From: Campylobacteraceae bacterium | GTDB lineage: Bacteria; Campylobacterota; Campylobacteria; Campylobacterales; Campylobacteraceae | Length of the DNA: 64,000 nucleotides | Direction: 5' to 3' | Assembly: GCA_031268335.1 (NCBI GenBank) | Contig: JAIRXG010000006.1 | Span: 124,001-188,000 of the forward strand | Part shown: in pieces, positions 1 through 64,000 of the stretch | How positions within the stretch are numbered: position 1 is the first letter of the stretch | Layout of the letters: each line of letters begins with the position of its first letter | Translations under genes and position numbers: made by a program | The notes under the pieces: generated by a model | Told to the model about the DNA's origin: nothing | Databases searched by the model: none | Seen by the model: only the letters and a program-made list of their open reading frames with translations

Positions 1-1
1 T

Positions 2-910
2 TCAGCGGCATTTCGCGTAGTCCCTATGCTTATTCCGACAGTAGAATCTTTGGAACTTCCCGAAGTCATCGAAAACTTTGCCTCAAAAAGACGCGGCTTA
101 ATACTTGTAACAGGACCTACTGGTTGTGGAAAAAGCACGACTCTTGCCGCTATTATAAATGCTATAAATCAGACAAGTCAAAAACATATTATAACTATTG
201 AAGATCCGATAGAGTTTATTTATCAAGATGAACAAAGTATCATAAATCAACGCTCGGTAGGGCAAGATGCCATAAGCTTTTCAGATGCTTTGATAGCATC
301 TTTAAGAGAAGATCCGGATGTTATTATGGTTGGCGAGATGAGAGATGTTGAGACTATCAGAACAGCGATAAGAGCGGCAGAAACAGGACATTTGGTACTT
401 TCTACTCTACATACGTTAGACGCAAAAGAGACGATAGGACGTATTATAAGTATGTTTCAAGGTGGCGAGCAAACTCAAGTTAGACAATCTCTCTCTTCTG
501 TTCTTGAAGCGGTTATCTCTCAAAGATTGATAAGAAGAAAAGGCGGTAAAGGAAGAGTTGCAGCTGTCGAGATTTTGGTAAAGAATGCAAGAATAGAGGC
601 TATGATAGCTCAAAGCAGAGAGAGTGAAATTAAAGATTCTATTGAGAAAGATAGAGATGTCTACAAAAGTCAAAGTTTCAATCAAGCACTACTTGATTTG
701 TATATGAAAGGTTTTGTAAACTATCACGAAGCGTTATATGCGGCCACATCGCCTGCCGATTTGAAAATACTTCTTGATAATTACGACATCAAAAAGAGCA
801 AAGAAGCTGAAGCGCTGAAAAATATTGAAAGCTATGTGCAAGATGATGAGCAAAATTCTAATGTGACTGTAGATATGAACGATGTTGATATATTAGATTT
901 GAAAAGATAA
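2..910 (+). CDS. pilT: Type IV pilus retraction ATPase PilT (5' end outside window)
   Basis: This is a hexameric secretion-type ATPase that powers pilus retraction at the cytoplasmic face of the inner membrane. The frame is open from base 2, reading AAFRVVP before the first ATG at 26, so the gene starts upstream of the window. About 300 residues are visible out of roughly 350-370 usual for PilT. Motifs in order are Walker A GPTGCGKST, the Asp box TIEDPIEF, Walker B with DPDVIMVGEMRD, and the His box TGHLVLSTLHT. The C-terminal tail is acidic. A PilU or PilB paralogue is less likely because the order and spacing of these boxes fit PilT. No other pilus gene is visible. Confidence 0.88.
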   Translation, partial: SAAFRVVPMLIPTVESLELPEVIENFASKRRGLILVTGPTGCGKSTTLAAIINAINQTSQKHIITIEDPIEFIYQDEQSIINQRSVGQDAISFSDALIASLREDPDVIMVGEMRDVETIRTAIRAAETGHLVLSTLHTLDAKETIGRIISMFQGGEQTQVRQSLSSVLEAVISQRLIRRKGGKGRVAAVEILVKNARIEAMIAQSRESEIKDSIEKDRDVYKSQSFNQALLDLYMKGFVNYHEALYAATSPADLKILLDNYDIKKSKEAEALKNIESYVQDDEQNSNVTVDMNDVDILDLKR

Positions 911-937
911 CTTATATAGTTTTTATGTAAAAAAAGG

Positions 938-943
938 TATAAT
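938..943 (+). promoter_or_regulatory. Sigma70 -10 box upstream of rplY
   Basis: A TATAAT preceded by GG lies in the short gap after pilT. It sits 31 bases before the rplY start, with the ribosome-binding site AAAGGA at 961-966. No clear -35 box is present, which is usual for Campylobacterota promoters. Confidence 0.55.
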
Positions 944-973
944 CTTTCTCTTATTTTTTTAAAGGACAGTATT

Positions 974-1510
974 ATGCTAGAAGGCATTTTAAGAGAGAGT
1001 ATCGATAAAAAGGCGCTCAAATCGCTTAGACGAGATGGTTATCTTATCGCCAATATTTACGCTAAAGGCTTTGAGAATATTCATGCTGCGTTTAAAGAAA
1101 ATGAGTTTATTAAAGAAATTCGCAAGAAAGAGAGCTTGATTTTTCCTGTAAAAGTAGACGGTAAAGTTTACGACGTGATAATACAAGAGTATCAAAGAGA
1201 TCCTGTTGCGAATAAGATTTTACATGTAGACTTAAGAGTGGCGATTCCTGGAATTGTCGCAAAATATTTTGTACCCGTTGTAATAAACGGTGTAGCTAAG
1301 GGCATCAAAGACAAAGGCGTTTTAGTGCAATCAAAAAGAAGACTTTGCGTAAAATGCGCTTCGGAATTTTTGCCAAACTCTTTCGTTCTTGACGTAAGTA
1401 ATTTGGAAGTAGGTCAAACGTTGCTCGTAAGAGACATCAAGCTGCCTGCCAATGTTCAAATGGTAGATGCGGACAGAGTTGCCGTTGTGGGCGTAGTAAA
1501 AGCTAAATAG
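974..1510 (+). CDS. rplY: 50S ribosomal protein L25/general stress protein Ctc
   Basis: This is the 5S rRNA-binding protein of the large ribosomal subunit, in the long Ctc/TL5 form (178 aa). It has an N-terminal L25 beta-barrel (about residues 1-90, with [14 protein letters not shown]) and a C-terminal TL5-like domain. The start is supported by AAAGGA eight bases upstream. It is followed after 5 bases by pth, the same rplY-pth order as in C. jejuni. Confidence 0.93.
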
Positions 1511-1515
1511 TCCAA

Positions 1516-2085
1516 ATGTTTCTTTTTGTGGGACTTGGCAACCCTACTGAAAAATATGCCAACACAAGACACAACATAGGCTTTATGGTCGTTAATCGTT
1601 TGATTGGCGAACTCAAAGCCTCTAACATTTCAAAATCTCAATTTTTTGGCGAATTATATAAAAGCGGTCAAAATCTTTTTTTAAAACCTCTCACATACAT
1701 GAATAACTCAGGTCAAAGCGCAAGGGCGGTTTTTGATTTTTACAAACCCGATGAAATTGTAGTAATACACGATGATACGGCTATACCTTTTGGAAGCATA
1801 CGCATAAAAAAAGGAGGTTCAAGCGGCGGTCATAACGGATTAAAGTCGATGGATTCACATGTAGGAAATGACTACATAAGGATTAGGATAGGTATCGGCG
1901 CACCTAAAAATTCGCAAGATATGGCAAAATTTGTTTTGGAAAATTTTTCAAAAGATGAGCTTACATGTATAGAAAAACTTATAAATTACAGCGTCAAAAT
2001 CGTTGGAGATTTACCCAATGAAAGCTTAGATACTGTAATATCTCGCTATACATCTAAAAAAGGAATCTGCAACAGCAATGATTAA
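1516..2085 (+). CDS. pth: Peptidyl-tRNA hydrolase
   Basis: The enzyme releases tRNA from prematurely dropped peptidyl-tRNA in the cytoplasm. The protein is 189 aa, normal for the family. The catalytic histidine is in NTRHNIG (His19), and the conserved asparagines are in GLGNP, TYMNNSG and GGHNG. It has almost no Shine-Dalgarno sequence and lies 5 bases after rplY, so translational coupling is likely. Its 3' end overlaps the next gene by 8 bases. Confidence 0.95.
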   Translation: MFLFVGLGNPTEKYANTRHNIGFMVVNRLIGELKASNISKSQFFGELYKSGQNLFLKPLTYMNNSGQSARAVFDFYKPDEIVVIHDDTAIPFGSIRIKKGGSSGGHNGLKSMDSHVGNDYIRIRIGIGAPKNSQDMAKFVLENFSKDELTCIEKLINYSVKIVGDLPNESLDTVISRYTSKKGICNSND

Positions 2086-3142
2086 AATATATCAACGCTA
2101 TGTTATATTTTTATATTTGAAAAATTTTTTTATCATTTTTTGTGCACTGGAGTTTTTCTATGCCGGTGTTGATTTTGTAACTAATTATAAAGATTTACCT
2201 GGTTCTGCCAATTTGCAGCTTTTATATATCTCGTTTAACTTTATGAGTGCGGTAAGTTATACGCTTCCTTTATCTATAGTATTTGCGATGATAGTCTCAA
2301 AATTTTCCATGATACGTTCAAATGAACTTCTTTGCATGTACTCTGTGGGAATCACTAAAAATGCAATGATTTTACCAATATTTTTGACTGCAATTTTTTT
2401 GGTTTTTGCGTACATACTTTTGAATTTTACCTCCTTTACTTACGCGTATGAATATAGAAGCAATCTTTTGAAATATAGTCAAATTATGCGCTCTTCTTCA
2501 AATTTATTTTTGAAATATGAAGGCAAATATGTCTATTTCGGCGAGTTAAATCCAATAAAACAAGAGGCTTTGGATATTAAGATTTTTGATATTGCAGATA
2601 ATGAGCTAAAAGAGATAATTACGGCAAAAAAGGGAATTTTTAAAGATAATGTATGGACGTTTGAGAGTGTTGAAAAGATTAAAAAGCCGAAAATAGAGAC
2701 AAAAGAAAATGCGAGCATTGAAATAGAAACGTTTGAAAGCATTCGAGCATTAGAGCAATTTCGTCCTAAAATCATTGAAAACGCACATCTTGGAAGCCAA
2801 TCTTTATCGATTCCGGACGCTTGGGATGCAATAAAATTTTTCGGAGCCCAAGGCGTAAATATGAACTCTGTAAAAACAAATCTCTATTTTTTGATATTTT
2901 TTCCATTTTTTGCGCCGTTTGTAGTGGTGATTTTATATTATTACCTGCCGATTTCAGGTAGATTTTTTAATCTTGCATTAATGAATTTCGGATTTATTTT
3001 CATCACACTTGTTGGTTGGGGCGTACTTTTTACTTTGAGCAGATTTGCCATAAATTCTATTATTTTACCAGAAATTGCTATTTTAGCGCCGATAGCAGCT
3101 TTGAGTATTTTCGCCTTTATTTTGTATGGGAAAAACAGATAA
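2078..3142 (+). CDS. lptG: LptF/LptG family LPS export permease (YjgP/YjgQ)
   Basis: This inner-membrane permease of 354 aa belongs to the family that forms the LptB2FG ABC exporter, which moves lipopolysaccharide to the outer membrane. N-terminal hydrophobic segments (about residues 10-30, 55-75 and 95-120) are followed by a soluble periplasmic domain (about 125-270) and three more C-terminal membrane segments. It overlaps pth by 8 bases, the same neighbourhood as Cj0313 in C. jejuni. LptF and LptG cannot be told apart from this sequence alone, so the symbol is tentative. Confidence 0.82.
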   Translation: MIKIYQRYVIFLYLKNFFIIFCALEFFYAGVDFVTNYKDLPGSANLQLLYISFNFMSAVSYTLPLSIVFAMIVSKFSMIRSNELLCMYSVGITKNAMILPIFLTAIFLVFAYILLNFTSFTYAYEYRSNLLKYSQIMRSSSNLFLKYEGKYVYFGELNPIKQEALDIKIFDIADNELKEIITAKKGIFKDNVWTFESVEKIKKPKIETKENASIEIETFESIRALEQFRPKIIENAHLGSQSLSIPDAWDAIKFFGAQGVNMNSVKTNLYFLIFFPFFAPFVVVILYYYLPISGRFFNLALMNFGFIFITLVGWGVLFTLSRFAINSIILPEIAILAPIAALSIFAFILYGKNR

Positions 3143-3186
3143 AGCATAAAATAACTTACATGTAAGAAAGTGTATAGAAAAATGTA

Positions 3187-3192
3187 TATAAT
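3187..3192 (+). promoter_or_regulatory. Possible -10 box upstream of lysA
   Basis: A TATAAT lies about 97 bases before the lysA start, in the gap after lptG. A palindromic TTACATGTAA is just upstream at 3156-3165. Promoter assignment is tentative. Confidence 0.35.
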
Positions 3193-3288
3193 TTTTCATA
3201 AATTGTTAGCCTTAGCTTAGATTTTAATAATATTTATGGAGCTTTTTGATAAAATAATAAAATTATTTTACTAATAAAAGGAATTGAT

Positions 3289-4506
3289 ATGGATTTTAAA
3301 AGTCTTGCCTTAAAATATAAAACACCGCTTTATATTTATGATTTTGAACACATAAAAGAACAGTTTGAGAGTGCAAAAGAGGCTTTTCAGGCTAAAAAAT
3401 CACTAATCTGTTATGCTGTTAAAGCAAATTCCAATTTAAGCGTTTTAAGATATTTGGGCAAACTCGGAGCGGGATGTGATTGCGTATCGATAGGGGAAGT
3501 CAAACGAGCTTTAATAGCTGGAATATCAAAATACAAAATAATTTTCAGCGGCGTTGGAAAAGAAGATAACGAGATAGCCTATGCTTTGAGGCAAAATATT
3601 TTAATGATAAACGTTGAGAGTGAAGAGGAACTCAAACGCATAGAGACTATAGCGCAATATATGAAGATTAGAGCCAGAATAAGCGTGCGCATAAACCCTG
3701 ATGTTAATGCAAAAACGCATCCATATATCTCCACAGGACTCAAGAAGAATAAATTTGGCGTAAATATCGAGACGGCAAAGAAATTGTATATATATGCAAA
3801 AAATTCCGAATGGCTTGAACCTGTTGGAATACATTGTCATATAGGCAGTCAAATTTTGGATATAGAGCCTTATAAGGAAGCGACTGCTATAATGGCAGAA
3901 CTTGTAAAAAACTTAAAAGCCCTCGATATTAACTTGAAATTTTTTGATGTCGGCGGCGGTATAGGTATACGTTATAAAGATGAGATTACTATAAAGCCTC
4001 ACGATTTTGCCCAAGCCGTTTTAGCTAATCTTGGAGAGTCGGATGCTACCGTGATATGTGAGTTTGGGCGATTTTTAGTGGGAAATAGCGGATATTTGTT
4101 GACACAAGTACTGTATGAGAAAAAAAATGGCAACAAAAGATTTGTCGTAGTCGATGCAGCGATGAACGATTTAATACGGCCAGGATTTTACGATGCGTAT
4201 CATGAAATTGAAGCTGTAAATAAAACGGAACAAAAATCATCAACGGCCGATGTGGTTGGAGCGATTTGCGAAAGCAGCGATTTTTTGGGTAAAAATGTGT
4301 TGTTACCGCACTTAAACCATGGAGATTTATTGGTTGTAAAAGGTGTTGGAGCATATGGGTTTAGCATGAGCAGCAACTATAATACTCGCAAAAGGTGTGC
4401 CGAAGTCGCCTTTGTAGAAGGAAAACCTCGCCTTATCAGAAGAAGAGAAACATTTGAGGATTTGATAGGGTGCGAAGTAGAATGTCTCGTCAGAGGAAAT
4501 ATATGA
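3289..4506 (+). CDS. lysA: Diaminopimelate decarboxylase
   Basis: A PLP enzyme converting meso-diaminopimelate to L-lysine, the last step of lysine synthesis. It has 405 aa, the usual length. The PLP lysine is Lys45 in CYAVKANSN. HIGSQI, the glycine loop DVGGGIG and the ICESSDF active-site cysteine motif are present. The start has AAAAGGA upstream. The stop overlaps the pheA start as ATGA, so lysA and pheA are translationally coupled. Confidence 0.96.
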   Translation: MDFKSLALKYKTPLYIYDFEHIKEQFESAKEAFQAKKSLICYAVKANSNLSVLRYLGKLGAGCDCVSIGEVKRALIAGISKYKIIFSGVGKEDNEIAYALRQNILMINVESEEELKRIETIAQYMKIRARISVRINPDVNAKTHPYISTGLKKNKFGVNIETAKKLYIYAKNSEWLEPVGIHCHIGSQILDIEPYKEATAIMAELVKNLKALDINLKFFDVGGGIGIRYKDEITIKPHDFAQAVLANLGESDATVICEFGRFLVGNSGYLLTQVLYEKKNGNKRFVVVDAAMNDLIRPGFYDAYHEIEAVNKTEQKSSTADVVGAICESSDFLGKNVLLPHLNHGDLLVVKGVGAYGFSMSSNYNTRKRCAEVAFVEGKPRLIRRRETFEDLIGCEVECLVRGNI

Positions 4507-5573
4507 AAAAAATAGGGGATTTGAGAAGAGAGATAGATAAGATAGACGATGATATATTAAAACTCTTAAATCAACGTATGGAATTTGTAAAAAATATAGG
4601 TGTACTCAAGCATACAAGCGGCTCTTCCATATATAGACCCGAACGCGAAAAAGAGATTTTAGACAGACTTAAAAAAATAAGTGACGGATATGTAAAAAAT
4701 GGGGCAATCGAGGCCATATATTCCGAAATTTTTGCTGTTAGCAGAAATATAGAGTTTCCTGAAAAAATAGCATTTTTGGGACCTGAGGGGACTTATTCTC
4801 ATCAAGCAGCGCAGAGTAGATTTGGCGCTCAAGGAAACTATCTTGCTCTAAACTCCATAGAGGCTGTTTTTCAAGTTTTGACAAATAAAGAGGCAAAATA
4901 CGGTATTGTACCGATAGAAAATAACACAGAAGGTGTTGTTGGCGTTACGTTAGATTGCCTCGGAAAACACGAAGATATAAAAATAGTAGCCGAACTTTAT
5001 ATGGATATTCACCACTCGTTTGCCACATTTGCCGAAGATGTAAAAGATGTGAAGGTCATATATTCTCATCCGCAAGGATACAATCAATGCAGGCAATTTT
5101 TGGAAACCCATCTTTTAAATGGCATTGAATTTATACCGACAGAGTCAACGGCGCAAGCGGCAAAAATGGCAAGTAAAGATAAAAATGCAGCGGCTATTTG
5201 TTCATATATAGCGGCAAAACTGTACAAAGTTCCTACGCTTTTTGCCAAAATAGAGGATAATTTAGCGAATAGAACCAGATTTGTAGTGTTGAGCGATTTT
5301 AAAAACCAAAAAGGTTTTAAAAACAAAACTTCTATTTTAGCTAAGACATACGATAAACCGGGAGGACTTTTAGCATTGTTGCAACTTTTTAACGAGGCTA
5401 AGATAAATCTTACAAAACTCGAATCTCGTCCAACGAAAAGAAGAGATTTCAAAAGAGTTTTTTATCTGGATTTTGAGGGACATGTAGATGATGAAAATGT
5501 TCAAAGCGTACTAGATGGGAGCGGTAAAAATTATGATATTATATGGCTTGGAAGTTATATATCAGAGGATTGA
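4503..5573 (+). CDS. pheA: Bifunctional chorismate mutase/prephenate dehydratase
   Basis: This P-protein makes phenylpyruvate from chorismate for phenylalanine synthesis. I start it at 4503 (356 aa), because that ATG overlaps the lysA stop and has AGAGGAAA upstream. A start 33 bases earlier would add an unconserved arginine-rich tail. Domains are chorismate mutase (about residues 1-85, LRREIDKIDDDILKLL), prephenate dehydratase (about 95-270, FLGPEGTYSHQAA, and NRTRFVVL near its end) and a C-terminal ACT domain (KPGGLLALL, ESRPTK) that should bind phenylalanine for feedback control. Confidence 0.95.
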   Translation: MKKIGDLRREIDKIDDDILKLLNQRMEFVKNIGVLKHTSGSSIYRPEREKEILDRLKKISDGYVKNGAIEAIYSEIFAVSRNIEFPEKIAFLGPEGTYSHQAAQSRFGAQGNYLALNSIEAVFQVLTNKEAKYGIVPIENNTEGVVGVTLDCLGKHEDIKIVAELYMDIHHSFATFAEDVKDVKVIYSHPQGYNQCRQFLETHLLNGIEFIPTESTAQAAKMASKDKNAAAICSYIAAKLYKVPTLFAKIEDNLANRTRFVVLSDFKNQKGFKNKTSILAKTYDKPGGLLALLQLFNEAKINLTKLESRPTKRRDFKRVFYLDFEGHVDDENVQSVLDGSGKNYDIIWLGSYISED

Positions 5574-5576
5574 TTG

Positions 5577-6674
5577 ATGAAGTTTAATGAAACACTTGCA
5601 AATTTAACAAGCTATGAAGCCGGCAAACCTATAGAACTTGTCGTAAGAGAATATGGCGTAGAAGCTGAAAATGTGATAAAAATAGCAAGCAATGAAAATC
5701 CATACGGCTGCAGTGCGAAAGTGATAGAAGCGATAAAAAACGAAGCGCATAAAATGTCTTTGTATCCTGACGATAGCATGTATGAGTTAAAAGAGGCGCT
5801 TGCGGCAAAGTACGGCGTCGGAAGCGAAAATATTATCATAGGTTCGGGAAGCGACCAAGTGATAGAGTTCTCGTTATTTGCTAAGGCAAATTTTTCAAAT
5901 AAAATTTTGATGGCAAAAACCACATTTGCAATGTATGAAATTTATGCTAAACGCACAGGCGTTTCTATACTAAAAACCCCGTCGCACGAACACAATATAA
6001 AAGAGTTTTCAGATATCTACAAAAATAATAAAGATATAGCCGTCATATTTTTATGCTTACCGAATAATCCTCTTGGCGAGTGCTTAGACAAAGATGAGAT
6101 TTTCGGATTTTTAAAAGATGTTTCAAAAGAGACGTTAGTAGTAATAGACGGAGCTTATCAGGAATTTGCAAGTTTTAAAGATAAAAACAAGAAGATAGAT
6201 CCAAAAGAGCTTGTCGATACATTTGCAAACACCATATATCTTGGCACATTTTCAAAGGCTTACGGACTTGGCGGAATGAGAGTTGGGTATGGCGTAGGAG
6301 ATAAAGAGGTCATAAAAGCTTTGCACAAGCTTCGCTCGCCATTTAATATTACGACTTTGAGTCTTAAAGCTGCTATAGAGGCGCTTAAAGATGAGGAATT
6401 TGTACAAAAATCGGTTATTAAAAATTTTGAAGAGATGATAAAATACGAAGAGTTTGCAAAAAAGCTCGATATGGAATTTATCCCAAGTTATACCAATTTT
6501 ATTACGTATAAAGTAAAAAAAGACTCTTCTATGATTTGCGAAGAACTTATGAAAAACGGCATTATAATAAGAAATCTTAAAAGCTACGGACTAAATGCTG
6601 TGCGTATTACTATAGGCACAAAAGAGCAAAACTTAAAATTATTTAAAGTTTTTGAGGATATTTATAGAGGCTAA
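5577..6674 (+). CDS. hisC: Histidinol-phosphate aminotransferase
   Basis: A PLP-dependent class II aminotransferase of histidine synthesis, which may also act on aromatic amino acids. ATG 5577 is chosen (365 aa) because AGAGGA lies just upstream; a TTG at 5574 abuts the pheA stop. Motifs are [14 protein letters not shown] and the PLP-lysine motif [11 protein letters not shown]. It follows pheA with 3 bases between and is followed by dxs after 3 bases. In C. jejuni fliF-fliG-fliH separate hisC and dxs, but here they are missing. Confidence 0.94.
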
Positions 6675-6677
6675 ATT

Positions 6678-8501
6678 TTGGATATAAAACAGTTTGAAAT
6701 AGAACAGCTTAAAAATCTTTGTGCTGATATACGTTCCAAAATTATTGAGGTCGTGAGCCACAATGGCGGACATTTAAGTTCAAATATGGGCGCAGTCGAG
6801 TTAATCGTAGCTATGCATTACGTGTTTGATGCCAAAAAAGATCCTTTTATTTTTGACGTCAGCCATCAATCTTATGCGCATAAACTTTTGACTGATAGAT
6901 GGGATAGGTTTGATACTCTACGTAAAGTAGACGGTATTAGCGGATACACAAAACCAAGCGAATCACCGTATGATTATTTCGTGGCCGGTCATAGTTCTAC
7001 TTCCATATCTTTGGCAGTAGGTGCTGCAAAAGCTATCGCTTTAAAAAACGAAAAAGAGAGAATCCCCATTGCGCTTATCGGAGATGGAGCTATAAGTGCC
7101 GGGATGGTTTATGAAGCTCTTAACGAGCTTGGCGACAGAAAATATCCCGTAGTTATTGTTTTAAATGATAATGAGATGAGCATATCAAAACCTATAGGCG
7201 CCATCAGCAAGTATCTTTCTCAAGCTATGGCGGGACAATTTTATCAAAAGTTTAAATCCAGAGTCGAAAAAGTGCTAGATTTTTTACCCGAACCCGCTAC
7301 TTACATGGCAAAAAGATTTGAAGAAGGTTTTAAACTAATAACCCCCGGAATGCTTTTTGAAGAGTTAGGACTTGAGTATATAGGACCTATCGACGGACAC
7401 AACTTGTCTGCCATAATAAGCACTTTAAAAACAGCCAAAAAATTGAAAAAACCTGTTATTGTACATGCACAAACAATCAAAGGCAAAGGTTATGTAAAAG
7501 CCGAGGGTCAATTTGAAAAATGGCATGGGGTAGCTCCTTTTGACATAGAGAGCGGAGAGCCTATTTTGACAAAAACGTTAAATAAAAGCGCTACTGTGCT
7601 TTTTAGCGAAGCGCTTTTGGAGTTGGCAAAAGAAAAAGAGGATGTTGTGGGTGCAACTGCTGCTATGCCGAGCGGTACTGGCATGGATAAGTTAATAAGA
7701 GAGTTTCCGGATAGATTTTGGGATGTGGCTATAGCGGAACAACACGCCGTAACATCCATGTGCGCTATGGCAAAAGAGGGTTTTAAACCGTTTATCGCTA
7801 TATATTCTACATTTTTGCAAAGAGCATATGATCAAATTATACATGATGCTTGTTTGATGAATTTGAATGTTGCATTTGCCATAGACAGAGCGGGAATAGT
7901 AGGAGAAGACGGCGAAACGCACCAAGGAGTTTTTGATATCTCATATCTTAACGTGATTCCAAATATAACCATTTTTGCGCCAAGAGATGATATTGGCATA
8001 AAATATGCGGTGGAGTTTGCTTATAACCATAAAGGCGTATGCGCATTTAGGTATCCGAGAGGAAACTTTACAGCTTGTGAAGAAGTAAAATCAAAACCTT
8101 TTTTATTGGGACAAGGAGAAATTTTACATAAAGGCAAAAGCGATATAGCGTTTATAGGTTATGGAAATGGCGTTGGAAAAGCGTGCGAATGTGCAAAACT
8201 TTTGGATAAAGACATTACTATAGTGGATTTGAGATTTATCAAACCATTGGATAGTAAACTTTTAAAAAACATAGCCGCTACATGTAAGAGATGGTATGTA
8301 TTTAGCGATAGTGCAAAAAGAGGCGGAGCAGGGGAGATACTGCTTGGTTTTTTGTCGGAGCAAAAAATAGATGATGTTATCCTTGAAAGTTTTGAGTATG
8401 AAGATATTTTTATTCCGCATGGAAGTATTTCCGATATTGAGGAAAAGCTTAATATATCTACAAATAAAATAGTAGAAAAAATAATAAAAGTAAAATCATA
8501 A
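6678..8501 (+). CDS. dxs: 1-deoxy-D-xylulose-5-phosphate synthase
   Basis: This thiamine-diphosphate enzyme condenses pyruvate and glyceraldehyde-3-phosphate, the first step of the MEP isoprenoid pathway. It is 607 aa, near normal. It starts with TTG at 6678, with TAGAGG upstream. Visible are the HLSSNMG motif, the thiamine-diphosphate motif GDGAISAGMVYEALN, FDVAIAEQHAVT-like sequence (DVAIAEQHAV) and DRAGIVGEDG. A transketolase C-terminal domain completes the protein. It sits at the end of the lysA-pheA-hisC-dxs run. Confidence 0.96.
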   Translation: MDIKQFEIEQLKNLCADIRSKIIEVVSHNGGHLSSNMGAVELIVAMHYVFDAKKDPFIFDVSHQSYAHKLLTDRWDRFDTLRKVDGISGYTKPSESPYDYFVAGHSSTSISLAVGAAKAIALKNEKERIPIALIGDGAISAGMVYEALNELGDRKYPVVIVLNDNEMSISKPIGAISKYLSQAMAGQFYQKFKSRVEKVLDFLPEPATYMAKRFEEGFKLITPGMLFEELGLEYIGPIDGHNLSAIISTLKTAKKLKKPVIVHAQTIKGKGYVKAEGQFEKWHGVAPFDIESGEPILTKTLNKSATVLFSEALLELAKEKEDVVGATAAMPSGTGMDKLIREFPDRFWDVAIAEQHAVTSMCAMAKEGFKPFIAIYSTFLQRAYDQIIHDACLMNLNVAFAIDRAGIVGEDGETHQGVFDISYLNVIPNITIFAPRDDIGIKYAVEFAYNHKGVCAFRYPRGNFTACEEVKSKPFLLGQGEILHKGKSDIAFIGYGNGVGKACECAKLLDKDITIVDLRFIKPLDSKLLKNIAATCKRWYVFSDSAKRGGAGEILLGFLSEQKIDDVILESFEYEDIFIPHGSISDIEEKLNISTNKIVEKIIKVKS

Positions 8502-8542
8502 AAAATATTGGCTAAGAAAATATATTGCTATTTAATCTTTTT

Positions 8543-8548
8543 TATAAT
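8543..8548 (+). promoter_or_regulatory. -10 box upstream of the Fur/PerR-type regulator
   Basis: TATAAT lies in a T-rich stretch between dxs and the regulator gene, 33 bases before the ATG at 8581. This suggests that the regulator has its own transcript. Confidence 0.5.
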
Positions 8549-8580
8549 ATAATAAGAGAATTTTTTTTAAAAGGTTTTTA

Positions 8581-8991
8581 ATGGATTTCATTTCTTTACT
8601 AAAAAGTAGAAATTTAAAGGCTACGCCTCAAAGATTATCAGTATTAGAAGTACTAAACAAAAATAAACATCCTACCATGGAAGAGATTTACGAAGAGATA
8701 AGAAGCGAGTTTCCGTCCATATCTCTTGCTACGGTTTATAAAAATATCAATACATTAAGAGAAAGTGATACTGTCATAGAGATAAATACTCAAAATGGTA
8801 AAACAAGATATGATATCTATATAAAACCGCATACTCATATTATATGTAAAAAGTGCGGTTCGATAAGAGATGTGGATTTTTTAGAGTCTGTATACGAATA
8901 TCAAGAAGAGATTGAAAAAAAATGGCATTTTAATGTTAAAAGAATAGATGTTACAGCTACTGTAGATAATTGTCCGCTTTGCAACTCGTAG
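8581..8991 (+). CDS. perR: Fur-family transcriptional regulator, PerR-like
   Basis: A 136 aa metal-dependent repressor. The N-terminal winged helix spans about residues 1-80 (ATPQRLSVLEVL, SLATVYKNINTLRE). The C-terminal dimerisation/metal domain has HTHIICKKCG and CPLC, giving two CxxC pairs for structural zinc. It directly follows dxs, where C. jejuni has perR (Cj0322), so a peroxide-responsive role is likely, although residues alone do not separate PerR from Fur. A natural target, the peroxiredoxin gene, lies at 15880-16476. Confidence 0.82.
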   Translation: MDFISLLKSRNLKATPQRLSVLEVLNKNKHPTMEEIYEEIRSEFPSISLATVYKNINTLRESDTVIEINTQNGKTRYDIYIKPHTHIICKKCGSIRDVDFLESVYEYQEEIEKKWHFNVKRIDVTATVDNCPLCNS

Positions 8992-9101
8992 GATAGTGTT
9001 CTAAATTTATTGCAAAATAAAATTAAGATTTTTAAAAAGCAAGTATTTTAGTCAAAAAAGATATTTTGTCGATTTTTCAAGTTTTGTTAATATAAATTTT
9101 A

Positions 9102-9107
9102 TATAAT
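9102..9107 (+). promoter_or_regulatory. -10 box upstream of the EptA-like gene
   Basis: TATAAT lies 40 bases upstream of the ATG at 9147, in a T-rich, phased AT region typical of Campylobacterota promoters. Confidence 0.45.
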
Positions 9108-9146
9108 TCTATTTTTCAAATACAGGTGTTATAAAATGAAAATGGT

Positions 9147-10757
9147 ATGAATTATTTAAAAAGATTTATATTCTTCAATGTTAGTTTTGCCGTTTTATTC
9201 GTATTTTTTATAGTATTAATAGATTTTATATTAGAGTTTTTTATATCAGCCTATGATGTTAGTTTTGACCCTTTGTTTTTATTGATTTTATTTGCAGCAG
9301 GGCTATTTTTATCTTTTAACAAAAGTCAGATATTTTTTTATCTATTCATATTTTTTATATTTTCATTGCAATTAGTGCAAATTTCATCCATAGTGTATTT
9401 TGGATACTATATACAGCCATCTGAAATAGATAAAATATTTTTAGAATTTTCAGATATAAAAGATGCTGCATTAGCAGAGGCTGATTCTTTTTTATTAATT
9501 CCTATCTCATTAATTATTCCTTTGGCTATAATAATTGCTGCAAATTTTTTTCTCAAAAAAAATAGTTTGAAAATACCGTTTGCTTTTGTGCTTGTTTTGC
9601 TGCTTTTTATTCCTAAAATTGAGAGGGCAACGCGTAGAGATATACAATTTTTCTTTCCTTCTCCCGTTAGATACAGCTTTCACAATACAATAAATACATT
9701 TTCTTTCTATGCCGGAAAAGAGATATGGGTCAATAATAATTTTAAAATGCCGCAAAATTTTTATCTTCCTTACACCGTGGAAAAATATCAACCTAAAGCT
9801 CAAAATATTATTTTGGTTATAGGTGAAAGTGTCAATCCGAACCATCTTTCATTATTTGGCTATGACAGGTTAACAACGCCGTTTTTAAACATGTTAAAAG
9901 AAGACGATAGGTTTGATTATCAAGAGGCGGTATCTGGCGGCGTCTCTACTCATTCGAGTATGGCTTTTTTCCTAAATGGCGTAAGAGAGCCCGGAAATAC
10001 GCAAGAGATAAAATCAAAAACTTTTAATTTATTTAAGCTTGCCAAAGAGCAAGATTTTTCAACGTTTTTTATATCGGCACAAGATGCTAAAATAGCCTAT
10101 GAGATAGGAAATAAATATATTGATGAAATTGTAACTAAAGAAGAGGAGTTTCTTTTATTTAAAACAAAGAGGGATCAGGGGTTATTGGACGTATTGGATG
10201 AACTTGCATTAACGGATAAAAATTTTATCGTTATTCAAATGAGAACACCTCATGCACCATATGAAGATAATTATGACGAAGGTTCTGAATTTGATGTGTT
10301 TAAAGATAAAAGCAAAAGGATTGACACCTATGACAATTCGGTTTTGTATTTTGATTTTGTGTTGAAAAATATTTTTAATAACGTTGAAAAACTTATAAAA
10401 AATAACGGATATTTTATTTTTGTCTCCGATCATGGACAAGTATTTGGTGAAAATGGTTTTTACGGACACAACAAACTTGATATGAGCGTAGCCGCAGTTC
10501 CTTTTTTGTCATATAGCGTAAATGGCGATAAAATACCTTACAAGACACCTTCTCAATATGAAATAGCAGAGTGGATAGGAGAATTATTGGGGTATAAATT
10601 TATAAATCCGAATTTACAAAATAATACCTTCTATGTACATGGAAATAATTTTTTATCGAACTACGAATTTATTTCATACATTAAAATTAACGGCAATATT
10701 GCAAAGCAATCTAAAACAATATTAAATCAATTTATACAAAAATCAAAAGAGAAATAA
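9147..10757 (+). CDS. Phosphoethanolamine transferase-like membrane sulfatase-fold protein
   Basis: An inner-membrane protein of 536 aa. Four or five hydrophobic segments occupy about residues 8-160, followed by a periplasmic alkaline-phosphatase/sulfatase-fold domain. The domain shows VIGESVNPNHLSLFGYDR, which matches the family motif around the metal and nucleophile site, and FVSDHGQVFGENGFYGH, the metal-binding SDHG motif. Family members (EptA, EptC, CptA) transfer phosphoethanolamine to lipid A, LPS core or, in Campylobacter, the flagellar rod. Substrate cannot be named here; flagellar genes appear absent. The gene stands alone, with a weak ribosome-binding site. Confidence 0.8.
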   Translation: MNYLKRFIFFNVSFAVLFVFFIVLIDFILEFFISAYDVSFDPLFLLILFAAGLFLSFNKSQIFFYLFIFFIFSLQLVQISSIVYFGYYIQPSEIDKIFLEFSDIKDAALAEADSFLLIPISLIIPLAIIIAANFFLKKNSLKIPFAFVLVLLLFIPKIERATRRDIQFFFPSPVRYSFHNTINTFSFYAGKEIWVNNNFKMPQNFYLPYTVEKYQPKAQNIILVIGESVNPNHLSLFGYDRLTTPFLNMLKEDDRFDYQEAVSGGVSTHSSMAFFLNGVREPGNTQEIKSKTFNLFKLAKEQDFSTFFISAQDAKIAYEIGNKYIDEIVTKEEEFLLFKTKRDQGLLDVLDELALTDKNFIVIQMRTPHAPYEDNYDEGSEFDVFKDKSKRIDTYDNSVLYFDFVLKNIFNNVEKLIKNNGYFIFVSDHGQVFGENGFYGHNKLDMSVAAVPFLSYSVNGDKIPYKTPSQYEIAEWIGELLGYKFINPNLQNNTFYVHGNNFLSNYEFISYIKINGNIAKQSKTILNQFIQKSKEK

Positions 10758-10926
10758 ATTAATTTTAATAGTTAATATTCTACTTATAGATTATCATTTC
10801 AATAAGGGTATTTTTATAATAAAAAATATACAATGCGCCTAGAAATAGGGAGTTACATAATATAATTTTCTAATTTTCTGTATTTGATTTATTATTAATT
10901 AAATTTATGTTTTATATGGAGGGTAC

Positions 10927-11775
10927 ATGCAAAATCATATCAGCAGAAAAAATCCTACCGCATTTTTATTTGTAGTAGACCAGTCGGCATCTATGGGTTA
11001 CATTATGCCATCCATCGGTAAGCCTAAAGCAAAACATGTAGCAGACGTAATCAACAGGACTATTTTAAATCTTATAGATCTATGCAACAAAGCTGACGGC
11101 GTTAGAGATTATTTTCATGTGGGCGTTATATGCTATAGCGGTAAAGGTATTAGCAATGGTTTATTTAAAGATCCTCAAAAGCCTATTTTAAATCTGATAT
11201 CCGATGCGGCCGTAAATATTATAGGCGTAGAAACCGTAATAGATAAAATTGATAACGGTCTTGGAGAAATTATAGAAAGAAGAGCCGAATTTCCCATATG
11301 GGTAGAAGCCGAAGCAGATGGCGAAACGCCCATGTGCGAAGCATTTGCAAAAGCTAAAGGTGCGCTTGAAGAGTGGTGTAGTGAATATCAAGACAGCTGT
11401 CCTCCTACTTTGATACATGTAACGGATGGCGATTCTACGGATGGGAATCCCGAAGCTATTGCCGAAGAGATTAAAAATATTAGTACTTTGCATGGCAATA
11501 CTCTTTTGTTTAATATACATGTAAGCTCATTTAGTGCAAATATTATTAAATATCCTTACGATGATATGGAGATACAAGACGAATATGCAAAACAATTATT
11601 TAGAATGTCAAGCGTTTTTCCGCAATATTTAGTAGACAAGGCTTTGCAAAGAGGTTATAAAATCAATAACAGCTCTAAAGGTTTTGTATTTAACGCCGAT
11701 GCTGCCGAAATAATGAATTTTTTAGAGATCGGCACATTGCCCGCTACTCAAAGTTGGCAACAATTAGGTTCTTGA
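10927..11775 (+). CDS. TerY-like von Willebrand factor A domain protein
   Basis: A 282 aa cytoplasmic vWA protein. The metal-ion-dependent adhesion site is intact: DQSAS at residues 18-22, a threonine in DGETPM, and an aspartate in HVTDGDS. GGAG precedes the ATG. It is the first gene of a three-gene unit with a PP2C-like phosphatase (overlap of one base, TGATG) and a membrane kinase. This is the arrangement known as the TerY-P triad in tellurium-resistance-linked stress systems. No TerD-type gene is in the window. Its role is probably to scaffold or sense within the phosphorylation module; the signal is unknown. Confidence 0.8.
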   Translation: MQNHISRKNPTAFLFVVDQSASMGYIMPSIGKPKAKHVADVINRTILNLIDLCNKADGVRDYFHVGVICYSGKGISNGLFKDPQKPILNLISDAAVNIIGVETVIDKIDNGLGEIIERRAEFPIWVEAEADGETPMCEAFAKAKGALEEWCSEYQDSCPPTLIHVTDGDSTDGNPEAIAEEIKNISTLHGNTLLFNIHVSSFSANIIKYPYDDMEIQDEYAKQLFRMSSVFPQYLVDKALQRGYKINNSSKGFVFNADAAEIMNFLEIGTLPATQSWQQLGS

Positions 11776-12506
11776 TGGAACTTTTATTTAATGGTTCAAT
11801 TCCTAAAGATTATGCTTTTCCGAATGAAAACGAGGATTGGTTCAATATAAATTTCATAGAACACAATATCAGGATAGCTCTTAGCGATGGAGCGACAGTT
11901 TCTTATAATTCTCAAAAATGGGCTAAAATTTTAGTGGATTATTTTATTGAAACAGGAAACTTTTCCGCCGCGGATGTAAAAAAAGTCATTAGTATTTATT
12001 GTGCAAAAGGGTTCGATTTGAATAATATGACATTGATGCAAAAACGAGGATTTGCATTTGGGAGTTATGCTACGCTTTTGTGCGTGGAGTGTAACTCTTT
12101 CAATAACAATATACGAATTCTAGGCATAGGCGATACTATAGCGGTTTTATTAGATAAAGAGAGTTTTATAGAGGCTTTTCCATATATATCGTCAATGCAA
12201 TTTCTTAAAAATCCTCAAATGCTAAGCACCAACAAGCGAAGCAACTTTTTTTTTGTATACTCAAAAAATCGCTCCAAATTTTATAAAAGATGGGACTTGA
12301 ACTCTATAAAACATCCCGTACTTCTTTGTATGACCGATGCGCTTGGCGAATGGGCGCTAAAAGAGATGGAGAGTGGAAATTGTTTAGTGTGGGAAGAACT
12401 TTTATCCATAAGTAACATAAAAGATTTTAAAAGTTTTGTACAGACTAAACGGGACGACAATATGATGAAAATTGACGATACTACTTTAATCTCAATAATA
12501 TTTTAG
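11775..12506 (+). CDS. PP2C-family serine/threonine phosphatase-like protein
   Basis: This 243 aa protein fits the PP2C_2 type of metal-dependent phosphatase. The start at 11775 overlaps the vWA stop by one base; an in-frame upstream ATG at 11754 lies inside that gene. Key acidic motifs are NED (residues 19-21), SDGA (37-40), a middle GIGD, MTDA in place of TDG, and a terminal DDTTL. All the usual metal-binding aspartates therefore seem present. It probably dephosphorylates targets of the adjacent kinase, as in other vWA/PPM/kinase triads. Confidence 0.78.
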   Translation: MELLFNGSIPKDYAFPNENEDWFNINFIEHNIRIALSDGATVSYNSQKWAKILVDYFIETGNFSAADVKKVISIYCAKGFDLNNMTLMQKRGFAFGSYATLLCVECNSFNNNIRILGIGDTIAVLLDKESFIEAFPYISSMQFLKNPQMLSTNKRSNFFFVYSKNRSKFYKRWDLNSIKHPVLLCMTDALGEWALKEMESGNCLVWEELLSISNIKDFKSFVQTKRDDNMMKIDDTTLISIIF

Positions 12507-12514
12507 GTAGCAAT

Positions 12515-14572
12515 ATGATATATCCGAAATCAGAAGAATATAGGGCGGCTTTTCATCATGTAAAAGATACGCTCACTGACGAAATATTAAAAAATGGCAT
12601 TGTAAAGAGAAATATACTAGGACCGCAGGTATTAAGCGGAAATTTTGCTTATGCATATGAAGTTACATCACAATATAGAATAAAATACGCAGTACGCTGT
12701 TTTCGTTATGATTCCAAAGATCGTAAAGAGCGCTACAAAGCTATTTCAAATTATTTAAAAAAACTAAAATCACCCTATTTTGTAAATTTTGAGTATCAAG
12801 ACGAGGGTATCATAATAAACAATACAAAATTTCCAATTGTGAAAATGGCTTGGGCCGAAGGCGAGCTTTTGGGAGATTTTATAAAAAATAATTATGCAAA
12901 TAGATTTAAAATAAAAAACCTACTTCACTCCATAAGAAAACTTGCCAAATTTATAGAGAAAAGTAATTTTGCTCATGGGGATATACAGCCTAGCAACATT
13001 ATGGTATCAGACAATGGAAGAGTTCTTAAACTCATAGACTATGACGGCATGTATGTGGAAGAGTTGAAAAGCTTTGGAAATGCCGAATGCGGCGTGCCGA
13101 ATTTTCAACATCCCAAACGAAATGGTTTTTGGTCGAAAAAATTGGATAGATTTTCATTCATAGCGCTCTATACGGCATTGTTGGCTTTGATGGATAGGCA
13201 TTATTTGTGGGATGAGACGGATTCGGATGTAGAAACGATACTATTTAGAGCCGAAGATTATACAAATACAAAGAATTCAAAAATTTTCAAAAAATTGTAT
13301 GCTTTGAAATCCATGAAAAAATATGCCGAAAGTTTTGAAAATGTTTGCAACGGACGATTTAGGAATATACCTTCGTTGGATAGTTTTATAAAGGAGAATG
13401 CGACAAAAAGACATACCAGCATTATTGTGCCTATTGCAAGCATAGCCATTGTTTTTTTCATATCGATTTATGCTTATTATAATCAAGTTTCAAGAGTAGG
13501 AAGATCAAGCTCTTTATGGCAAGTTATAACAACTATTTTTTGGCATCAAAATACGGAAAGTGTAAGCATAGATTTATCGCAACCGCAAGATGCTTATTTG
13601 TATGATATTGGAGAGTATGAAATCGCCATCAAACATTTGAAAGCCGCATATGATTTATATTCTAATGACACAAATATCACATTATCGCTTATTATGCTTT
13701 ATGGTATGAGTGGATTTGATGACGATGCGCTTTTAAAATTGGCTTTACCTTTGAAAGAGATGAATATTGAAGATGAGCGGCTGTTTTTTTCATTAGCTGC
13801 TTTATATTGGCGCAGAGACGATTTGGGACAAGCTAAAATATTTATTGATGAATTAAAAGAAAATTTATCTAAAGATATCGGATTGCAAAAGCTTATCGGA
13901 TTGCTCGATGATATAGTGCAAAAAGAGAGCGAATCGTACGATTTATACTATAACGTCTTAAATTTGGAGGCAAGCGCTAAAACCAAATTTGCAACCTCAA
14001 TGGTGTTGTGGGACAGAATAAAATTATATAAAAATATGGAAGAGATGTATAAACAGAGTTTTATAGGTTTTTCTGCGGAGCATAGATTTAATATTGCTTT
14101 ATCATTTAGAGATTGGTTTGAGATATATTCAGGCTATAACACCGCTAAAAGCTTACAAAATCTTAATGATTTACATGAAAAATATCCTATAAATAATTAT
14201 TTGATTTATCAACTTGCGATAAATATCGCCTATCTACATGTGGATGGTTATAATGGAAATTGTGCTCCAAGCTCAAATATATATGCTTATGCCGCCGCTA
14301 TATTGAAAGACGAAGCCAATATTGTCAGCGCAAATCAAGCGTTAAGTTATGCAAGCAGACTATTGGAAACGAGCTTTTCCAAAGCATATGGATATTATGC
14401 GTTAGGATTTGCATATTATGCCAATAATGAATTTGAAAATGCGCAAAAAGCCCTCGTAAATTCTAAAAATTATGCGCAAAAAAATTTAGGCAGCAATATA
14501 GATAGCCTTTTGAGTAAGGTAACGAACAGCCTAACATGTGAGATTGTAATAACCGATTTTCAAAAATTTTAA
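12515..14572 (+). CDS. Membrane protein kinase-like protein with C-terminal TPR region
   Basis: A 685 aa protein with an N-terminal kinase-like domain (about residues 35-285), one transmembrane helix (302-322) and a long helical, TPR-like region (about 355-670). Kinase hallmarks are altered: the VAIK lysine is Arg61 in YAVRCF, HRD is HGD (154-156, HGDIQPSNIM), and DFG is DYD (175-177). Asp156, Asn161 and Asp175 are kept. HGD and DYDG are typical of kinases in vWA/PP2C triads. It follows the phosphatase by 8 bases. The TPR part would face the periplasm if the kinase is cytoplasmic. It overlaps the convergent CAP gene by 4 bases. Confidence 0.75.
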   Translation: MIYPKSEEYRAAFHHVKDTLTDEILKNGIVKRNILGPQVLSGNFAYAYEVTSQYRIKYAVRCFRYDSKDRKERYKAISNYLKKLKSPYFVNFEYQDEGIIINNTKFPIVKMAWAEGELLGDFIKNNYANRFKIKNLLHSIRKLAKFIEKSNFAHGDIQPSNIMVSDNGRVLKLIDYDGMYVEELKSFGNAECGVPNFQHPKRNGFWSKKLDRFSFIALYTALLALMDRHYLWDETDSDVETILFRAEDYTNTKNSKIFKKLYALKSMKKYAESFENVCNGRFRNIPSLDSFIKENATKRHTSIIVPIASIAIVFFISIYAYYNQVSRVGRSSSLWQVITTIFWHQNTESVSIDLSQPQDAYLYDIGEYEIAIKHLKAAYDLYSNDTNITLSLIMLYGMSGFDDDALLKLALPLKEMNIEDERLFFSLAALYWRRDDLGQAKIFIDELKENLSKDIGLQKLIGLLDDIVQKESESYDLYYNVLNLEASAKTKFATSMVLWDRIKLYKNMEEMYKQSFIGFSAEHRFNIALSFRDWFEIYSGYNTAKSLQNLNDLHEKYPINNYLIYQLAINIAYLHVDGYNGNCAPSSNIYAYAAAILKDEANIVSANQALSYASRLLETSFSKAYGYYALGFAYYANNEFENAQKALVNSKNYAQKNLGSNIDSLLSKVTNSLTCEIVITDFQKF

Positions 14573-15753
14573 CGGCGATTGCTTACAAATTCTTTGGCAT
14601 ATTCTATTACGCATATCACGCCGTATTTGCTGTGAGTGTCTATAGCGGTTCCGACATGGTTATATTCTTTATGCATTATATTATCCCTATGTCCCCTTGA
14701 AGAAACTCCATCGTCAATCAAAAGACCGACTACTATTTCTCGCCCGGTATTTGGTTTATAAGCGATGTTTTCACCGGCAATGTTGTAAGTCCCATATCTT
14801 TTTATTCTATCAAACGGAGTACTTCCGTCGCTTCCGCCGTGACCGACTTTGCCCGTTTTGCTTTGGTCTGAAGCGTGATCCTTTGCAGCTCTCCAAAGCC
14901 CTCTGCTTGGTATTAAAAGTTGCACGGGAGACATTTTAGATAAAACCTCGTAACACTCTTGCGCCGCTTTTATTCCTTCTGTTGTTTTTATAGGCATTTT
15001 ATTAGGCGGAGAGTATGCGTTGCCGTTATAATATTCCAATCTTGGTTTTATGTACAAATCCGCATATTTTTTAGGATTTGAGCGAACTTTATTCATCTCT
15101 AAAATAACATCTTTTTCAACCGAAGTCAGATACTGCGCATCTCTTGCCGTGTCCAGAAGCGCTATATTCCAATTTTTGTCGTCAGTGTCTCTTTTGCTTA
15201 GAACGGGTGCATTTTCGCTCAAAACTATATCCACCCACTCGTTATTTGTTATATTGTATTGCGTTTCAAATCTGATTTTTGTCATATAATGGTCTTGCGA
15301 ATATTTTATATCATGTTTTTTTTCATCAAAACTCCAGTCCATTTTTCCTAAATTGTTCACTTTGCCGTTTTTTATTTCAAAAAATAGATCAAGCATTAGC
15401 GTATAAGACAAAATATATCTGTCGGTGCTCTTTTTTAATTCAAGTTGTACTATTTCATACATGTCGGCGCTCAAATCTTTTAGATAAAACAGTCCGTTTT
15501 TATCGGATATTGTTTCATAAATAATGTTATTTTTGCTATTTCGCATAACAATCTTAATACCATCGCTGTCGTTATATATCTCATCGCCAAAATCTGCCCT
15601 AAAAGCGATTTGTCCTACAATAAATGTGTCGGTTTGCGAAGTTAGGATAGCTTTAGGACGAGTAAAGTCTACCTCTTGTTTGCTTGATGACATAGCTATA
15701 CATGTTGCAATGATAATTATCAAAAATACAATAATAACCGATATAAATTTCAT
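14569..15753 (-). CDS. CAP/SCP-superfamily secreted or membrane-anchored protein
   Basis: A 394 aa protein with an N-terminal hydrophobic segment (about residues 2-22, ISVIIVFLIIIIATCIAMS) that could be a membrane anchor or a signal peptide. A beta-rich middle region follows, then a C-terminal CAP domain (about 220-390). CAP motifs are visible: AKDHASDQ, a GHGGSDG stretch, GENIAYKP and HRDNIM. CAP proteins in bacteria act outside the cell, but their activities are mostly unknown. It is convergent with the kinase-TPR gene and may belong to the same accessory block. Confidence 0.78.
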   Translation of the reverse strand: MKFISVIIVFLIIIIATCIAMSSSKQEVDFTRPKAILTSQTDTFIVGQIAFRADFGDEIYNDSDGIKIVMRNSKNNIIYETISDKNGLFYLKDLSADMYEIVQLELKKSTDRYILSYTLMLDLFFEIKNGKVNNLGKMDWSFDEKKHDIKYSQDHYMTKIRFETQYNITNNEWVDIVLSENAPVLSKRDTDDKNWNIALLDTARDAQYLTSVEKDVILEMNKVRSNPKKYADLYIKPRLEYYNGNAYSPPNKMPIKTTEGIKAAQECYEVLSKMSPVQLLIPSRGLWRAAKDHASDQSKTGKVGHGGSDGSTPFDRIKRYGTYNIAGENIAYKPNTGREIVVGLLIDDGVSSRGHRDNIMHKEYNHVGTAIDTHSKYGVICVIEYAKEFVSNRR

Positions 15754-15812
15754 GCGGAATCCCGATAGTTTTTAAATGATATATTATATTTGAATTTATC
15801 TTAATAAATTAA

Positions 15813-15853
15813 ATGAAAAAAGCGGCGCAAGCATGTAGATGATTCTTGCGCCG
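15813..15853 (-). terminator. Rho-independent terminator after the peroxiredoxin gene
   Basis: On the minus strand a perfect 9-bp GC-rich stem (15845-15853 paired with 15823-15831, CGGCGCAAG) is followed by CTTTTTTCATTT. It lies just after the peroxiredoxin stop. Confidence 0.8.
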
Positions 15854-15879
15854 AAAAATAAAGAATTAGAAAAAGCGGT

Positions 15880-16476
15880 TTATAGTTTTTGTGCGTTTTT
15901 AGAGAGATATTCGGCAATGCCTTTAGTATTTGCTTTAATACCCTCGTCGCCTTTGTTCCAGCCTGCAGGGCAAACTTCGCCGTACTCATTTGTATAAAGC
16001 ATAGCGTCTACAACTCTTAACATTTCATCGACATTTCTTCCAAGAGGAAGGTCATTTATAACAGCATGTCTTACAGTGCCGTCTTTGTCAATTAAAAATG
16101 AACCTCTTAAAGCTACGCTATTGTTTAAAAGCACATCAAAATCACGCGCTATTTGTTTTGTTATATCGGCTACTATCGGAAAACGTACATTGCCGATACC
16201 GCCGTCTTTTACGTCGGTGCTTTTCCATGCAAAGTGTGTAAATTGAGAATCAACCGAAACGCCGATGACATTAATGCCACGCGCTTTAAACTCATCTAAT
16301 CTATGATCAAACGCAATTATTTCAGACGGACAAACAAAAGTAAAATCCATAGGGTAGAAAAATACTACTGTTCCTTTTTCGCCAAAATTTTTATAGAGAT
16401 TAAAATTCTCAACTATTTGATTGTCTCCCAAAACCGCAGCAGCCGTAAAATCAGGCGCTTTATTTGTTACTAACAT
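15880..16476 (-). CDS. ahpC: 2-Cys peroxiredoxin (AhpC/TsaA family)
   Basis: A cytoplasmic thiol peroxidase of 198 aa that reduces peroxides. The peroxidatic cysteine is in DFTFVCPSEI and the resolving cysteine in EVCPAGW, so it is a typical 2-Cys enzyme. GAGGAG lies before the ATG. It is divergent from the ferredoxin and ndk genes, the same cluster as ahpC-fdxA-ndk in C. jejuni. A PerR-like repressor (8581-8991) and a CosR-like regulator (27581-28252), both tied to oxidative stress in relatives, are nearby. Confidence 0.94.
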   Translation of the reverse strand: MLVTNKAPDFTAAAVLGDNQIVENFNLYKNFGEKGTVVFFYPMDFTFVCPSEIIAFDHRLDEFKARGINVIGVSVDSQFTHFAWKSTDVKDGGIGNVRFPIVADITKQIARDFDVLLNNSVALRGSFLIDKDGTVRHAVINDLPLGRNVDEMLRVVDAMLYTNEYGEVCPAGWNKGDEGIKANTKGIAEYLSKNAQKL

Positions 16477-16514
16477 AAAATCTCCTCAATATGATAAAAT
16501 TTATTAATTCAGAA

Positions 16515-16520
16515 ATTATA
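16515..16520 (-). promoter_or_regulatory. -10 box of the ahpC promoter
   Basis: On the minus strand TATAAT stands about 39 bases upstream of the peroxiredoxin ATG. The 250-base divergent gap also holds several AAATTTTT repeats at about 16563-16590 and is the likely place for PerR or CosR operators, though I cannot pick out a certain operator by eye. Confidence 0.5.
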
Positions 16521-16692
16521 TCAGTAAAATTATAAGTAACAGTTTAATTGAGAAATCTATTTTTTTAAATTTTTAAATTTTTAAAGTTGTGAATATTATA
16601 AAAAGAAGATTTTATTTGTAAAGATTTAGTTTATCAAAAGAATTATTAAATGTTTCTTTTTAATAACTATTTAAATAAGAGTTTGATATAGT

Positions 16693-16720
16693 CCTAAACT
16701 CTATATTATATATTTAGGAG
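16693..16720 (+). promoter_or_regulatory. Possible ribosome-binding-site hairpin before the ferredoxin gene
   Basis: CCTAAA at 16693-16698 can pair with TTTAGG at 16713-16718. The second arm overlaps the Shine-Dalgarno AGGAG (16716-16720), so a leader hairpin could hide the ribosome-binding site. The stem is only 6 bp and AT-rich, so it may be weak. Confidence 0.3.
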
Positions 16721-16726
16721 AGTAAT

Positions 16727-17005
16727 ATGGCAGTTAAAATTACAGATGTTTGTATTAGTTGCGGTTCTTGCATAGACGAGTGTCCGGTGAACGCTATTGT
16801 TGATGATAGCGATAATCCGACAGGCGAGAGTGTATATTATGTTTTTGCGGATAAGTGTGTTGAGTGTATAGGACACAATGACGAACCGGCATGCGCTTCG
16901 GCATGTCCTAGTGATGGCTGTATCGTCTGGGATACGGCAGGAAGCGCTTTGCGCGACGATGTAACAAGCGATATGAGAAAAAGCGCCGCCGCTGTTATAT
17001 CATAA
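16727..17005 (+). CDS. fdxA: 2[4Fe-4S] ferredoxin
   Basis: A 92 aa electron carrier. The first cluster motif is CISCGSCIDECP and the second is spread over CVECIGHNDEPACASACP, with the longer spacing typical of this Campylobacter-type ferredoxin. AGGAG precedes the ATG. It is divergent from ahpC and lies upstream of ndk, as in C. jejuni, where fdxA is iron-linked and affects oxygen tolerance. A terminator follows at once, so it is probably transcribed alone. Confidence 0.9.
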   Translation: MAVKITDVCISCGSCIDECPVNAIVDDSDNPTGESVYYVFADKCVECIGHNDEPACASACPSDGCIVWDTAGSALRDDVTSDMRKSAAAVIS

Positions 17006-17013
17006 CTATAATA

Positions 17014-17053
17014 AGTAAGTTCAAAATTTTTTGGTTTTTTGAGCTTACTTTTT
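17014..17053 (+). terminator. Rho-independent terminator after fdxA
   Basis: A 13-bp stem with one G-T pair (17014-17026 with 17037-17049) is followed by TTTTT. It ends the ferredoxin transcript. Confidence 0.75.
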
Positions 17054-17076
17054 ATATTAAATAAAAAAAAATCTGC

Positions 17077-17082
17077 TATAAT
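17077..17082 (+). promoter_or_regulatory. -10 box upstream of ndk
   Basis: TGCTATAAT is an extended -10 box 66 bases before the ndk ATG and after the ferredoxin terminator. It probably drives ndk-yceD-rpmF-plsX-fabH. Confidence 0.6.
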
Positions 17083-17142
17083 TCTACGCTTATTTTTAAC
17101 ATATTTTCTGTTTTTATCAAAATTTATTGCAGGAGAAAAGCT

Positions 17143-17556
17143 ATGGAACAGACGTTATCTATTATTAAACCCGATGCGGTTGCAAAAAATGTAGTTGGAA
17201 AAATTATTGATAGATTTGAGAGTAATAATCTTCGCGTGGCGGCTATTAAAAAGCTTTGTCTTACAAATGAAGATGCCGCAAGATTTTACGCGGTTCATAA
17301 AGAAAGACCGTTTTTTAACGATTTAGTAAAATTCATGACAAGCGGAGCAGTAGTAGTTCTCGTGCTTGAAGGTGAAAATGCAGTAGCTAAAAACAGAGAA
17401 CTTATGGGCGCGACAAATCCCAAAGAGGCTGAAAAAGGCACAATCAGAGCAGATTTTGCCGAAAGTATAGATGCAAACGCTGTCCACGGAAGTGATAGTT
17501 TGGAAAATGCCTCTATAGAAATAGCTTTCTTTTTCGCAAAAAAAGAGGTGGCGTAA
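17143..17556 (+). CDS. ndk: Nucleoside-diphosphate kinase
   Basis: This enzyme balances nucleoside triphosphates by transferring phosphate through a phosphohistidine. It is 137 aa, standard length. The catalytic histidine lies in NAVHGSDS, and the N-terminal [10 protein letters not shown] is typical. GGAGAAAAG precedes the ATG. It starts a run of five closely spaced genes. Confidence 0.96.
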
Positions 17557-17559
17557 AAT

Positions 17560-17934
17560 TTGGAGATAGCATTTAAAAAAGTAAACAAAGAGGGGTTTGA
17601 TTTTTCACTCACATGTGGTAAAATCAACTTCTTTGGTAAAGTTTATCAAAAATCCCCGATATTAGTTTTGTTGAAAGCTAAGCTTGAGGGAGAACTTGAA
17701 CATAAATGCGACAGATGTGCGGAAGATATTTGTTTAATAGTTGACGAACAAATAGAGATGTTAATTTCAGATGGAGCCTATAAAACAACAAAAACGGATA
17801 AGTTTATAATCCAAGATACTCTTGCGGTTATAGAGGTCTATGACGGACTTATCAATTTTAATGAAATTTTGCAAAGTGAGATTGAGCTTTACAAAAGCGA
17901 TTATCACTATTGCACTACATGTGAAAGCCAGTAA
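17560..17934 (+). CDS. YceD/DUF177-family protein
   Basis: A 124 aa cytoplasmic protein of the DUF177 family, whose E. coli member YceD is linked to 23S rRNA accumulation. It has CDRC near the middle and CTTC near the C-terminus, which could form a zinc site. It starts with TTG four bases after ndk. It lies directly before rpmF, an order conserved across bacteria (yceD-rpmF-plsX-fabH). Confidence 0.82.
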
Positions 17935-17944
17935 AGGAGATAAA

Positions 17945-18094
17945 ATGGCAGTACCAAAAAGACGAGTTAGTAAAACAAGAGGCGCTAAACGCAGAACACA
18001 TTATAAGGTTACTTTGGCTATGCCTGTAAAGGCGAGCGACGGAAGTTGGAAGCTACCGCATCGTATAAACAAAAATACAGGTGAGTATAAATAA
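17945..18094 (+). CDS. rpmF: 50S ribosomal protein L32
   Basis: A 49 aa basic ribosomal protein. The start at 17945 is fixed by AAAGGAGAT upstream and the conserved [17 protein letters not shown] start; an in-frame ATG over 100 bases upstream lies inside the previous gene. It lacks the zinc cysteines seen in some L32 proteins. Confidence 0.95.
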
Positions 18095-18098
18095 ATAA

Positions 18099-19091
18099 AT
18101 GTTGAAAATTGCTATTGATGTAATGGGCGGCGATTTAGGCGCAGCGCCTATTATAGAAGGGACAATAAAAGCATTAAACGAGTATGATTTTCACGCTTTG
18201 CTTGTAGGTAAAAGCGACATAATCAAACCCGCTATTCCCGCGTCGTTAAAATCAAGAGTTACATATATTGAAGCAGGCGATATATTTGACATGCACGAAA
18301 GCGCTACAGATGTTTTAAAACGCAAAGATTCTACAATATATAAAGCTGTAGATTTGGTGCGCGACGGACATGCCGATGCTGTGGTTTCAGCAGGGCATAG
18401 CGGCGCTACCATGAGCTTAGCTACACTTCGCATTGGCAGAATCAAAGGCGTGGCAAGACCGGCTATCGCCACATTGATGCCAACAACAGCCAAAGGCATA
18501 TATTCATTGGTACTAGATGTAGGAGCAAATGTTGATTGCAAATCCGAACATCTTTTTCAATTTGCCGTTATGGGCGAAGCGTACGCAAAAAACGTTATGG
18601 ATATAAAAAAACCTAAAGTTGGACTTTTGTCAAATGGCGAAGAGGCAAGCAAAGGAAATGAAGCCACTAAAGAAGCTTATATTTTGATGTCTAAAATGAG
18701 TTCGTTTGTAGGGAACGTAGAGGGTAATAATATCTTTGATGCTTCCGTAAACGTATTGGTTTGCGACGGTTTTGTGGGAAATATTCTTCTTAAAACCAGC
18801 GAAGGTGTGGCTGAGTCCATCACGAGCATTATCAAAACAAATATCAAGCACTCTCCTATGGCAATAGCAGGAGCGGCATTAATGAGAAAAGTTTTTAGAA
18901 TTTTAAAACAACAAGTTGATTATGCCGAATACGGCGGCGCGCCGCTTTTGGGTATTAAAGGTTGCGCTATCATAAGTCATGGTAAAAGCAATTCCAAAGC
19001 CATAAAAAATGCCATATATCAAGCGATTAATTTTGCTAGTTCAAATGTAAACCATACTATAGAAGAGGAACTCAAAAAGTTTGGACAATAA
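18099..19091 (+). CDS. plsX: Phosphate acyltransferase PlsX
   Basis: The enzyme makes acyl-phosphate from acyl-ACP for phospholipid synthesis. It has 330 aa, with the N-terminal [11 protein letters not shown] and the [11 protein letters not shown] stretch typical of PlsX. It lies four bases after rpmF and overlaps fabH by 11 bases. Its partner PlsY is encoded at 28664-29311. Confidence 0.95.
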
Positions 19092-20073
19092 AATCTTTGC
19101 CAGTTTAAAATCTATAGGAGCTTATGCGCCTAAAAAGATTTTAAGTAACAAAGATTTGGAAAGTATGGTAGATACAAGTGACGAGTGGATAGTTCAGCGA
19201 ACAGGCATAAAAGAACGCAGAATAGCCTCAGACGATGAACTTACAAGTGATTTGGGCGTTATGGCGTCAAAACTTGCCATTAAACGAGCAGGTTTAAAAA
19301 CGCGCGATATAGACGCGGTCATTTGCGCAACTCTTACTCCTGATTTTTTATGTATGCCGGCCACTGCTTGTATTATAGCTTCAAAGCTTGGCATAAAAAA
19401 TATTTTAGCGTTTGATGTAAGCGCCGCTTGCAGCGGATTTATCTATATTTTGTATCTTGCGAAATCCCTTATCGAATCCGGAGTTCATAAAAACATTTTA
19501 ATTGTGGGCGCAGAAAAATTAAGCAGCGTTTTGGATTATACCGATAGGGGTACATGTATACTCTTTGGAGATGGCGCAGGTGCTGCAATTGTTGGAGTAA
19601 CAACAGACAAAAGAGAAGCCATACTTGATATTCAAATAAGTGCAGACGGAGATTATGCGCATCTTTTGATGACTCCGCGTTCTCGCGCAACTCATCCGAA
19701 AGATGAGAAAACTTTAGAGTATCTACAAATGGCAGGAAATGAGGTTTTTAAAGTAGCGGTTAAAACTCTCACAAGCGACGTAATAGAAATTTTGAATAAA
19801 AACAATATAAAATCATCGCAAGTTAACCATTTTATTCCGCATCAAGCAAACTTAAGAATCATAAATGCCGTGCGTGAAAAACTTGATTTTCCAATAGAAA
19901 AAACCGTACTTACCGTACATAAGTACGGCAATACTTCTGCTGCTTCAATACCTATGGCAATAAATGAAGCATATGAAGATAATAAAATAAAAAAAGGGGA
20001 CCTGCTTCTTTTAGACGCTTTTGGCGGCGGATTTACATGGGGAAGTTCGCTAATCTATTTTGGCGGCGAATAA
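19081..20073 (+). CDS. fabH: 3-oxoacyl-ACP synthase III
   Basis: The condensing enzyme that starts fatty-acid chains from acetyl-CoA and malonyl-ACP. It has 330 aa. The catalytic triad is visible as DVSAACSGF (Cys), HFIPHQAN (His) and KYGNTSAAS (Asn). It starts with TTG at 19081 inside the plsX end, so translation is probably coupled. Confidence 0.95.
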
Positions 20074-20133
20074 AATATACGATTTGTTTCTATATTTCGT
20101 TGATTTGAAACTTACATATCGAAAGGGAGTAAT

Positions 20134-20877
20134 TTGAAAATACTCTTTTCACCAAGCGAAGATAAGGACATATTTTCACCTTATCAAAATGTACTTGAAA
20201 ACTCTTTGTGGATTAACGAAAGATTTCAAGATAGAAAAAAATGCATAGATATTTACAATAAGATTTTATCAAACAAAGACGAAAAAGAGTTATCAAAACT
20301 TTTTGGATTCAAAAATAAAAAAGATATAGAAAAGTTTTTGGCTATAGAGTTTTTTACATGTAAAATGCAAAAAGCTGTTTTAAGATATACCGGCGTTGCG
20401 TATAATAGTCTGAAATATACCTCTTTGGATATGAAAGCGCAAGAGTTCATAGATACAAATGTAATGATTTTTTCAAATCTGCTTGGTCCTATTTTGGCAA
20501 GCGATAAAATACCGTATTATAAATTGAAACAAGGCGAAAGTTTAAGAGGGTTTGATACCGCTTCATATTATAAAAAGATTTTTTCAGATGATATAGACGA
20601 GTGGCTGGGAGAGGATTTTACGGTTGATTTGAGAGCCGCTTTTTATGAAAAGTTTTACTCTTTAAAAAAGCCTCATGTAACAATGAAGTTTTATAAGAGA
20701 GGAAAAGCATTAAGTCACTTTGCAAAAGTTTGCAGAGGTGCTGTTTTGCGCACTATAGCCAACTATAAGCCGCAAAATATATCGGACTTTGAACAAATTG
20801 ACTTTGAAAATTTACATATAAAAGAGATAAAAAAAGTCGGTTTGAAAACCGAATATTCATTTGAAATAAAAGCATAA
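20134..20877 (+). CDS. yaaA: YaaA/DUF328 family peroxide-stress protein
   Basis: A 247 aa cytoplasmic protein of the UPF0246 family. E. coli YaaA limits free iron and oxidative damage. The family start KILFSPSEDK and the GESLRGFDTASYY region match, as does the late KFYKRGKALSHFAKVCRG stretch. It starts with TTG after GAAAGGGAG. It converges on tyrA with 9 bases between the stops. Confidence 0.85.
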   Translation: MKILFSPSEDKDIFSPYQNVLENSLWINERFQDRKKCIDIYNKILSNKDEKELSKLFGFKNKKDIEKFLAIEFFTCKMQKAVLRYTGVAYNSLKYTSLDMKAQEFIDTNVMIFSNLLGPILASDKIPYYKLKQGESLRGFDTASYYKKIFSDDIDEWLGEDFTVDLRAAFYEKFYSLKKPHVTMKFYKRGKALSHFAKVCRGAVLRTIANYKPQNISDFEQIDFENLHIKEIKKVGLKTEYSFEIKA

Positions 20878-20886
20878 AAAAGCCGA

Positions 20887-21714
20887 TTAAAGAATTTTAT
20901 GCAGCGTGGTGGCGTTTTTCATCCACTCTTCAAGTTGTTCCCATTGCTCGTTTTCAACCATGACGCGACATTTTTCAAGTTCTACCTGAAAGATTTTCAC
21001 AGCTTCTAAGAAATTTTCTCTATTTTGTTTAAAAATATTCCCCCACATAATAGGCGAACTTTTTGCCACGCGACTCATATCTCTAAATCCGCCTCCGGCA
21101 AGTATTAAAATACTTTTAGGATTCTCTTGACGCATAACACTATTGGCGAGCGCGTAGCTTAAAGCATGCGGCATATGCGATATGTAAGAAGCGTGTTTAT
21201 CGTGCTCTTTTGAGTCCATGAAAAATATTTTCATACCTATGTGAGAAAATATTTGAACCGCGCGCGTAAGATGAATATCCTCTATCTCTTTATTTTTGCA
21301 GATAACCACTACTCCGCCGTTATAAAGCGTAGCAAAAGCAGCGCTTGGACCAAACCTTTCCGTACCTGTCATAGGGTGAGCTGGGATAAACTGTTTTTTT
21401 AAACTTTGAGGTGTCTTAGCTACTATCTGCTCTTTTGTGCTTCCCAAATCTATAATAGTAGTTTCGCTTGATATGTCTGTTAAATTTTGCATGGCTTCTA
21501 TTATCGCATCTACGGGAATTGCCAAAAATATAACGTCACATTTTTTTATATCGTCAAAATTTACTATTTCATGCACTAAATTTAGTTGCAAAGCCTCTTC
21601 GCAGTGAGCCACATTATTATCAAAGCCTACCACTTTTTTAACAAGTTTTGTACTTTGCAAAGCTAATCCCATTGAACCGCCTATAAGTCCCAGTCCGACA
21701 ATACCTATCAACAT
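20887..21714 (-). CDS. tyrA: Prephenate dehydrogenase
   Basis: This NAD-dependent enzyme makes 4-hydroxyphenylpyruvate for tyrosine synthesis. It has 275 aa. The Rossmann motif is GLGLIGGSMG, and the catalytic/substrate region has HPMTGTE. There is no chorismate-mutase or ACT domain, so it is monofunctional. AAGAGG precedes the ATG. It is divergent from bamA, as in C. jejuni. Confidence 0.94.
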   Translation of the reverse strand: MLIGIVGLGLIGGSMGLALQSTKLVKKVVGFDNNVAHCEEALQLNLVHEIVNFDDIKKCDVIFLAIPVDAIIEAMQNLTDISSETTIIDLGSTKEQIVAKTPQSLKKQFIPAHPMTGTERFGPSAAFATLYNGGVVVICKNKEIEDIHLTRAVQIFSHIGMKIFFMDSKEHDKHASYISHMPHALSYALANSVMRQENPKSILILAGGGFRDMSRVAKSSPIMWGNIFKQNRENFLEAVKIFQVELEKCRVMVENEQWEQLEEWMKNATTLHKIL

Positions 21715-21799
21715 GTACGCCTCTTGATTTAATTATTAGTTTTAAAATGGTATTATACACGTTTTGTTTGATAAAATTTTATCTTTAACGGACGATTTG

Positions 21800-24022
21800 A
21801 TGAAAAAAGTTTTGCTCTCTTTTGCTTGTACGATTGCTTTGGCTGATTTATCTATCGCAAAAACGATAGAAGCCGTAAAATTCAACGGACTTGTCTATCT
21901 CTCTCCTGAGACTGCTGCGGATATGATAGATTTACACCCGGGACAAGAGATGAATATAGATAAAGTAGATGAGGCTGTGCGCATTTTATTTCGTCAGCAA
22001 TATTTTGAGGATATTTGGATAGACGAAGATAACGGCACTCTGACTATAAATGTGAAAGAAAAACCCATAATAGCCAAAGTTGATTTTTTAGGTGTAGGCG
22101 ACAATGATAAAGACTCCATAAACTCTTTTACAAATGTAAAAAAAGGTGAAATATACGACCAGGCTAAGATAGAGTTTGCAAAAGAACAGTTAAAAAAGTT
22201 TTATGAATTAAAGGGTTTTTTTGATACCGTGATAGACGTTGAGACAAATAGTCTAAACGAAAAAAGCTTAGAGGTTAATTTTTTAATCAATAGAGGCGAG
22301 AATATAATCATAAAAGATGTAGAAGTTTATGGTTCAAAAGAGTTGAAGTATAGAGATTTCGAACCTTATATCTCAAATAAAGAGCGCGAATTTATGGGGT
22401 GGATGTGGGGCAGAAACGATGGAAAAGTAAATCTTTTCGAGTTAGAATCCGATTCTGCTAAAATTAGGGATATATACTATAAATACGGCTACTTGGACGC
22501 AAATGTAAGTTCTCCTTACTTGAGAGTTTTTTTTGATAATTATAATGCCAAACTAGAATACAAAATAGACGAAGGGCAAAAATATAAAATAAGCAGCGCA
22601 ACGATAGATATACCCGAAGGATTTATTGACATAGATAAAGCGCAAAAATCATTTGCTTTACAAAAAAAAGACACTTTTAACGTAATAAAATTAAGACAAG
22701 ACGTAAAATATTTGGAAGATATGGTAGCCGATATGGGATATGCATATGTAAAAGTTTATCCTGATGTCAAAAAAGACGAACAAAATCACACGGTAGATTT
22801 GATATACACTGTAGTTCCGGGGAGCAAAGTGTATATAAGAGACGTGCGGATCATGGGCAATAGCATGACTATAGACAGAGTTATACGCCGCGACATTTTT
22901 TTAGCCCCAAGAGATTTATACAACAGAACGGATCTTGCTGAGTCTAGAAACGCTTTGAGAAGAACAAGCTATTTTGAAGATGTAACTATAAGAGAAGAGA
23001 AGGTTTCGGTAGACGAAATTGATTTGGTGGTTGAGGTTAAAGAGAGGCAAACGGGCGCTATAGGCGGAGGTATAGGGTATGGGTCTTCCGATGGATTTTT
23101 GATTAATGCGTATGTGTCCGAAACAAATGTATTTGGAAGCGGAGTAAGCGCGTCGGTAAATGTAGAGAGGTCAAAAAGAGAGCTTTCGGGGTCTATTTCG
23201 GCTACAAATCCGCGAATATTTGATTCTGTTTATAGCCTTGGAGGAAGCGTTTATAGAAGAGATTACGACTTTTATGATTATGATGAGGTATCTACAGGTT
23301 TTTACATAAGTCTTGGCAGAAAGCTAAGCAGATACGTGTCGGTTAGTACAAGATACACTTACGAACAGTCAGAACTCAGCGACTTGACCGAATCTTTAAA
23401 ATACGACAAATCCGGACTTTTGGAAGAATCTATAAAAAGTTCCGTTACGCCAAGTATCTCTTACAACGACACGGATGATTATTATTTGCCAAGGCGAGGA
23501 ATAGCTACCAGCACGTCGCTAGAGTTTGCCGGAATAGGCGGGGATCAGGAGTTTTTTAAAAGTATTACAAAATTCGCGACATTTTACGGATTGGAAGACT
23601 ATATAGGATATGATCTCATTTTGCGTTATAAGGCGCAATTTGGCTGGGTTAAAGAAAATGGCTATTTGCCGTACAATGAAAAACTTTATCTTGGCGGCAT
23701 AGGATCTTTAAGAGGTTTTGAGTCAAACTCCGTTGCTCCGAAAAATAACAATAACTCTTTAACCGGCGGCAAGATATCATTTTCAAACTCTGTCGAAATG
23801 AGTTTTCCTTTGGTGGATAGAATCAAAATGAGAGGTTCTGTATTTTTTGACTACGGTATGATAGGAGAAAAAAGTTTTGACGAAAAAAGATCAAGCGTTG
23901 GCGTCGGCATAGAGTGGATATCTCCTATGGGACCAATACAATTTGTATTTGCAAAACCTATCACAAGAAAAGACGGCGACAGAACGAGCAGTTTCGAATT
24001 CACTATGGGCAGACAGTTTTAA
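21800..24022 (+). CDS. bamA: Outer-membrane protein assembly factor BamA
   Basis: This Omp85 protein inserts beta-barrel proteins in the outer membrane. I start it at 21800 (740 aa) because MKKVLLSFACTIALADLSIA is a clean signal peptide; an upstream in-frame ATG at 21764 would bury it. Five POTRA domains span about residues 22-410, followed by the beta-barrel. Barrel landmarks are GGIGYGSSDG and GGIGSLRGFE (the VRGF-type motif), ending in a C-terminal phenylalanine (GRQF). Confidence 0.94.
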   Translation: MKKVLLSFACTIALADLSIAKTIEAVKFNGLVYLSPETAADMIDLHPGQEMNIDKVDEAVRILFRQQYFEDIWIDEDNGTLTINVKEKPIIAKVDFLGVGDNDKDSINSFTNVKKGEIYDQAKIEFAKEQLKKFYELKGFFDTVIDVETNSLNEKSLEVNFLINRGENIIIKDVEVYGSKELKYRDFEPYISNKEREFMGWMWGRNDGKVNLFELESDSAKIRDIYYKYGYLDANVSSPYLRVFFDNYNAKLEYKIDEGQKYKISSATIDIPEGFIDIDKAQKSFALQKKDTFNVIKLRQDVKYLEDMVADMGYAYVKVYPDVKKDEQNHTVDLIYTVVPGSKVYIRDVRIMGNSMTIDRVIRRDIFLAPRDLYNRTDLAESRNALRRTSYFEDVTIREEKVSVDEIDLVVEVKERQTGAIGGGIGYGSSDGFLINAYVSETNVFGSGVSASVNVERSKRELSGSISATNPRIFDSVYSLGGSVYRRDYDFYDYDEVSTGFYISLGRKLSRYVSVSTRYTYEQSELSDLTESLKYDKSGLLEESIKSSVTPSISYNDTDDYYLPRRGIATSTSLEFAGIGGDQEFFKSITKFATFYGLEDYIGYDLILRYKAQFGWVKENGYLPYNEKLYLGGIGSLRGFESNSVAPKNNNNSLTGGKISFSNSVEMSFPLVDRIKMRGSVFFDYGMIGEKSFDEKRSSVGVGIEWISPMGPIQFVFAKPITRKDGDRTSSFEFTMGRQF

Positions 24023-24435
24023 TTTGCAAGATAATTTGTGATTACATGTAAGGTTTACGACTGTTGCAATGGTACTGATATTAAAAAATAATTATCCACA
24101 TGTAATTCGAGATAAATCAACAATTAAATGCGGATATTGTGCAACATCATCAAGGATTGAAATGGAAAAAATCAAAAATTCGACGAAATGCCATTGTAGC
24201 TTTTGCGATATTTAATACCATATTGGTATATTTTGAGGGATTACGGACGTTATGAGAAAAACATTAGATAAAGGGTTTTTGTGGAAAACAGTGAAGCAAT
24301 GGATGCAGGTGCAAATATAAAAGATGTGTCTAAAAATTTAAATGCTTATTTAGTTGATTTTTAGTCATTAAAGTTTTGACAAAAACTTAAAGTACAACTC
24401 TATCTACATATAACTTCGCATACGCAATATTTTGC
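24023..24435. other. Non-coding gap with possible small-gene remnants
   Basis: The gap lies between the convergent bamA and ppx genes. It holds two ACATGT sites (24044-24049 and 24098-24103), the zinc-ribbon micro-ORF at 24069-24215, and a 27-codon GTG-started reading frame at 24281-24364 with protein-like composition but no recognisable family. I see no tRNA or mobile element. Confidence 0.5.
24069..24215 (+). CDS. Possible 48-aa zinc-ribbon protein
   Basis: The frame from ATG 24069 to TAA 24213-24215 encodes 48 residues with CGYC (residues 21-24) and a later CHCSFC. The pattern KCGYCATSSRI followed by a second cysteine cluster looks like the zinc ribbon at the N-terminus of thioredoxin 2, but no thioredoxin fold follows. 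There is no good ribosome-binding site, so it may be a remnant rather than an active gene. Confidence 0.3.
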   Translation: MVLILKNNYPHVIRDKSTIKCGYCATSSRIEMEKIKNSTKCHCSFCDI

Positions 24436-25896
24436 TTAAAAAACGATGGCGAAAGATTCCGGTTTGCTTATACTTTTTATTGCTGATTTTACCAAATACA
24501 GCGACTCTGGATATATAACATGAAAGAAATTGCCCGTAAGTTCAAATTTTATGTTTTCCAAAGCGCCGTTTGCAAAAAGCGTCTTTGCAAAAGAGAGCAT
24601 AAACACAAGCCAATTTATCTCTTTAATCGACGGCAGCAATTCTTTGTATACATGTACGTCGTTTTCACAAACTTTTTTGCCGTAAAATCTGACTATTGTT
24701 GAAATGAGCACTTTATCTTTATGCGTAAAACCATAATTTAAGTTGTTCAAAATAAAATATGCGCTGTGCAAATGTTCTTGATAAAAATTGAGCGACCTGC
24801 CTATTGAAGTAAGTTTGGCCGCAGTGATGAGCGGATGTAAAAATTTGTCGTTTAATTTATGGAGTGGTTTTAATTTCCAAAAAAGTTCTTCGGAAATTTT
24901 CGTCATAAATTTTATCTCTTGATTGTTGGGCGCAAATCTTGCTTTCAAACTCTCTAGACTTAAGTTGAAATTTGCAGGAAATTTACCGCTGCTTGAGCGC
25001 AAAATATCGCTTAAATAAACGCCTTCCCTGATACCCACACCGCTTGTTATTATTCTTTTAGCGTCAAGTTTTTCTATAAGCGCGCCAAATATTGCGCAAC
25101 CTTCTCGTATTGTGTCGTATCTATCTTTCTTTACGCCTATGGATTTTAGATTTAAAATGCTTGAAGCGGCAATTTTACGTATCAAATCGAGGGATGTTTT
25201 TGTACCGTATTCAAATCCGTGTATGGTTGAGAGCGGATAGTCGGTTTTGGATATGAGTAGTTTTCCTAAAGCTCTTATCGTACCGCCTATGCCGATTATT
25301 GTATTTGTGTAAAAACTCTCGTCAAGAGATAAGAGTTTTTTTGATATAAATTTATTTACCTCATCGCTTGGTTTTTTATTGTCAAAAAATAACTCTTTCA
25401 AACGCACCGTTCCTATATCAAGAGAGATGGTTTTGATAATTTTACCGTTTTTGATTTTGACAAGTTCCGTGGAGCCGCCGCCTATATCTATAGTGGTGGC
25501 TTCATCGAGTTTGGGAAGCATATTTATAACTGCCAAAGCTCCATAATACGCCTCTTTATTGCCATCTATAATACGCACTTTAAGATTTAGCTTATTTTTT
25601 ATCTCATTAATCAAAATATTGGCATTTGGAGCGTCTCTAACTGCCGAAGTAGCTACGCAAAGAATTTTTTTACATTGAAGGTTTTTTGCTATTTGCAAAA
25701 ATTCATTTAAAGCGTCAAACGCGCGTTTGATTGCAAAATCTTGCAATCTGCCGTCATTTTCATAAGCGCCTTCGCCTATTCTAACGCGACTTTTTATCTC
25801 TTTAATCAAAGAGAAAGCAAAACGCGACTCTTTTTCATAAACCGCCATTCTGGCGGAATTTGAGCCTATGTCTATTACAGCGGTACGCTTTGCCAT
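24436..25896 (-). CDS. ppx: Ppx/GppA family exopolyphosphatase
   Basis: A 486 aa phosphatase of the actin-like ASKHA fold, acting on polyphosphate or on pppGpp. N-terminal AVIDIGSNSARM and TIDIGGGSTELV are the nucleotide/phosphate loops, and IIGIGGTIRALGKL follows. A helical HD-like C-terminal part makes up the rest. Its start overlaps the ferredoxin stop by one base. C. jejuni has the same ppx-fdxB-cosR arrangement. Ppx and GppA activities cannot be separated by eye. Confidence 0.86.
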   Translation of the reverse strand: MAKRTAVIDIGSNSARMAVYEKESRFAFSLIKEIKSRVRIGEGAYENDGRLQDFAIKRAFDALNEFLQIAKNLQCKKILCVATSAVRDAPNANILINEIKNKLNLKVRIIDGNKEAYYGALAVINMLPKLDEATTIDIGGGSTELVKIKNGKIIKTISLDIGTVRLKELFFDNKKPSDEVNKFISKKLLSLDESFYTNTIIGIGGTIRALGKLLISKTDYPLSTIHGFEYGTKTSLDLIRKIAASSILNLKSIGVKKDRYDTIREGCAIFGALIEKLDAKRIITSGVGIREGVYLSDILRSSSGKFPANFNLSLESLKARFAPNNQEIKFMTKISEELFWKLKPLHKLNDKFLHPLITAAKLTSIGRSLNFYQEHLHSAYFILNNLNYGFTHKDKVLISTIVRFYGKKVCENDVHVYKELLPSIKEINWLVFMLSFAKTLFANGALENIKFELTGNFFHVIYPESLYLVKSAIKSISKPESFAIVF

Positions 25897-26147
25897 TATT
25901 CTCCGTTTTGAAACTGTTCGAATTTAAATCTAAGCTCTTCAACGCTTTCTACATTATCTGGGTCAGATACTATACACTCTACGGGACATACAGCAATACA
26001 TGAAGGTTCGTCGTAGTAACCTATGCATTCCGTACATGTATCCGGGTCTATTATATAGATAGGATCAGACTCCTCTATCGCGCTGTTAGGGCATTCGTCT
26101 CTGCAAGCATCGCATGCTATGCACTCTTCCGTTATCATTAATGACAT
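25896..26147 (-). CDS. fdxB: YfhL-like 2[4Fe-4S] ferredoxin
   Basis: An 83 aa electron carrier with CIACDACRDECP and CTECIGYYDEPSCIAVCP. This is the Alvin-type pattern with an extended second motif. AAGAGG lies before the ATG. It is coupled to ppx by a TAATG overlap and sits 150 bases after the histidine kinase gene, matching Cj0354c in C. jejuni. Confidence 0.87.
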   Translation of the reverse strand: MSLMITEECIACDACRDECPNSAIEESDPIYIIDPDTCTECIGYYDEPSCIAVCPVECIVSDPDNVESVEELRFKFEQFQNGE

Positions 26148-26297
26148 ACTTAACCTCTTAGGATAAATTAAATTTGTTTTATACCCTAAAACAACTTTGA
26201 CGAAATTTAAAAACGCAATTCGTCAATACTTTTTCGTAGTTTAGTATAATTTTTTACAGAATTTATCACATGCAATAAAAATAAACGTCAAATAGTA

Positions 26298-27602
26298 TTA
26301 TTTTTTTCGCGCTTTTGGTATAAAAAGTGTTGCAATAGCCCCATTGCAGCCGTCGGTTCTGTTTTTTAAAGATATCAAAGCGCCTATAGCTTCCGCCGCC
26401 CCTTTCGCCAAAAACAATCCCAATCCCGCTCCACTTTTATTGCCAAATCGTCTGAAAGGCGCGAAAAAATCCTTACTCTCATCTACACCATCGCCCTCAT
26501 CTATAACTTCTACATAAAAACCGTCTTTGGAAGAGCGTGAGATTATGGTAACACTGCCATTTTCTTTGGTAAATTTTAAAGCGTTTTGAACAAAATTTTG
26601 TAAAATATGTATCAAAAGGGTAGGTTGAATAGTAGCTTTGTAACTTTTTGGGCTAAGCTTGGTTATTATTTTTTTATTTTCGCCCGTACTAGCTGCAAAA
26701 ACCTTAAAATCCTCTGCTTTGTCATTTAAAAATTTGATTAAATCTATCTTTACGCTCTCTTCAAACTGAGCTCCCTCTTGTCTGCCTATTTCGAGTACCG
26801 AGCTTATCATTTTATTCATTTCGTCAATTTTATCGTTGCTTTTTTTTATCGCTTCAACATAAGCGTCAAAATTCTCTTTTTTCAAAAGCGTTACTTCATT
26901 TTTAGTTTTCATAACGGCAAGAGGAGTTTTGAGTTCGTGCGCTATGCCTATAAAAAGTTCGCGCTGATATTTTATAAATGTTTGTATTCTGCTGATGAGT
27001 TTATTTATTCCCTCTCCAAGCGGAGAAAACTCTTCCGGAAGCGATGTAATATCGATGGGATTTAAAAAGTTTTCATTCATATCGGATAATTTGTAATTCA
27101 GCGTTTTTATTGGCACTAACAACATACGCGATAGAAAAAATGCGTGAAAAATTACTAAAAAAATTGCCGAACAATTTATAACCATTATGCTAAACAAAAT
27201 CTCTTTCAAAACTATATTGGTGTGCGTTATATCATAAGTTAGTTTTAAAAAAGTGGAACTGTTTTTATCGTAAGAATATAGTATAGACAAAAAATCTTTG
27301 CCGTCTTCATATTTTGTCTCAAACTTCAAGTCTTTGTCAATGTCTTTTTCAACAACAAGCTCCATTGTGCCTCTATGTCCGCTTTGGCTTTGGAAAGTTA
27401 CTCCATTTTGACGTTCAATAACTTCAATTCCGTGTTTTTTTATGATATTGGCGGCTTCTTTTTCAAGAGAGTCCGTAAGGCTGTGGTGTATGGAAACTTT
27501 TATATAACTGTAAAGAATTATGGAAAATATCACAATCAGCACCGCACAAGACGGCACTAATTGGATAATAAATTTAACTCTTATGCTTTTTTGGGAAAGC
27601 AA
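26298..27602 (-). CDS. Sensor histidine kinase
   Basis: A 434 aa inner-membrane kinase. Two transmembrane helices (about residues 11-34 and 134-158) bracket a periplasmic sensor of about 100 residues with no recognised fold. A linker follows, then the dimerisation domain with His222 in IAHELKTPLAV. The ATPase domain has FVQNALKF (N box), DEGDGVDE (G1) and GAGLGLFLAKG (G2). Its start overlaps the response-regulator gene by 22 bases, so the two form a pair. In C. jejuni and Helicobacter the orthologous regulator lacks such a partner. Confidence 0.9.
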   Translation of the reverse strand: MLSQKSIRVKFIIQLVPSCAVLIVIFSIILYSYIKVSIHHSLTDSLEKEAANIIKKHGIEVIERQNGVTFQSQSGHRGTMELVVEKDIDKDLKFETKYEDGKDFLSILYSYDKNSSTFLKLTYDITHTNIVLKEILFSIMVINCSAIFLVIFHAFFLSRMLLVPIKTLNYKLSDMNENFLNPIDITSLPEEFSPLGEGINKLISRIQTFIKYQRELFIGIAHELKTPLAVMKTKNEVTLLKKENFDAYVEAIKKSNDKIDEMNKMISSVLEIGRQEGAQFEESVKIDLIKFLNDKAEDFKVFAASTGENKKIITKLSPKSYKATIQPTLLIHILQNFVQNALKFTKENGSVTIISRSSKDGFYVEVIDEGDGVDESKDFFAPFRRFGNKSGAGLGLFLAKGAAEAIGALISLKNRTDGCNGAIATLFIPKARKK

Positions 27603-28252
27603 AATCTGTAACCGCGTCTTCTTACTGTTTCTATAGTTGATATGCCAAGAGGTTTATCCATTTTTTGACGAATTTGATTAATAGCTACCTCTATCACATT
27701 TGGCGTTACAAGCTCAGGCTCTTCCCAAATGGCATCCAACAATTGCTCTTTTGAGACAATTTGGTCGGAATGACGCGCCAAATGAGTGAGAACTTCAAAA
27801 GGTTTGCCTTTTAGTTCGATATCCGTACCTTTGTAGATAATCTTTTCTTCGTCCGGATCTATTGTTAAGTCGTCTATTTTAATAACATTTGTGCCGCCAA
27901 AACGCAATCTCGCTTCAATTCTGGCTACCAAAACATCAAAATTAAAAGGTTTTTTAATATAATCGTCCGCACCGGCTTTAAGAGCTTTTATTTCGCTTTC
28001 TTTATCGTCCTTTGCAGATAAAATAATAACCGCTGTTTTGGATGTTTTTTGCTTTACTACATTTACTAAATCAACTCCATCTCCATCTGGAAGCATCCAA
28101 TCTGCTAAAACCAAATCGTAATTTCTAATGCCGATGAAATATTCGGCGTCTTTGAAATTTTCTGATGTGTCGGTCTGATAACCAAACTCTTGGAGACCCT
28201 CTGAAATGGTCTTATTTAGAGTTACTTCATCCTCAACAATCAATATTCGCAT
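27581..28252 (-). CDS. cosR: OmpR-family response regulator, CosR/HsrA (HP1043) orthologue
   Basis: A 223 aa regulator with a receiver domain (1-115) and winged-helix DNA-binding domain (about 125-223). The C-terminal half (SKEQLLDAIWEEPE, VRRRGYRFCFPKK) is the strongly conserved CosR/HP1043 signature. CosR controls oxidative-stress and essential genes in C. jejuni. Here the receiver looks conventional: acidic EDE at 7-9, Asp51 in ADWMLPD, Ser at LSAKD and Lys in IKKPF. It should be phosphorylated by the overlapping kinase gene. Confidence 0.88.
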   Translation of the reverse strand: MRILIVEDEVTLNKTISEGLQEFGYQTDTSENFKDAEYFIGIRNYDLVLADWMLPDGDGVDLVNVVKQKTSKTAVIILSAKDDKESEIKALKAGADDYIKKPFNFDVLVARIEARLRFGGTNVIKIDDLTIDPDEEKIIYKGTDIELKGKPFEVLTHLARHSDQIVSKEQLLDAIWEEPELVTPNVIEVAINQIRQKMDKPLGISTIETVRRRGYRFCFPKKA

Positions 28253-28295
28253 CGTATTTGTTCCTTGCTAAAAAAGTTTGAGCGTGATTATAGCA

Positions 28296-28337
28296 TTTTT
28301 TTAGAAATTTTTAAAGTTTTTTTTAGAAATTTTTAAA
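28296..28337. repeat. Two 19-bp AT-rich direct repeats, 23 bp apart
   Basis: The same 19-base T/A-rich word, with core TTTAGAAATTTTTAAA, occurs at 28296-28314 and 28319-28337. It lies between the folB stop and the response-regulator start. It could be regulatory or a slipped-strand repeat. Confidence 0.45.
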
Positions 28338-28671
28338 AAATTTTATCTATTTCTGCGCCGACAAGCCTATTTTCAAGGATGGATGGTTTTAATATTTTTA
28401 GATAAACTCTACATATTTGGGGCGATATTTTTGCGATTTTTTTACTTACATGTAGCAAAGCTTCTTCTACGGTAAAAAATTTTTTACTTTGTAAGCTATT
28501 TTTTATGATATCGCATATGACCACATAATCAATCAGTAATTTTTTCTTATATTTTATTTCTATTTTTGCCCAGACTTCAACTCTCTGAGGAGTTTCTCGC
28601 TCTTTTTCGAGCAATCCTATGATAGTTTCAAATTCAAATTTTTCAATCAAAAGCGTTATCTTTTCAGACAA
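28333..28671 (-). CDS. folB: Dihydroneopterin aldolase-like protein
   Basis: A 112 aa protein fitting FolB, which cleaves dihydroneopterin in folate synthesis. The N-terminal FEFETIIGLLEKERETPQRV matches the FolB start GxxGxxxxEr..pQ, and the late glutamate-lysine region is consistent. It overlaps plsY by 8 bases and precedes cosR, the same order as in C. jejuni. The divergence is high, so the call is somewhat tentative. Confidence 0.78.
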   Translation of the reverse strand: MSEKITLLIEKFEFETIIGLLEKERETPQRVEVWAKIEIKYKKKLLIDYVVICDIIKNSLQSKKFFTVEEALLHVSKKIAKISPQICRVYLKILKPSILENRLVGAEIDKIF

Positions 28672-29311
28672 CTTTATTCTCCTCTTTTTTAATGAGCCTA
28701 ATGATATTTGGTATATGCTTGTAAAATATTATGAACGCTATAATGACAAGCGGTGTGAAGCTGTTAATATCCGGAATTGTTTTGTGTATTAAAATAACCG
28801 AAACAATTAATGTCAAAAGTGCTAAAAGCGAAGCGACAGAAGAGATTTTTAAAATTTTACCTGATATGAACCAAACAATTGCAGCTATAAACGTTTCTAC
28901 AGGCAGTAAAAAAAGTACCACGCCAGCTCCCGTTGCTACGCCTTTTCCGCCTTCAAATTTTAGATAAGGACTAAAACAATGACCTGCTACGGCTAAAATC
29001 CCAACAAACCATAAAGCGCTTATATCAAATCCAAATAAAGTTCCCGCAAGAAGTAAGAAAATACCTTTAAAAGCGTCTAATACTACAGTGATAATCGCAA
29101 GTTTTTTCGCTAAAATGGGGTCTTTTTCTTTTACTACCCTTAGTACATTTGTAGCGCCTATGCTTTGACTTCCCGAATTTTTAAGATTAACACCGGCAAA
29201 TTTTTTCGCTAAAATCAAACCAAACGGTATGCCGCCAACGAAAAAGCTGATTAGATAAAAAATGAAATTCATGTTTGTAATAAGTCCTAGCAAGATATCA
29301 AATATCGCCAT
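28664..29311 (-). CDS. plsY: Acyl-phosphate glycerol-3-phosphate acyltransferase
   Basis: An inner-membrane acyltransferase that attaches acyl groups from acyl-phosphate to glycerol-3-phosphate. It has 215 aa with several hydrophobic helices. PlsY motifs are GGIPFGLILAK, SGSQSIGATNVLR and KFEGGKGVATG. The ATG at 29311 is supported by AAGGA; a second ATG lies 13 codons in. Works with plsX at 18099-19091. Confidence 0.93.
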   Translation of the reverse strand: MAIFDILLGLITNMNFIFYLISFFVGGIPFGLILAKKFAGVNLKNSGSQSIGATNVLRVVKEKDPILAKKLAIITVVLDAFKGIFLLLAGTLFGFDISALWFVGILAVAGHCFSPYLKFEGGKGVATGAGVVLFLLPVETFIAAIVWFISGKILKISSVASLLALLTLIVSVILIHKTIPDINSFTPLVIIAFIIFYKHIPNIIRLIKKEENKVV

Positions 29312-29855
29312 AAAATTCCTTATTTTGCTTAATTTAAAAAAAGTTATTTTATCAAAAAAGAGTTATAAAAAAGCTTTTGGTAGGAAAAGACAATTTTAAT
29401 TTTTCACATGTAGAAAATATAGTTTAAATTTGTAAAGAGCAGCGCAAAAATCTACATATATGAAATTTTCCGTAAAGCATATGCAAAAAACCCTTGAATA
29501 ATTTGAAATAGCATTGCTATTTTTAGCCCTTGAAGCAGTAGTTTTATTTGAGATTTTATGTCTGTTTTGAAGCTTTTGAAAGATTATAAGTCGAAATATT
29601 TACTACATGATAAGAGGTAAAAATCAAATAACATTATCATTTGGGATTTAAAAGACAATGAAATTTTTTATATAGCACTCAAGGATTTGATGTGTTTTTG
29701 AGAACATACACGATTTTGTGGTTTGCTCGCATTTAACCTTTTTTATAAAATTTTAACAAATTGACGATTTGTCTTGAGCGGTGGAAATATAATTTTTTAA
29801 GTCCTTGTTAGCTAAAATTAACATCTTAGTTTGCCATTTAAAAGGAATCAATAAT
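29312..29855. other. 544-base gap without a recognisable gene
   Basis: The divergent gap between plsY and prs holds an ACATGT at 29406-29411, a small hairpin (29506-29512 with 29516-29522) flanked by two CCCTTGAA words, and the prs promoter. I find no reading frame with protein-like content and no known RNA. Confidence 0.5.
29788..29793 (+). promoter_or_regulatory. -10 box upstream of prs
   Basis: TATAAT lies 63 bases before the prs ATG. A TTGACG at 29761-29766 is too far for a standard -35 element. Confidence 0.45.
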
Positions 29856-30785
29856 ATGCGAGGCTATAAAGTTTTTGCAGGAACAGCCAATCTTGAGTTT
29901 GCCAAACAGGTAGCCAAAAATCTTTCTCTCCCGCTCTCCGATGCACAAGTACATACTTTCAGCGACGGTGAGATAAGCGCACAAATCAGCGAAAGCGTGC
30001 GCGGAAAAGATATATTTATCATACAATCAACCTGCTCTCCCGCAAATAATAATCTCATGGAACTTCTTATATTGACGGACGCCTTAAGGCGAAGTTCTGC
30101 TAATTCAATTACTGCCGTTATTCCGTATTTTGGTTACGCAAGACAAGATAGAAAAGCTGCCCCGAGAGTTCCTATCACAGCAAAACTCATCGCAAATATG
30201 TTGCAAGCAGCTGGCATAAACCGCGTTGTAACGATAGACTTACATGCAGGACAAATACAAGGTTTTTTTGATATTCCCGTAGATAATCTCTATGGCTCGG
30301 TTGTTTTTTACAATTATGTTTTAAATAAAAATTTTAAAGATTTAGTAGTGGCAAGTCCGGACATAGGTGGCGTGGCAAGAGCCAGAGCGTTTGCGAAAAG
30401 ATTGAACGCCGATATGGTTATTGTGGATAAACGCCGCGAGAAAGCCAACGAATCGGAAGTAATGAACATTATAGGCGAGGTTGAGGGCAAAAATATTGTC
30501 TTGGTAGACGATATGATAGACACGGCCGGCACTATAGTAAAAGCGGCTGCCGCATTGAAGCAAAAAGGGGCGTTAAGCGTTATGGCTTGTTGTACGCACG
30601 CAGTGTTGTCAGGGTCGGCTTATGAGAAAATAAAAGACAAAGCGCTTAATGAACTTGTAGTAACCGATACCATCCCAATAAAAGAGAAGAATCCAAAAAT
30701 AAAAGTTCTTTCCGTAGCGCCGTTGTTCGCCGAAGTTATAAGAAGAGTTTATCACAACGAGAGCGTAAACGGACTGTTTTCTTAA
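29856..30785 (+). CDS. prs: Ribose-phosphate pyrophosphokinase
   Basis: The enzyme makes PRPP from ribose-5-phosphate and ATP, feeding purine, pyrimidine, histidine and tryptophan synthesis. I start at 29856 (309 aa): AAAGGA stands ten bases upstream and MRGYKVFAGTANLEFA is the conserved start, while the frame open from 29805 lacks one. Motifs are DLHAGQIQGFFDIP and the PRPP loop VLVDDMIDTAGT. Confidence 0.96.
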   Translation: MRGYKVFAGTANLEFAKQVAKNLSLPLSDAQVHTFSDGEISAQISESVRGKDIFIIQSTCSPANNNLMELLILTDALRRSSANSITAVIPYFGYARQDRKAAPRVPITAKLIANMLQAAGINRVVTIDLHAGQIQGFFDIPVDNLYGSVVFYNYVLNKNFKDLVVASPDIGGVARARAFAKRLNADMVIVDKRREKANESEVMNIIGEVEGKNIVLVDDMIDTAGTIVKAAAALKQKGALSVMACCTHAVLSGSAYEKIKDKALNELVVTDTIPIKEKNPKIKVLSVAPLFAEVIRRVYHNESVNGLFS

Positions 30786-30795
30786 GCCTTAAATT

Positions 30796-32589
30796 ATGCA
30801 AAAAAATATTAGAAACTTTTCAATAATAGCTCATATTGACCATGGAAAGAGCACACTAGCCGATAGACTTATACAGGAATGCGGCGCAATAAGCCAAAGA
30901 GAGATGCACTCTCAGATAATGGATACTATGGATATAGAAAAAGAGCGCGGCATCACGATAAAAGCTCAAAGTGTGCATTTAAAATATATGAGAAATGGAG
31001 TTTGTTATACTCTAAACCTCATAGACACGCCAGGACATGTGGATTTTTCTTATGAAGTGAGCCGCTCTTTAGCTTCATCCGAAGGAGCGCTTTTGGTGGT
31101 TGACGCTTCGCAAGGAGTTGAGGCACAAACAATAGCGAACGTTTATATAGCATTTGAAAATAATCTTGAATTAATCCCGGTTATAAATAAGATAGACCTT
31201 CCTGCGGCCGACTCAAAAAGAGTTTGCGACGAGATAGAGCATATCATAGGACTTGATTGTTCGGAAGCTATCAGAGTGAGCGCAAAAACCGGTCTTGGCA
31301 TACAAGAGTTGCTTGATGCTATCATAGATAAAATCCCACATCCTAACGGAGATGAAAACGCTTCTACCAAAGCCCTTATATATGATAGTTGGTTTGATAA
31401 TTACTTAGGGGCATTGGCGCTTGTTAGAGTGTATGACGGTTCTATAAAAAAAGGACAAGAGATACTCGTAATGGGCACAAATAAAAAGCATGAAGTTTTG
31501 AGTTTGATGTATCCTCATCCTTTAAATCCTATAAAAACCGATGTGATAAAAACGGGTGAGATAGGCATTGTTGTTTTGGGATTGAAAAATGTGAGCGATG
31601 TAAAAGTAGGCGATACGGTAACAGACGCTAAACATCCCACAAAAAATGCGATACATGGTTTTAAAGAGGCGAAACCTTTTGTATTTGCCGGATTGTATCC
31701 TATTGAGACCGATAAGTTTGAGGATATGAGAGACGCTCTTGAAAAACTGAAATTAAACGATTCGAGCATTAGTTACGAGCCTGAAACATCAGTTGCTTTG
31801 GGATTTGGTTTTCGCGTTGGGTTTTTAGGACTTTTGCATATGGAAGTGGTAAAAGAGAGGCTGGAGCGTGAATTTGATTTGGATTTGATAGCTACTGCTC
31901 CTACCGTTACATACAAAGTAACAAAAACAAACGGCACGTTTTTATCCATCCAAAATCCAAGCGAACTTCCGCCCGTAAATGAGATAAGCGTTATTGAAGA
32001 ACCTTATGTGAAGGCTACTATTATTACCCCGAGCGAGTTTTTGGGCAATGTTATAATTCTCATCAATAATAAACGCGGTATTCAAACCAAGATGGATTAT
32101 TTGAATGAAACGCGCGTTTTACTTGAATATGATATTCCCATGAACGAGATAGTTATAGACTTTTACGACAAGTTAAAATCAGCCACAAAAGGTTATGCCA
32201 GTTTTGATTATGAACCTTCGGGTTATCGCGCGGGAAATCTTGTCAAACTTGATGTTAGAGTAGCAGGAGAGGTTGTAGACGCGCTTTCCATCATTGTCTC
32301 AAGTGATAAAGCGCAAAGTAAAGGCAGAGAGTTTGTAAGCGCTATGAAAGAGATAGTACCAAGGCAACTTTTTGAAGTGGCAATACAAGCAAGTGTCGGG
32401 AACAAAATAATCGCGCGCGAAACAGTCAAGTCAATGGGCAAAAATGTTACTGCAAAGTGTTACGGGGGCGATATTACGCGTAAGCGCAAACTTTTGGAAA
32501 AACAAAAAGAGGGTAAAAAGCGTATGAAAGCTATAGGAAAAGTCCAACTACCGCAAGAAGCGTTTTTAACAGTACTGAAGATTGATTGA
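30796..32589 (+). CDS. lepA: Elongation factor 4 (LepA)
   Basis: A 597 aa ribosome-associated GTPase thought to rescue or back-translocate stalled ribosomes. G1 AHIDHGKS, G3 DTPGHVD and G4 NKID are present, and the LepA-specific C-terminal domain ends with [16 protein letters not shown]. It lies 10 bases after prs. A long non-coding gap follows, where C. jejuni has mapA. Confidence 0.96.
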
Positions 32590-33710
32590 CCAAATTCACC
32601 CGCTACATGTGAACTTGCTTTAAAATTTTTTGGCTGTTTTTAACACCCTTTCTCATGCTATAACATTATAAAAATATCTATTTTATCTAAAAAATAGATA
32701 TGACAACCAATATTACATAACAAATATTATGATACATGTCATATTTCTATTTTAATAATATACTATTTAATTTTAATATATATTTAATATTATATTCCGA
32801 AACATTTTTCTAAAAGAAGATCATGACAATATGTCCAGAGGTGCAAAGAAGCAGCGAAAGAGTGAGTTAGCATCCAACAGATGATTAGAAATAACGAAAA
32901 GGAGTTTGAGAGAGTTGAAAAAGATAGTTTCGGAATATCCAAATTTAGTAAAAAATGGTAAGAGGTGGCATTGATTGCCTCAAAGACAATTTATAGTATG
33001 GCTTTTGGTCAAAAATTTTGAAAGTTAGAATTTTATTAGAACCTCCGGTATACCAAGAAGCTGCAAATACATCAGTCATATTTACTACTCAAAAGTTATG
33101 CTAACATTATGGCAATGATGATTTAGTGAAACTATAGCGTATCAAGTTGTATTGAGAATGAACAATGTAAATAGTACCGAAGAGGTTGCAAAAAATAGAA
33201 AACTATACAGCAGGGAAAACAAGCGAAAGCATTCAAAGAATTAAACTTTTCGGCAACACTTCGAGCAGAAAAATTAAAAAATCTTTAAAAGAAGTATAAA
33301 ATATCGCAGATACAGCTAAAAAAATTAAAAAGTAAATAGACAATAAAACTTTACAACCAAAAGATTATCTCACAATAGCGGAAGATTTATGTAGATCTAT
33401 ATTTTGACTAAATCTAAAAAGTAACATCAGGATAGAAGGAATTGAGTTAAAATAGTAGTAAACCCTTACATGTAGGTTATCATAAAAAAATAAAATTTGA
33501 AATTGCGCCAAACCTTTTCAAAATTGTCTGCGAAATATTTTTAAAAGCAGTTTCGTTTCCTCGCCTTTATCGCAATTTGGCGATATTTTGGCAAAGTACA
33601 ATTATGTGTCGCTATTTTTTAAGATATTGATGCGAAGAAGGAAAATCTTTCAAAAAAATTTTACTAAACTTTACATGTGCTATTATTATCAAAAAATTTG
33701 AAGGTATCTT
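32590..33710. pseudogene. Long gap with decayed coding remnants
   Basis: The 1.1-kb gap between lepA and comF has no open frame of normal size, yet short stretches read like protein. At about 33040-33100 one reads EPPVYQEAANTSVIFTTQK, which resembles the tail of AlbA_2/RecG-like proteins, and at about 33190-33295 another reads as a lysine-rich helical segment. Stops and frame changes separate them. Four ACATGT sites (32605, 32734, 33468, 33673) and a hairpin are also present. Family assignment is a guess. Confidence 0.3.
32674..32701. repeat. Perfect 11-bp inverted repeat (hairpin)
   Basis: The arm ATATCTATTTT at 32674-32684 pairs with 32691-32701 across a 6-base loop. On the minus strand it is followed by a T-run, so it could end a minus-strand transcript; on the plus strand no T-run follows. 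Confidence 0.5.
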
Positions 33711-34283
33711 TTGCGTTGTATTTTGTGTGAAAAATTGAGTTTTAAAGCCATTTGTAAATCTTGCGTCGATAAACTTTTATCCGAAAACAAAAAAAGCAGA
33801 ATTCTTGACAATAACCTGAAAGTTTATAGCTTTTTTAGTTACTCGTCTATAGCTCCTATCTTACATGTAAAGCATCATTTTTGGGGACATAGAGTGTTAA
33901 ATCAGATAGCAAAACATACGTTCGGCGAATTTGCCAAAAGTTTTAACTTTGAAGATAAAGTCGCAGCCATTGGGATAGACGATGTTTCACAAAACGGATA
34001 TTCGCATACGGCTATTTTGGCAAAAGCTTTAAAATCATCCTCAATTACACCCGTTTACAGAGCTTTAAGGGCGACAAATAAAGTCAAATACAGCGGACAA
34101 AGTTACGACTTTAGACGCAAGCATCCGCGCAATTTTTCCGTATGTCTAAAAGGTGTCGAATATGTTATATTGGTAGATGATGTGGTAACAAGCGGGTTGA
34201 CGTTAAAAGAAGCGAGCGAATGTCTAAAAAAAGAGGGTATAGATGTACTTTTTGCTCTTACGTTGGCTGACGCGAAAGAGTAG
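33711..34283 (+). CDS. comF: ComF-family phosphoribosyltransferase-like protein
   Basis: A 190 aa protein with an N-terminal CILCEK...CKSC zinc-type pair and a C-terminal phosphoribosyltransferase fold with the PRPP loop VILVDDVVTSGLT. In other bacteria ComF is needed for natural transformation. It starts with TTG at 33711 after GAAGG. It lies upstream of gyrA, as Cj1028c does in C. jejuni. Confidence 0.85.
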   Translation: MRCILCEKLSFKAICKSCVDKLLSENKKSRILDNNLKVYSFFSYSSIAPILHVKHHFWGHRVLNQIAKHTFGEFAKSFNFEDKVAAIGIDDVSQNGYSHTAILAKALKSSSITPVYRALRATNKVKYSGQSYDFRRKHPRNFSVCLKGVEYVILVDDVVTSGLTLKEASECLKKEGIDVLFALTLADAKE

Positions 34284-34385
34284 ATTTTTAAAGATTGAGT
34301 TACAAAATGGGCGTGTACGACGAGTTTATTTAATTAATTTATCATACATGTAGTCTATTTTAGCGTAGACATAAGGTATTTTTAG

Positions 34386-34391
34386 TATAAT
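34386..34391 (+). promoter_or_regulatory. -10 box upstream of gyrA
   Basis: TATAAT lies 40 bases before the ATG at 34426. Transcription should begin near 34398, so a start further upstream than 34426 is very unlikely. Confidence 0.6.
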
Positions 34392-34425
34392 CTCTATTTT
34401 GTATATAAAAACTCAAAGGCATAAA

Positions 34426-36939
34426 ATGAGTGATATTTTTGAGCAAAATCAAGATATTCAAACGATCAATATTGAAGATTCTGTAAAATCCAGTTATCTT
34501 GATTATTCCATGAGCGTAATTATCGGACGCGCACTTCCGGACGCTAGAGATGGACTTAAACCCGTGCATAGACGAATATTGTTCGCCATGAATGATTTGG
34601 GCGTTGGTTCGCGCAGTCCTTATAAAAAATCGGCGAGAATTGTGGGAGATGTTATCGGTAAGTATCACCCGCACGGCGACACGGCGGTTTATGATTCGCT
34701 TGTTCGTATGGCGCAATCATTTTCTATGAGAGTTCCCATAATAGACGGTCAGGGAAATTTTGGTTCTGTTGACGGCGATAGCGCTGCTGCTATGCGTTAT
34801 ACTGAAGCTAGAATGACGTCTTTAGCCGAAGAGTTATTAAAAGATATAGATAAAGATACCGTTGACTTCGTGCCAAATTACGACGATTCGTTAAGTGAAC
34901 CTGATGTTTTGCCCGCACGTGTGCCAAACCTTTTGTTAAACGGCTCAAGCGGTATAGCTGTAGGTATGGCGACAAATATTCCCCCTCACAATCCAAGCGA
35001 GCTTATTGATGCTCTTTTGCTTATCATAGACAATCAAAATATCAGCGTTGAAGAGTTGATGAGCGTTATTCCCGGACCCGATTTTCCAACCGGCGGAGTG
35101 ATATTTGGCAAAAAAGGAATATTGGAAGCATATAAAACGGGACGAGGACGCGTAAAAGTAAGAGCTAAAACGCACACTGAAAAGAAAGGTCAAAAAGATA
35201 TTATTATTATTGACGAAATCCCTTATCAAGTCAATAAAGCGCGTTTTATAGAGCAAGTTGCGCAACTTGTGAAAGATAAGCAAATAGACGGCATTAGCGA
35301 GATACGAGACGAATCCGACCGAGAGGGTATACGCGTTGTTATAGAGTTGAAACGAGAAGCTATGAGCGACATAGTATTAAATAATCTCTTCAAATCAACA
35401 AGTATCGAACAAACTTTCGGCGTTATCATGCTTGCCATAAACAACAAAGAGCCGAAAATCTTTTCATTGATAGAACTTTTGCGACTATTTTTGACTCACA
35501 GAAAGACGGTTATCATAAGAAGAACAATTTTTGAACTTGAGAAGGCAAAAGCAAAAGCGCATATTTTGGAAGGTTTAAAAATCGCGCTTGATAATATAGA
35601 CGCCGTTATTGAACTTATTAAAAATAGCTCTGATACGCAAAGTGCAAAAGACGGACTTGTAACGCGATTTAACTTGAGTGAAGCACAAGCTGGGGCCATC
35701 CTCGATATGAGACTTCAACGCCTAACGGGACTTGAAAGAGAAAAGATAGAAAATGAGCTAAAAGAGCTTCAAAAAGAGGTTGAGCGGTTGAGCGCGATTT
35801 TAAAGAGCGAAGAGTTATTGAGCGATATTATCAAAGGTGAGCTTTTAGAGATTAAAGATAAATTCAAATCAACAAGACTCACGGAAATAATTGATGATTA
35901 CGACGATATAGACGTTGAGGATTTGATACCAAACGAACCCATGGTAGTAACTATAAGTCACAGAGGCTACATCAAGCGGGTTGCATCAAAATTGTATGAA
36001 AAACAAAAACGCGGTGGCAAAGGTAAAATAGCCGTTACTACATATGATGACGATTTTATAGAGAGCTTTTTTATCTCAAATACGCATGACACGCTTATGT
36101 TTATAACCGACCGCGGACAACTGTATTGGTTAAAAGTCTACAGAATTCCCGAAGGAAGCAGAACGGCAAAAGGAAAAGCGGTAGTCAATCTGATACAATT
36201 GCAGCCAGATGAAAAAATTATGGCTATTATTCCTACGACCGATTTTGACGAGAGTAAATCTTTAGCGTTTTTTACCAAAAATGGAATTATTAAGCGAACA
36301 AACTTAAATGAGTTCAAAAATATTCGCTCCATCGGCGTAAGAGCCATAGCGCTTGATGATGATGATGAGATAGTTACTGCCAGAGTTGTTACAAAAGATG
36401 TGCAAAATCTATTTATTGTGACCAAAAAAGGCATGTGTGTGAGATTTGATATAAACGATACAAGAGACATGGGACGAACGGCGCGCGGAGTTACTGGTAT
36501 CAGATTTAAAGAGAAAAACGATAATGTAGTAGGTGCAGCCGTTATCTATAATGACCAAGAAGAACTTTTGGCAGTTAGTGAAAACGGTATTGGCAAACGT
36601 ACCACAGCAGAAGAGTATAGACTTCAAAAACGAGGTGGCAAAGGGACGATTTGCATGAAGCTAACGTATAAGACTAAAGATTTGGTTGATATTGTAATTG
36701 TTGATGAGACTAAAGATTTGATGGCGCTTACAAGTAACGGCAAAATGATAAGAGTCGATATGCAGACAATCAGAAAAGCGGGACGCAATACAAGCGGCGT
36801 TAAAGTGGTAAGCATAGAAGGCGACGATAAAGTTGTTAGCATAGCAAGATGCCCTAAACAAGAAGATGACGAGTTGGAAGAGGGCGATACTGATTTGGGC
36901 GAAAATACGTTGGATATACAAGGTAACACAGAAGAATAA
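34426..36939 (+). CDS. gyrA: DNA gyrase subunit A
   Basis: The breakage-reunion subunit of gyrase, 837 aa from ATG 34426 (AAAGG upstream). A TTG at 34399 is in frame but lies on the predicted transcription start. The N-terminal SSYLDYSMSVIIGRALP is conserved, and the active-site tyrosine is in AAMRYTEARM. The quinolone-resistance region reads HPHGDTAVYD with Thr86 and Asp90, the sensitive type. The C-terminal beta-pinwheel carries the QKRGGKG GyrA box (twice as a KRGGKG repeat). A hairpin follows. Confidence 0.97.
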   Translation: MSDIFEQNQDIQTINIEDSVKSSYLDYSMSVIIGRALPDARDGLKPVHRRILFAMNDLGVGSRSPYKKSARIVGDVIGKYHPHGDTAVYDSLVRMAQSFSMRVPIIDGQGNFGSVDGDSAAAMRYTEARMTSLAEELLKDIDKDTVDFVPNYDDSLSEPDVLPARVPNLLLNGSSGIAVGMATNIPPHNPSELIDALLLIIDNQNISVEELMSVIPGPDFPTGGVIFGKKGILEAYKTGRGRVKVRAKTHTEKKGQKDIIIIDEIPYQVNKARFIEQVAQLVKDKQIDGISEIRDESDREGIRVVIELKREAMSDIVLNNLFKSTSIEQTFGVIMLAINNKEPKIFSLIELLRLFLTHRKTVIIRRTIFELEKAKAKAHILEGLKIALDNIDAVIELIKNSSDTQSAKDGLVTRFNLSEAQAGAILDMRLQRLTGLEREKIENELKELQKEVERLSAILKSEELLSDIIKGELLEIKDKFKSTRLTEIIDDYDDIDVEDLIPNEPMVVTISHRGYIKRVASKLYEKQKRGGKGKIAVTTYDDDFIESFFISNTHDTLMFITDRGQLYWLKVYRIPEGSRTAKGKAVVNLIQLQPDEKIMAIIPTTDFDESKSLAFFTKNGIIKRTNLNEFKNIRSIGVRAIALDDDDEIVTARVVTKDVQNLFIVTKKGMCVRFDINDTRDMGRTARGVTGIRFKEKNDNVVGAAVIYNDQEELLAVSENGIGKRTTAEEYRLQKRGGKGTICMKLTYKTKDLVDIVIVDETKDLMALTSNGKMIRVDMQTIRKAGRNTSGVKVVSIEGDDKVVSIARCPKQEDDELEEGDTDLGENTLDIQGNTEE

Positions 36940-36946
36940 AATAAAA

Positions 36947-36974
36947 ATGTCTTGCGGGATTTTTCGCAAGACAT
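36947..36974. terminator. Hairpin after gyrA
   Basis: ATGTCTTGCG can pair perfectly with CGCAAGACAT around the loop GGATTTTT. No T-run follows on the plus strand, so it may be a weak terminator or a transcript-stabilising hairpin. Confidence 0.5.
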
Positions 36975-37347
36975 AGCCCAATATATCTACATGTTAAGAT
37001 TTTTCAAACTCAAAGTGTATAAATACACATAAAACAGCAGAGACAATTAAAACTAAAAAACGCTTATGTTTTACTGCGCTACATGTACTCGTACTTTTAA
37101 TTTCAAAAAATTATCACTGAAAAACAATCCTGAAGCAGAACAGTAAAGTTGCCTAAAATTGTCTAAGTTTGTCATAAAATATAACGCTTTTTGAAAAGGA
37201 AATTTTTAAAAAAATAGAGCCAAAATCATCCTTTCCAATGCTGTAAAATGTTATATTTTATGTAAATAGTTAAAAAAATAGAAATCTTGTTCTGTGAAAT
37301 TTTCATCTTGGATTCAAGCTTTTAATAACTTTACGCAGCTTTTTTGA

Positions 37348-37353
37348 TATAAT
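37348..37353 (+). promoter_or_regulatory. -10 box upstream of asd
   Basis: GATATAATAAT contains TATAAT 39 bases before the asd ATG, after a T-run. Confidence 0.5.
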
Positions 37354-37391
37354 AATAACTTTTTAATTTTTTATTCCCAAAAGGCATTCTG

Positions 37392-38426
37392 ATGAGAAAA
37401 TATAATGTTGCTGTTGTAGGCGCTACCGGCGCCGTTGGAGAGGAGCTTTTTAGAATATTGGAGGAGCAAAATTTTCCAATTAAAAATATACTTCCTTTAG
37501 CAAGCGAGAGAAGTGAAGGAACGGAGATAGAGTTTTGCGGCAAACCTGTAAAAGTAGTTAAATTAACAGAAGATGTTTTTGAAAAATATGAGATAGAAAT
37601 AGCGTTTTTCAGTGCCGGAGGAAGCATTTCCGCACATTTTGCACCTTATGCGGCGGAAGCTGGGGCCGTTGTTATAGACAATACAAGCCATTTTAGAATG
37701 GATGCTGATATACCTTTAGTGGTGCCGGAGTGTAATCCTGCCGATATATTGCTTTGGAAAAACAGAGGCATCATAGCAAACCCCAATTGTTCAACTATTC
37801 AAATGGTTCAAATCCTAAAACCGCTTGACGATGCATTTGGTATAAAAAGAGTTGATGTCAGCACTTATCAAGCGGTAAGCGGCGCCGGAAAAAAAGGGAT
37901 GGAGGAGCTTGTACATCAGATGCAGGAGTTTTTTGCCTTTAGATTGGGCGATGTTGTGCCTCAAAAATTTCCTCATCAAATCGCATTAAATCTCATACCG
38001 CATATAGATGTGTTTTTGGAGAACGATTATACAAAAGAGGAGATGAAAATGGTCAAAGAGACTCAAAAAATTCTCCATAAAAATATAGAATTAAGCGCTA
38101 CATGTGTCAGAGTTCCCGTGCTAAGAAGTCACTCCGAAGCTATAACCATACATTTTGAAAAAGATGTGGATGCCGCAAAAGCGCGCGATATATTGAAAAA
38201 CGCTTCAAACGTAGTAGTAATAGATGAACCTGAAAATAAAAAATACCCTATGCCTACTGTTGCGACCGATACTGATTTTACATATGTGGGTAGAATCAGA
38301 CGTGATAATTACCAAAGCAATATTCTTCATCTTTGGTGTGTCGCCGATCAAATTCGTGTTGGAGCAGCTACAAACGCTGTGAGAATTGCTCAAAAATGGA
38401 TAGAGACGGATGGGCAAGATTTATGA
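37392..38426 (+). CDS. asd: Aspartate-semialdehyde dehydrogenase
   Basis: The NADPH enzyme at the branch point to lysine/diaminopimelate, threonine and methionine. It has 344 aa. The nucleotide loop is VGATGAVGEE and the catalytic cysteine is in NPNCSTIQM. It supplies the pathway ending in lysA (3289-4506). AAAGGCATT precedes the ATG, and its stop overlaps the next start as ATGA. Confidence 0.95.
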   Translation: MRKYNVAVVGATGAVGEELFRILEEQNFPIKNILPLASERSEGTEIEFCGKPVKVVKLTEDVFEKYEIEIAFFSAGGSISAHFAPYAAEAGAVVIDNTSHFRMDADIPLVVPECNPADILLWKNRGIIANPNCSTIQMVQILKPLDDAFGIKRVDVSTYQAVSGAGKKGMEELVHQMQEFFAFRLGDVVPQKFPHQIALNLIPHIDVFLENDYTKEEMKMVKETQKILHKNIELSATCVRVPVLRSHSEAITIHFEKDVDAAKARDILKNASNVVVIDEPENKKYPMPTVATDTDFTYVGRIRRDNYQSNILHLWCVADQIRVGAATNAVRIAQKWIETDGQDL

Positions 38427-38920
38427 GTTTTGGTTCTATTCTTTGGTCAAGCAGGCTTATCTCATATCTTGCGGTAATTTTTAGTCTTGTCGGCGCGGTG
38501 ATACTTTTTATCATAGCAAGTTACGATATATTTAGTGTAGGCGTTACGGTATTTAAATTCTTTTTTCAAAATTATCATCCGGATAACCTACATGCAGATG
38601 TGGTAGGAGATATTATCGGCGCTATCGATTTATATCTTATGGCTATAGTTATGCTTATATTTAGCTTTGGTATTTACGAACTTTTTATAGACAGCATAAA
38701 AGAGGCGGACGAGAGTAAAACTTCAAAGATTTTGGAGATTCATTCGCTTGATCAACTAAAAGACAAAGTGGCAAAAGTTATAGTTATGGTTTTGATAGTA
38801 AACTTTTTTCAAAGGATAATGCATCTTGAGTTTACGGCGGGTCTAGATATGTTATTTTTTGCCATATCTATTTTAGCTCTTTGTATCGGACTTTATTTTT
38901 TAGGGAAAGGGGCTCATTAA
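38423..38920 (+). CDS. yqhA: YqhA/UPF0114 family membrane protein
   Basis: A 165 aa inner-membrane protein of unknown function, with about four hydrophobic helices (about residues 12-38, 62-90, 112-130 and 138-158). The start at 38423 is chosen because it overlaps the asd stop (ATGA) and gives the family-like MSFGSILWSSRLISYLAVI; the upstream in-frame part lies inside asd. It is placed between asd and hemE. Confidence 0.83.
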   Translation: MSFGSILWSSRLISYLAVIFSLVGAVILFIIASYDIFSVGVTVFKFFFQNYHPDNLHADVVGDIIGAIDLYLMAIVMLIFSFGIYELFIDSIKEADESKTSKILEIHSLDQLKDKVAKVIVMVLIVNFFQRIMHLEFTAGLDMLFFAISILALCIGLYFLGKGAH

Positions 38921-39943
38921 TTGATTTTTATTGATGCATGTTTTGGTAAAAAGACTCCATATACTCCCGTTTGGATGATGAGACAAGCAGGACGATATCT
39001 GCCCCAATATATGAAGGTGCGTAGAAATGCGGGTGATTTTTTGTCGCTTTGCAAAACGCCGGAATTTGCAGCAGAAGTAACGTTGCAACCTGTGGATATT
39101 TTGGATGTTGACGCGGCTATTTTATTTAGCGATATTTTGGTGGTGCCTCTTGAGATGGGAATGGATTTGAGATTTGTTGCGGGAGAGGGACCTGTATTTT
39201 CAAATCCTATTTTGACAAAAGACGATTTGGATGCGCTCGAAGTTGCTAAAGCGCCCAAGAGACTGGAATATGTTTATCAAAGCATAAAGCTAACGAGAGA
39301 AAGATTGGCAGATGATAAAGCTTTGATAGGTTTTTGCGGCGCTCCTTGGACACTCGCTACATATATGATAGAAGGCAGCGGGACAAAAACGTACGGTAAA
39401 GTAAAGAAACTTTTATATTCTAATCCGGACTTTTTACACGAAATTCTCATCAAAGTGACGGAAGTTTTGAAGCTATATCTTGAAAACCAAATAAAAAGCG
39501 GTATAAATGCCGTGCAGATATTTGATTCGTGGGCAAATGCGCTTGAAGAAGAGGCGTTTTTTGAATTTAGCTGGAGATACATTCAAGAGATATGTTCATT
39601 TTTAAAAAGCAAATATCCGCATATTCCTATTATTGCATTTCCAAAAGGCATAAGCGGCTATCTTGATAAAATTGAAGGTGAATTTGACGTATTTGGAGTA
39701 GATTGGTCAACACCCATAAAATCAGCCAAAGAAAAACTCGGAAGCAAGTATGTTTTGCAAGGAAACATGGAACCCACAAGGCTTTACAGCAAAAAAGCTA
39801 TAAACGAGGGCGTGGAATATATAGTAAGTATTATGCAAAACAAGCGGCATATTTTTAATTTAGGACATGGAATTTTGCCTGATATTTCAGTTGAAAATGC
39901 GAAATATTTTATAGACTTAGTTCACGAAAAAACTAAAATTTAA
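38921..39943 (+). CDS. hemE: Uroporphyrinogen decarboxylase
   Basis: The haem-pathway enzyme that converts uroporphyrinogen III to coproporphyrinogen III. It has 340 aa. The signature [11 protein letters not shown] is near the N-terminus and [13 protein letters not shown] is in the middle. It starts with TTG immediately after the yqhA stop, with AAAGGGG upstream. It overlaps the radical SAM gene by one base. Confidence 0.95.
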
Positions 39944-40854
39944 TGTCAAATTTCATTTTTGGACCTGTGCAGTCAAGACGATTTGGGCTATCTTTAGGAA
40001 TTGATTTAAGTCCAAACAAAAAGCAGTGCAATTTTGATTGTCTATATTGCGAGTTAAAAGGCGCTAAGAGCGTTGATGCGATACAAGCCCCTCCGACTGC
40101 GCAAGATATAATAGACGAGCTAAAGATAGCTTTTAAAAAATTTTCCGATATAGATGTCGTAACTATCACAGCAAACGGCGAACCTACTCTATACCCTCAC
40201 TTAAAAGAGTTGGTAAATGAGATAAATTCTATCAAAAACGGCAAAAAGTTGCTTATACTTTCAAATACCTCCTGCATATATGACAAAAAAATCCAAGACG
40301 CGCTTTTGGATATCGATATAGTTAAATTATCGCTTGATTCTGTGATACCTGCAATGTTCAAAAAACTAAACCGTCCCCATAGCAGCATAAATCTTGAACA
40401 TATTTTGAAAGGATTAAAAGAGTTTAGCAAACTGTTCGCAAATGAATTGGTGCTTGAAATATTGGTAGTGGAAAATTTTAATGACACAAGAGACGAATTC
40501 ATCGCTCTAAATAGCATAATAAACGAAGTCAACCCTTCGCGCGTGGATATAAGCACTATAGATAGACCAAGCGCATACAAAGTAAAAGCCGTTAGTTATG
40601 AAACGCTCGAAATCCTTTCGCGTGAAATAAAAAATATACCGGTAATGATAGCCAAAAGAAAAGAGTTTGCAAAAAAAAACTTGAGTTTAAACGAAGAAGA
40701 GATAATACAACTGCTTAAAATGCGTCCGCAAAGCGAAGAAGATATAAGTAATATACTTGATGAAGAGAGCAAAAAATTGCTGCTCAATTTGCTAAAAAAA
40801 GAAAAAATAAAACTGATAAATGTTATTGGTATAAATTTTTACAAATCAAACTAA
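39943..40854 (+). CDS. Radical SAM protein
   Basis: A 303 aa iron-sulfur enzyme. The radical SAM cluster motif is CNFDCLYC (CxxxCxxC), preceded by GPVQSRRFGLSLGIDL and followed by ANGEPTLYP (the GGE-like motif). A C-terminal winged-helix-like region ends the protein. Relatives lie next to hemE in C. jejuni (Cj1244). The substrate is not known; oxygen-independent coproporphyrinogen oxidase is less likely because its motifs differ. Confidence 0.85.
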   Translation: MSNFIFGPVQSRRFGLSLGIDLSPNKKQCNFDCLYCELKGAKSVDAIQAPPTAQDIIDELKIAFKKFSDIDVVTITANGEPTLYPHLKELVNEINSIKNGKKLLILSNTSCIYDKKIQDALLDIDIVKLSLDSVIPAMFKKLNRPHSSINLEHILKGLKEFSKLFANELVLEILVVENFNDTRDEFIALNSIINEVNPSRVDISTIDRPSAYKVKAVSYETLEILSREIKNIPVMIAKRKEFAKKNLSLNEEEIIQLLKMRPQSEEDISNILDEESKKLLLNLLKKEKIKLINVIGINFYKSN

Positions 40855-41266
40855 AAACATTTTTTACATGTAGGGTTTATTAAATTTATTTCACATCTTT
40901 TATACATGTAAGAATTTAAGATTATAATTTTGTAAAAAATACAGCACATTTATTGTTTTGTCAAAATATACAAAATAGCCAAAAACTTGTAAAATGAGAT
41001 TTTATCACATGTGAGGGTTTTAATATCTCAAATAAAAGTTTTAAATCGCAACTCTTTTAATGCGTTTTTTATAAGATTTTATTTATATTCACGTCTTAAA
41101 AATAGCAAAAGTAAATTCGTAAATTTCTATCAAGATATATTTATTTGCAAACGTTTTTTGCCATATGGAAATATAAAAGCGGATTTTTTTTAAAATTTTA
41201 CGATTTTATGCTTTTTGCTCTTGACATTAAAGATGTTTTTGCTTATAATTTCGTCTCTTTTTGTAT
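40855..41266. other. 410-base gap before the tRNA cluster
   Basis: It holds three ACATGT sites (40866, 40904 and 41007), AT-rich sequence and the tRNA-Asn promoter. A 60-codon GTG frame at 41011-41193 is rich in aromatic and basic residues but matches nothing I know. Confidence 0.5.
41221..41249 (+). promoter_or_regulatory. Consensus promoter of tRNA-Asn
   Basis: TTGACA (41221-41226) and TATAAT (41244-41249) are separated by exactly 17 bases, ending 17 bases before the tRNA. This is the strongest sigma70 match in the window. Confidence 0.85.
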
Positions 41267-41341
<75 letters not shown>

Positions 41342-41859
41342 TTTGCTTTAAATACTCAAAAATCTAGAAAAATAATTATCTGTAAAATCTTACTTTTATA
41401 TCTCTTGCTTTTTAAAATATTACAAAAAATGAAAAACTGCAAATACAAAAAACGCTTTAGGTAAACTTTTTCAGATCGTATTAATTCATAACGAAAATCA
41501 CCATTTTAGTTTATCAAATCACAAGATAAAAATAGAGCCAAAATCTTATCTCGCCGAGTTTATTTTTTATTGGTATCACAGCCCAAAATACAGTTTTGAT
41601 GAGGACAAATATTTTTATTGACGACAGCGTTAATCAAGCGTTTCGTTGGTGTACATGTATGCGAATAGATACGATTATTTCGATATTAAATTTATTTATT
41701 TTATTTGTATCTAAAATAGCGCAATATAAATAAAACCCATTTACTAGAATTTATATCTAACTACATGTATTAAAAAAATTTCGAAAAATTCAAGAACAGC
41801 GATAATTTTCTCTTGACTTGTAAAATCTTTTCAGTTATAATTTCGCTTCGCAAAAATAA
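41342..41859. other. 520-base gap between tRNA-Asn and tRNA-Thr
   Basis: A frame without a start, open at about 41433-41621, reads with protein-like content (including HFSLSNHKIKIEPKSYLAE) and ends at a TGA. It may be a decayed gene. The 18-base word shared with the gyrA-asd gap lies within it at 41528-41545. Two ACATGT sites (41653 and 41763) and the tRNA-Thr promoter are also here. Confidence 0.4.
41813..41841 (+). promoter_or_regulatory. Promoter of the tRNA-Thr/Tyr/Gly cluster
   Basis: TTGACT (41813-41818) and TATAAT (41836-41841) are separated by 17 bases, 18 bases before tRNA-Thr. It should transcribe the Thr, Tyr and Gly tRNAs together. Confidence 0.8.
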
Positions 41860-41935
41860 GCCGGCGTAGCTCAGCTGGTAGAGCAACTGCCTTGTAAGCA
41901 GTAGGTCGGGGGTTCGAGTCCCTTTGCCGGCTCCA
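41860..41935 (+). tRNA. tRNA-Thr (TGT)
   Basis: The acceptor stem is GCCGGCG/TGCCGGC with one G-T pair. The anticodon loop CTTGTAA gives TGT, and a CCA end is encoded. Confidence 0.94.
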
Positions 41936-41990
41936 TTTTTTCGAGATATAGCAGTGTTTGACCAGATTAATGGTGAAGAAACCGCTTAGA

Positions 41991-42076
<86 letters not shown>

Positions 42077-42086
42077 GTGTTTTGAT

Positions 42087-42163
42087 GCGGGAATAGCTCA
42101 GTTGGCTAGAGCATCAGCCTTCCAAGCTGAGGGTCGCGGGTTCGAGTCCCGTTTCCCGCTCCA
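42087..42163 (+). tRNA. tRNA-Gly (TCC)
   Basis: The acceptor stem is GCGGGAA/TTCCCGC, the anticodon TCC lies in GCCTTCCAAGC, and CCA is encoded. It starts 11 bases after tRNA-Tyr. Confidence 0.95.
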
Positions 42164-42342
42164 AAATTTTTTTGGCGCGTTTTAATCTACTTTTGAAAAT
42201 TTAAAGGTTTATTGAAACTCTCTGGAAAGCGGCGCATTTTGACTGGGAGCTGTTGAATAAACTTCATTGTTACTTCAACTAAAACTCATAGACATTGCTG
42301 ATTTTTAGAATTTTTATAATCATATTGTAATAATAATTTGAG

Positions 42343-42348
42343 TATAAT
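42343..42348 (+). promoter_or_regulatory. -10 box upstream of tRNA-Thr (GGT) and tuf
   Basis: GAGTATAATCA contains TATAAT 27 bases before tRNA-Thr(GGT). It could drive the tRNA and the tuf gene. Confidence 0.55.
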
Positions 42349-42374
42349 CATTCTCTTTGATAAAAAAGACCGCT

Positions 42375-42449
<75 letters not shown>

Positions 42450-42565
42450 GTTACTTCATGTAAAGTTTTACATGTGTGAAGTTTTAAGCTGATTTTAGGC
42501 TTTTATTGAATTTATTAAAATTTATGATTTAAAAAAATCAAAATCTAAAAGTACGGAGGAAGAAG

Positions 42566-42571
42566 ATGGCT
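42566..42571 (+). other. tuf start with strong ribosome-binding site
   Basis: ACGGAGGAAGAAG just upstream (about 42553-42565) is the strongest Shine-Dalgarno match in the window and fits the need for high EF-Tu output. Confidence 0.6.
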
Positions 42572-43762
42572 AAAGAAAAATTTACTAGAAATAAGCCACA
42601 CGTAAACATAGGCACTATCGGTCACGTTGATCATGGTAAAACTACATTGACAGCCGCTATTTCAGGTGTTTTGGCAACCAAAGGTCTTGCTGAACTCAGA
42701 GATTACGATAAAATTGACAACGCTCCTGAAGAAAAAGAGCGCGGTATTACAATCGCTACATCTCACATTGAGTACGAGACTGAGAATCGCCATTATGCGC
42801 ACGTTGATTGTCCGGGACACGCCGATTATGTTAAAAACATGATTACAGGTGCGGCTCAAATGGACGGAGCTATACTTGTAGTTGCTGCAACAGACGGCAA
42901 AATGCCTCAAACAAGCGAACACGTTTTGCTTGCTCGTCAAGTAGGCGTTCCATACATTGTGGTATTTTTAAATAAAGCTGACATTGCTGATGCCGATCTT
43001 ATAGAATTAGTAGATATGGAGATAAGAGAGCTTCTTAGCGAATATGGTTTTCCAGGAGACGATACTCCTATCATTACAGGTTCTGCTCTTAAAGCTCTTG
43101 AAGAGGCAAAATCAGGCAAAGTAGGCGAATGGGGTCAAAAAGTTCTTGATTTAATGGCTGCAGTTGACAGCTTTATCCCAACTCCTATAAGAGATACGGA
43201 TAAAGATTTCTTGATGCCTATAGAAGACGTTTTTTCTATCTCCGGACGCGGTACGGTTGTTACGGGACGTATTGAAAAAGGTGTTGTAAAAATCGGCGAT
43301 ACCATAGAAATTATCGGTATTAGACCTACCCAAACTACAACAGTTACCGGCATTGAGATGTTTAGAAAAGAGATGGAACAAGGTGAAGCAGGTGATAACT
43401 GCGGTATTCTTTTAAGAGGTACTAAAAAAGAAGACGTTGAACGCGGTATGGTTTTGGCTAAACCAAAATCTATCACTCCACATACAGAGTTTGAAGGTGA
43501 AGTTTATATCTTAACCAAAGAAGAGGGTGGACGTCATACTCCGTTCTTTAACAACTATAGACCGCAATTTTATGTAAGAACAACAGACGTAACGGGTTCA
43601 ATTACGCTTCCAAGCGGCATTGAGATGGTTATGCCAGGCGATAACGTAAAAATAAAAGTAACTCTTTTAGCGCCTATAGCTCTTGAAGAAGGAACCAGAT
43701 TTGCTATCCGTGAAGGCGGACACACAGTAGGTTCAGGCGTCGTATCTAAAATTGTTAAATAA
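42566..43762 (+). CDS. tuf: Elongation factor Tu
   Basis: The GTPase that delivers aminoacyl-tRNA to the ribosome, 398 aa. Motifs are G1 GHVDHGKT, G3 DCPGHAD and G4 NKAD; domains 2 and 3 follow. It is preceded by a near-perfect Shine-Dalgarno sequence and followed by a hairpin terminator. It is the only tuf in this window. Confidence 0.97.
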
Positions 43763-43766
43763 TAAT

Positions 43767-43795
43767 TCGCGAGAGAAATTCTCTCGTGATTTTTA
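43767..43795 (+). terminator. Rho-independent terminator after tuf
   Basis: TCGCGAGAG pairs with CTCTCGTGA (one G-T pair) around a short AAATT loop, followed by TTTTT. It probably separates tuf from rpmG, perhaps only partly. Confidence 0.7.
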
Positions 43796-43807
43796 AAAAG
43801 GTATTTC

Positions 43808-43981
43808 ATGGCTAAAAGTAGTAGTAGAATTAAAATAGGTTTGAAGTGTTCCGAGAGTGGAGACATTAACTATACGACTACCAAGAATAGTAAAACATCA
43901 ACAGAGAAGGTAGAAGCAAAAAAATACTGCCCTCGTCTTAAAAAACATACTGTTCACAAAGAAGTTAAATTAAAAAGTTAA
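43808..43981 (+). CDS. rpmG: 50S ribosomal protein L33
   Basis: A 57 aa ribosomal protein ([20 protein letters not shown] at the start, ending HKEVKLKS). Only two cysteines remain (Cys14 and Cys41); the CxxC partners are serine and leucine. This looks like the zinc-free or half-lost form. A weak TAAATCC/GGATTTA hairpin follows before tRNA-Trp. Confidence 0.92.
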
Positions 43982-44007
43982 ATCCACTTAGAAGGATTTA
44001 ACCTTTT

Positions 44008-44083
44008 AGGGTAGTAGCTCCAACGGTAGAGCGTCGGTCTCCAAAACCGCAGGTTGGGGGTTCGAATCCCTCCTACCCTGCCA
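44008..44083 (+). tRNA. tRNA-Trp (CCA)
   Basis: The acceptor stem is AGGGTAG/CTACCCT and the anticodon CCA lies in GTCTCCAAAAC. The 3' CCA is encoded. It sits between rpmG and secE, its common place in Campylobacterota. Confidence 0.95.
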
Positions 44084-44112
44084 TTAAAGGTTTGAGCTGA
44101 AGGTTTGTAATT

Positions 44113-44292
44113 ATGGAAAAGTTTATAAGTTATATTAAAAACTCAAGAAGTGAGCTTGGAAAAGTTATATTTCCGACAAAAGAGCAAGTAAGAAATGCGT
44201 TTGTTTCGGTATTTATTGTGGTAACTATCATATCATTGTTTCTGGCTCTTATTGATGTTATTATGTCGTTTGTCATTAAAGGCATTTTATGA
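44113..44292 (+). CDS. secE: Preprotein translocase subunit SecE
   Basis: A 59 aa single-span membrane subunit of the SecYEG channel. The N-terminal part is amphipathic with VIFPTKEQVRNAFV, typical of short SecE, followed by one transmembrane helix (about residues 34-56). Its stop overlaps the nusG start as ATGA. Confidence 0.92.
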   Translation: MEKFISYIKNSRSELGKVIFPTKEQVRNAFVSVFIVVTIISLFLALIDVIMSFVIKGIL

Positions 44293-44819
44293 ATCATAAA
44301 TGGTATGCTATTCAAACATATGCCGGTAGCGAACAAAGCGTTAAACGCGCAATAGAAACATTGGTCAAAGATCATGGAATTGCGGATAAATTAGATGGAA
44401 TCATTGTTCCTACCGAAGATGTGATAGAGGTAAAAAACGGCAAAAAAAAGATAAGCGAAAGAAGCCTCTATTCCGGATATGTATTTGCCAACCTTGATTT
44501 GGATACGGATTTGTGGCATAAGATTCAATCTTTGCCAAGAGTAAGCCGCTTTATCGGTGAATCAAAAAAGCCGACCCCGCTTAGTCAAAAAGATATCTCT
44601 TTAATTTTGGAAAAAGCCGAGAAAAAAGGTGCTCCTAAACCTAAAATATCATTTGATGACGGAGAAAGCGTACGAATAACAGAAGGTCCCTTTGCAAATT
44701 TTACAGGCATAGTTGAAGAGTATGACATGGAACATGGAAAACTTCGTTTAAATGTGTCTATATTTGGAAGAAGCACGCCGGTAGAGATTCTCTACTCGCA
44801 AGTTGAAAAAATAGTGTAA
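44289..44819 (+). CDS. nusG: Transcription termination/antitermination protein NusG
   Basis: A 176 aa RNA-polymerase and Rho partner. The NGN domain begins [16 protein letters not shown], and the C-terminal KOW motif is [15 protein letters not shown]. It overlaps secE by 4 bases and precedes rplK. Confidence 0.96.
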
Positions 44820-44836
44820 TTATAAGGAAAATAAAA

Positions 44837-45262
44837 ATGGCAAAGAAAGTAGTTGGCGAAATCAAACTGCAAATAGCGGCAGGCAAAGCGACTCCAACGC
44901 CTCCGGTAGGTCCGGCTCTTGGTCAACGCGGCGTTAATATTATGGAGTTTTGTAAAGCTTTTAATGAAAGAACAAGAGATTTGGCAGGGTTTAATATACC
45001 TGTTATAATTACGGTATATGCTGATAAAAGTTTTACTTTTATTACAAAACAACCTCCTGCAACGGATCTAATCAAAAAAGCGGCAGGCATAACAAAAGGT
45101 TCTGATAACCCGTTAAAAAATAAAGTTTCAAAAATAACAAAAGCACAGGTTCTTGAAATAGTAGATAGAAAGATAGCCGATCTTAATACGACAGACAAAG
45201 AGCAGGCTGCGAAAATTATTGCCGGTTCTGCAAGAAGTATCGGTATAGAAGTAGTAGATTAA
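44837..45262 (+). CDS. rplK: 50S ribosomal protein L11
   Basis: A 141 aa protein of the GTPase-associated centre ([32 protein letters not shown]). AAGGAAA precedes the ATG. It forms a pair with rplA. Confidence 0.97.
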
Positions 45263-45313
45263 TACCCTTCACCGTCGGGGCAAGGCGGAAGCACATAATA
45301 TGCGGAGATAAAA

Positions 45314-46018
45314 ATGGCAAAAAAGGTTTCAAAAAGATTTAAAGAACTACTTGCAAAAGTTGATACTAACAAAGAGTACTCTTTGCAAGAAGCAGTAAAA
45401 ACGGTAAAAAATTTAAAATCGGCAAAGTTTGACGAAACTATAGAAATAGCGTTAAAGTTAAATGTTGATCCGCGTCATGCCGATCAAATGGTTAGAGGTT
45501 CTGTAATATTGCCGGCTGGTACTGGTAAAAGCGTACGCGTAGCCGTTATAGCAAAAGATGTTAAAGCGGACGAAGCTAAAAATGCAGGAGCCGATATAGT
45601 TGGCGCTGAGGATTTGATAGATAATATAAGCAAAGGAATTTTCAATTTTGATGTTTTGATTGCTACGCCAAATCTTATGGGTTTAGTAGGTAAAGTCGGA
45701 CGTCTTTTGGGTCCTAAAGGTTTAATGCCAAATCCAAAAACAGGCACCGTTACAATGGATGTTGCAAAAGCTGTTGAAAATGCAAAAGGCGGACAAGTGA
45801 ATTTCCGTGTTGATAAACAAGGAAATATACATGCAGGTGTCGGCAAAGTAAGTTTTAATGAAGAGCAGATTGGGGATAATCTTTTTGCATTTATTAAAGC
45901 TATCAACAAACAAAAACCTTCAGCTGCAAAAGGAAGATATATAAAATCAGCAGCACTTTCGCTAACTATGAGCCCATCTGTTAATTTGGAAACTCAAGAA
46001 TTGATGGATTTGAGATAA
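45314..46018 (+). CDS. rplA: 50S ribosomal protein L1
   Basis: A 234 aa rRNA-binding protein of the L1 stalk ([15 protein letters not shown]). L1 usually represses its own operon by binding the mRNA leader. The 51-base rplK-rplA spacer is GC-richer than its surroundings and could hold such a site. GGAG precedes the ATG. Confidence 0.96.
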
Positions 46019-46070
46019 TTATAGAATAGTTTTGCAGGTTTGAATATCAAGATATAATTTAAGGAAAATA

Positions 46071-46580
46071 ATGGGGCTTTTAGGAGTTTATCTTTTATTT
46101 GTGAGTATTGCTCTAATAAGCAATGGAGTGGCCGCTCTTTCTAAAATAGATTTTAAAAGCGCGTCATTTATAAATATTATTACAGGTCTTATTATTGTCA
46201 CAGGCAGTTTTATTATGCTTATGCGTGCTGATCTTAATGATACGATGGCTTTTAATAATATAGCCGCAGGCTTTTTATTTGGTTTTACATATATATTCAT
46301 AGCAGCTAATTATTTACTAAAACTCGATGTGCGCTCTTTTGGCTGGTATAGCCTTTGCGTTGCTATTTTTGCAGTAATTAGCTCGATAGCTTGTTTCAAT
46401 GCCAATATTATTGGTATGGGTATCCTGTGGTTAGCATGGGCATTTTTGTGGTTGGAAGGTTTTTTAGAGTTGGCGATGGGTTTTAAAAAACTCGGCAAAC
46501 TATTTCCGTATCTAAGTATTGCGGAAGGAATTTTTGCGGCGGGGCTTCCGAGCATTTTGATGCTTTTTGCAATATGGTGA
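46071..46580 (+). CDS. AmiS/UreI family urea or short-amide channel
   Basis: A 169 aa inner-membrane protein with six hydrophobic helices. It matches the AmiS/UreI family: MGLLGVYLLFVSIALISNG at the start, and an aromatic WLAWAFLWLEGFLELAMG helix. H. pylori UreI is a proton-gated urea channel; AmiS-type members move short amides. The gene is inserted between rplA and the rplJ leader, an odd place. AAGGA is 6 bases before the ATG. No urease or amidase gene is in the window. A TATAAT at 46053-46058 is too close to the start to be a useful promoter. Confidence 0.85.
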   Translation: MGLLGVYLLFVSIALISNGVAALSKIDFKSASFINIITGLIIVTGSFIMLMRADLNDTMAFNNIAAGFLFGFTYIFIAANYLLKLDVRSFGWYSLCVAIFAVISSIACFNANIIGMGILWLAWAFLWLEGFLELAMGFKKLGKLFPYLSIAEGIFAAGLPSILMLFAIW

Positions 46581-46635
46581 GAAAATTATAAAAAATCGAT
46601 CCATAGCTATACTACATGTGAGAATTTATCTTTGA

Positions 46636-46706
46636 TTGGAGACAGCAGAGGCGTAAGCTTAATTCAAGAATTTCCTCTTGGCTCTACTTGAAATCACCCG
46701 GTCAGA
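46636..46706 (+). promoter_or_regulatory. Ribosomal protein L10 leader (autoregulatory RNA)
   Basis: The sequence GGAGACAGCAGAGGC, followed by a CCTCTTGG partner strand, fits the L10 leader that binds L10(L12)4 and represses rplJL. AGAGG at 46647-46651 can pair with CCTCT at 46674-46678. It is upstream of rplJ and downstream of the inserted channel gene. Confidence 0.55.
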
Positions 46707-46717
46707 AAGGAGAAGAA

Positions 46718-47206
46718 GTGACAAAAGACGAAAAAGTTAAACTTGTAAGCGAGCTTACGGAAGAGTTTAAAACCTCCGAAGCAATAGTAGTTTGTAACTA
46801 TAAAGGCTTAAATGTAAAAACTATCGAGCTGTTAAGAAACAAAGCAAGGGCTGCGAATGTTAAAGTGCAAGTAATCAAAAATGCACTTGCTGCTATAGCT
46901 GCTAAAAATGCCGATATAAGCGATTTAGGACTAAAAGATACAAATATTTTTGTTTGGGGCAGCGATCAGCTTGCGGTAAGCAAAGTTGTAATGAATTTCA
47001 AAAAAGGAATTGATTCGGAAGCTTTTGCTATCAGAACTGCTTTTATTGATGGTTCTAAAGCTGATGCTTCTAAAGTAGAAGTACTTGCAACTATACCATC
47101 GCGCGAAGAGCTTATTGCTATGTTATTACAAGTCTGGAATGCGCCGATTACAAATTTTGTTGTCGGTTTGGATGCTCTTAGAGCTAAAAAAGAACAATCA
47201 GCATAA
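46718..47206 (+). CDS. rplJ: 50S ribosomal protein L10
   Basis: A 162 aa protein forming the base of the L7/L12 stalk. The start is GTG at 46718, supported by AAAGGAG at 46707-46713; an in-frame ATG at 46688 lies within the leader. [16 protein letters not shown] and [10 protein letters not shown] are typical. Confidence 0.95.
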
Positions 47207-47236
47207 TTTAAATTATGAAATGGGAGAATTAAAAAA

Positions 47237-47614
47237 ATGGCAATTACTAAAGAAGATGTTTTAGAGTTTATTTCTAACTTAAGCGTATTAGAACTTAGTG
47301 AACTTGTAAAAGAGTTCGAGACGAAATTCGGCGTATCGGCGACTCCGGTTGTTGTAGCAGGTGCCGGCGCAGCAGCAAGTGGCGCAGCAGCAGTTGAAGA
47401 AAAAACTGAATTCAATGTTGTGCTTTTAGATGCAGGCGCTAATAAAATCAATGTTATAAAAGCTGTAAGAGCTCTTACGGGTCTTGGTCTTAAAGAGGCT
47501 AAAGATGCAACCGAAAAGACTCCTTCAACAATTAAAGAAGCTGTTAGCAAAGCTGACGCTGAAGAGGCTAAAAAACAGCTTGAAGAAGCTGGCGCTAAAG
47601 TCGAGCTTAAGTAG
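47237..47614 (+). CDS. rplL: 50S ribosomal protein L7/L12
   Basis: A 125 aa stalk protein with an N-terminal dimerisation helix, an alanine-glycine hinge (about residues 38-55) and the C-terminal factor-binding domain ([14 protein letters not shown]). GGGAG precedes the ATG. An attenuator-like hairpin follows. Confidence 0.97.
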
Positions 47615-47637
47615 TTTTGTTTACAAATGGAAAACAG

Positions 47638-47667
47638 CAAGAGGGGGTTTTGATCCCCTCTTGTTTT
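47638..47667 (+). terminator. Terminator/attenuator between rplL and rpoB
   Basis: A perfect 9-bp stem (CAAGAGGGG at 47638-47646 with CCCCTCTTG at 47655-47663) is followed by TTTT. As rpoB has no obvious promoter after it, partial termination is likely, setting more L7/L12 than polymerase. Confidence 0.8.
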
Positions 47668-47734
47668 ATGCTAATAAGTTTTGCCTATATGGCAATTACT
47701 ACAATTTCTTTTCAAAAATTTTATTGCGAGGTAA

Positions 47735-56394
<8,660 letters not shown>

Positions 56395-56400
56395 AGTGAG

Positions 56401-56437
56401 AGGTTAAATTAAGAAATCTTAATTTAACCTTTTTTTA
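56401..56437 (+). terminator. Strong terminator after rpoC
   Basis: A 14-bp perfect inverted repeat (56401-56414 with 56417-56430) is followed by seven T. It closes the rpoBC transcript. Confidence 0.85.
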
Positions 56438-56511
56438 AGTGATTTTTAAATAAAATCACACGTATTTTTCGCTTTGGAAAAATACTATTAATTTTTAAAA
56501 AAGGAAACAGT

Positions 56512-56895
56512 GTGCCTACTATTAATCAGTTGGTAAGAAAAGAGCGCGAAAAAGCTGTAAAAAAGTCCAAATCGCCTGCTCTCAAACAATGTCCGCAAAG
56601 ACGAGGCGTTTGCACAAAGGTTTACACTACTACGCCAAAAAAACCTAACTCAGCACTTCGTAAAGTTGCCAAGGTGAGACTCACCAGCGGTTTTGAAGTG
56701 ATAAGTTATATTGGCGGCGAGGGTCATAATCTCCAAGAACATGCAATAGTGCTTGTTAGAGGAGGTAGAGTAAAAGACTTACCGGGCGTTAAATATCACA
56801 TTGTGCGCGGTGCGCTTGATACGGCTGGTGTTGCAAACAGAAAAGTAAGCCGAAGCAAATACGGTACTAAAAAACCAAAAGCAGCGGCTAAATAA
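56512..56895 (+). CDS. rpsL: 30S ribosomal protein S12
   Basis: A 127 aa decoding-centre protein. The GTG start at 56512 has AAGGAA upstream and gives the conserved PTINQLVRK. Lys43 (TTPKKPNS) and Lys88 (GGRVKDLPG) are the streptomycin-sensitive residues. Confidence 0.97.
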
Positions 56896-56975
56896 CTAAA
56901 TTCAAGTAAATTTAAACACAGGCATTGCCATCAGAATTTGGGCATAGTTTGAGTAAAATTGCTTAATCAATTTGA

Positions 56976-57455
<480 letters not shown>

Positions 57456-57462
57456 AAATGCA

Positions 57463-57485
57463 AAGCGGTTTTTAAACCGCTTTTC
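57463..57485 (+). terminator. Terminator/attenuator between rpsG and fusA
   Basis: AAGCGGTTT (57463-57471) pairs perfectly with AAACCGCTT (57474-57482), followed by a short T-rich run. No clear new promoter precedes fusA, so it may only lower read-through. Confidence 0.65.
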
Positions 57486-57521
57486 TTGCAAAGAATTTAA
57501 AATAAAATTAAGGACTGACAG

Positions 57522-59600
57522 ATGGCAAGAAAAACTCCAATAGAAAGAGTCAGAAATATCGGAATTGCAGCACATATTGACGCAGGTAAAACTACAACAA
57601 CAGAACGTATTTTATACTACACGGGTATGTCTCATAAAATCGGCGAAGTTCATGACGGCGCTGCCACAACGGACTGGATGGAGCAAGAAAAAGAGAGAGG
57701 CATCACGATAACTTCGGCTGCTGTGACATGCGTATGGAAAGATTATCAAGTAAATGTTATAGACACTCCGGGTCACGTTGACTTTACCATAGAAGTTGAG
57801 CGTTCTATGCGTGTACTTGATGGTGCTGTTGCTGTATTTTGCGCCGTGGGCGGCGTTCAGCCTCAATCTGAAACCGTTTGGAGGCAAGCTAACAGATATC
57901 ATGTGCCAAGAATGGTATATGTAAACAAAATGGACAGAGTCGGTGCGGATTTTTACAAAGTCGAAAAACAGATAAAAGATAGACTAAAATCAAACCCTGT
58001 TCCCATCCAAATTCCAATTGGCGCGGAAGACAACTTCAAAGGCGTTATAGATTTGGTTGAAATGAGAGCTCTTGTTTGGGAAGATGAAGCCTCTTTAGGT
58101 TCAAAATATGAAGTTGAAGAGATACCTGCAAATTTGCTTGATAAAGCCAAAGAATATAGAGATAAACTTATCGAAGCTGTTGCCGAGACGAGCGAAGAAT
58201 TGATGGAAAAATATCTTAGCGGCGAAGAACTTAGCATAGCCGAGATAAAAGCTGGTCTAAAAACAGGATGTCACAATATGTCAATCGTTCCTATGACTTG
58301 CGGTACTTCATTTAAGAATAAAGGTATTCAACCAATGCTTGATGCAGTAGTTGATTATTTGCCTGCTCCTACCGAAGTTCAAGCTATAAAAGGTCAATAT
58401 GAAGATGGTACGGAAACGACCGTAGACTCAACTGATAACGGCGAATTTGCCGCGCTTGCGTTTAAGATTATGACTGATCCGTTTGTAGGACAGCTTGCGT
58501 TTGTACGCGTTTATAGAGGCGTGCTTGAGAGCGGAAGTTATGCGCTTAACACAACAAAAGGCAAAAAAGAGAGAATAGGCCGTCTTCTTAGAATGCATGC
58601 AAATAAACGCGAAGAGATTAAAGAACTTTATGCTGGTGAGATAGGAACTGTGGTAGGTCTCAAAGATACGCTAACAGGCGATACTCTTGCGAGCGAAAAA
58701 GATAAAGTTATTTTGGAAAAGATGGAGTTTCCAAAACCTGTTATCTCTGTTGCCGTTGAGCCTAAGACAAAAGCGGATCAAGAGAAAATGGGTATAGCGC
58801 TTCAGAAATTGGCTCAAGAAGACCCATCTTTTAGAGTTGAAACGGATGAAGAGAGCGGACAAACTATTATTTCAGGTATGGGTGAGCTGCATCTTGAAAT
58901 TATCGTAGATAGAATGTTAAGAGAATTTAAAGTGGAAGCCGAAGTAGGTCAGCCGCAAGTTGCTTATAGAGAGACTATAAGAAACTCTGTAAATCAAGAA
59001 TATAAGTATGCAAAACAATCAGGCGGACGCGGTCAATATGGACATGTATTCTTAAAACTTGAGCCGTTAGAGCCTGGCAGCGGATATAAATTTATAAACG
59101 ATATCAAAGGCGGCGTTGTACCGAAAGAGTATATACCAGCGGTTGATAAAGGTTGCCAAGAAGCGCTTCAAAGCGGTGTTCTTGCAGGATATCCGGTTGA
59201 AGATGTTCAAATTACATTATATGACGGAAGTTATCACGAAGTTGATTCGTCTGAAATGGCATTTAAACTCGCCGCTTCTATGGGTTTTAAAGAGGGTGCT
59301 AGAAAAGCAAACCCTGTGATTTTAGAACCTATTATGAAAGTTGAAGTTGAAACACCTGAAGATTTTATGGGCGATGTTATAGGCGATTTAAACAGACGCC
59401 GCGGACAAATTAACTCTATGGACGATAGAAGCGGACTTAAGATAGTAAATGCGTTTTGCCCGCTTGCGACAATGTTTGGTTACTCAACCGACTTGAGAAG
59501 TCAAACGCAAGGCAGAGCAACATATAGTATGGAATTTGACCACTACCAAGAAGTTCCAAAAAATGTTTCCGAAGAGATAATTAAAAAGCGAAAAGGTTAA
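57522..59600 (+). CDS. fusA: Elongation factor G
   Basis: The 692 aa translocation GTPase. G1 [12 protein letters not shown]3 DTPGHVD and G4 NKMDRVG are present, and domains II-V follow. It ends the ribosomal region and is followed by a terminator. Confidence 0.98.
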
Positions 59601-59609
59601 ATGAATATT

Positions 59610-59630
59610 GAGGCTTGTTTTACAAGCCTC
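59610..59630 (+). terminator. Hairpin terminator after fusA
   Basis: GAGGCTTG (59610-59617) pairs with CAAGCCTC (59623-59630). It is followed by AAAA rather than a T-run on this strand, but reads CAAGCCTC...TTT in the other direction, so it may serve both convergent genes. Confidence 0.55.
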
Positions 59631-59684
59631 AAAACCTTTGAAATTTTTACCGCGATAGCTCAAAATAAATAGTTTGTTAATATC

Positions 59685-60374
59685 TCAATCATCAAATTCT
59701 TTTAGCTTTACACGAAGTTCAGCGTTATTTTTTCCCCTGTGCATAATTTGAAAATGTTCAGGATATTTTTTCAAAATATCCCCCCAACTATTTCCACCAT
59801 AGTTTTTTGAAATGTAATTTGGATTTTTATTTTTTAAATATGTTCCAATTCGCGCAACATAAGCAAATCCATCATCTTTTTTTATGGATACAATAGCATC
59901 TTTTAAAGTTCCAATCAAAAACTTTTCGTCATAATCATCGCTCTCTTTTTTGATTGGCAGTTCAATAAACACAGAACAAGCGTTTCTAAAAGATATATTT
60001 GTCTTTTTTTCACCAAAACCTATCATTTTAATCCCTCTGGATGTTACGGTTTGAGCTATGCTTGTGAAATCGCTGTCGCTTGAAACAATAGCTATAGCAT
60101 CAACGATTTTCTCTTCGCATATTGCTTTCATAACGTCAATCGCTATTTCCATATCGGAAGCATTTTTACTGTTCGTATTTTGCTGGACATGAACGGCTTT
60201 AATACCAAAATCATTCAGTTTATCATGATATTTATTCTGTTTGCTCCAATTAGCATACGCTCTTTTTGATATTACTTTGCCATGAGAGGGTAATTCATTA
60301 AATATATCGTCCAAGTAGTCGCAACTTATATTTTCACAGTCAATAAAGAGAGCTATTTTGTTATCAGTACTCAT
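59685..60374 (-). CDS. NYN-domain (LabA/DUF88-like) RNase with C-terminal OST-HTH/LOTUS domain
   Basis: A 229 aa protein. The N-terminal NYN (PIN-like) nuclease domain has Asp12 and Asn15 (FIDCENIS), Asp74 and Asp80 (NASDMEIAID) and Asp100/Asp102 (SSDSDF), the acidic pattern of a metal-dependent nuclease. The C-terminal 75 residues fit OST-HTH/LOTUS, an RNA-binding fold (ARIGTYLKNKNPNYISKNYG). Its start overlaps the FGE-like gene as ATGA, so the two are made together. The role is unknown; RNA cleavage, perhaps in stress or defence, is an inference. Confidence 0.82.
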   Translation of the reverse strand: MSTDNKIALFIDCENISCDYLDDIFNELPSHGKVISKRAYANWSKQNKYHDKLNDFGIKAVHVQQNTNSKNASDMEIAIDVMKAICEEKIVDAIAIVSSDSDFTSIAQTVTSRGIKMIGFGEKKTNISFRNACSVFIELPIKKESDDYDEKFLIGTLKDAIVSIKKDDGFAYVARIGTYLKNKNPNYISKNYGGNSWGDILKKYPEHFQIMHRGKNNAELRVKLKEFDD

Positions 60375-62377
60375 TTTGCACCTCCTTCATAACAAACGCG
60401 AAAGCAAGTTTCATATCTTGCTACATTATCAAATGCGAAAAGTTCGTCTATGCTTGGGTTATATAAAAAGCAAGTTTTCTCGTCTTCAACAGTTTTTTGA
60501 GAATAATTATATGGTGGATATAGATCAGCAAATCCATTACTAATATAGAAGGATTGGTCTCTTATAAGTTCATTTCCAAATAGCCACTCGCGAAATAGAA
60601 CTTTGTTTGCATAAAATATAAGACCGTCTTTTTCTATATATTTTAAAGGTTTTCTATAAAGCATTAAGACTTTAGTTACATCATCTAAAGCAACCTCTTT
60701 CTTATCAATAAATATCGTCTTATCATCAAACGGATCATTTTTTGAAGTAGGAATTGTACCTCCTTTTGTATTGATAAAAATTGTACCATCAGTTATAATA
60801 AGGCTCATAAGATTGTCGTTATATTCACTTTCATCTGTTTTGGGACAAAGCTGTCTAAACTCCTCCGCTGTTAATAATCTTGCCTTGATTTTGTATTTTT
60901 CCTCCATCCAATTGCAGTAAGCTATTGCATCATATTGCGTAACAGTTATCGGTATATCTTTTTCATATTCAACAAGTTCAACCTCTTTTAAGTCTAAAAA
61001 TTCATTTTTTATATAATCGTCCAATAACTCCTGTATGTTGATTTTGTTTTCCTCTTTAATCGCTTGTAGCTGCAAAGATCTGTTTTTTGCATAATATTTT
61101 AAGAACCCTTCTAATGTAATGCGAGCAGTTTTGATCTTTGGCAATTTTTTACATCTATCTTCTGCATACCTCGTCTCTTCACAAAATTTTAAAAACTCTT
61201 CTATTGTAATGCAGTTTGAAACAAAAAGATTTTTGTCTTCAACCGTTACTCTGTTAAATCCGTCAATCTCTTTTTGTTCGAGTTTTTTCTTGTTGTATTT
61301 ATATGGTGGTCTATATAAGTCTTTTTTGATGTAATAGTTTTTGAGTATCTCATTTTCTGGTAAGCTATAAAGCTGATTATTAGCACAAAACTCAATTTTA
61401 GCTTCATGCAGATCTTTTTCAAACCATAAGCTAACCTGCTTTGCAGTTTTTACATCTCCTTTAAAGCCAAAATATTGCCATCTTTTAAAATCATAATCTT
61501 CATTAAAAACCGACGAAACATATTTGTGTTTTAAATATTTATATAGAGGGTCGTGCTTTTCTGTCCTTAAATTTTTAAAAATAAAATCATATTTACCGTC
61601 CGCCGCTTTTAAAAAAATCAGATGCTCTGAAAAAGGTATCACCTCTATCCAGCCCTTTTCTGCCTTTAAAAGTATATCATGAATATATTGCGCGATTTTT
61701 ACATACTCTTTTTGTTCAACTAAACCTTTATAATCTTGATAGCATTGGTAGATATATTTATTTTGAGTGTTGTCCCCATTTTTTATAAACAGATCGCTTA
61801 TAAGATTTTTGTAAGGTGTTAGTATATGGTTATATACAGGTATTGTAAAATCGGCTTTTTTCCATGAATGCAACAATCTTTCATATTCTTCGGTTTCCAT
61901 AAATTTTTTCATAGTATTAAAGCATTCAATTTGATTGTCATGTGGTGGATACAATTTTAACTGCGAAGAAAACCAATCAGAAGCATCAAGCATTTTGCAG
62001 CCATATCCTGTAAAAATTGCTTTCGGTAGCGGTCTGCCTGATAAAAACAGTCTATCGCTTATTTGACGTGTAGTGAAGTCTATCATTGGTGAAGATAAAA
62101 TATTTTTTTCGTCATCAACATAGTTAGTTAATCCATTTTTTTCTAAAAACGGAACTATCTCTTCAGAGTAAGCCTTGAGATAATCATTCCAAGCTTTATA
62201 GTCTAAAACTTTTGCAACAGAATTTAGATAAGTGCTTATAGTGAACTTATCATCTTTTTCTTTGGTTAAAATAGATTTATCAAAATTTTTGATAATTTTT
62301 TGGCCCAAGCTATTTAGCGGACAACTGCGAGAGTGAAACTTAGCATTTGGCTGTGTGGGGAAGTATTTTGTTGACAT
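60371..62377 (-). CDS. Formylglycine-generating-enzyme (SUMF1)-like protein with long N-terminal region
   Basis: A 668 aa protein. Residues 1-370 match no family I recognise and carry many aromatic and charged residues. The C-terminal 290 residues resemble the FGE-sulfatase/SUMF1 fold: CITIEEFLKFCEET (about 389-402), PITVTQYDAIAYCNWMEE (476-493), ARLLTAEEFRQLCP (499-512) and a terminal CFRVCYEGG. The usual RGGSW-type active-site region is not evident, so it may bind peptide or ligand rather than oxidise a cysteine. It is coupled to the NYN gene downstream. ATCTCC-type Shine-Dalgarno complement (TAGGAGAT) lies before the ATG. Confidence 0.68.
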   Translation of the reverse strand: MSTKYFPTQPNAKFHSRSCPLNSLGQKIIKNFDKSILTKEKDDKFTISTYLNSVAKVLDYKAWNDYLKAYSEEIVPFLEKNGLTNYVDDEKNILSSPMIDFTTRQISDRLFLSGRPLPKAIFTGYGCKMLDASDWFSSQLKLYPPHDNQIECFNTMKKFMETEEYERLLHSWKKADFTIPVYNHILTPYKNLISDLFIKNGDNTQNKYIYQCYQDYKGLVEQKEYVKIAQYIHDILLKAEKGWIEVIPFSEHLIFLKAADGKYDFIFKNLRTEKHDPLYKYLKHKYVSSVFNEDYDFKRWQYFGFKGDVKTAKQVSLWFEKDLHEAKIEFCANNQLYSLPENEILKNYYIKKDLYRPPYKYNKKKLEQKEIDGFNRVTVEDKNLFVSNCITIEEFLKFCEETRYAEDRCKKLPKIKTARITLEGFLKYYAKNRSLQLQAIKEENKINIQELLDDYIKNEFLDLKEVELVEYEKDIPITVTQYDAIAYCNWMEEKYKIKARLLTAEEFRQLCPKTDESEYNDNLMSLIITDGTIFINTKGGTIPTSKNDPFDDKTIFIDKKEVALDDVTKVLMLYRKPLKYIEKDGLIFYANKVLFREWLFGNELIRDQSFYISNGFADLYPPYNYSQKTVEDEKTCFLYNPSIDELFAFDNVARYETCFRVCYEGGAK

Positions 62378-62826
62378 ACTTATCTCCTAATTTTTTTAAG
62401 CGCATGTTGAAACTTTATAGAAATAAAGAAAAAGAAGATAAGTTCTCCACAATAAACGCGAATTTATCGTAGAAAGCAGTTGCAATGACACTACATGCAG
62501 TGTCAAAGACTGTCGCTTATGATTGAAATCATAGTAAAAAAAATATTAAAAATTGCTTAGCAAAAACTTTGTGATATACTATTTTTTATCGGCAAAAACA
62601 AGACAAAACGTGTAGTATTTAAAATAGATGAAATTGATAGTTTTTGGATAAATAATTAATCCTGTTTTATTATCGTGAGCATAAACATAACAATCTATAA
62701 AAATAGTAAACGAAAGAGATGACAGAACAAAAGATTTTTAAGCTTGAAACATAAAAGTTCTAAAGTAAGATAGTATCTTTTTTGGTAATTTTAAACAGCT
62801 TTTTGGCATAATTTACATTTGTATTT
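62378..62826. other. 450-base gap with inverted repeats before tRNA-Arg
   Basis: Two hairpins stand out: TGACACT/AGTGTCA around ACATGC (62486-62505), and TATGATT/AATCATA (62518-62533) followed by an A-run. The tRNA promoter CATAAT is at 62807-62812. No coding frame is convincing. Confidence 0.5.
62486..62533. repeat. Two adjacent hairpins upstream of the FGE-like gene
   Basis: The first is a near-palindrome of 20 bases (62486-62505). The second has a 7-bp stem with a 2-base loop (62518-62533). They lie 110-160 bases upstream of the divergent FGE-like start and could be operator or transcript-end structures. Confidence 0.4.
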
Positions 62827-62903
62827 GTCCCGATAGCTCAGCTGGATAGAGCGTCAGATTCCTAATCTGAAGGTCACGCGTTCGAATCGCGTTCGGGATA
62901 CCA
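62827..62903 (+). tRNA. tRNA-Arg (CCT)
   Basis: A 77-base cloverleaf with anticodon CCT in GATTCCTAATC, T arm GCGTTCGAATCGC and encoded CCA. The first acceptor pair is G-T. It sits between the two NYN/FGE cassettes, and tRNA genes are common integration sites. Confidence 0.93.
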
Positions 62904-62937
62904 CTATTATTAAAATTAAGCGCGAAATTACTAAACT

Positions 62938-63242
62938 TTAGCTTCTCTTTTTTATGAATTGTGCAATCAATTTTTTTATCCAGTTTCTTTGAGTGTTATG
63001 CAAAATGTGCCGTTTTTGGCTTATTTGTATGAAATTTAAAAATATTTGAGGTATCTTTTTGGCAATATCTTCCCAACCATTTCTACCGTAATTTTTCGAT
63101 ATGAAGCCAATACTTTGATTTTTCAAATACGTTCCAAGTCGACGCATATTTGTTTTATTATAAGGGGATAGTGTAGTACGTTGTCTAAGTGTTCACGGTT
63201 TATATTTTAGCAATCAATAAATACTATTTTATTGTCAATATT
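62938..63242 (-). pseudogene. Broken second copy of the NYN/LOTUS gene
   Basis: Just after the second FGE-like stop the minus strand reads DNKIVFIDC, then a stop codon, then NINREHLDN, matching DNKIALFIDCENISCDYLDD of the intact copy. Most of the nuclease domain is then missing, and the frame resumes with RRLGTYLKNQS and FISKNYGRNGW, matching the LOTUS part. So the gene has a nonsense change and a large internal deletion. It cannot make an active NYN nuclease. Confidence 0.8.
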
Positions 63243-64000
63243 CGTTTACGCCTTCTTCATAACAAACGCGAAAACATGTTTTGATATGTTTATATTTGTT
63301 ATTTGAGTCCGGTGCAAAAAAGTACATATATAGTGTGGAATTATCCATTTTTTCATATTGATATAGCGCCGATAGAGTTATACCTTTCTCAGATGACCAC
63401 TCCAAAAAAGTTTCATTTATACAAAACTTGAGAGCGTTTTTTTCTATGTATTGCAAAGGCTTTCTCCATTGCATTATAATTTTATTATCAAGATGAAATT
63501 CTTTACTATCCATGATAAATATTAACTCCGATTCAAAAGAATATTTGTAATCATAAAGCGATACGGTGTTGTCAATTTTAGTATCGTAATTGCATCTGTT
63601 GCATAATGGGTCTGTAATGCTTTTGTTACTATTTGTTTTTGGGCAAAGCCTATAAAATTCTTCTTTTGCCAATAGCCTCGCATTGACTTTATGCAAATCT
63701 TCCATCCATTTGCAGTAAGCTATCGCGTCATACCATGTAACACTTACCGGCATATCTTTTTCTTCGTAATTAACAGTCTCAATTTCTTGCAATTTTTTAG
63801 ATCTATCGTTTTTATAATTTGTCTCCTCGCAAAATCTTGAGAACTCTTCTATTGTAATACAATTTGAAACATAAAGAGTTTTATTGTCGATTTCTACTTT
63901 GTTAAAACTATCAATTTTTTTCGGTTTGATTTTTTGTTTATTGTATGGTTTATATAAACCTTTTTTGATGTAATAATTTTTCATTATCTCATGTGTTGAC
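63235..64000 (-). CDS. Second FGE/SUMF1-like protein (5' part outside window)
   Basis: The frame is open to the right edge (upstream residues read STHEIM before the first in-window methionine), so the gene begins beyond base 64000. The visible 255 residues align with the C-terminal half of the first copy: YYIKKGLYKP, CITIEEFSRFCEETNY, SVTWYDAIAYCKWME, ARLLAKEEFYRLCP and CFRVCYEEG. It lacks about 54 residues found in copy 1 after the KKL segment. The stop lies directly before the broken NYN copy, the same order as in the intact cassette. Confidence 0.7.
   Translation of the reverse strand, partial: STHEIMKNYYIKKGLYKPYNKQKIKPKKIDSFNKVEIDNKTLYVSNCITIEEFSRFCEETNYKNDRSKKLQEIETVNYEEKDMPVSVTWYDAIAYCKWMEDLHKVNARLLAKEEFYRLCPKTNSNKSITDPLCNRCNYDTKIDNTVSLYDYKYSFESELIFIMDSKEFHLDNKIIMQWRKPLQYIEKNALKFCINETFLEWSSEKGITLSALYQYEKMDNSTLYMYFFAPDSNNKYKHIKTCFRVCYEEGVNEY

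What the first reader, a model, noticed from the sequence alone, without database searches (positions are those of the whole stretch)
10927..14572. vWA / PP2C / membrane kinase-TPR triad of TerY-P type
Three genes with one-base and 8-base spacing encode a MIDAS-intact vWA protein, a PP2C-like phosphatase with its acidic residues, and a kinase-like protein anchored by one transmembrane helix with a long TPR region on the other side. Triads of vWA, phosphatase and kinase are known from comparative work on tellurium-resistance stress systems. Here the TerD-type partners are missing, and the TPR region would lie outside the cytoplasm. It looks like a complete transmembrane phospho-signalling device with unknown input and target.
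Basis: partly seen in the sequence, partly recalled or inferred. Interest (0 to 1): 0.65.

Follow-up and report, generated by a model that had tools for sequence, protein, structure and literature searches.

The report
Membrane-anchored TerY-P kinase-phosphatase triad
Three neighbouring genes of an uncultured Campylobacteraceae bacterium encode a known kind of kinase-phosphatase switch (best known from anti-phage defence), but here the kinase has been rebuilt like a cell-surface receptor, with a helix through the membrane and a protein-binding coil predicted outside it.

Summary
Genes 10927-14572 encode a vWA protein with intact MIDAS, a PP2C with its metal-binding acids, and a protein kinase followed by one transmembrane helix and a TPR-like solenoid. 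All three match PADLOC's TerY / PP2C / STK_OB models strongly (5.6e-98, 1e-68, 3.4e-111), so the triad is a known kind, TerY-P. What differs is the kinase's C-terminal half: the OB domain of the stand-alone anti-phage form is absent, replaced by helix plus ~320-residue solenoid with two invariant cysteines in 11 of 11 complete relatives. This receptor-like form sits at one locus, downstream of perR, in 11 of 11 genus genomes whose flanks are readable; a twelfth, on a short contig, has a copy truncated after the helix. One syntenic genome lacks the triad. None of 393 sampled genomes of the phylum outside the genus has it. All three genes are under purifying selection. Elsewhere one Chlorobiota-labelled triad also has kinase-helix-TPR. 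Best reading: a membrane-spanning TerY-P switch, probably defence-derived, sensing an envelope or periplasmic protein; ligand, substrate and even kinase activity (beta-3 Lys is mostly Arg in this branch) are unproven.

The parts
10801..10835 (+). Conserved block upstream of terY (contains TATAAT), probable promoter of the triad
   Evidence: Same block in window, L026 and L027 (3 of 3 compared in this clade); a different conserved block holds the same place in 8 of 8 loci of the other clade. The consensus scan is not above shuffles (21 against 20.2), so only conservation supports it.
10918..10923 (+). Shine-Dalgarno-like GGAGGG before terY
   Evidence: read from sequence
10927..11775 (+). terY: stand-alone vWA protein, 282 aa, MIDAS DxSxS...T...D intact (D18, S20, S22, T134, D167)
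   Evidence: PADLOC TerY 5.6e-98; motif counts
11775..12506 (+). PP2C-type phosphatase, 243 aa, ATG overlaps terY stop by one base
   Evidence: PADLOC PP2C 1e-68, match begins at this Met; acids invariant
12515..14572 (+). Ser/Thr-kinase-like membrane protein, 685 aa
   Evidence: PADLOC STK_OB 3.4e-111 over residues 1-311, model 1-313 of 562; model m287b5cf4810d mean pLDDT 85.5
12515..13384 (+). kinase domain, residues 1-290; HGD, N161, DYDG; beta-3 Lys replaced by Arg61
   Evidence: Pfam Pkinase 2.3e-10; VIA Z 17.1, rmsd 3.8, 251 aligned to PKR 6d3k_C; motifs
13424..13492 (+). transmembrane helix, residues 304-326
   Evidence: hydropathy in relatives, helix in model
13607..14569 (+). predicted extracytoplasmic TPR-like solenoid, residues 365-685
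   Evidence: models; best Foldseek matches are TPR proteins, first LbcA 7rqf (E 1.9e-4); weak Pfam TPR
14261..14263 (+). Cys583, one of two invariant ectodomain cysteines
14537..14539 (+). Cys675, the other invariant ectodomain cysteine
8581..8991 (+). Fur-family (PerR-like) gene, constant upstream neighbour; core gene of the family, not part of the triad
   Evidence: Pfam FUR 6.6e-32; upstream of the triad in 11 of 11 loci with readable flank, directly in 9 and with an EptA-like gene between in 2; present in 58 of 61 family genomes, most of other genera. The name PerR is recalled from likeness, not tested.

Best explanation
A membrane-spanning variant of the TerY-P triad. The kinase domain, the PP2C and the vWA protein work in the cytoplasm as an opposed phosphorylation switch with a metal-dependent (MIDAS) adaptor; the kinase is held in the inner membrane by one helix, and its TPR solenoid lies in the periplasm, stabilised by one disulphide (Cys583-Cys675), where it binds an envelope or periplasmic protein. 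Binding changes the kinase's clustering or conformation, it phosphorylates itself, TerY or another protein, and PP2C resets the switch. It arose once in this genus from the branch of stand-alone anti-phage TerY-P kinases by exchange of the OB domain for the membrane sensor, and is now kept at a fixed locus. Shown: gene content, family, motifs, hydrophobic helix, cysteine conservation, single grouping in the tree, fixed locus, purifying selection; predicted: solenoid fold. Inferred: topology, disulphide, ligand type, phosphotransfer, direction of the domain exchange, and that the threat sensed (phage or other envelope damage) continues the ancestral defence role.
For: Strong match of all three proteins to the TerY / PP2C / STK_OB set (genus relatives). 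Tight gene order in all 12 genus copies. Kinase half conserved (60-63% between the two clades), ectodomain 31-35%, yet both purifying: dN/dS 0.03-0.09 kinase, 0.05-0.09 TerY, 0.08-0.16 PP2C, 0.13-0.24 ectodomain over 9 pairs, 0.06-0.10 dxs over 8 pairs. Single membrane helix and solenoid with confident model. Two cysteines are common to all ectodomains, 11 of 11, which fits an oxidising compartment. Top Foldseek match of the solenoid alone is LbcA, which I recall as a periplasmic TPR lipoprotein. Kinase tree: the 12 genus rows are one group (100*), inside a starred group of 26 rows (12 genus, 14 others); of the 8 of these 14 whose tails were printed, 7 look OB-like by eye and one is L049. Only one Pfam Pkinase place in the held genome.
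Against: Flanking charges do not fix the topology (read by eye from the alignment). beta-3 Lys is Arg in all 11 here and in 63 of 71 others, so catalysis is not assured. One genus copy (G406) ends soon after the helix with no solenoid, and one genome (G398) lacks the triad altogether. FHA readers: 0 of 14 genomes, and no conserved effector gene was seen. Both structure models are predictions; the solenoid's VIA Z of 14.0 at best (119 aligned, rmsd 2.8) is in the range that the tool warns is common for helical repeats. No phage or expression data.
Confidence: 0.52

Rival explanations
1. It is an ordinary anti-phage TerY-P system acting inside the cell; the helix merely tethers the kinase and the TPR part is a scaffold whose outside location, if real, is not a sensor.
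For: PADLOC profiles; stand-alone three-gene layout as in tested TerY-P; in print TerY-P protects P. aeruginosa against Autographiviridae with most cells surviving (PMC10889362, passages); C-terminal halves vary widely in the family (OB, coiled coil/HHH, TPR, WD40).
Against: OB domain absent; fixed chromosomal locus in 11 of 11 readable loci instead of a shuffled defence island; genome G403 carries the genus form plus an STK_OB triad, and G232 the genus form plus an STK_OB fragment, which suggests separate jobs.
Confidence: 0.24
2. It is a housekeeping envelope or oxidative-stress regulator of this genus, tied to its neighbour perR and to ahpC, with no defence role.
For: Downstream of perR in 11 of 11 readable loci, with ahpC close by in the window; purifying selection as strong as on dxs for TerY and kinase domain.
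Against: perR and ahpC are neighbours in sister genera without the triad, so the triad was inserted into an older context; terY has a conserved upstream block of its own; ahpC was not seen near it in the loci of the other clade; loss is tolerated.
Confidence: 0.14
3. The kinase is a pseudokinase or transfers another group; the triad is a scaffold for assembly at the membrane, not a phosphorylation switch.
For: beta-3 Lys replaced by Arg in 74 of 82 aligned kinases.
Against: Catalytic Asp, Asn and the Asp of the DFG position invariant in 82 of 82; a PP2C with full metal set next to it.
Confidence: 0.1

Closest known systems
Stand-alone anti-phage TerY-P (TerY, PP2C, STK-OB; Gao et al. 2020, seen through PMC7699616 and PMC11090510, passages)
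   Same: Same three genes, all matching the PADLOC models; kinase domain of the same branch; no other obligatory gene seen.
   Different: OB-fold C-terminus missing, replaced by transmembrane helix and solenoid; fixed, nearly genus-wide locus.
TerY-P triad with zinc-ribbon kinase of CoCoNuT systems, and the TerY-P islands of H. pylori (PMC11090510, PMC4978471, passages)
   Same: vWA + PP2C + kinase triad; the H. pylori and Sulfurimonas islands are also Campylobacterota.
   Different: No zinc ribbon, and no helicase, McrBC, FtsK/WXG or nuclease neighbours here.
Actinobacterial vWA / PP2C / kinase sets with TM helices near GAP1-N2 systems (PMC7159879, one passage)
   Same: Kinase fused to TM helices next to PP2C and a stand-alone vWA is already in print.
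   Different: Different neighbourhood; no periplasmic TPR described in the passage seen.
Chlorobiota-labelled triad L049 (this work)
   Same: Kinase, one TM helix, TPR (Pfam TPR_1 4.7e-11), TerY and PP2C beside it.
   Different: Shorter C-terminal part; not detected by the genus ectodomain profile at E <= 10, so probably a separate exchange.
Receptor-type bacterial Ser/Thr kinases (PknB / PASTA kinases; recalled)
   Same: Cytoplasmic kinase, one helix, outside sensor, partner PP2C.
   Different: Other kinase branch, beta-3 Arg, TPR instead of PASTA, vWA partner.

Membership tests
TerY-P triad (broad sense: TerY-like vWA + PP2C + Ser/Thr kinase together) | TerY-like vWA with MIDAS | tested here: met
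   PADLOC 5.6e-98; 5 MIDAS residues in 11 of 11 genus rows
TerY-P triad (broad sense: TerY-like vWA + PP2C + Ser/Thr kinase together) | PP2C phosphatase with metal-binding acids | tested here: met
   PADLOC 1e-68; acids in 11 of 11
TerY-P triad (broad sense: TerY-like vWA + PP2C + Ser/Thr kinase together) | kinase domain of the TerY-P branch next to them | tested here: met
   PADLOC STK_OB 3.4e-111 residues 1-311; tree; one-base overlap and 8-base gap
Stand-alone anti-phage TerY-P (STK-OB form) | C-terminal OB fold of the kinase | tested here: not met
   Profile match stops at 313 of 562, while the control L034 from the same genus matches 1-517; C-terminal half is all helix in the models
Stand-alone anti-phage TerY-P (STK-OB form) | protects against phages | not testable with these tools
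   no assay
Tellurium-resistance ter systems | TerD-family partners | tested here: not met
   none in the window's genome (85% complete); 1 of 14 genus genomes
Receptor-type Ser/Thr kinase | cytoplasmic kinase, single membrane helix, extracytoplasmic domain | tested here: inconclusive
   Helix and domain order met; sidedness inferred from ATP need, single helix and invariant Cys pair
Receptor-type Ser/Thr kinase | beta-3 lysine of active Hanks kinases | tested here: not met
   Arg61; Arg in 74 of 82, Lys in 8 of 82

The most novel reading that the evidence does not exclude
A phage-defence triad converted into a true transmembrane receptor: a TerY-P kinase that reads a periplasmic protein (for instance an adsorbing phage part or a stress-exposed envelope protein) through a disulphide-locked TPR solenoid and signals inward with its vWA and PP2C partners, kept as a near-core sensor of a whole genus, with a second, apparently independent conversion in a Chlorobiota-labelled genome (L049).
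Probability: 0.35. Interest if true: 0.68.

Novelty: new variant of a known kind. Interest (0 to 1): 0.5.

Why it matters
How TerY-P systems sense infection is, in the passages seen here, not explained. A form whose sensor appears to be outside the membrane would turn that into a testable question: the soluble ectodomain can be expressed and used to look for its ligand, and the same kinase branch can be compared across OB, coiled-coil, WD40 and TPR tails. It would also be an example of a defence module becoming a near-core sensor.

Tried and rejected
Triad as chance neighbours: rejected (TerY in 75 and PP2C in 77 of 80 kinase loci; the exceptions L057, L076, L081, L090, L104 are at contig ends). 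Mobile or phage-borne origin in this window: no ectodomain match in the phage collection at E <= 1e-3, no confirmed TerY relative in viral contigs, and kinase matches in only 2 of 72,556 plasmid records, both cyanobacterial.

Absence in G405 (94% complete) as evidence of loss: rejected, because dxs and the perR orthologue are missing there too, so the region is probably an assembly gap. Absence in G398 is accepted: dxs-perR-CAP-ahpC on one contig, no remnant by tblastn at E <= 0.01.

Simple vertical inheritance: not clean. RpoB (14 genomes) groups G000, G401, G397, G398 and G406, as the triad does for those that have it, but dxs+hisC (11 genomes) place G399 and G403 nearer to them; the branch between the two triad clades (about 1.4 changes per column) is also out of proportion to RpoB. 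An old replacement of the triad in one clade is possible; I did not resolve it.

perR as functional partner: weakened, since perR-ahpC adjacency is older than the triad. Diversifying selection on the ectodomain: not found, dN/dS 0.13-0.24, with synonymous changes near saturation in many pairs. FHA-type reader: 0 of 14 genomes. Promoter/terminator consensus scan: not above shuffles. TPR by sequence against solved structures: best E 0.091, uninformative. The full-length fold search listed kinase matches; a separate ectodomain model was needed. A guess of an alpha-C Glu at residue 93 was not supported and is not used.

Literature: searches 'TerY-P'+phage, TerY+PP2C+kinase+triad, tellurium resistance etc., TerY+kinase+phosphatase+antiphage defense, TerY+tetratricopeptide+kinase+transmembrane+TerD listed no paper whose title or passages seen describe a TerY-P kinase with a periplasmic TPR. 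Gao et al. 2020 and Anantharaman et al. 2012 were not read; an id that I recalled for the latter is not held. The listing for termite-gut Campylobacteraceae held nothing useful; that these MAG isolate codes belong to termite-gut sets is recalled only.
Full report
WHAT IS THERE. terY is 10927-11775, the PP2C gene starts at ATG 11775 inside the terY stop (TGATG) and ends at 12506, and the kinase gene runs 12515-14572 after an 8-base gap. Pfam sees the vWA and PP2C only weakly (0.0015 and 0.2, both below cut-off) and the kinase clearly (2.3e-10). PADLOC's models named TerY, PP2C and STK_OB match at 5.6e-98, 1e-68 and 3.4e-111. That these three models together make PADLOC's TerY-P system is recalled; that TerY-P with an OB-fused kinase is a stand-alone anti-phage system is in print (PMC11090510, passages; PMC7699616, passage).

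THE DIFFERENCE. The STK_OB match covers residues 1-311 and model positions 1-313 of 562, whereas a second, canonical kinase from a genome of the same genus (L034) matches to position 517. In place of the OB domain the window protein has one hydrophobic helix and then about 320 residues that AlphaFold builds as a helical solenoid with high confidence (mean pLDDT 85.5; solenoid 365-684). The solenoid alone (pLDDT 78.9, pTM 0.77) finds TPR proteins at the top of the Foldseek list, first LbcA 7rqf_A (E 1.9e-4), then a consensus TPR; VIA-align Z is 14.0, rmsd 2.8 over 119 residues at best, a range in which the tool itself warns of common arrangements, so 'TPR-like' is as far as I go.

SIDEDNESS. 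The kinase domain needs ATP and there is one membrane helix, so the solenoid should be outside. In 11 of 11 complete genus kinases two cysteines of the ectodomain are conserved (583 and 675 here), with one extra in G401 (520) and one at the membrane edge in G404, in a domain that is only 31-35% identical between the two clades. I read them as a disulphide; the distance in the model was not measured.

CATALYTIC PARTS. All five MIDAS residues, the PP2C acids and the kinase H-G-D, N and D-Y-D-G are invariant in the 11 genus rows and nearly so in the 65-71 others aligned. The beta-3 lysine is Arg in 11 of 11 genus kinases and in 63 of 71 others (Lys in 8). This is a property of the whole branch and leaves its chemistry open.

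DISTRIBUTION. In a sample of 397 genomes of the phylum, 4 carry the kinase and the same 4 carry TerY; all 4 are of this genus, none of the other 393. H. pylori islands with a TerY-P triad are in print (PMC4978471, passages) and were not caught at these thresholds and in this sample. In the genus, 12 of 14 genomes have it. Of the two without, G398 keeps dxs-perR-CAP-ahpC on one contig with no trace of the triad, most simply a loss, since RpoB puts it among carriers; G405 also lacks dxs and this perR and says nothing. In 11 of 11 loci with readable flank the triad lies downstream of perR, directly in 9 and with an EptA-like gene between in 2 (window and G401), and dxs and hisC stand before perR in the 10 loci long enough to show them (the twelfth carrier, G406, lies on a 4-kb contig). 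perR itself is family-wide (58 of 61) and in sister genera dxs-perR-ahpC stand together without a triad (L152-L155), so the triad was probably inserted there. One copy, G406, stops soon after the helix (362 aa).

ORIGIN. In a tree of 83 kinase domains the 12 genus rows form one group (100*), inside a starred group of 26 rows; of the 14 others in it, the tails of 8 were printed and 7 look OB-like by eye, the eighth being L049. The genus ectodomain profile finds no other C-terminal part of the set even at E <= 10. C-terminal scans of 66 of 70 non-genus loci gave TPR in two, L049 (with a TM helix) and L088 (without), and WD40 in L085 and L108; Paenibacillus and several other kinases have TM helices, some with helix-hairpin-helix matches in the tail. 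So the tail is the exchangeable part of this kinase family, and kinase-TM-TPR was found in this genus and in L049.

SELECTION AND EXPRESSION. Over nine pairs dN/dS is 0.03-0.09 for the kinase domain, 0.05-0.09 for TerY, 0.08-0.16 for PP2C and 0.13-0.24 for the ectodomain; dxs gives 0.06-0.10 over eight pairs. All parts are kept; the ectodomain is freer, not positively selected as a whole. A block upstream of terY is conserved within each clade (3 of 3 and 8 of 8 compared), and gene spacing is tight everywhere, so one transcript is likely but unproven.

MECHANISM. The most likely machine is a phosphorylation switch across the inner membrane: the outside solenoid binds a protein, the kinase inside acts, the vWA protein is adaptor or substrate, PP2C resets. 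A defence role is favoured by descent and by reports that TerY-P protects cells (PMC10889362, passages; PMC7699616, passage), while the fixed locus and the coexistence with STK_OB genes in G403 and G232 speak for a separate or changed task. I hold the membrane switch at about one half and its use (phage or other envelope threat) as open.

NOVELTY. The triad is known; kinase fused to TM helices next to PP2C and vWA is also in print (PMC7159879, one passage). A TerY-P kinase with an outside TPR domain was not found in the searches. Hence: new variant of a known kind.

Noticed in passing
window 9147-10757 (+): EptA-like phosphoethanolamine transferase (Pfam Sulfatase 1.1e-27, NCBIfam EptA 1.1e-19) sits between perR and terY here and in G401 only; absent at that place in the other loci.
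   Followed up: partly
window 14569-15753 (-): CAP/SCP-domain protein convergent with the kinase gene, the two ends overlapping by 4 bases; present also in G397 and G398, not found there in G401.
   Followed up: partly
L034 (G403) and L035 (G232): Genomes G403 and G232 carry, besides the genus form, a canonical STK_OB triad (G403) or an STK_OB C-terminal fragment at a contig edge (G232).
   Followed up: partly
G355 contig C21:10586-13154: Three TerD-family genes in a row, the only TerD in 14 genus genomes.
   Followed up: no
L049, L085, L088, L108: TerY-P kinases elsewhere carry TPR (L049 with, L088 without TM helix) or WD40 propellers (L085, L108) as C-terminal parts.
   Followed up: partly
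window 12695-12697 (kinase residue 61) and family alignment: The beta-3 lysine is arginine in 74 of 82 TerY-P-type kinases, an odd trait for the whole branch.
   Followed up: partly
dxs and hisC of G399 and G403 (L028, L031): The dxs+hisC tree conflicts with RpoB, perR and triad trees for these genomes, which hints at recombination just upstream of perR.
   Followed up: partly
window 60371-62377 (-), next to tRNA-Arg 62827: 668-aa protein of unknown kind in a low-GC stretch (0.30-0.31) beside a tRNA gene; its C-terminal part looks like a formylglycine-generating-enzyme domain by eye.
   Followed up: no

Follow-up and report, generated by a model that had tools for sequence, protein, structure and literature searches.

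A mobile cassette of overlapping FGE-like and NYN-LOTUS genes in Campylobacterales, a candidate conflict module

An FGE-like gene and a NYN-LOTUS nuclease gene that overlap in the genome of a Campylobacteraceae bacterium (G000; GCA_031268335.1, contig JAIRXG010000006.1; 31 contigs totalling 1.65 Mb, completeness 85%) form a mobile, island-borne two-gene cassette that moves as a unit. The window, which is the whole stretch of 64,000 nucleotides analysed here, contains the intact pair and part of a second copy. With moderate confidence, the pair is interpreted as a mobile two-gene conflict module, probably anti-phage, with a lectin-fold sensor governing a NYN/LOTUS RNase.

Organization of the gene pair

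The two genes have positions 60371-60374 (ATGA) in common on the minus strand, the 4-base overlap that an earlier note on this DNA had described, and both open reading frames have exactly the bounds given in Table 1. Translation of the FGE-like and NYN genes is expected to be coupled at this junction. A promoter scan yielded nothing above chance, and Rfam matched only the tRNA. The stem-loop that follows the NYN gene is a possible terminator; one site of this type was found where 2.0 would be expected by chance.

Table 1. Features of the pair, its second copy and the adjoining DNA, in window positions
Feature	Position	Strand	Description
Stem-loop	59608..59632	-	Perfect 11-bp stem and 3-nt loop, 3' of the NYN stop and before fusA; T-run weak
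NYN-LOTUS gene	59685..60374	-	229 aa; NYN nuclease domain 6-139, LOTUS/OST-HTH 157-216
Gene junction	60371..60390	-	Strong Shine-Dalgarno AAGGAGGTG within the last codons of the FGE-like gene, then ATGA overlap
FGE-like gene (P0002)	60371..62377	-	668 aa; N-terminal ~370 aa of no recognised type; FGE/C-type-lectin-like domain ~372-668
FGE-like gene start region	62378..62395	-	AGGAG ~8 bases 5' of ATG
tRNA-Arg (CCT)	62827..62903	+	Between the two copies
Second NYN gene debris	63033..63243	-	First ~16 codons 63200-63243 and LOTUS end 63033-63146
Second FGE-like gene	63235..64000	-	Runs past window end; intact beyond (L006 4236-6023, GTG start)

The NYN-LOTUS protein

The NYN nuclease joined to a LOTUS domain that the earlier note had recognised stands, as both domains exceed their Pfam cut-offs: NYN (PF01936) with E=1.3e-31 and OST-HTH/LOTUS (PF12872) with 8.5e-6 and 26.0 bits against a cut-off of 23.8. 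Five residues of the NYN active site (D12, N15, D74, D100 and D102) do not vary among eight aligned relatives. The nearest PDB sequences are the solved LOTUS pieces 2kzv and 2kpm and the NYN-fold 2qip. PADLOC 2.0 produced only weak matches to this protein, NYN (0.0027) and HEC-09 (0.0046). NYN domains can be real endoribonucleases (PMC6294520), and the NYN-LOTUS protein is proposed to be an RNase effector. The paper that defined the bacterial NYN-LOTUS proteins (DUF88, LK-nuclease) saw no conserved association with other known RNA-processing systems, suggested that they are standalone enzymes, and assigned them neither RNA targets nor a biological role (Anantharaman et al. 2010, PMC2848206). 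The protein encoded here resembles these in domain order, size and acidic site, but belongs to an accessory subclade with a conserved overlapping partner gene.

The FGE-like protein

Assignment of a SUMF1-like domain to the partner is upheld, although marginally in Pfam for the first copy: the FGE match (PF03781) of P0002 reaches 22.7 bits against a cut-off of 23.3 and spans approximately the first half of the fold, whereas the second copy scores 27-29 bits, and a profile of four relatives matched the FGE domain of the solved EgtB-IV (8vig) with E=1.9e-6. The N-terminal ~370 residues, which had been noted as a region of unknown type, keep that description, with zero matches in Pfam, PADLOC, NCBIfam, PHROGs and PDB sequences. 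AlphaFold runs on 2 and on 4 sequences reached a mean pLDDT of 31 and 40, respectively, and yielded no usable structure; the fold search returned nothing significant, EgtB-IV being the top match at E=0.17. P0002 also contains an extra segment of ~50 residues (~412-462; window 61000-61150) that is absent from the other three relatives; it looks as if the 'ITIEEFLKFCEETRY' stretch just before it had been partly duplicated in tandem (blastp 6e-4).

EgtB-IV and OvoA are the best fold relatives of the FGE-like protein, as would be expected of an FGE- or EgtB/OvoA-like enzyme with the NYN protein or a small molecule as its target of modification. This function is highly improbable. The GNVWEW...GGSW region, which is the seat of FGE catalysis and includes the catalytic cysteines, is absent or replaced in a direct alignment with the FGE-family protein L114. 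EgtB and OvoA require an N-terminal DinB domain with iron-binding histidines, and domain searches found no DinB match in any of the four FGE-like proteins; although the FGE-like domain is closer in sequence to these sulfoxide synthases than to other proteins, the alignment covers only part of the FGE domain. Because the FGE catalytic motifs are missing, binding is favoured over catalysis, and the domain is most plausibly a C-type-lectin-like fold that serves for binding.

FGS/FGE domains of C-type lectin fold in conflict systems and in DGR targets have been proposed to be invader-binding sensors that recruit effectors (PMC8195603, PMC7159879, PMC10907252). The FGE-like protein is comparable in its non-catalytic-looking C-terminal FGE fold located behind another domain, and its proposed role is that of a sensor/regulator. 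A DGR-diversified FGS target was considered and rejected for three genomes, there being no reverse transcriptase (RVT_1) in G000, at its 85% completeness, or in G527 or G575. In genome G550, three reverse transcriptases exceed the Pfam cut-off (contigs C7, C129 and C263; L128-L130), none of them on the contig of the pair.

Distribution and mobility

The pair is conserved beyond the window genome; the earlier note had named confinement to this genome as a finding that would refute its proposal, and the pair is not so confined. Three more genomes (G527, G575 and G550), all of another family of the same order, carry an overlapping FGE-like/NYN pair on the same strand with the FGE-like gene first, so that the pair recurs in at least four genera; the overlaps are 4, 4, 4 and 11 bases in G000, G527, G575 and G550, respectively. 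The full-length relative in G527 was found by a two-row profile over a phylum sample; a three-row profile over the family of G527 then detected the relative in G575 and, in G550, the end of a further one. LOTUS is recognised in the partner proteins of G527 and G575; in that of G550, NYN alone passes. The other 152 genomes of the window genome's own family (153 searched including it, with its own genus covered) encode no FGE-like protein, and the pair is rare in the order and phylum samples. This patchy distribution is the pattern of lateral gain.

Among further matches in the order and phylum at E values of 1e-7 to 1e-2, those that were read are OvoA-like proteins of ~700 aa or an unrelated FGE-family protein, and most of the remainder have frames of ~700 aa. 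Scans of GTDB contigs with each protein, and scans of IMG/VR, gave zero matches; such scans depend on exact short peptides and so miss distant relatives. A tblastn search for the FGE-like protein over plasmids and phages also gave zero matches. Plasmids carry many NYN homologues, and the seven plasmid NYN neighbourhoods inspected, in gene tables that are incomplete, had no annotated FGE-like gene.

DNA homology between G527 and G575 comprises the pair together with ~175 bp before it and ~45 bp after it, and the flanks beyond are unrelated. Since homology stops at the cassette edges, the cassette moved and the flanks did not. In G575 two tyrosine integrases precede the pair by 1.2 kb, and the DNA stretch opens with a type I restriction specificity gene; in G550 a third tyrosine integrase is located 42 bp after the NYN gene. 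In G527 the pair is 3.2 kb from a complete Lamassu LmuABC operon (LmuB 4e-202, LmuA 8e-79, LmuC 2e-31), beyond which there is a PDC-M62A/B candidate (Septu-like ATPase plus HNH). The window locus of the pair lies between housekeeping genes. The earlier note had proposed a check for enrichment near defence genes: one of the four loci directly adjoins defence systems and one more is near a type I restriction-modification subunit, which does not amount to a statistical enrichment.

These surroundings bear on whether the pair might be an accessory RNA-regulation or stress module outside conflict, with the FGE-like protein acting as an adaptor through which RNAs or a metabolite signal reach a housekeeping-type RNase. 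The wide occurrence of NYN-LOTUS proteins, and the proposal that they degrade RNA as standalone enzymes (PMC2848206), accord with such a module, but patchiness, cassette mobility, and integrase and Lamassu neighbours are unusual for housekeeping RNA decay, and this explanation is unlikely.

The second copy and the insertion site

Immediately beyond the tRNA-Arg gene, a second FGE-like gene, which the earlier note had missed, encodes a protein with 58% identity to the first. Its NYN gene has lost ~470 bp of NYN sequence, with ~50 bp in its place. An intact FGE-like gene accompanied by NYN debris implies that the duplication was of the whole pair and that the nuclease was lost later. The first and second FGE-like proteins of the window differ most at residues 121-200 and 516-668, the latter being the C-terminal half of the FGE domain. 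The window genome may possess two diverged receptors, the second without a nuclease of its own, that share one RNase (two sensors, one effector).

The window pair sits between fusA and tRNA-Arg. In other genomes of the genus, the spacing of these genes is 78 bp (L124) or ~465 bp (L125), and the region between them has no FGE-like or NYN genes; the distance of only 78 bp in the congener L124 identifies fusA-tRNA-Arg as the interrupted site. The GC content of the pair is 31%, compared with 36% for the window and 41% for fusA. The repeat families found on the island stem mainly from the duplicated copies, and no att-like repeat was recognised.

Elsewhere in the window, three consecutive plus-strand genes (10927-14572) resemble the TerY-phosphatase-kinase triad of conflict/tellurite clusters. 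By eye, the first two products (282 aa and 250 aa, with no Pfam match at 0.001) look like a von Willebrand-type protein and a PP2C-like phosphatase, respectively; the third is a protein kinase (685 aa, PF00069). A plus-strand gene at 9147-10757 encodes a sulfatase-superfamily membrane protein (PF00884), EptA-like by eye. Its GC content of 0.29 is the lowest among the 42 larger open reading frames compared, and it is possibly acquired.

Evolution of the two genes

In a maximum-likelihood tree, the paired NYN proteins fall in one accessory subclade (support 100/98), which is separate from the family's remaining NYN-LOTUS proteins. The subclade also holds orphan NYN-LOTUS proteins of the near-identical genomes G018 and G053 (L007 and L008) and of G123 (L010), a genome that stands apart; pairing is patchy within it, and its branches are long. 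No FGE-like remnant was present in the surrounding DNA examined near the orphans of G018, G053 and G123, which represent either losses of the partner or the state before pairing.

Comparison of G527 with G575 gives dN/dS of 0.17 for the NYN gene (strong purifying selection) and 0.43 for the FGE-like gene (weaker), with no region of the pair exceeding 1. In the segment of the FGE-like gene that encodes residues ~56-240 (window numbering), dS is 0.5-0.95, versus 0.1-0.2 elsewhere in the gene, which is the mark of a recombined (swapped) segment. Since no ratio exceeds 1, an arms race is no more than suggested.

Chance adjacency, or DNA decaying in one genome, might explain why the second copy is half decayed and why the pair is missing from its own genus and family; with order, strand and overlap recurring in three more genera and both genes under purifying selection, the probability of this explanation is negligible. 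A toxin-antitoxin-like pair, in which the NYN-LOTUS RNase is toxic alone and is inhibited by the FGE-like protein, would maintain itself on mobile elements, with any effect on phage being secondary. The overlap of the genes with the neutraliser first would suit this arrangement, and the second copy keeps its FGE-like gene without NYN, as expected of an inhibitor that is harmless or useful alone. However, NYN-LOTUS proteins without partners are common in related genomes, and occur also in the same subclade, so the NYN protein is probably no constitutive toxin; moreover, at ~600-668 aa the partner far exceeds typical type II antitoxins, which are much smaller. On this evidence a toxin-antitoxin function is rather unlikely.

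Proposed function

Gene structure, conservation, mobility and the catalytic residues are directly shown, and RNase activity, complex formation, sensing and defence are inferred for the conflict module that is favoured here. In the proposed mechanism, the FGE-like and NYN-LOTUS proteins would act together: the FGE-like protein, dead as an FGE, would recognise a ligand of an invader or of stress by its fast-diverging middle segment, its lectin-fold C-terminus or both, and would hold or switch on the NYN-LOTUS protein, of which the LOTUS domain would hold RNA while the NYN domain cuts it at a metal-dependent acidic site. The predicted outcome is growth arrest or destruction of phage transcripts. 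The points that weigh against a conflict module are that there are only four pair loci, one of which is directly beside known defence systems and another, that of the window, between housekeeping genes; that no dN/dS value exceeds 1; that orphan NYN proteins of the subclade occur in three genomes without a nearby FGE-like gene; and that PADLOC 2.0 (2023) has no model that matches the FGE-like protein. The RNA-targeting stress or defence module with an FGE-like sensor that the earlier note had put forward therefore survives as an idea, with a conserved, island-borne cassette and absent FGE motifs in its favour, and is qualified by the single locus in four that lies directly at defence systems. 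A more specific version, which is possible and held only tentatively, is an NTPase-free immune module in which the lectin-fold receptor directly gates the NYN/LOTUS RNase, with two sensors and one effector in the window genome.

Relation to known systems and significance

FGS sensors and nuclease effectors are each already known in conflict systems. The pair differs from FGS/FGE conflict systems and DGR targets in that it has no NTPase, vWA, EAD or reverse transcriptase, and in that its FGE-like member shares a two-gene operon with a NYN-LOTUS RNase; no NTPase (STAND, MoxR) was found in the same protein or operon, the cassette consisting of the two genes only. NYN is absent from PMC7159879 and PMC10907252, and where PMC8195603 mentions it, the context is metazoan TRADD-N proteins or the reference list. 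The Lamassu and Septu-like neighbours in G527 have an analogous logic of sensor plus nuclease/effector, but they have no sequence relation to the pair, which has no ATPase. The earlier note knew of no described system with this pair, and none was found in searches of the open-access literature. The conserved, mobile, overlapping lectin-fold partner provides a handle on how at least one NYN-LOTUS subclade may be controlled. Should it protect against phage, the pair would be an immune system pared down to a receptor plus an RNase, with no NTPase.
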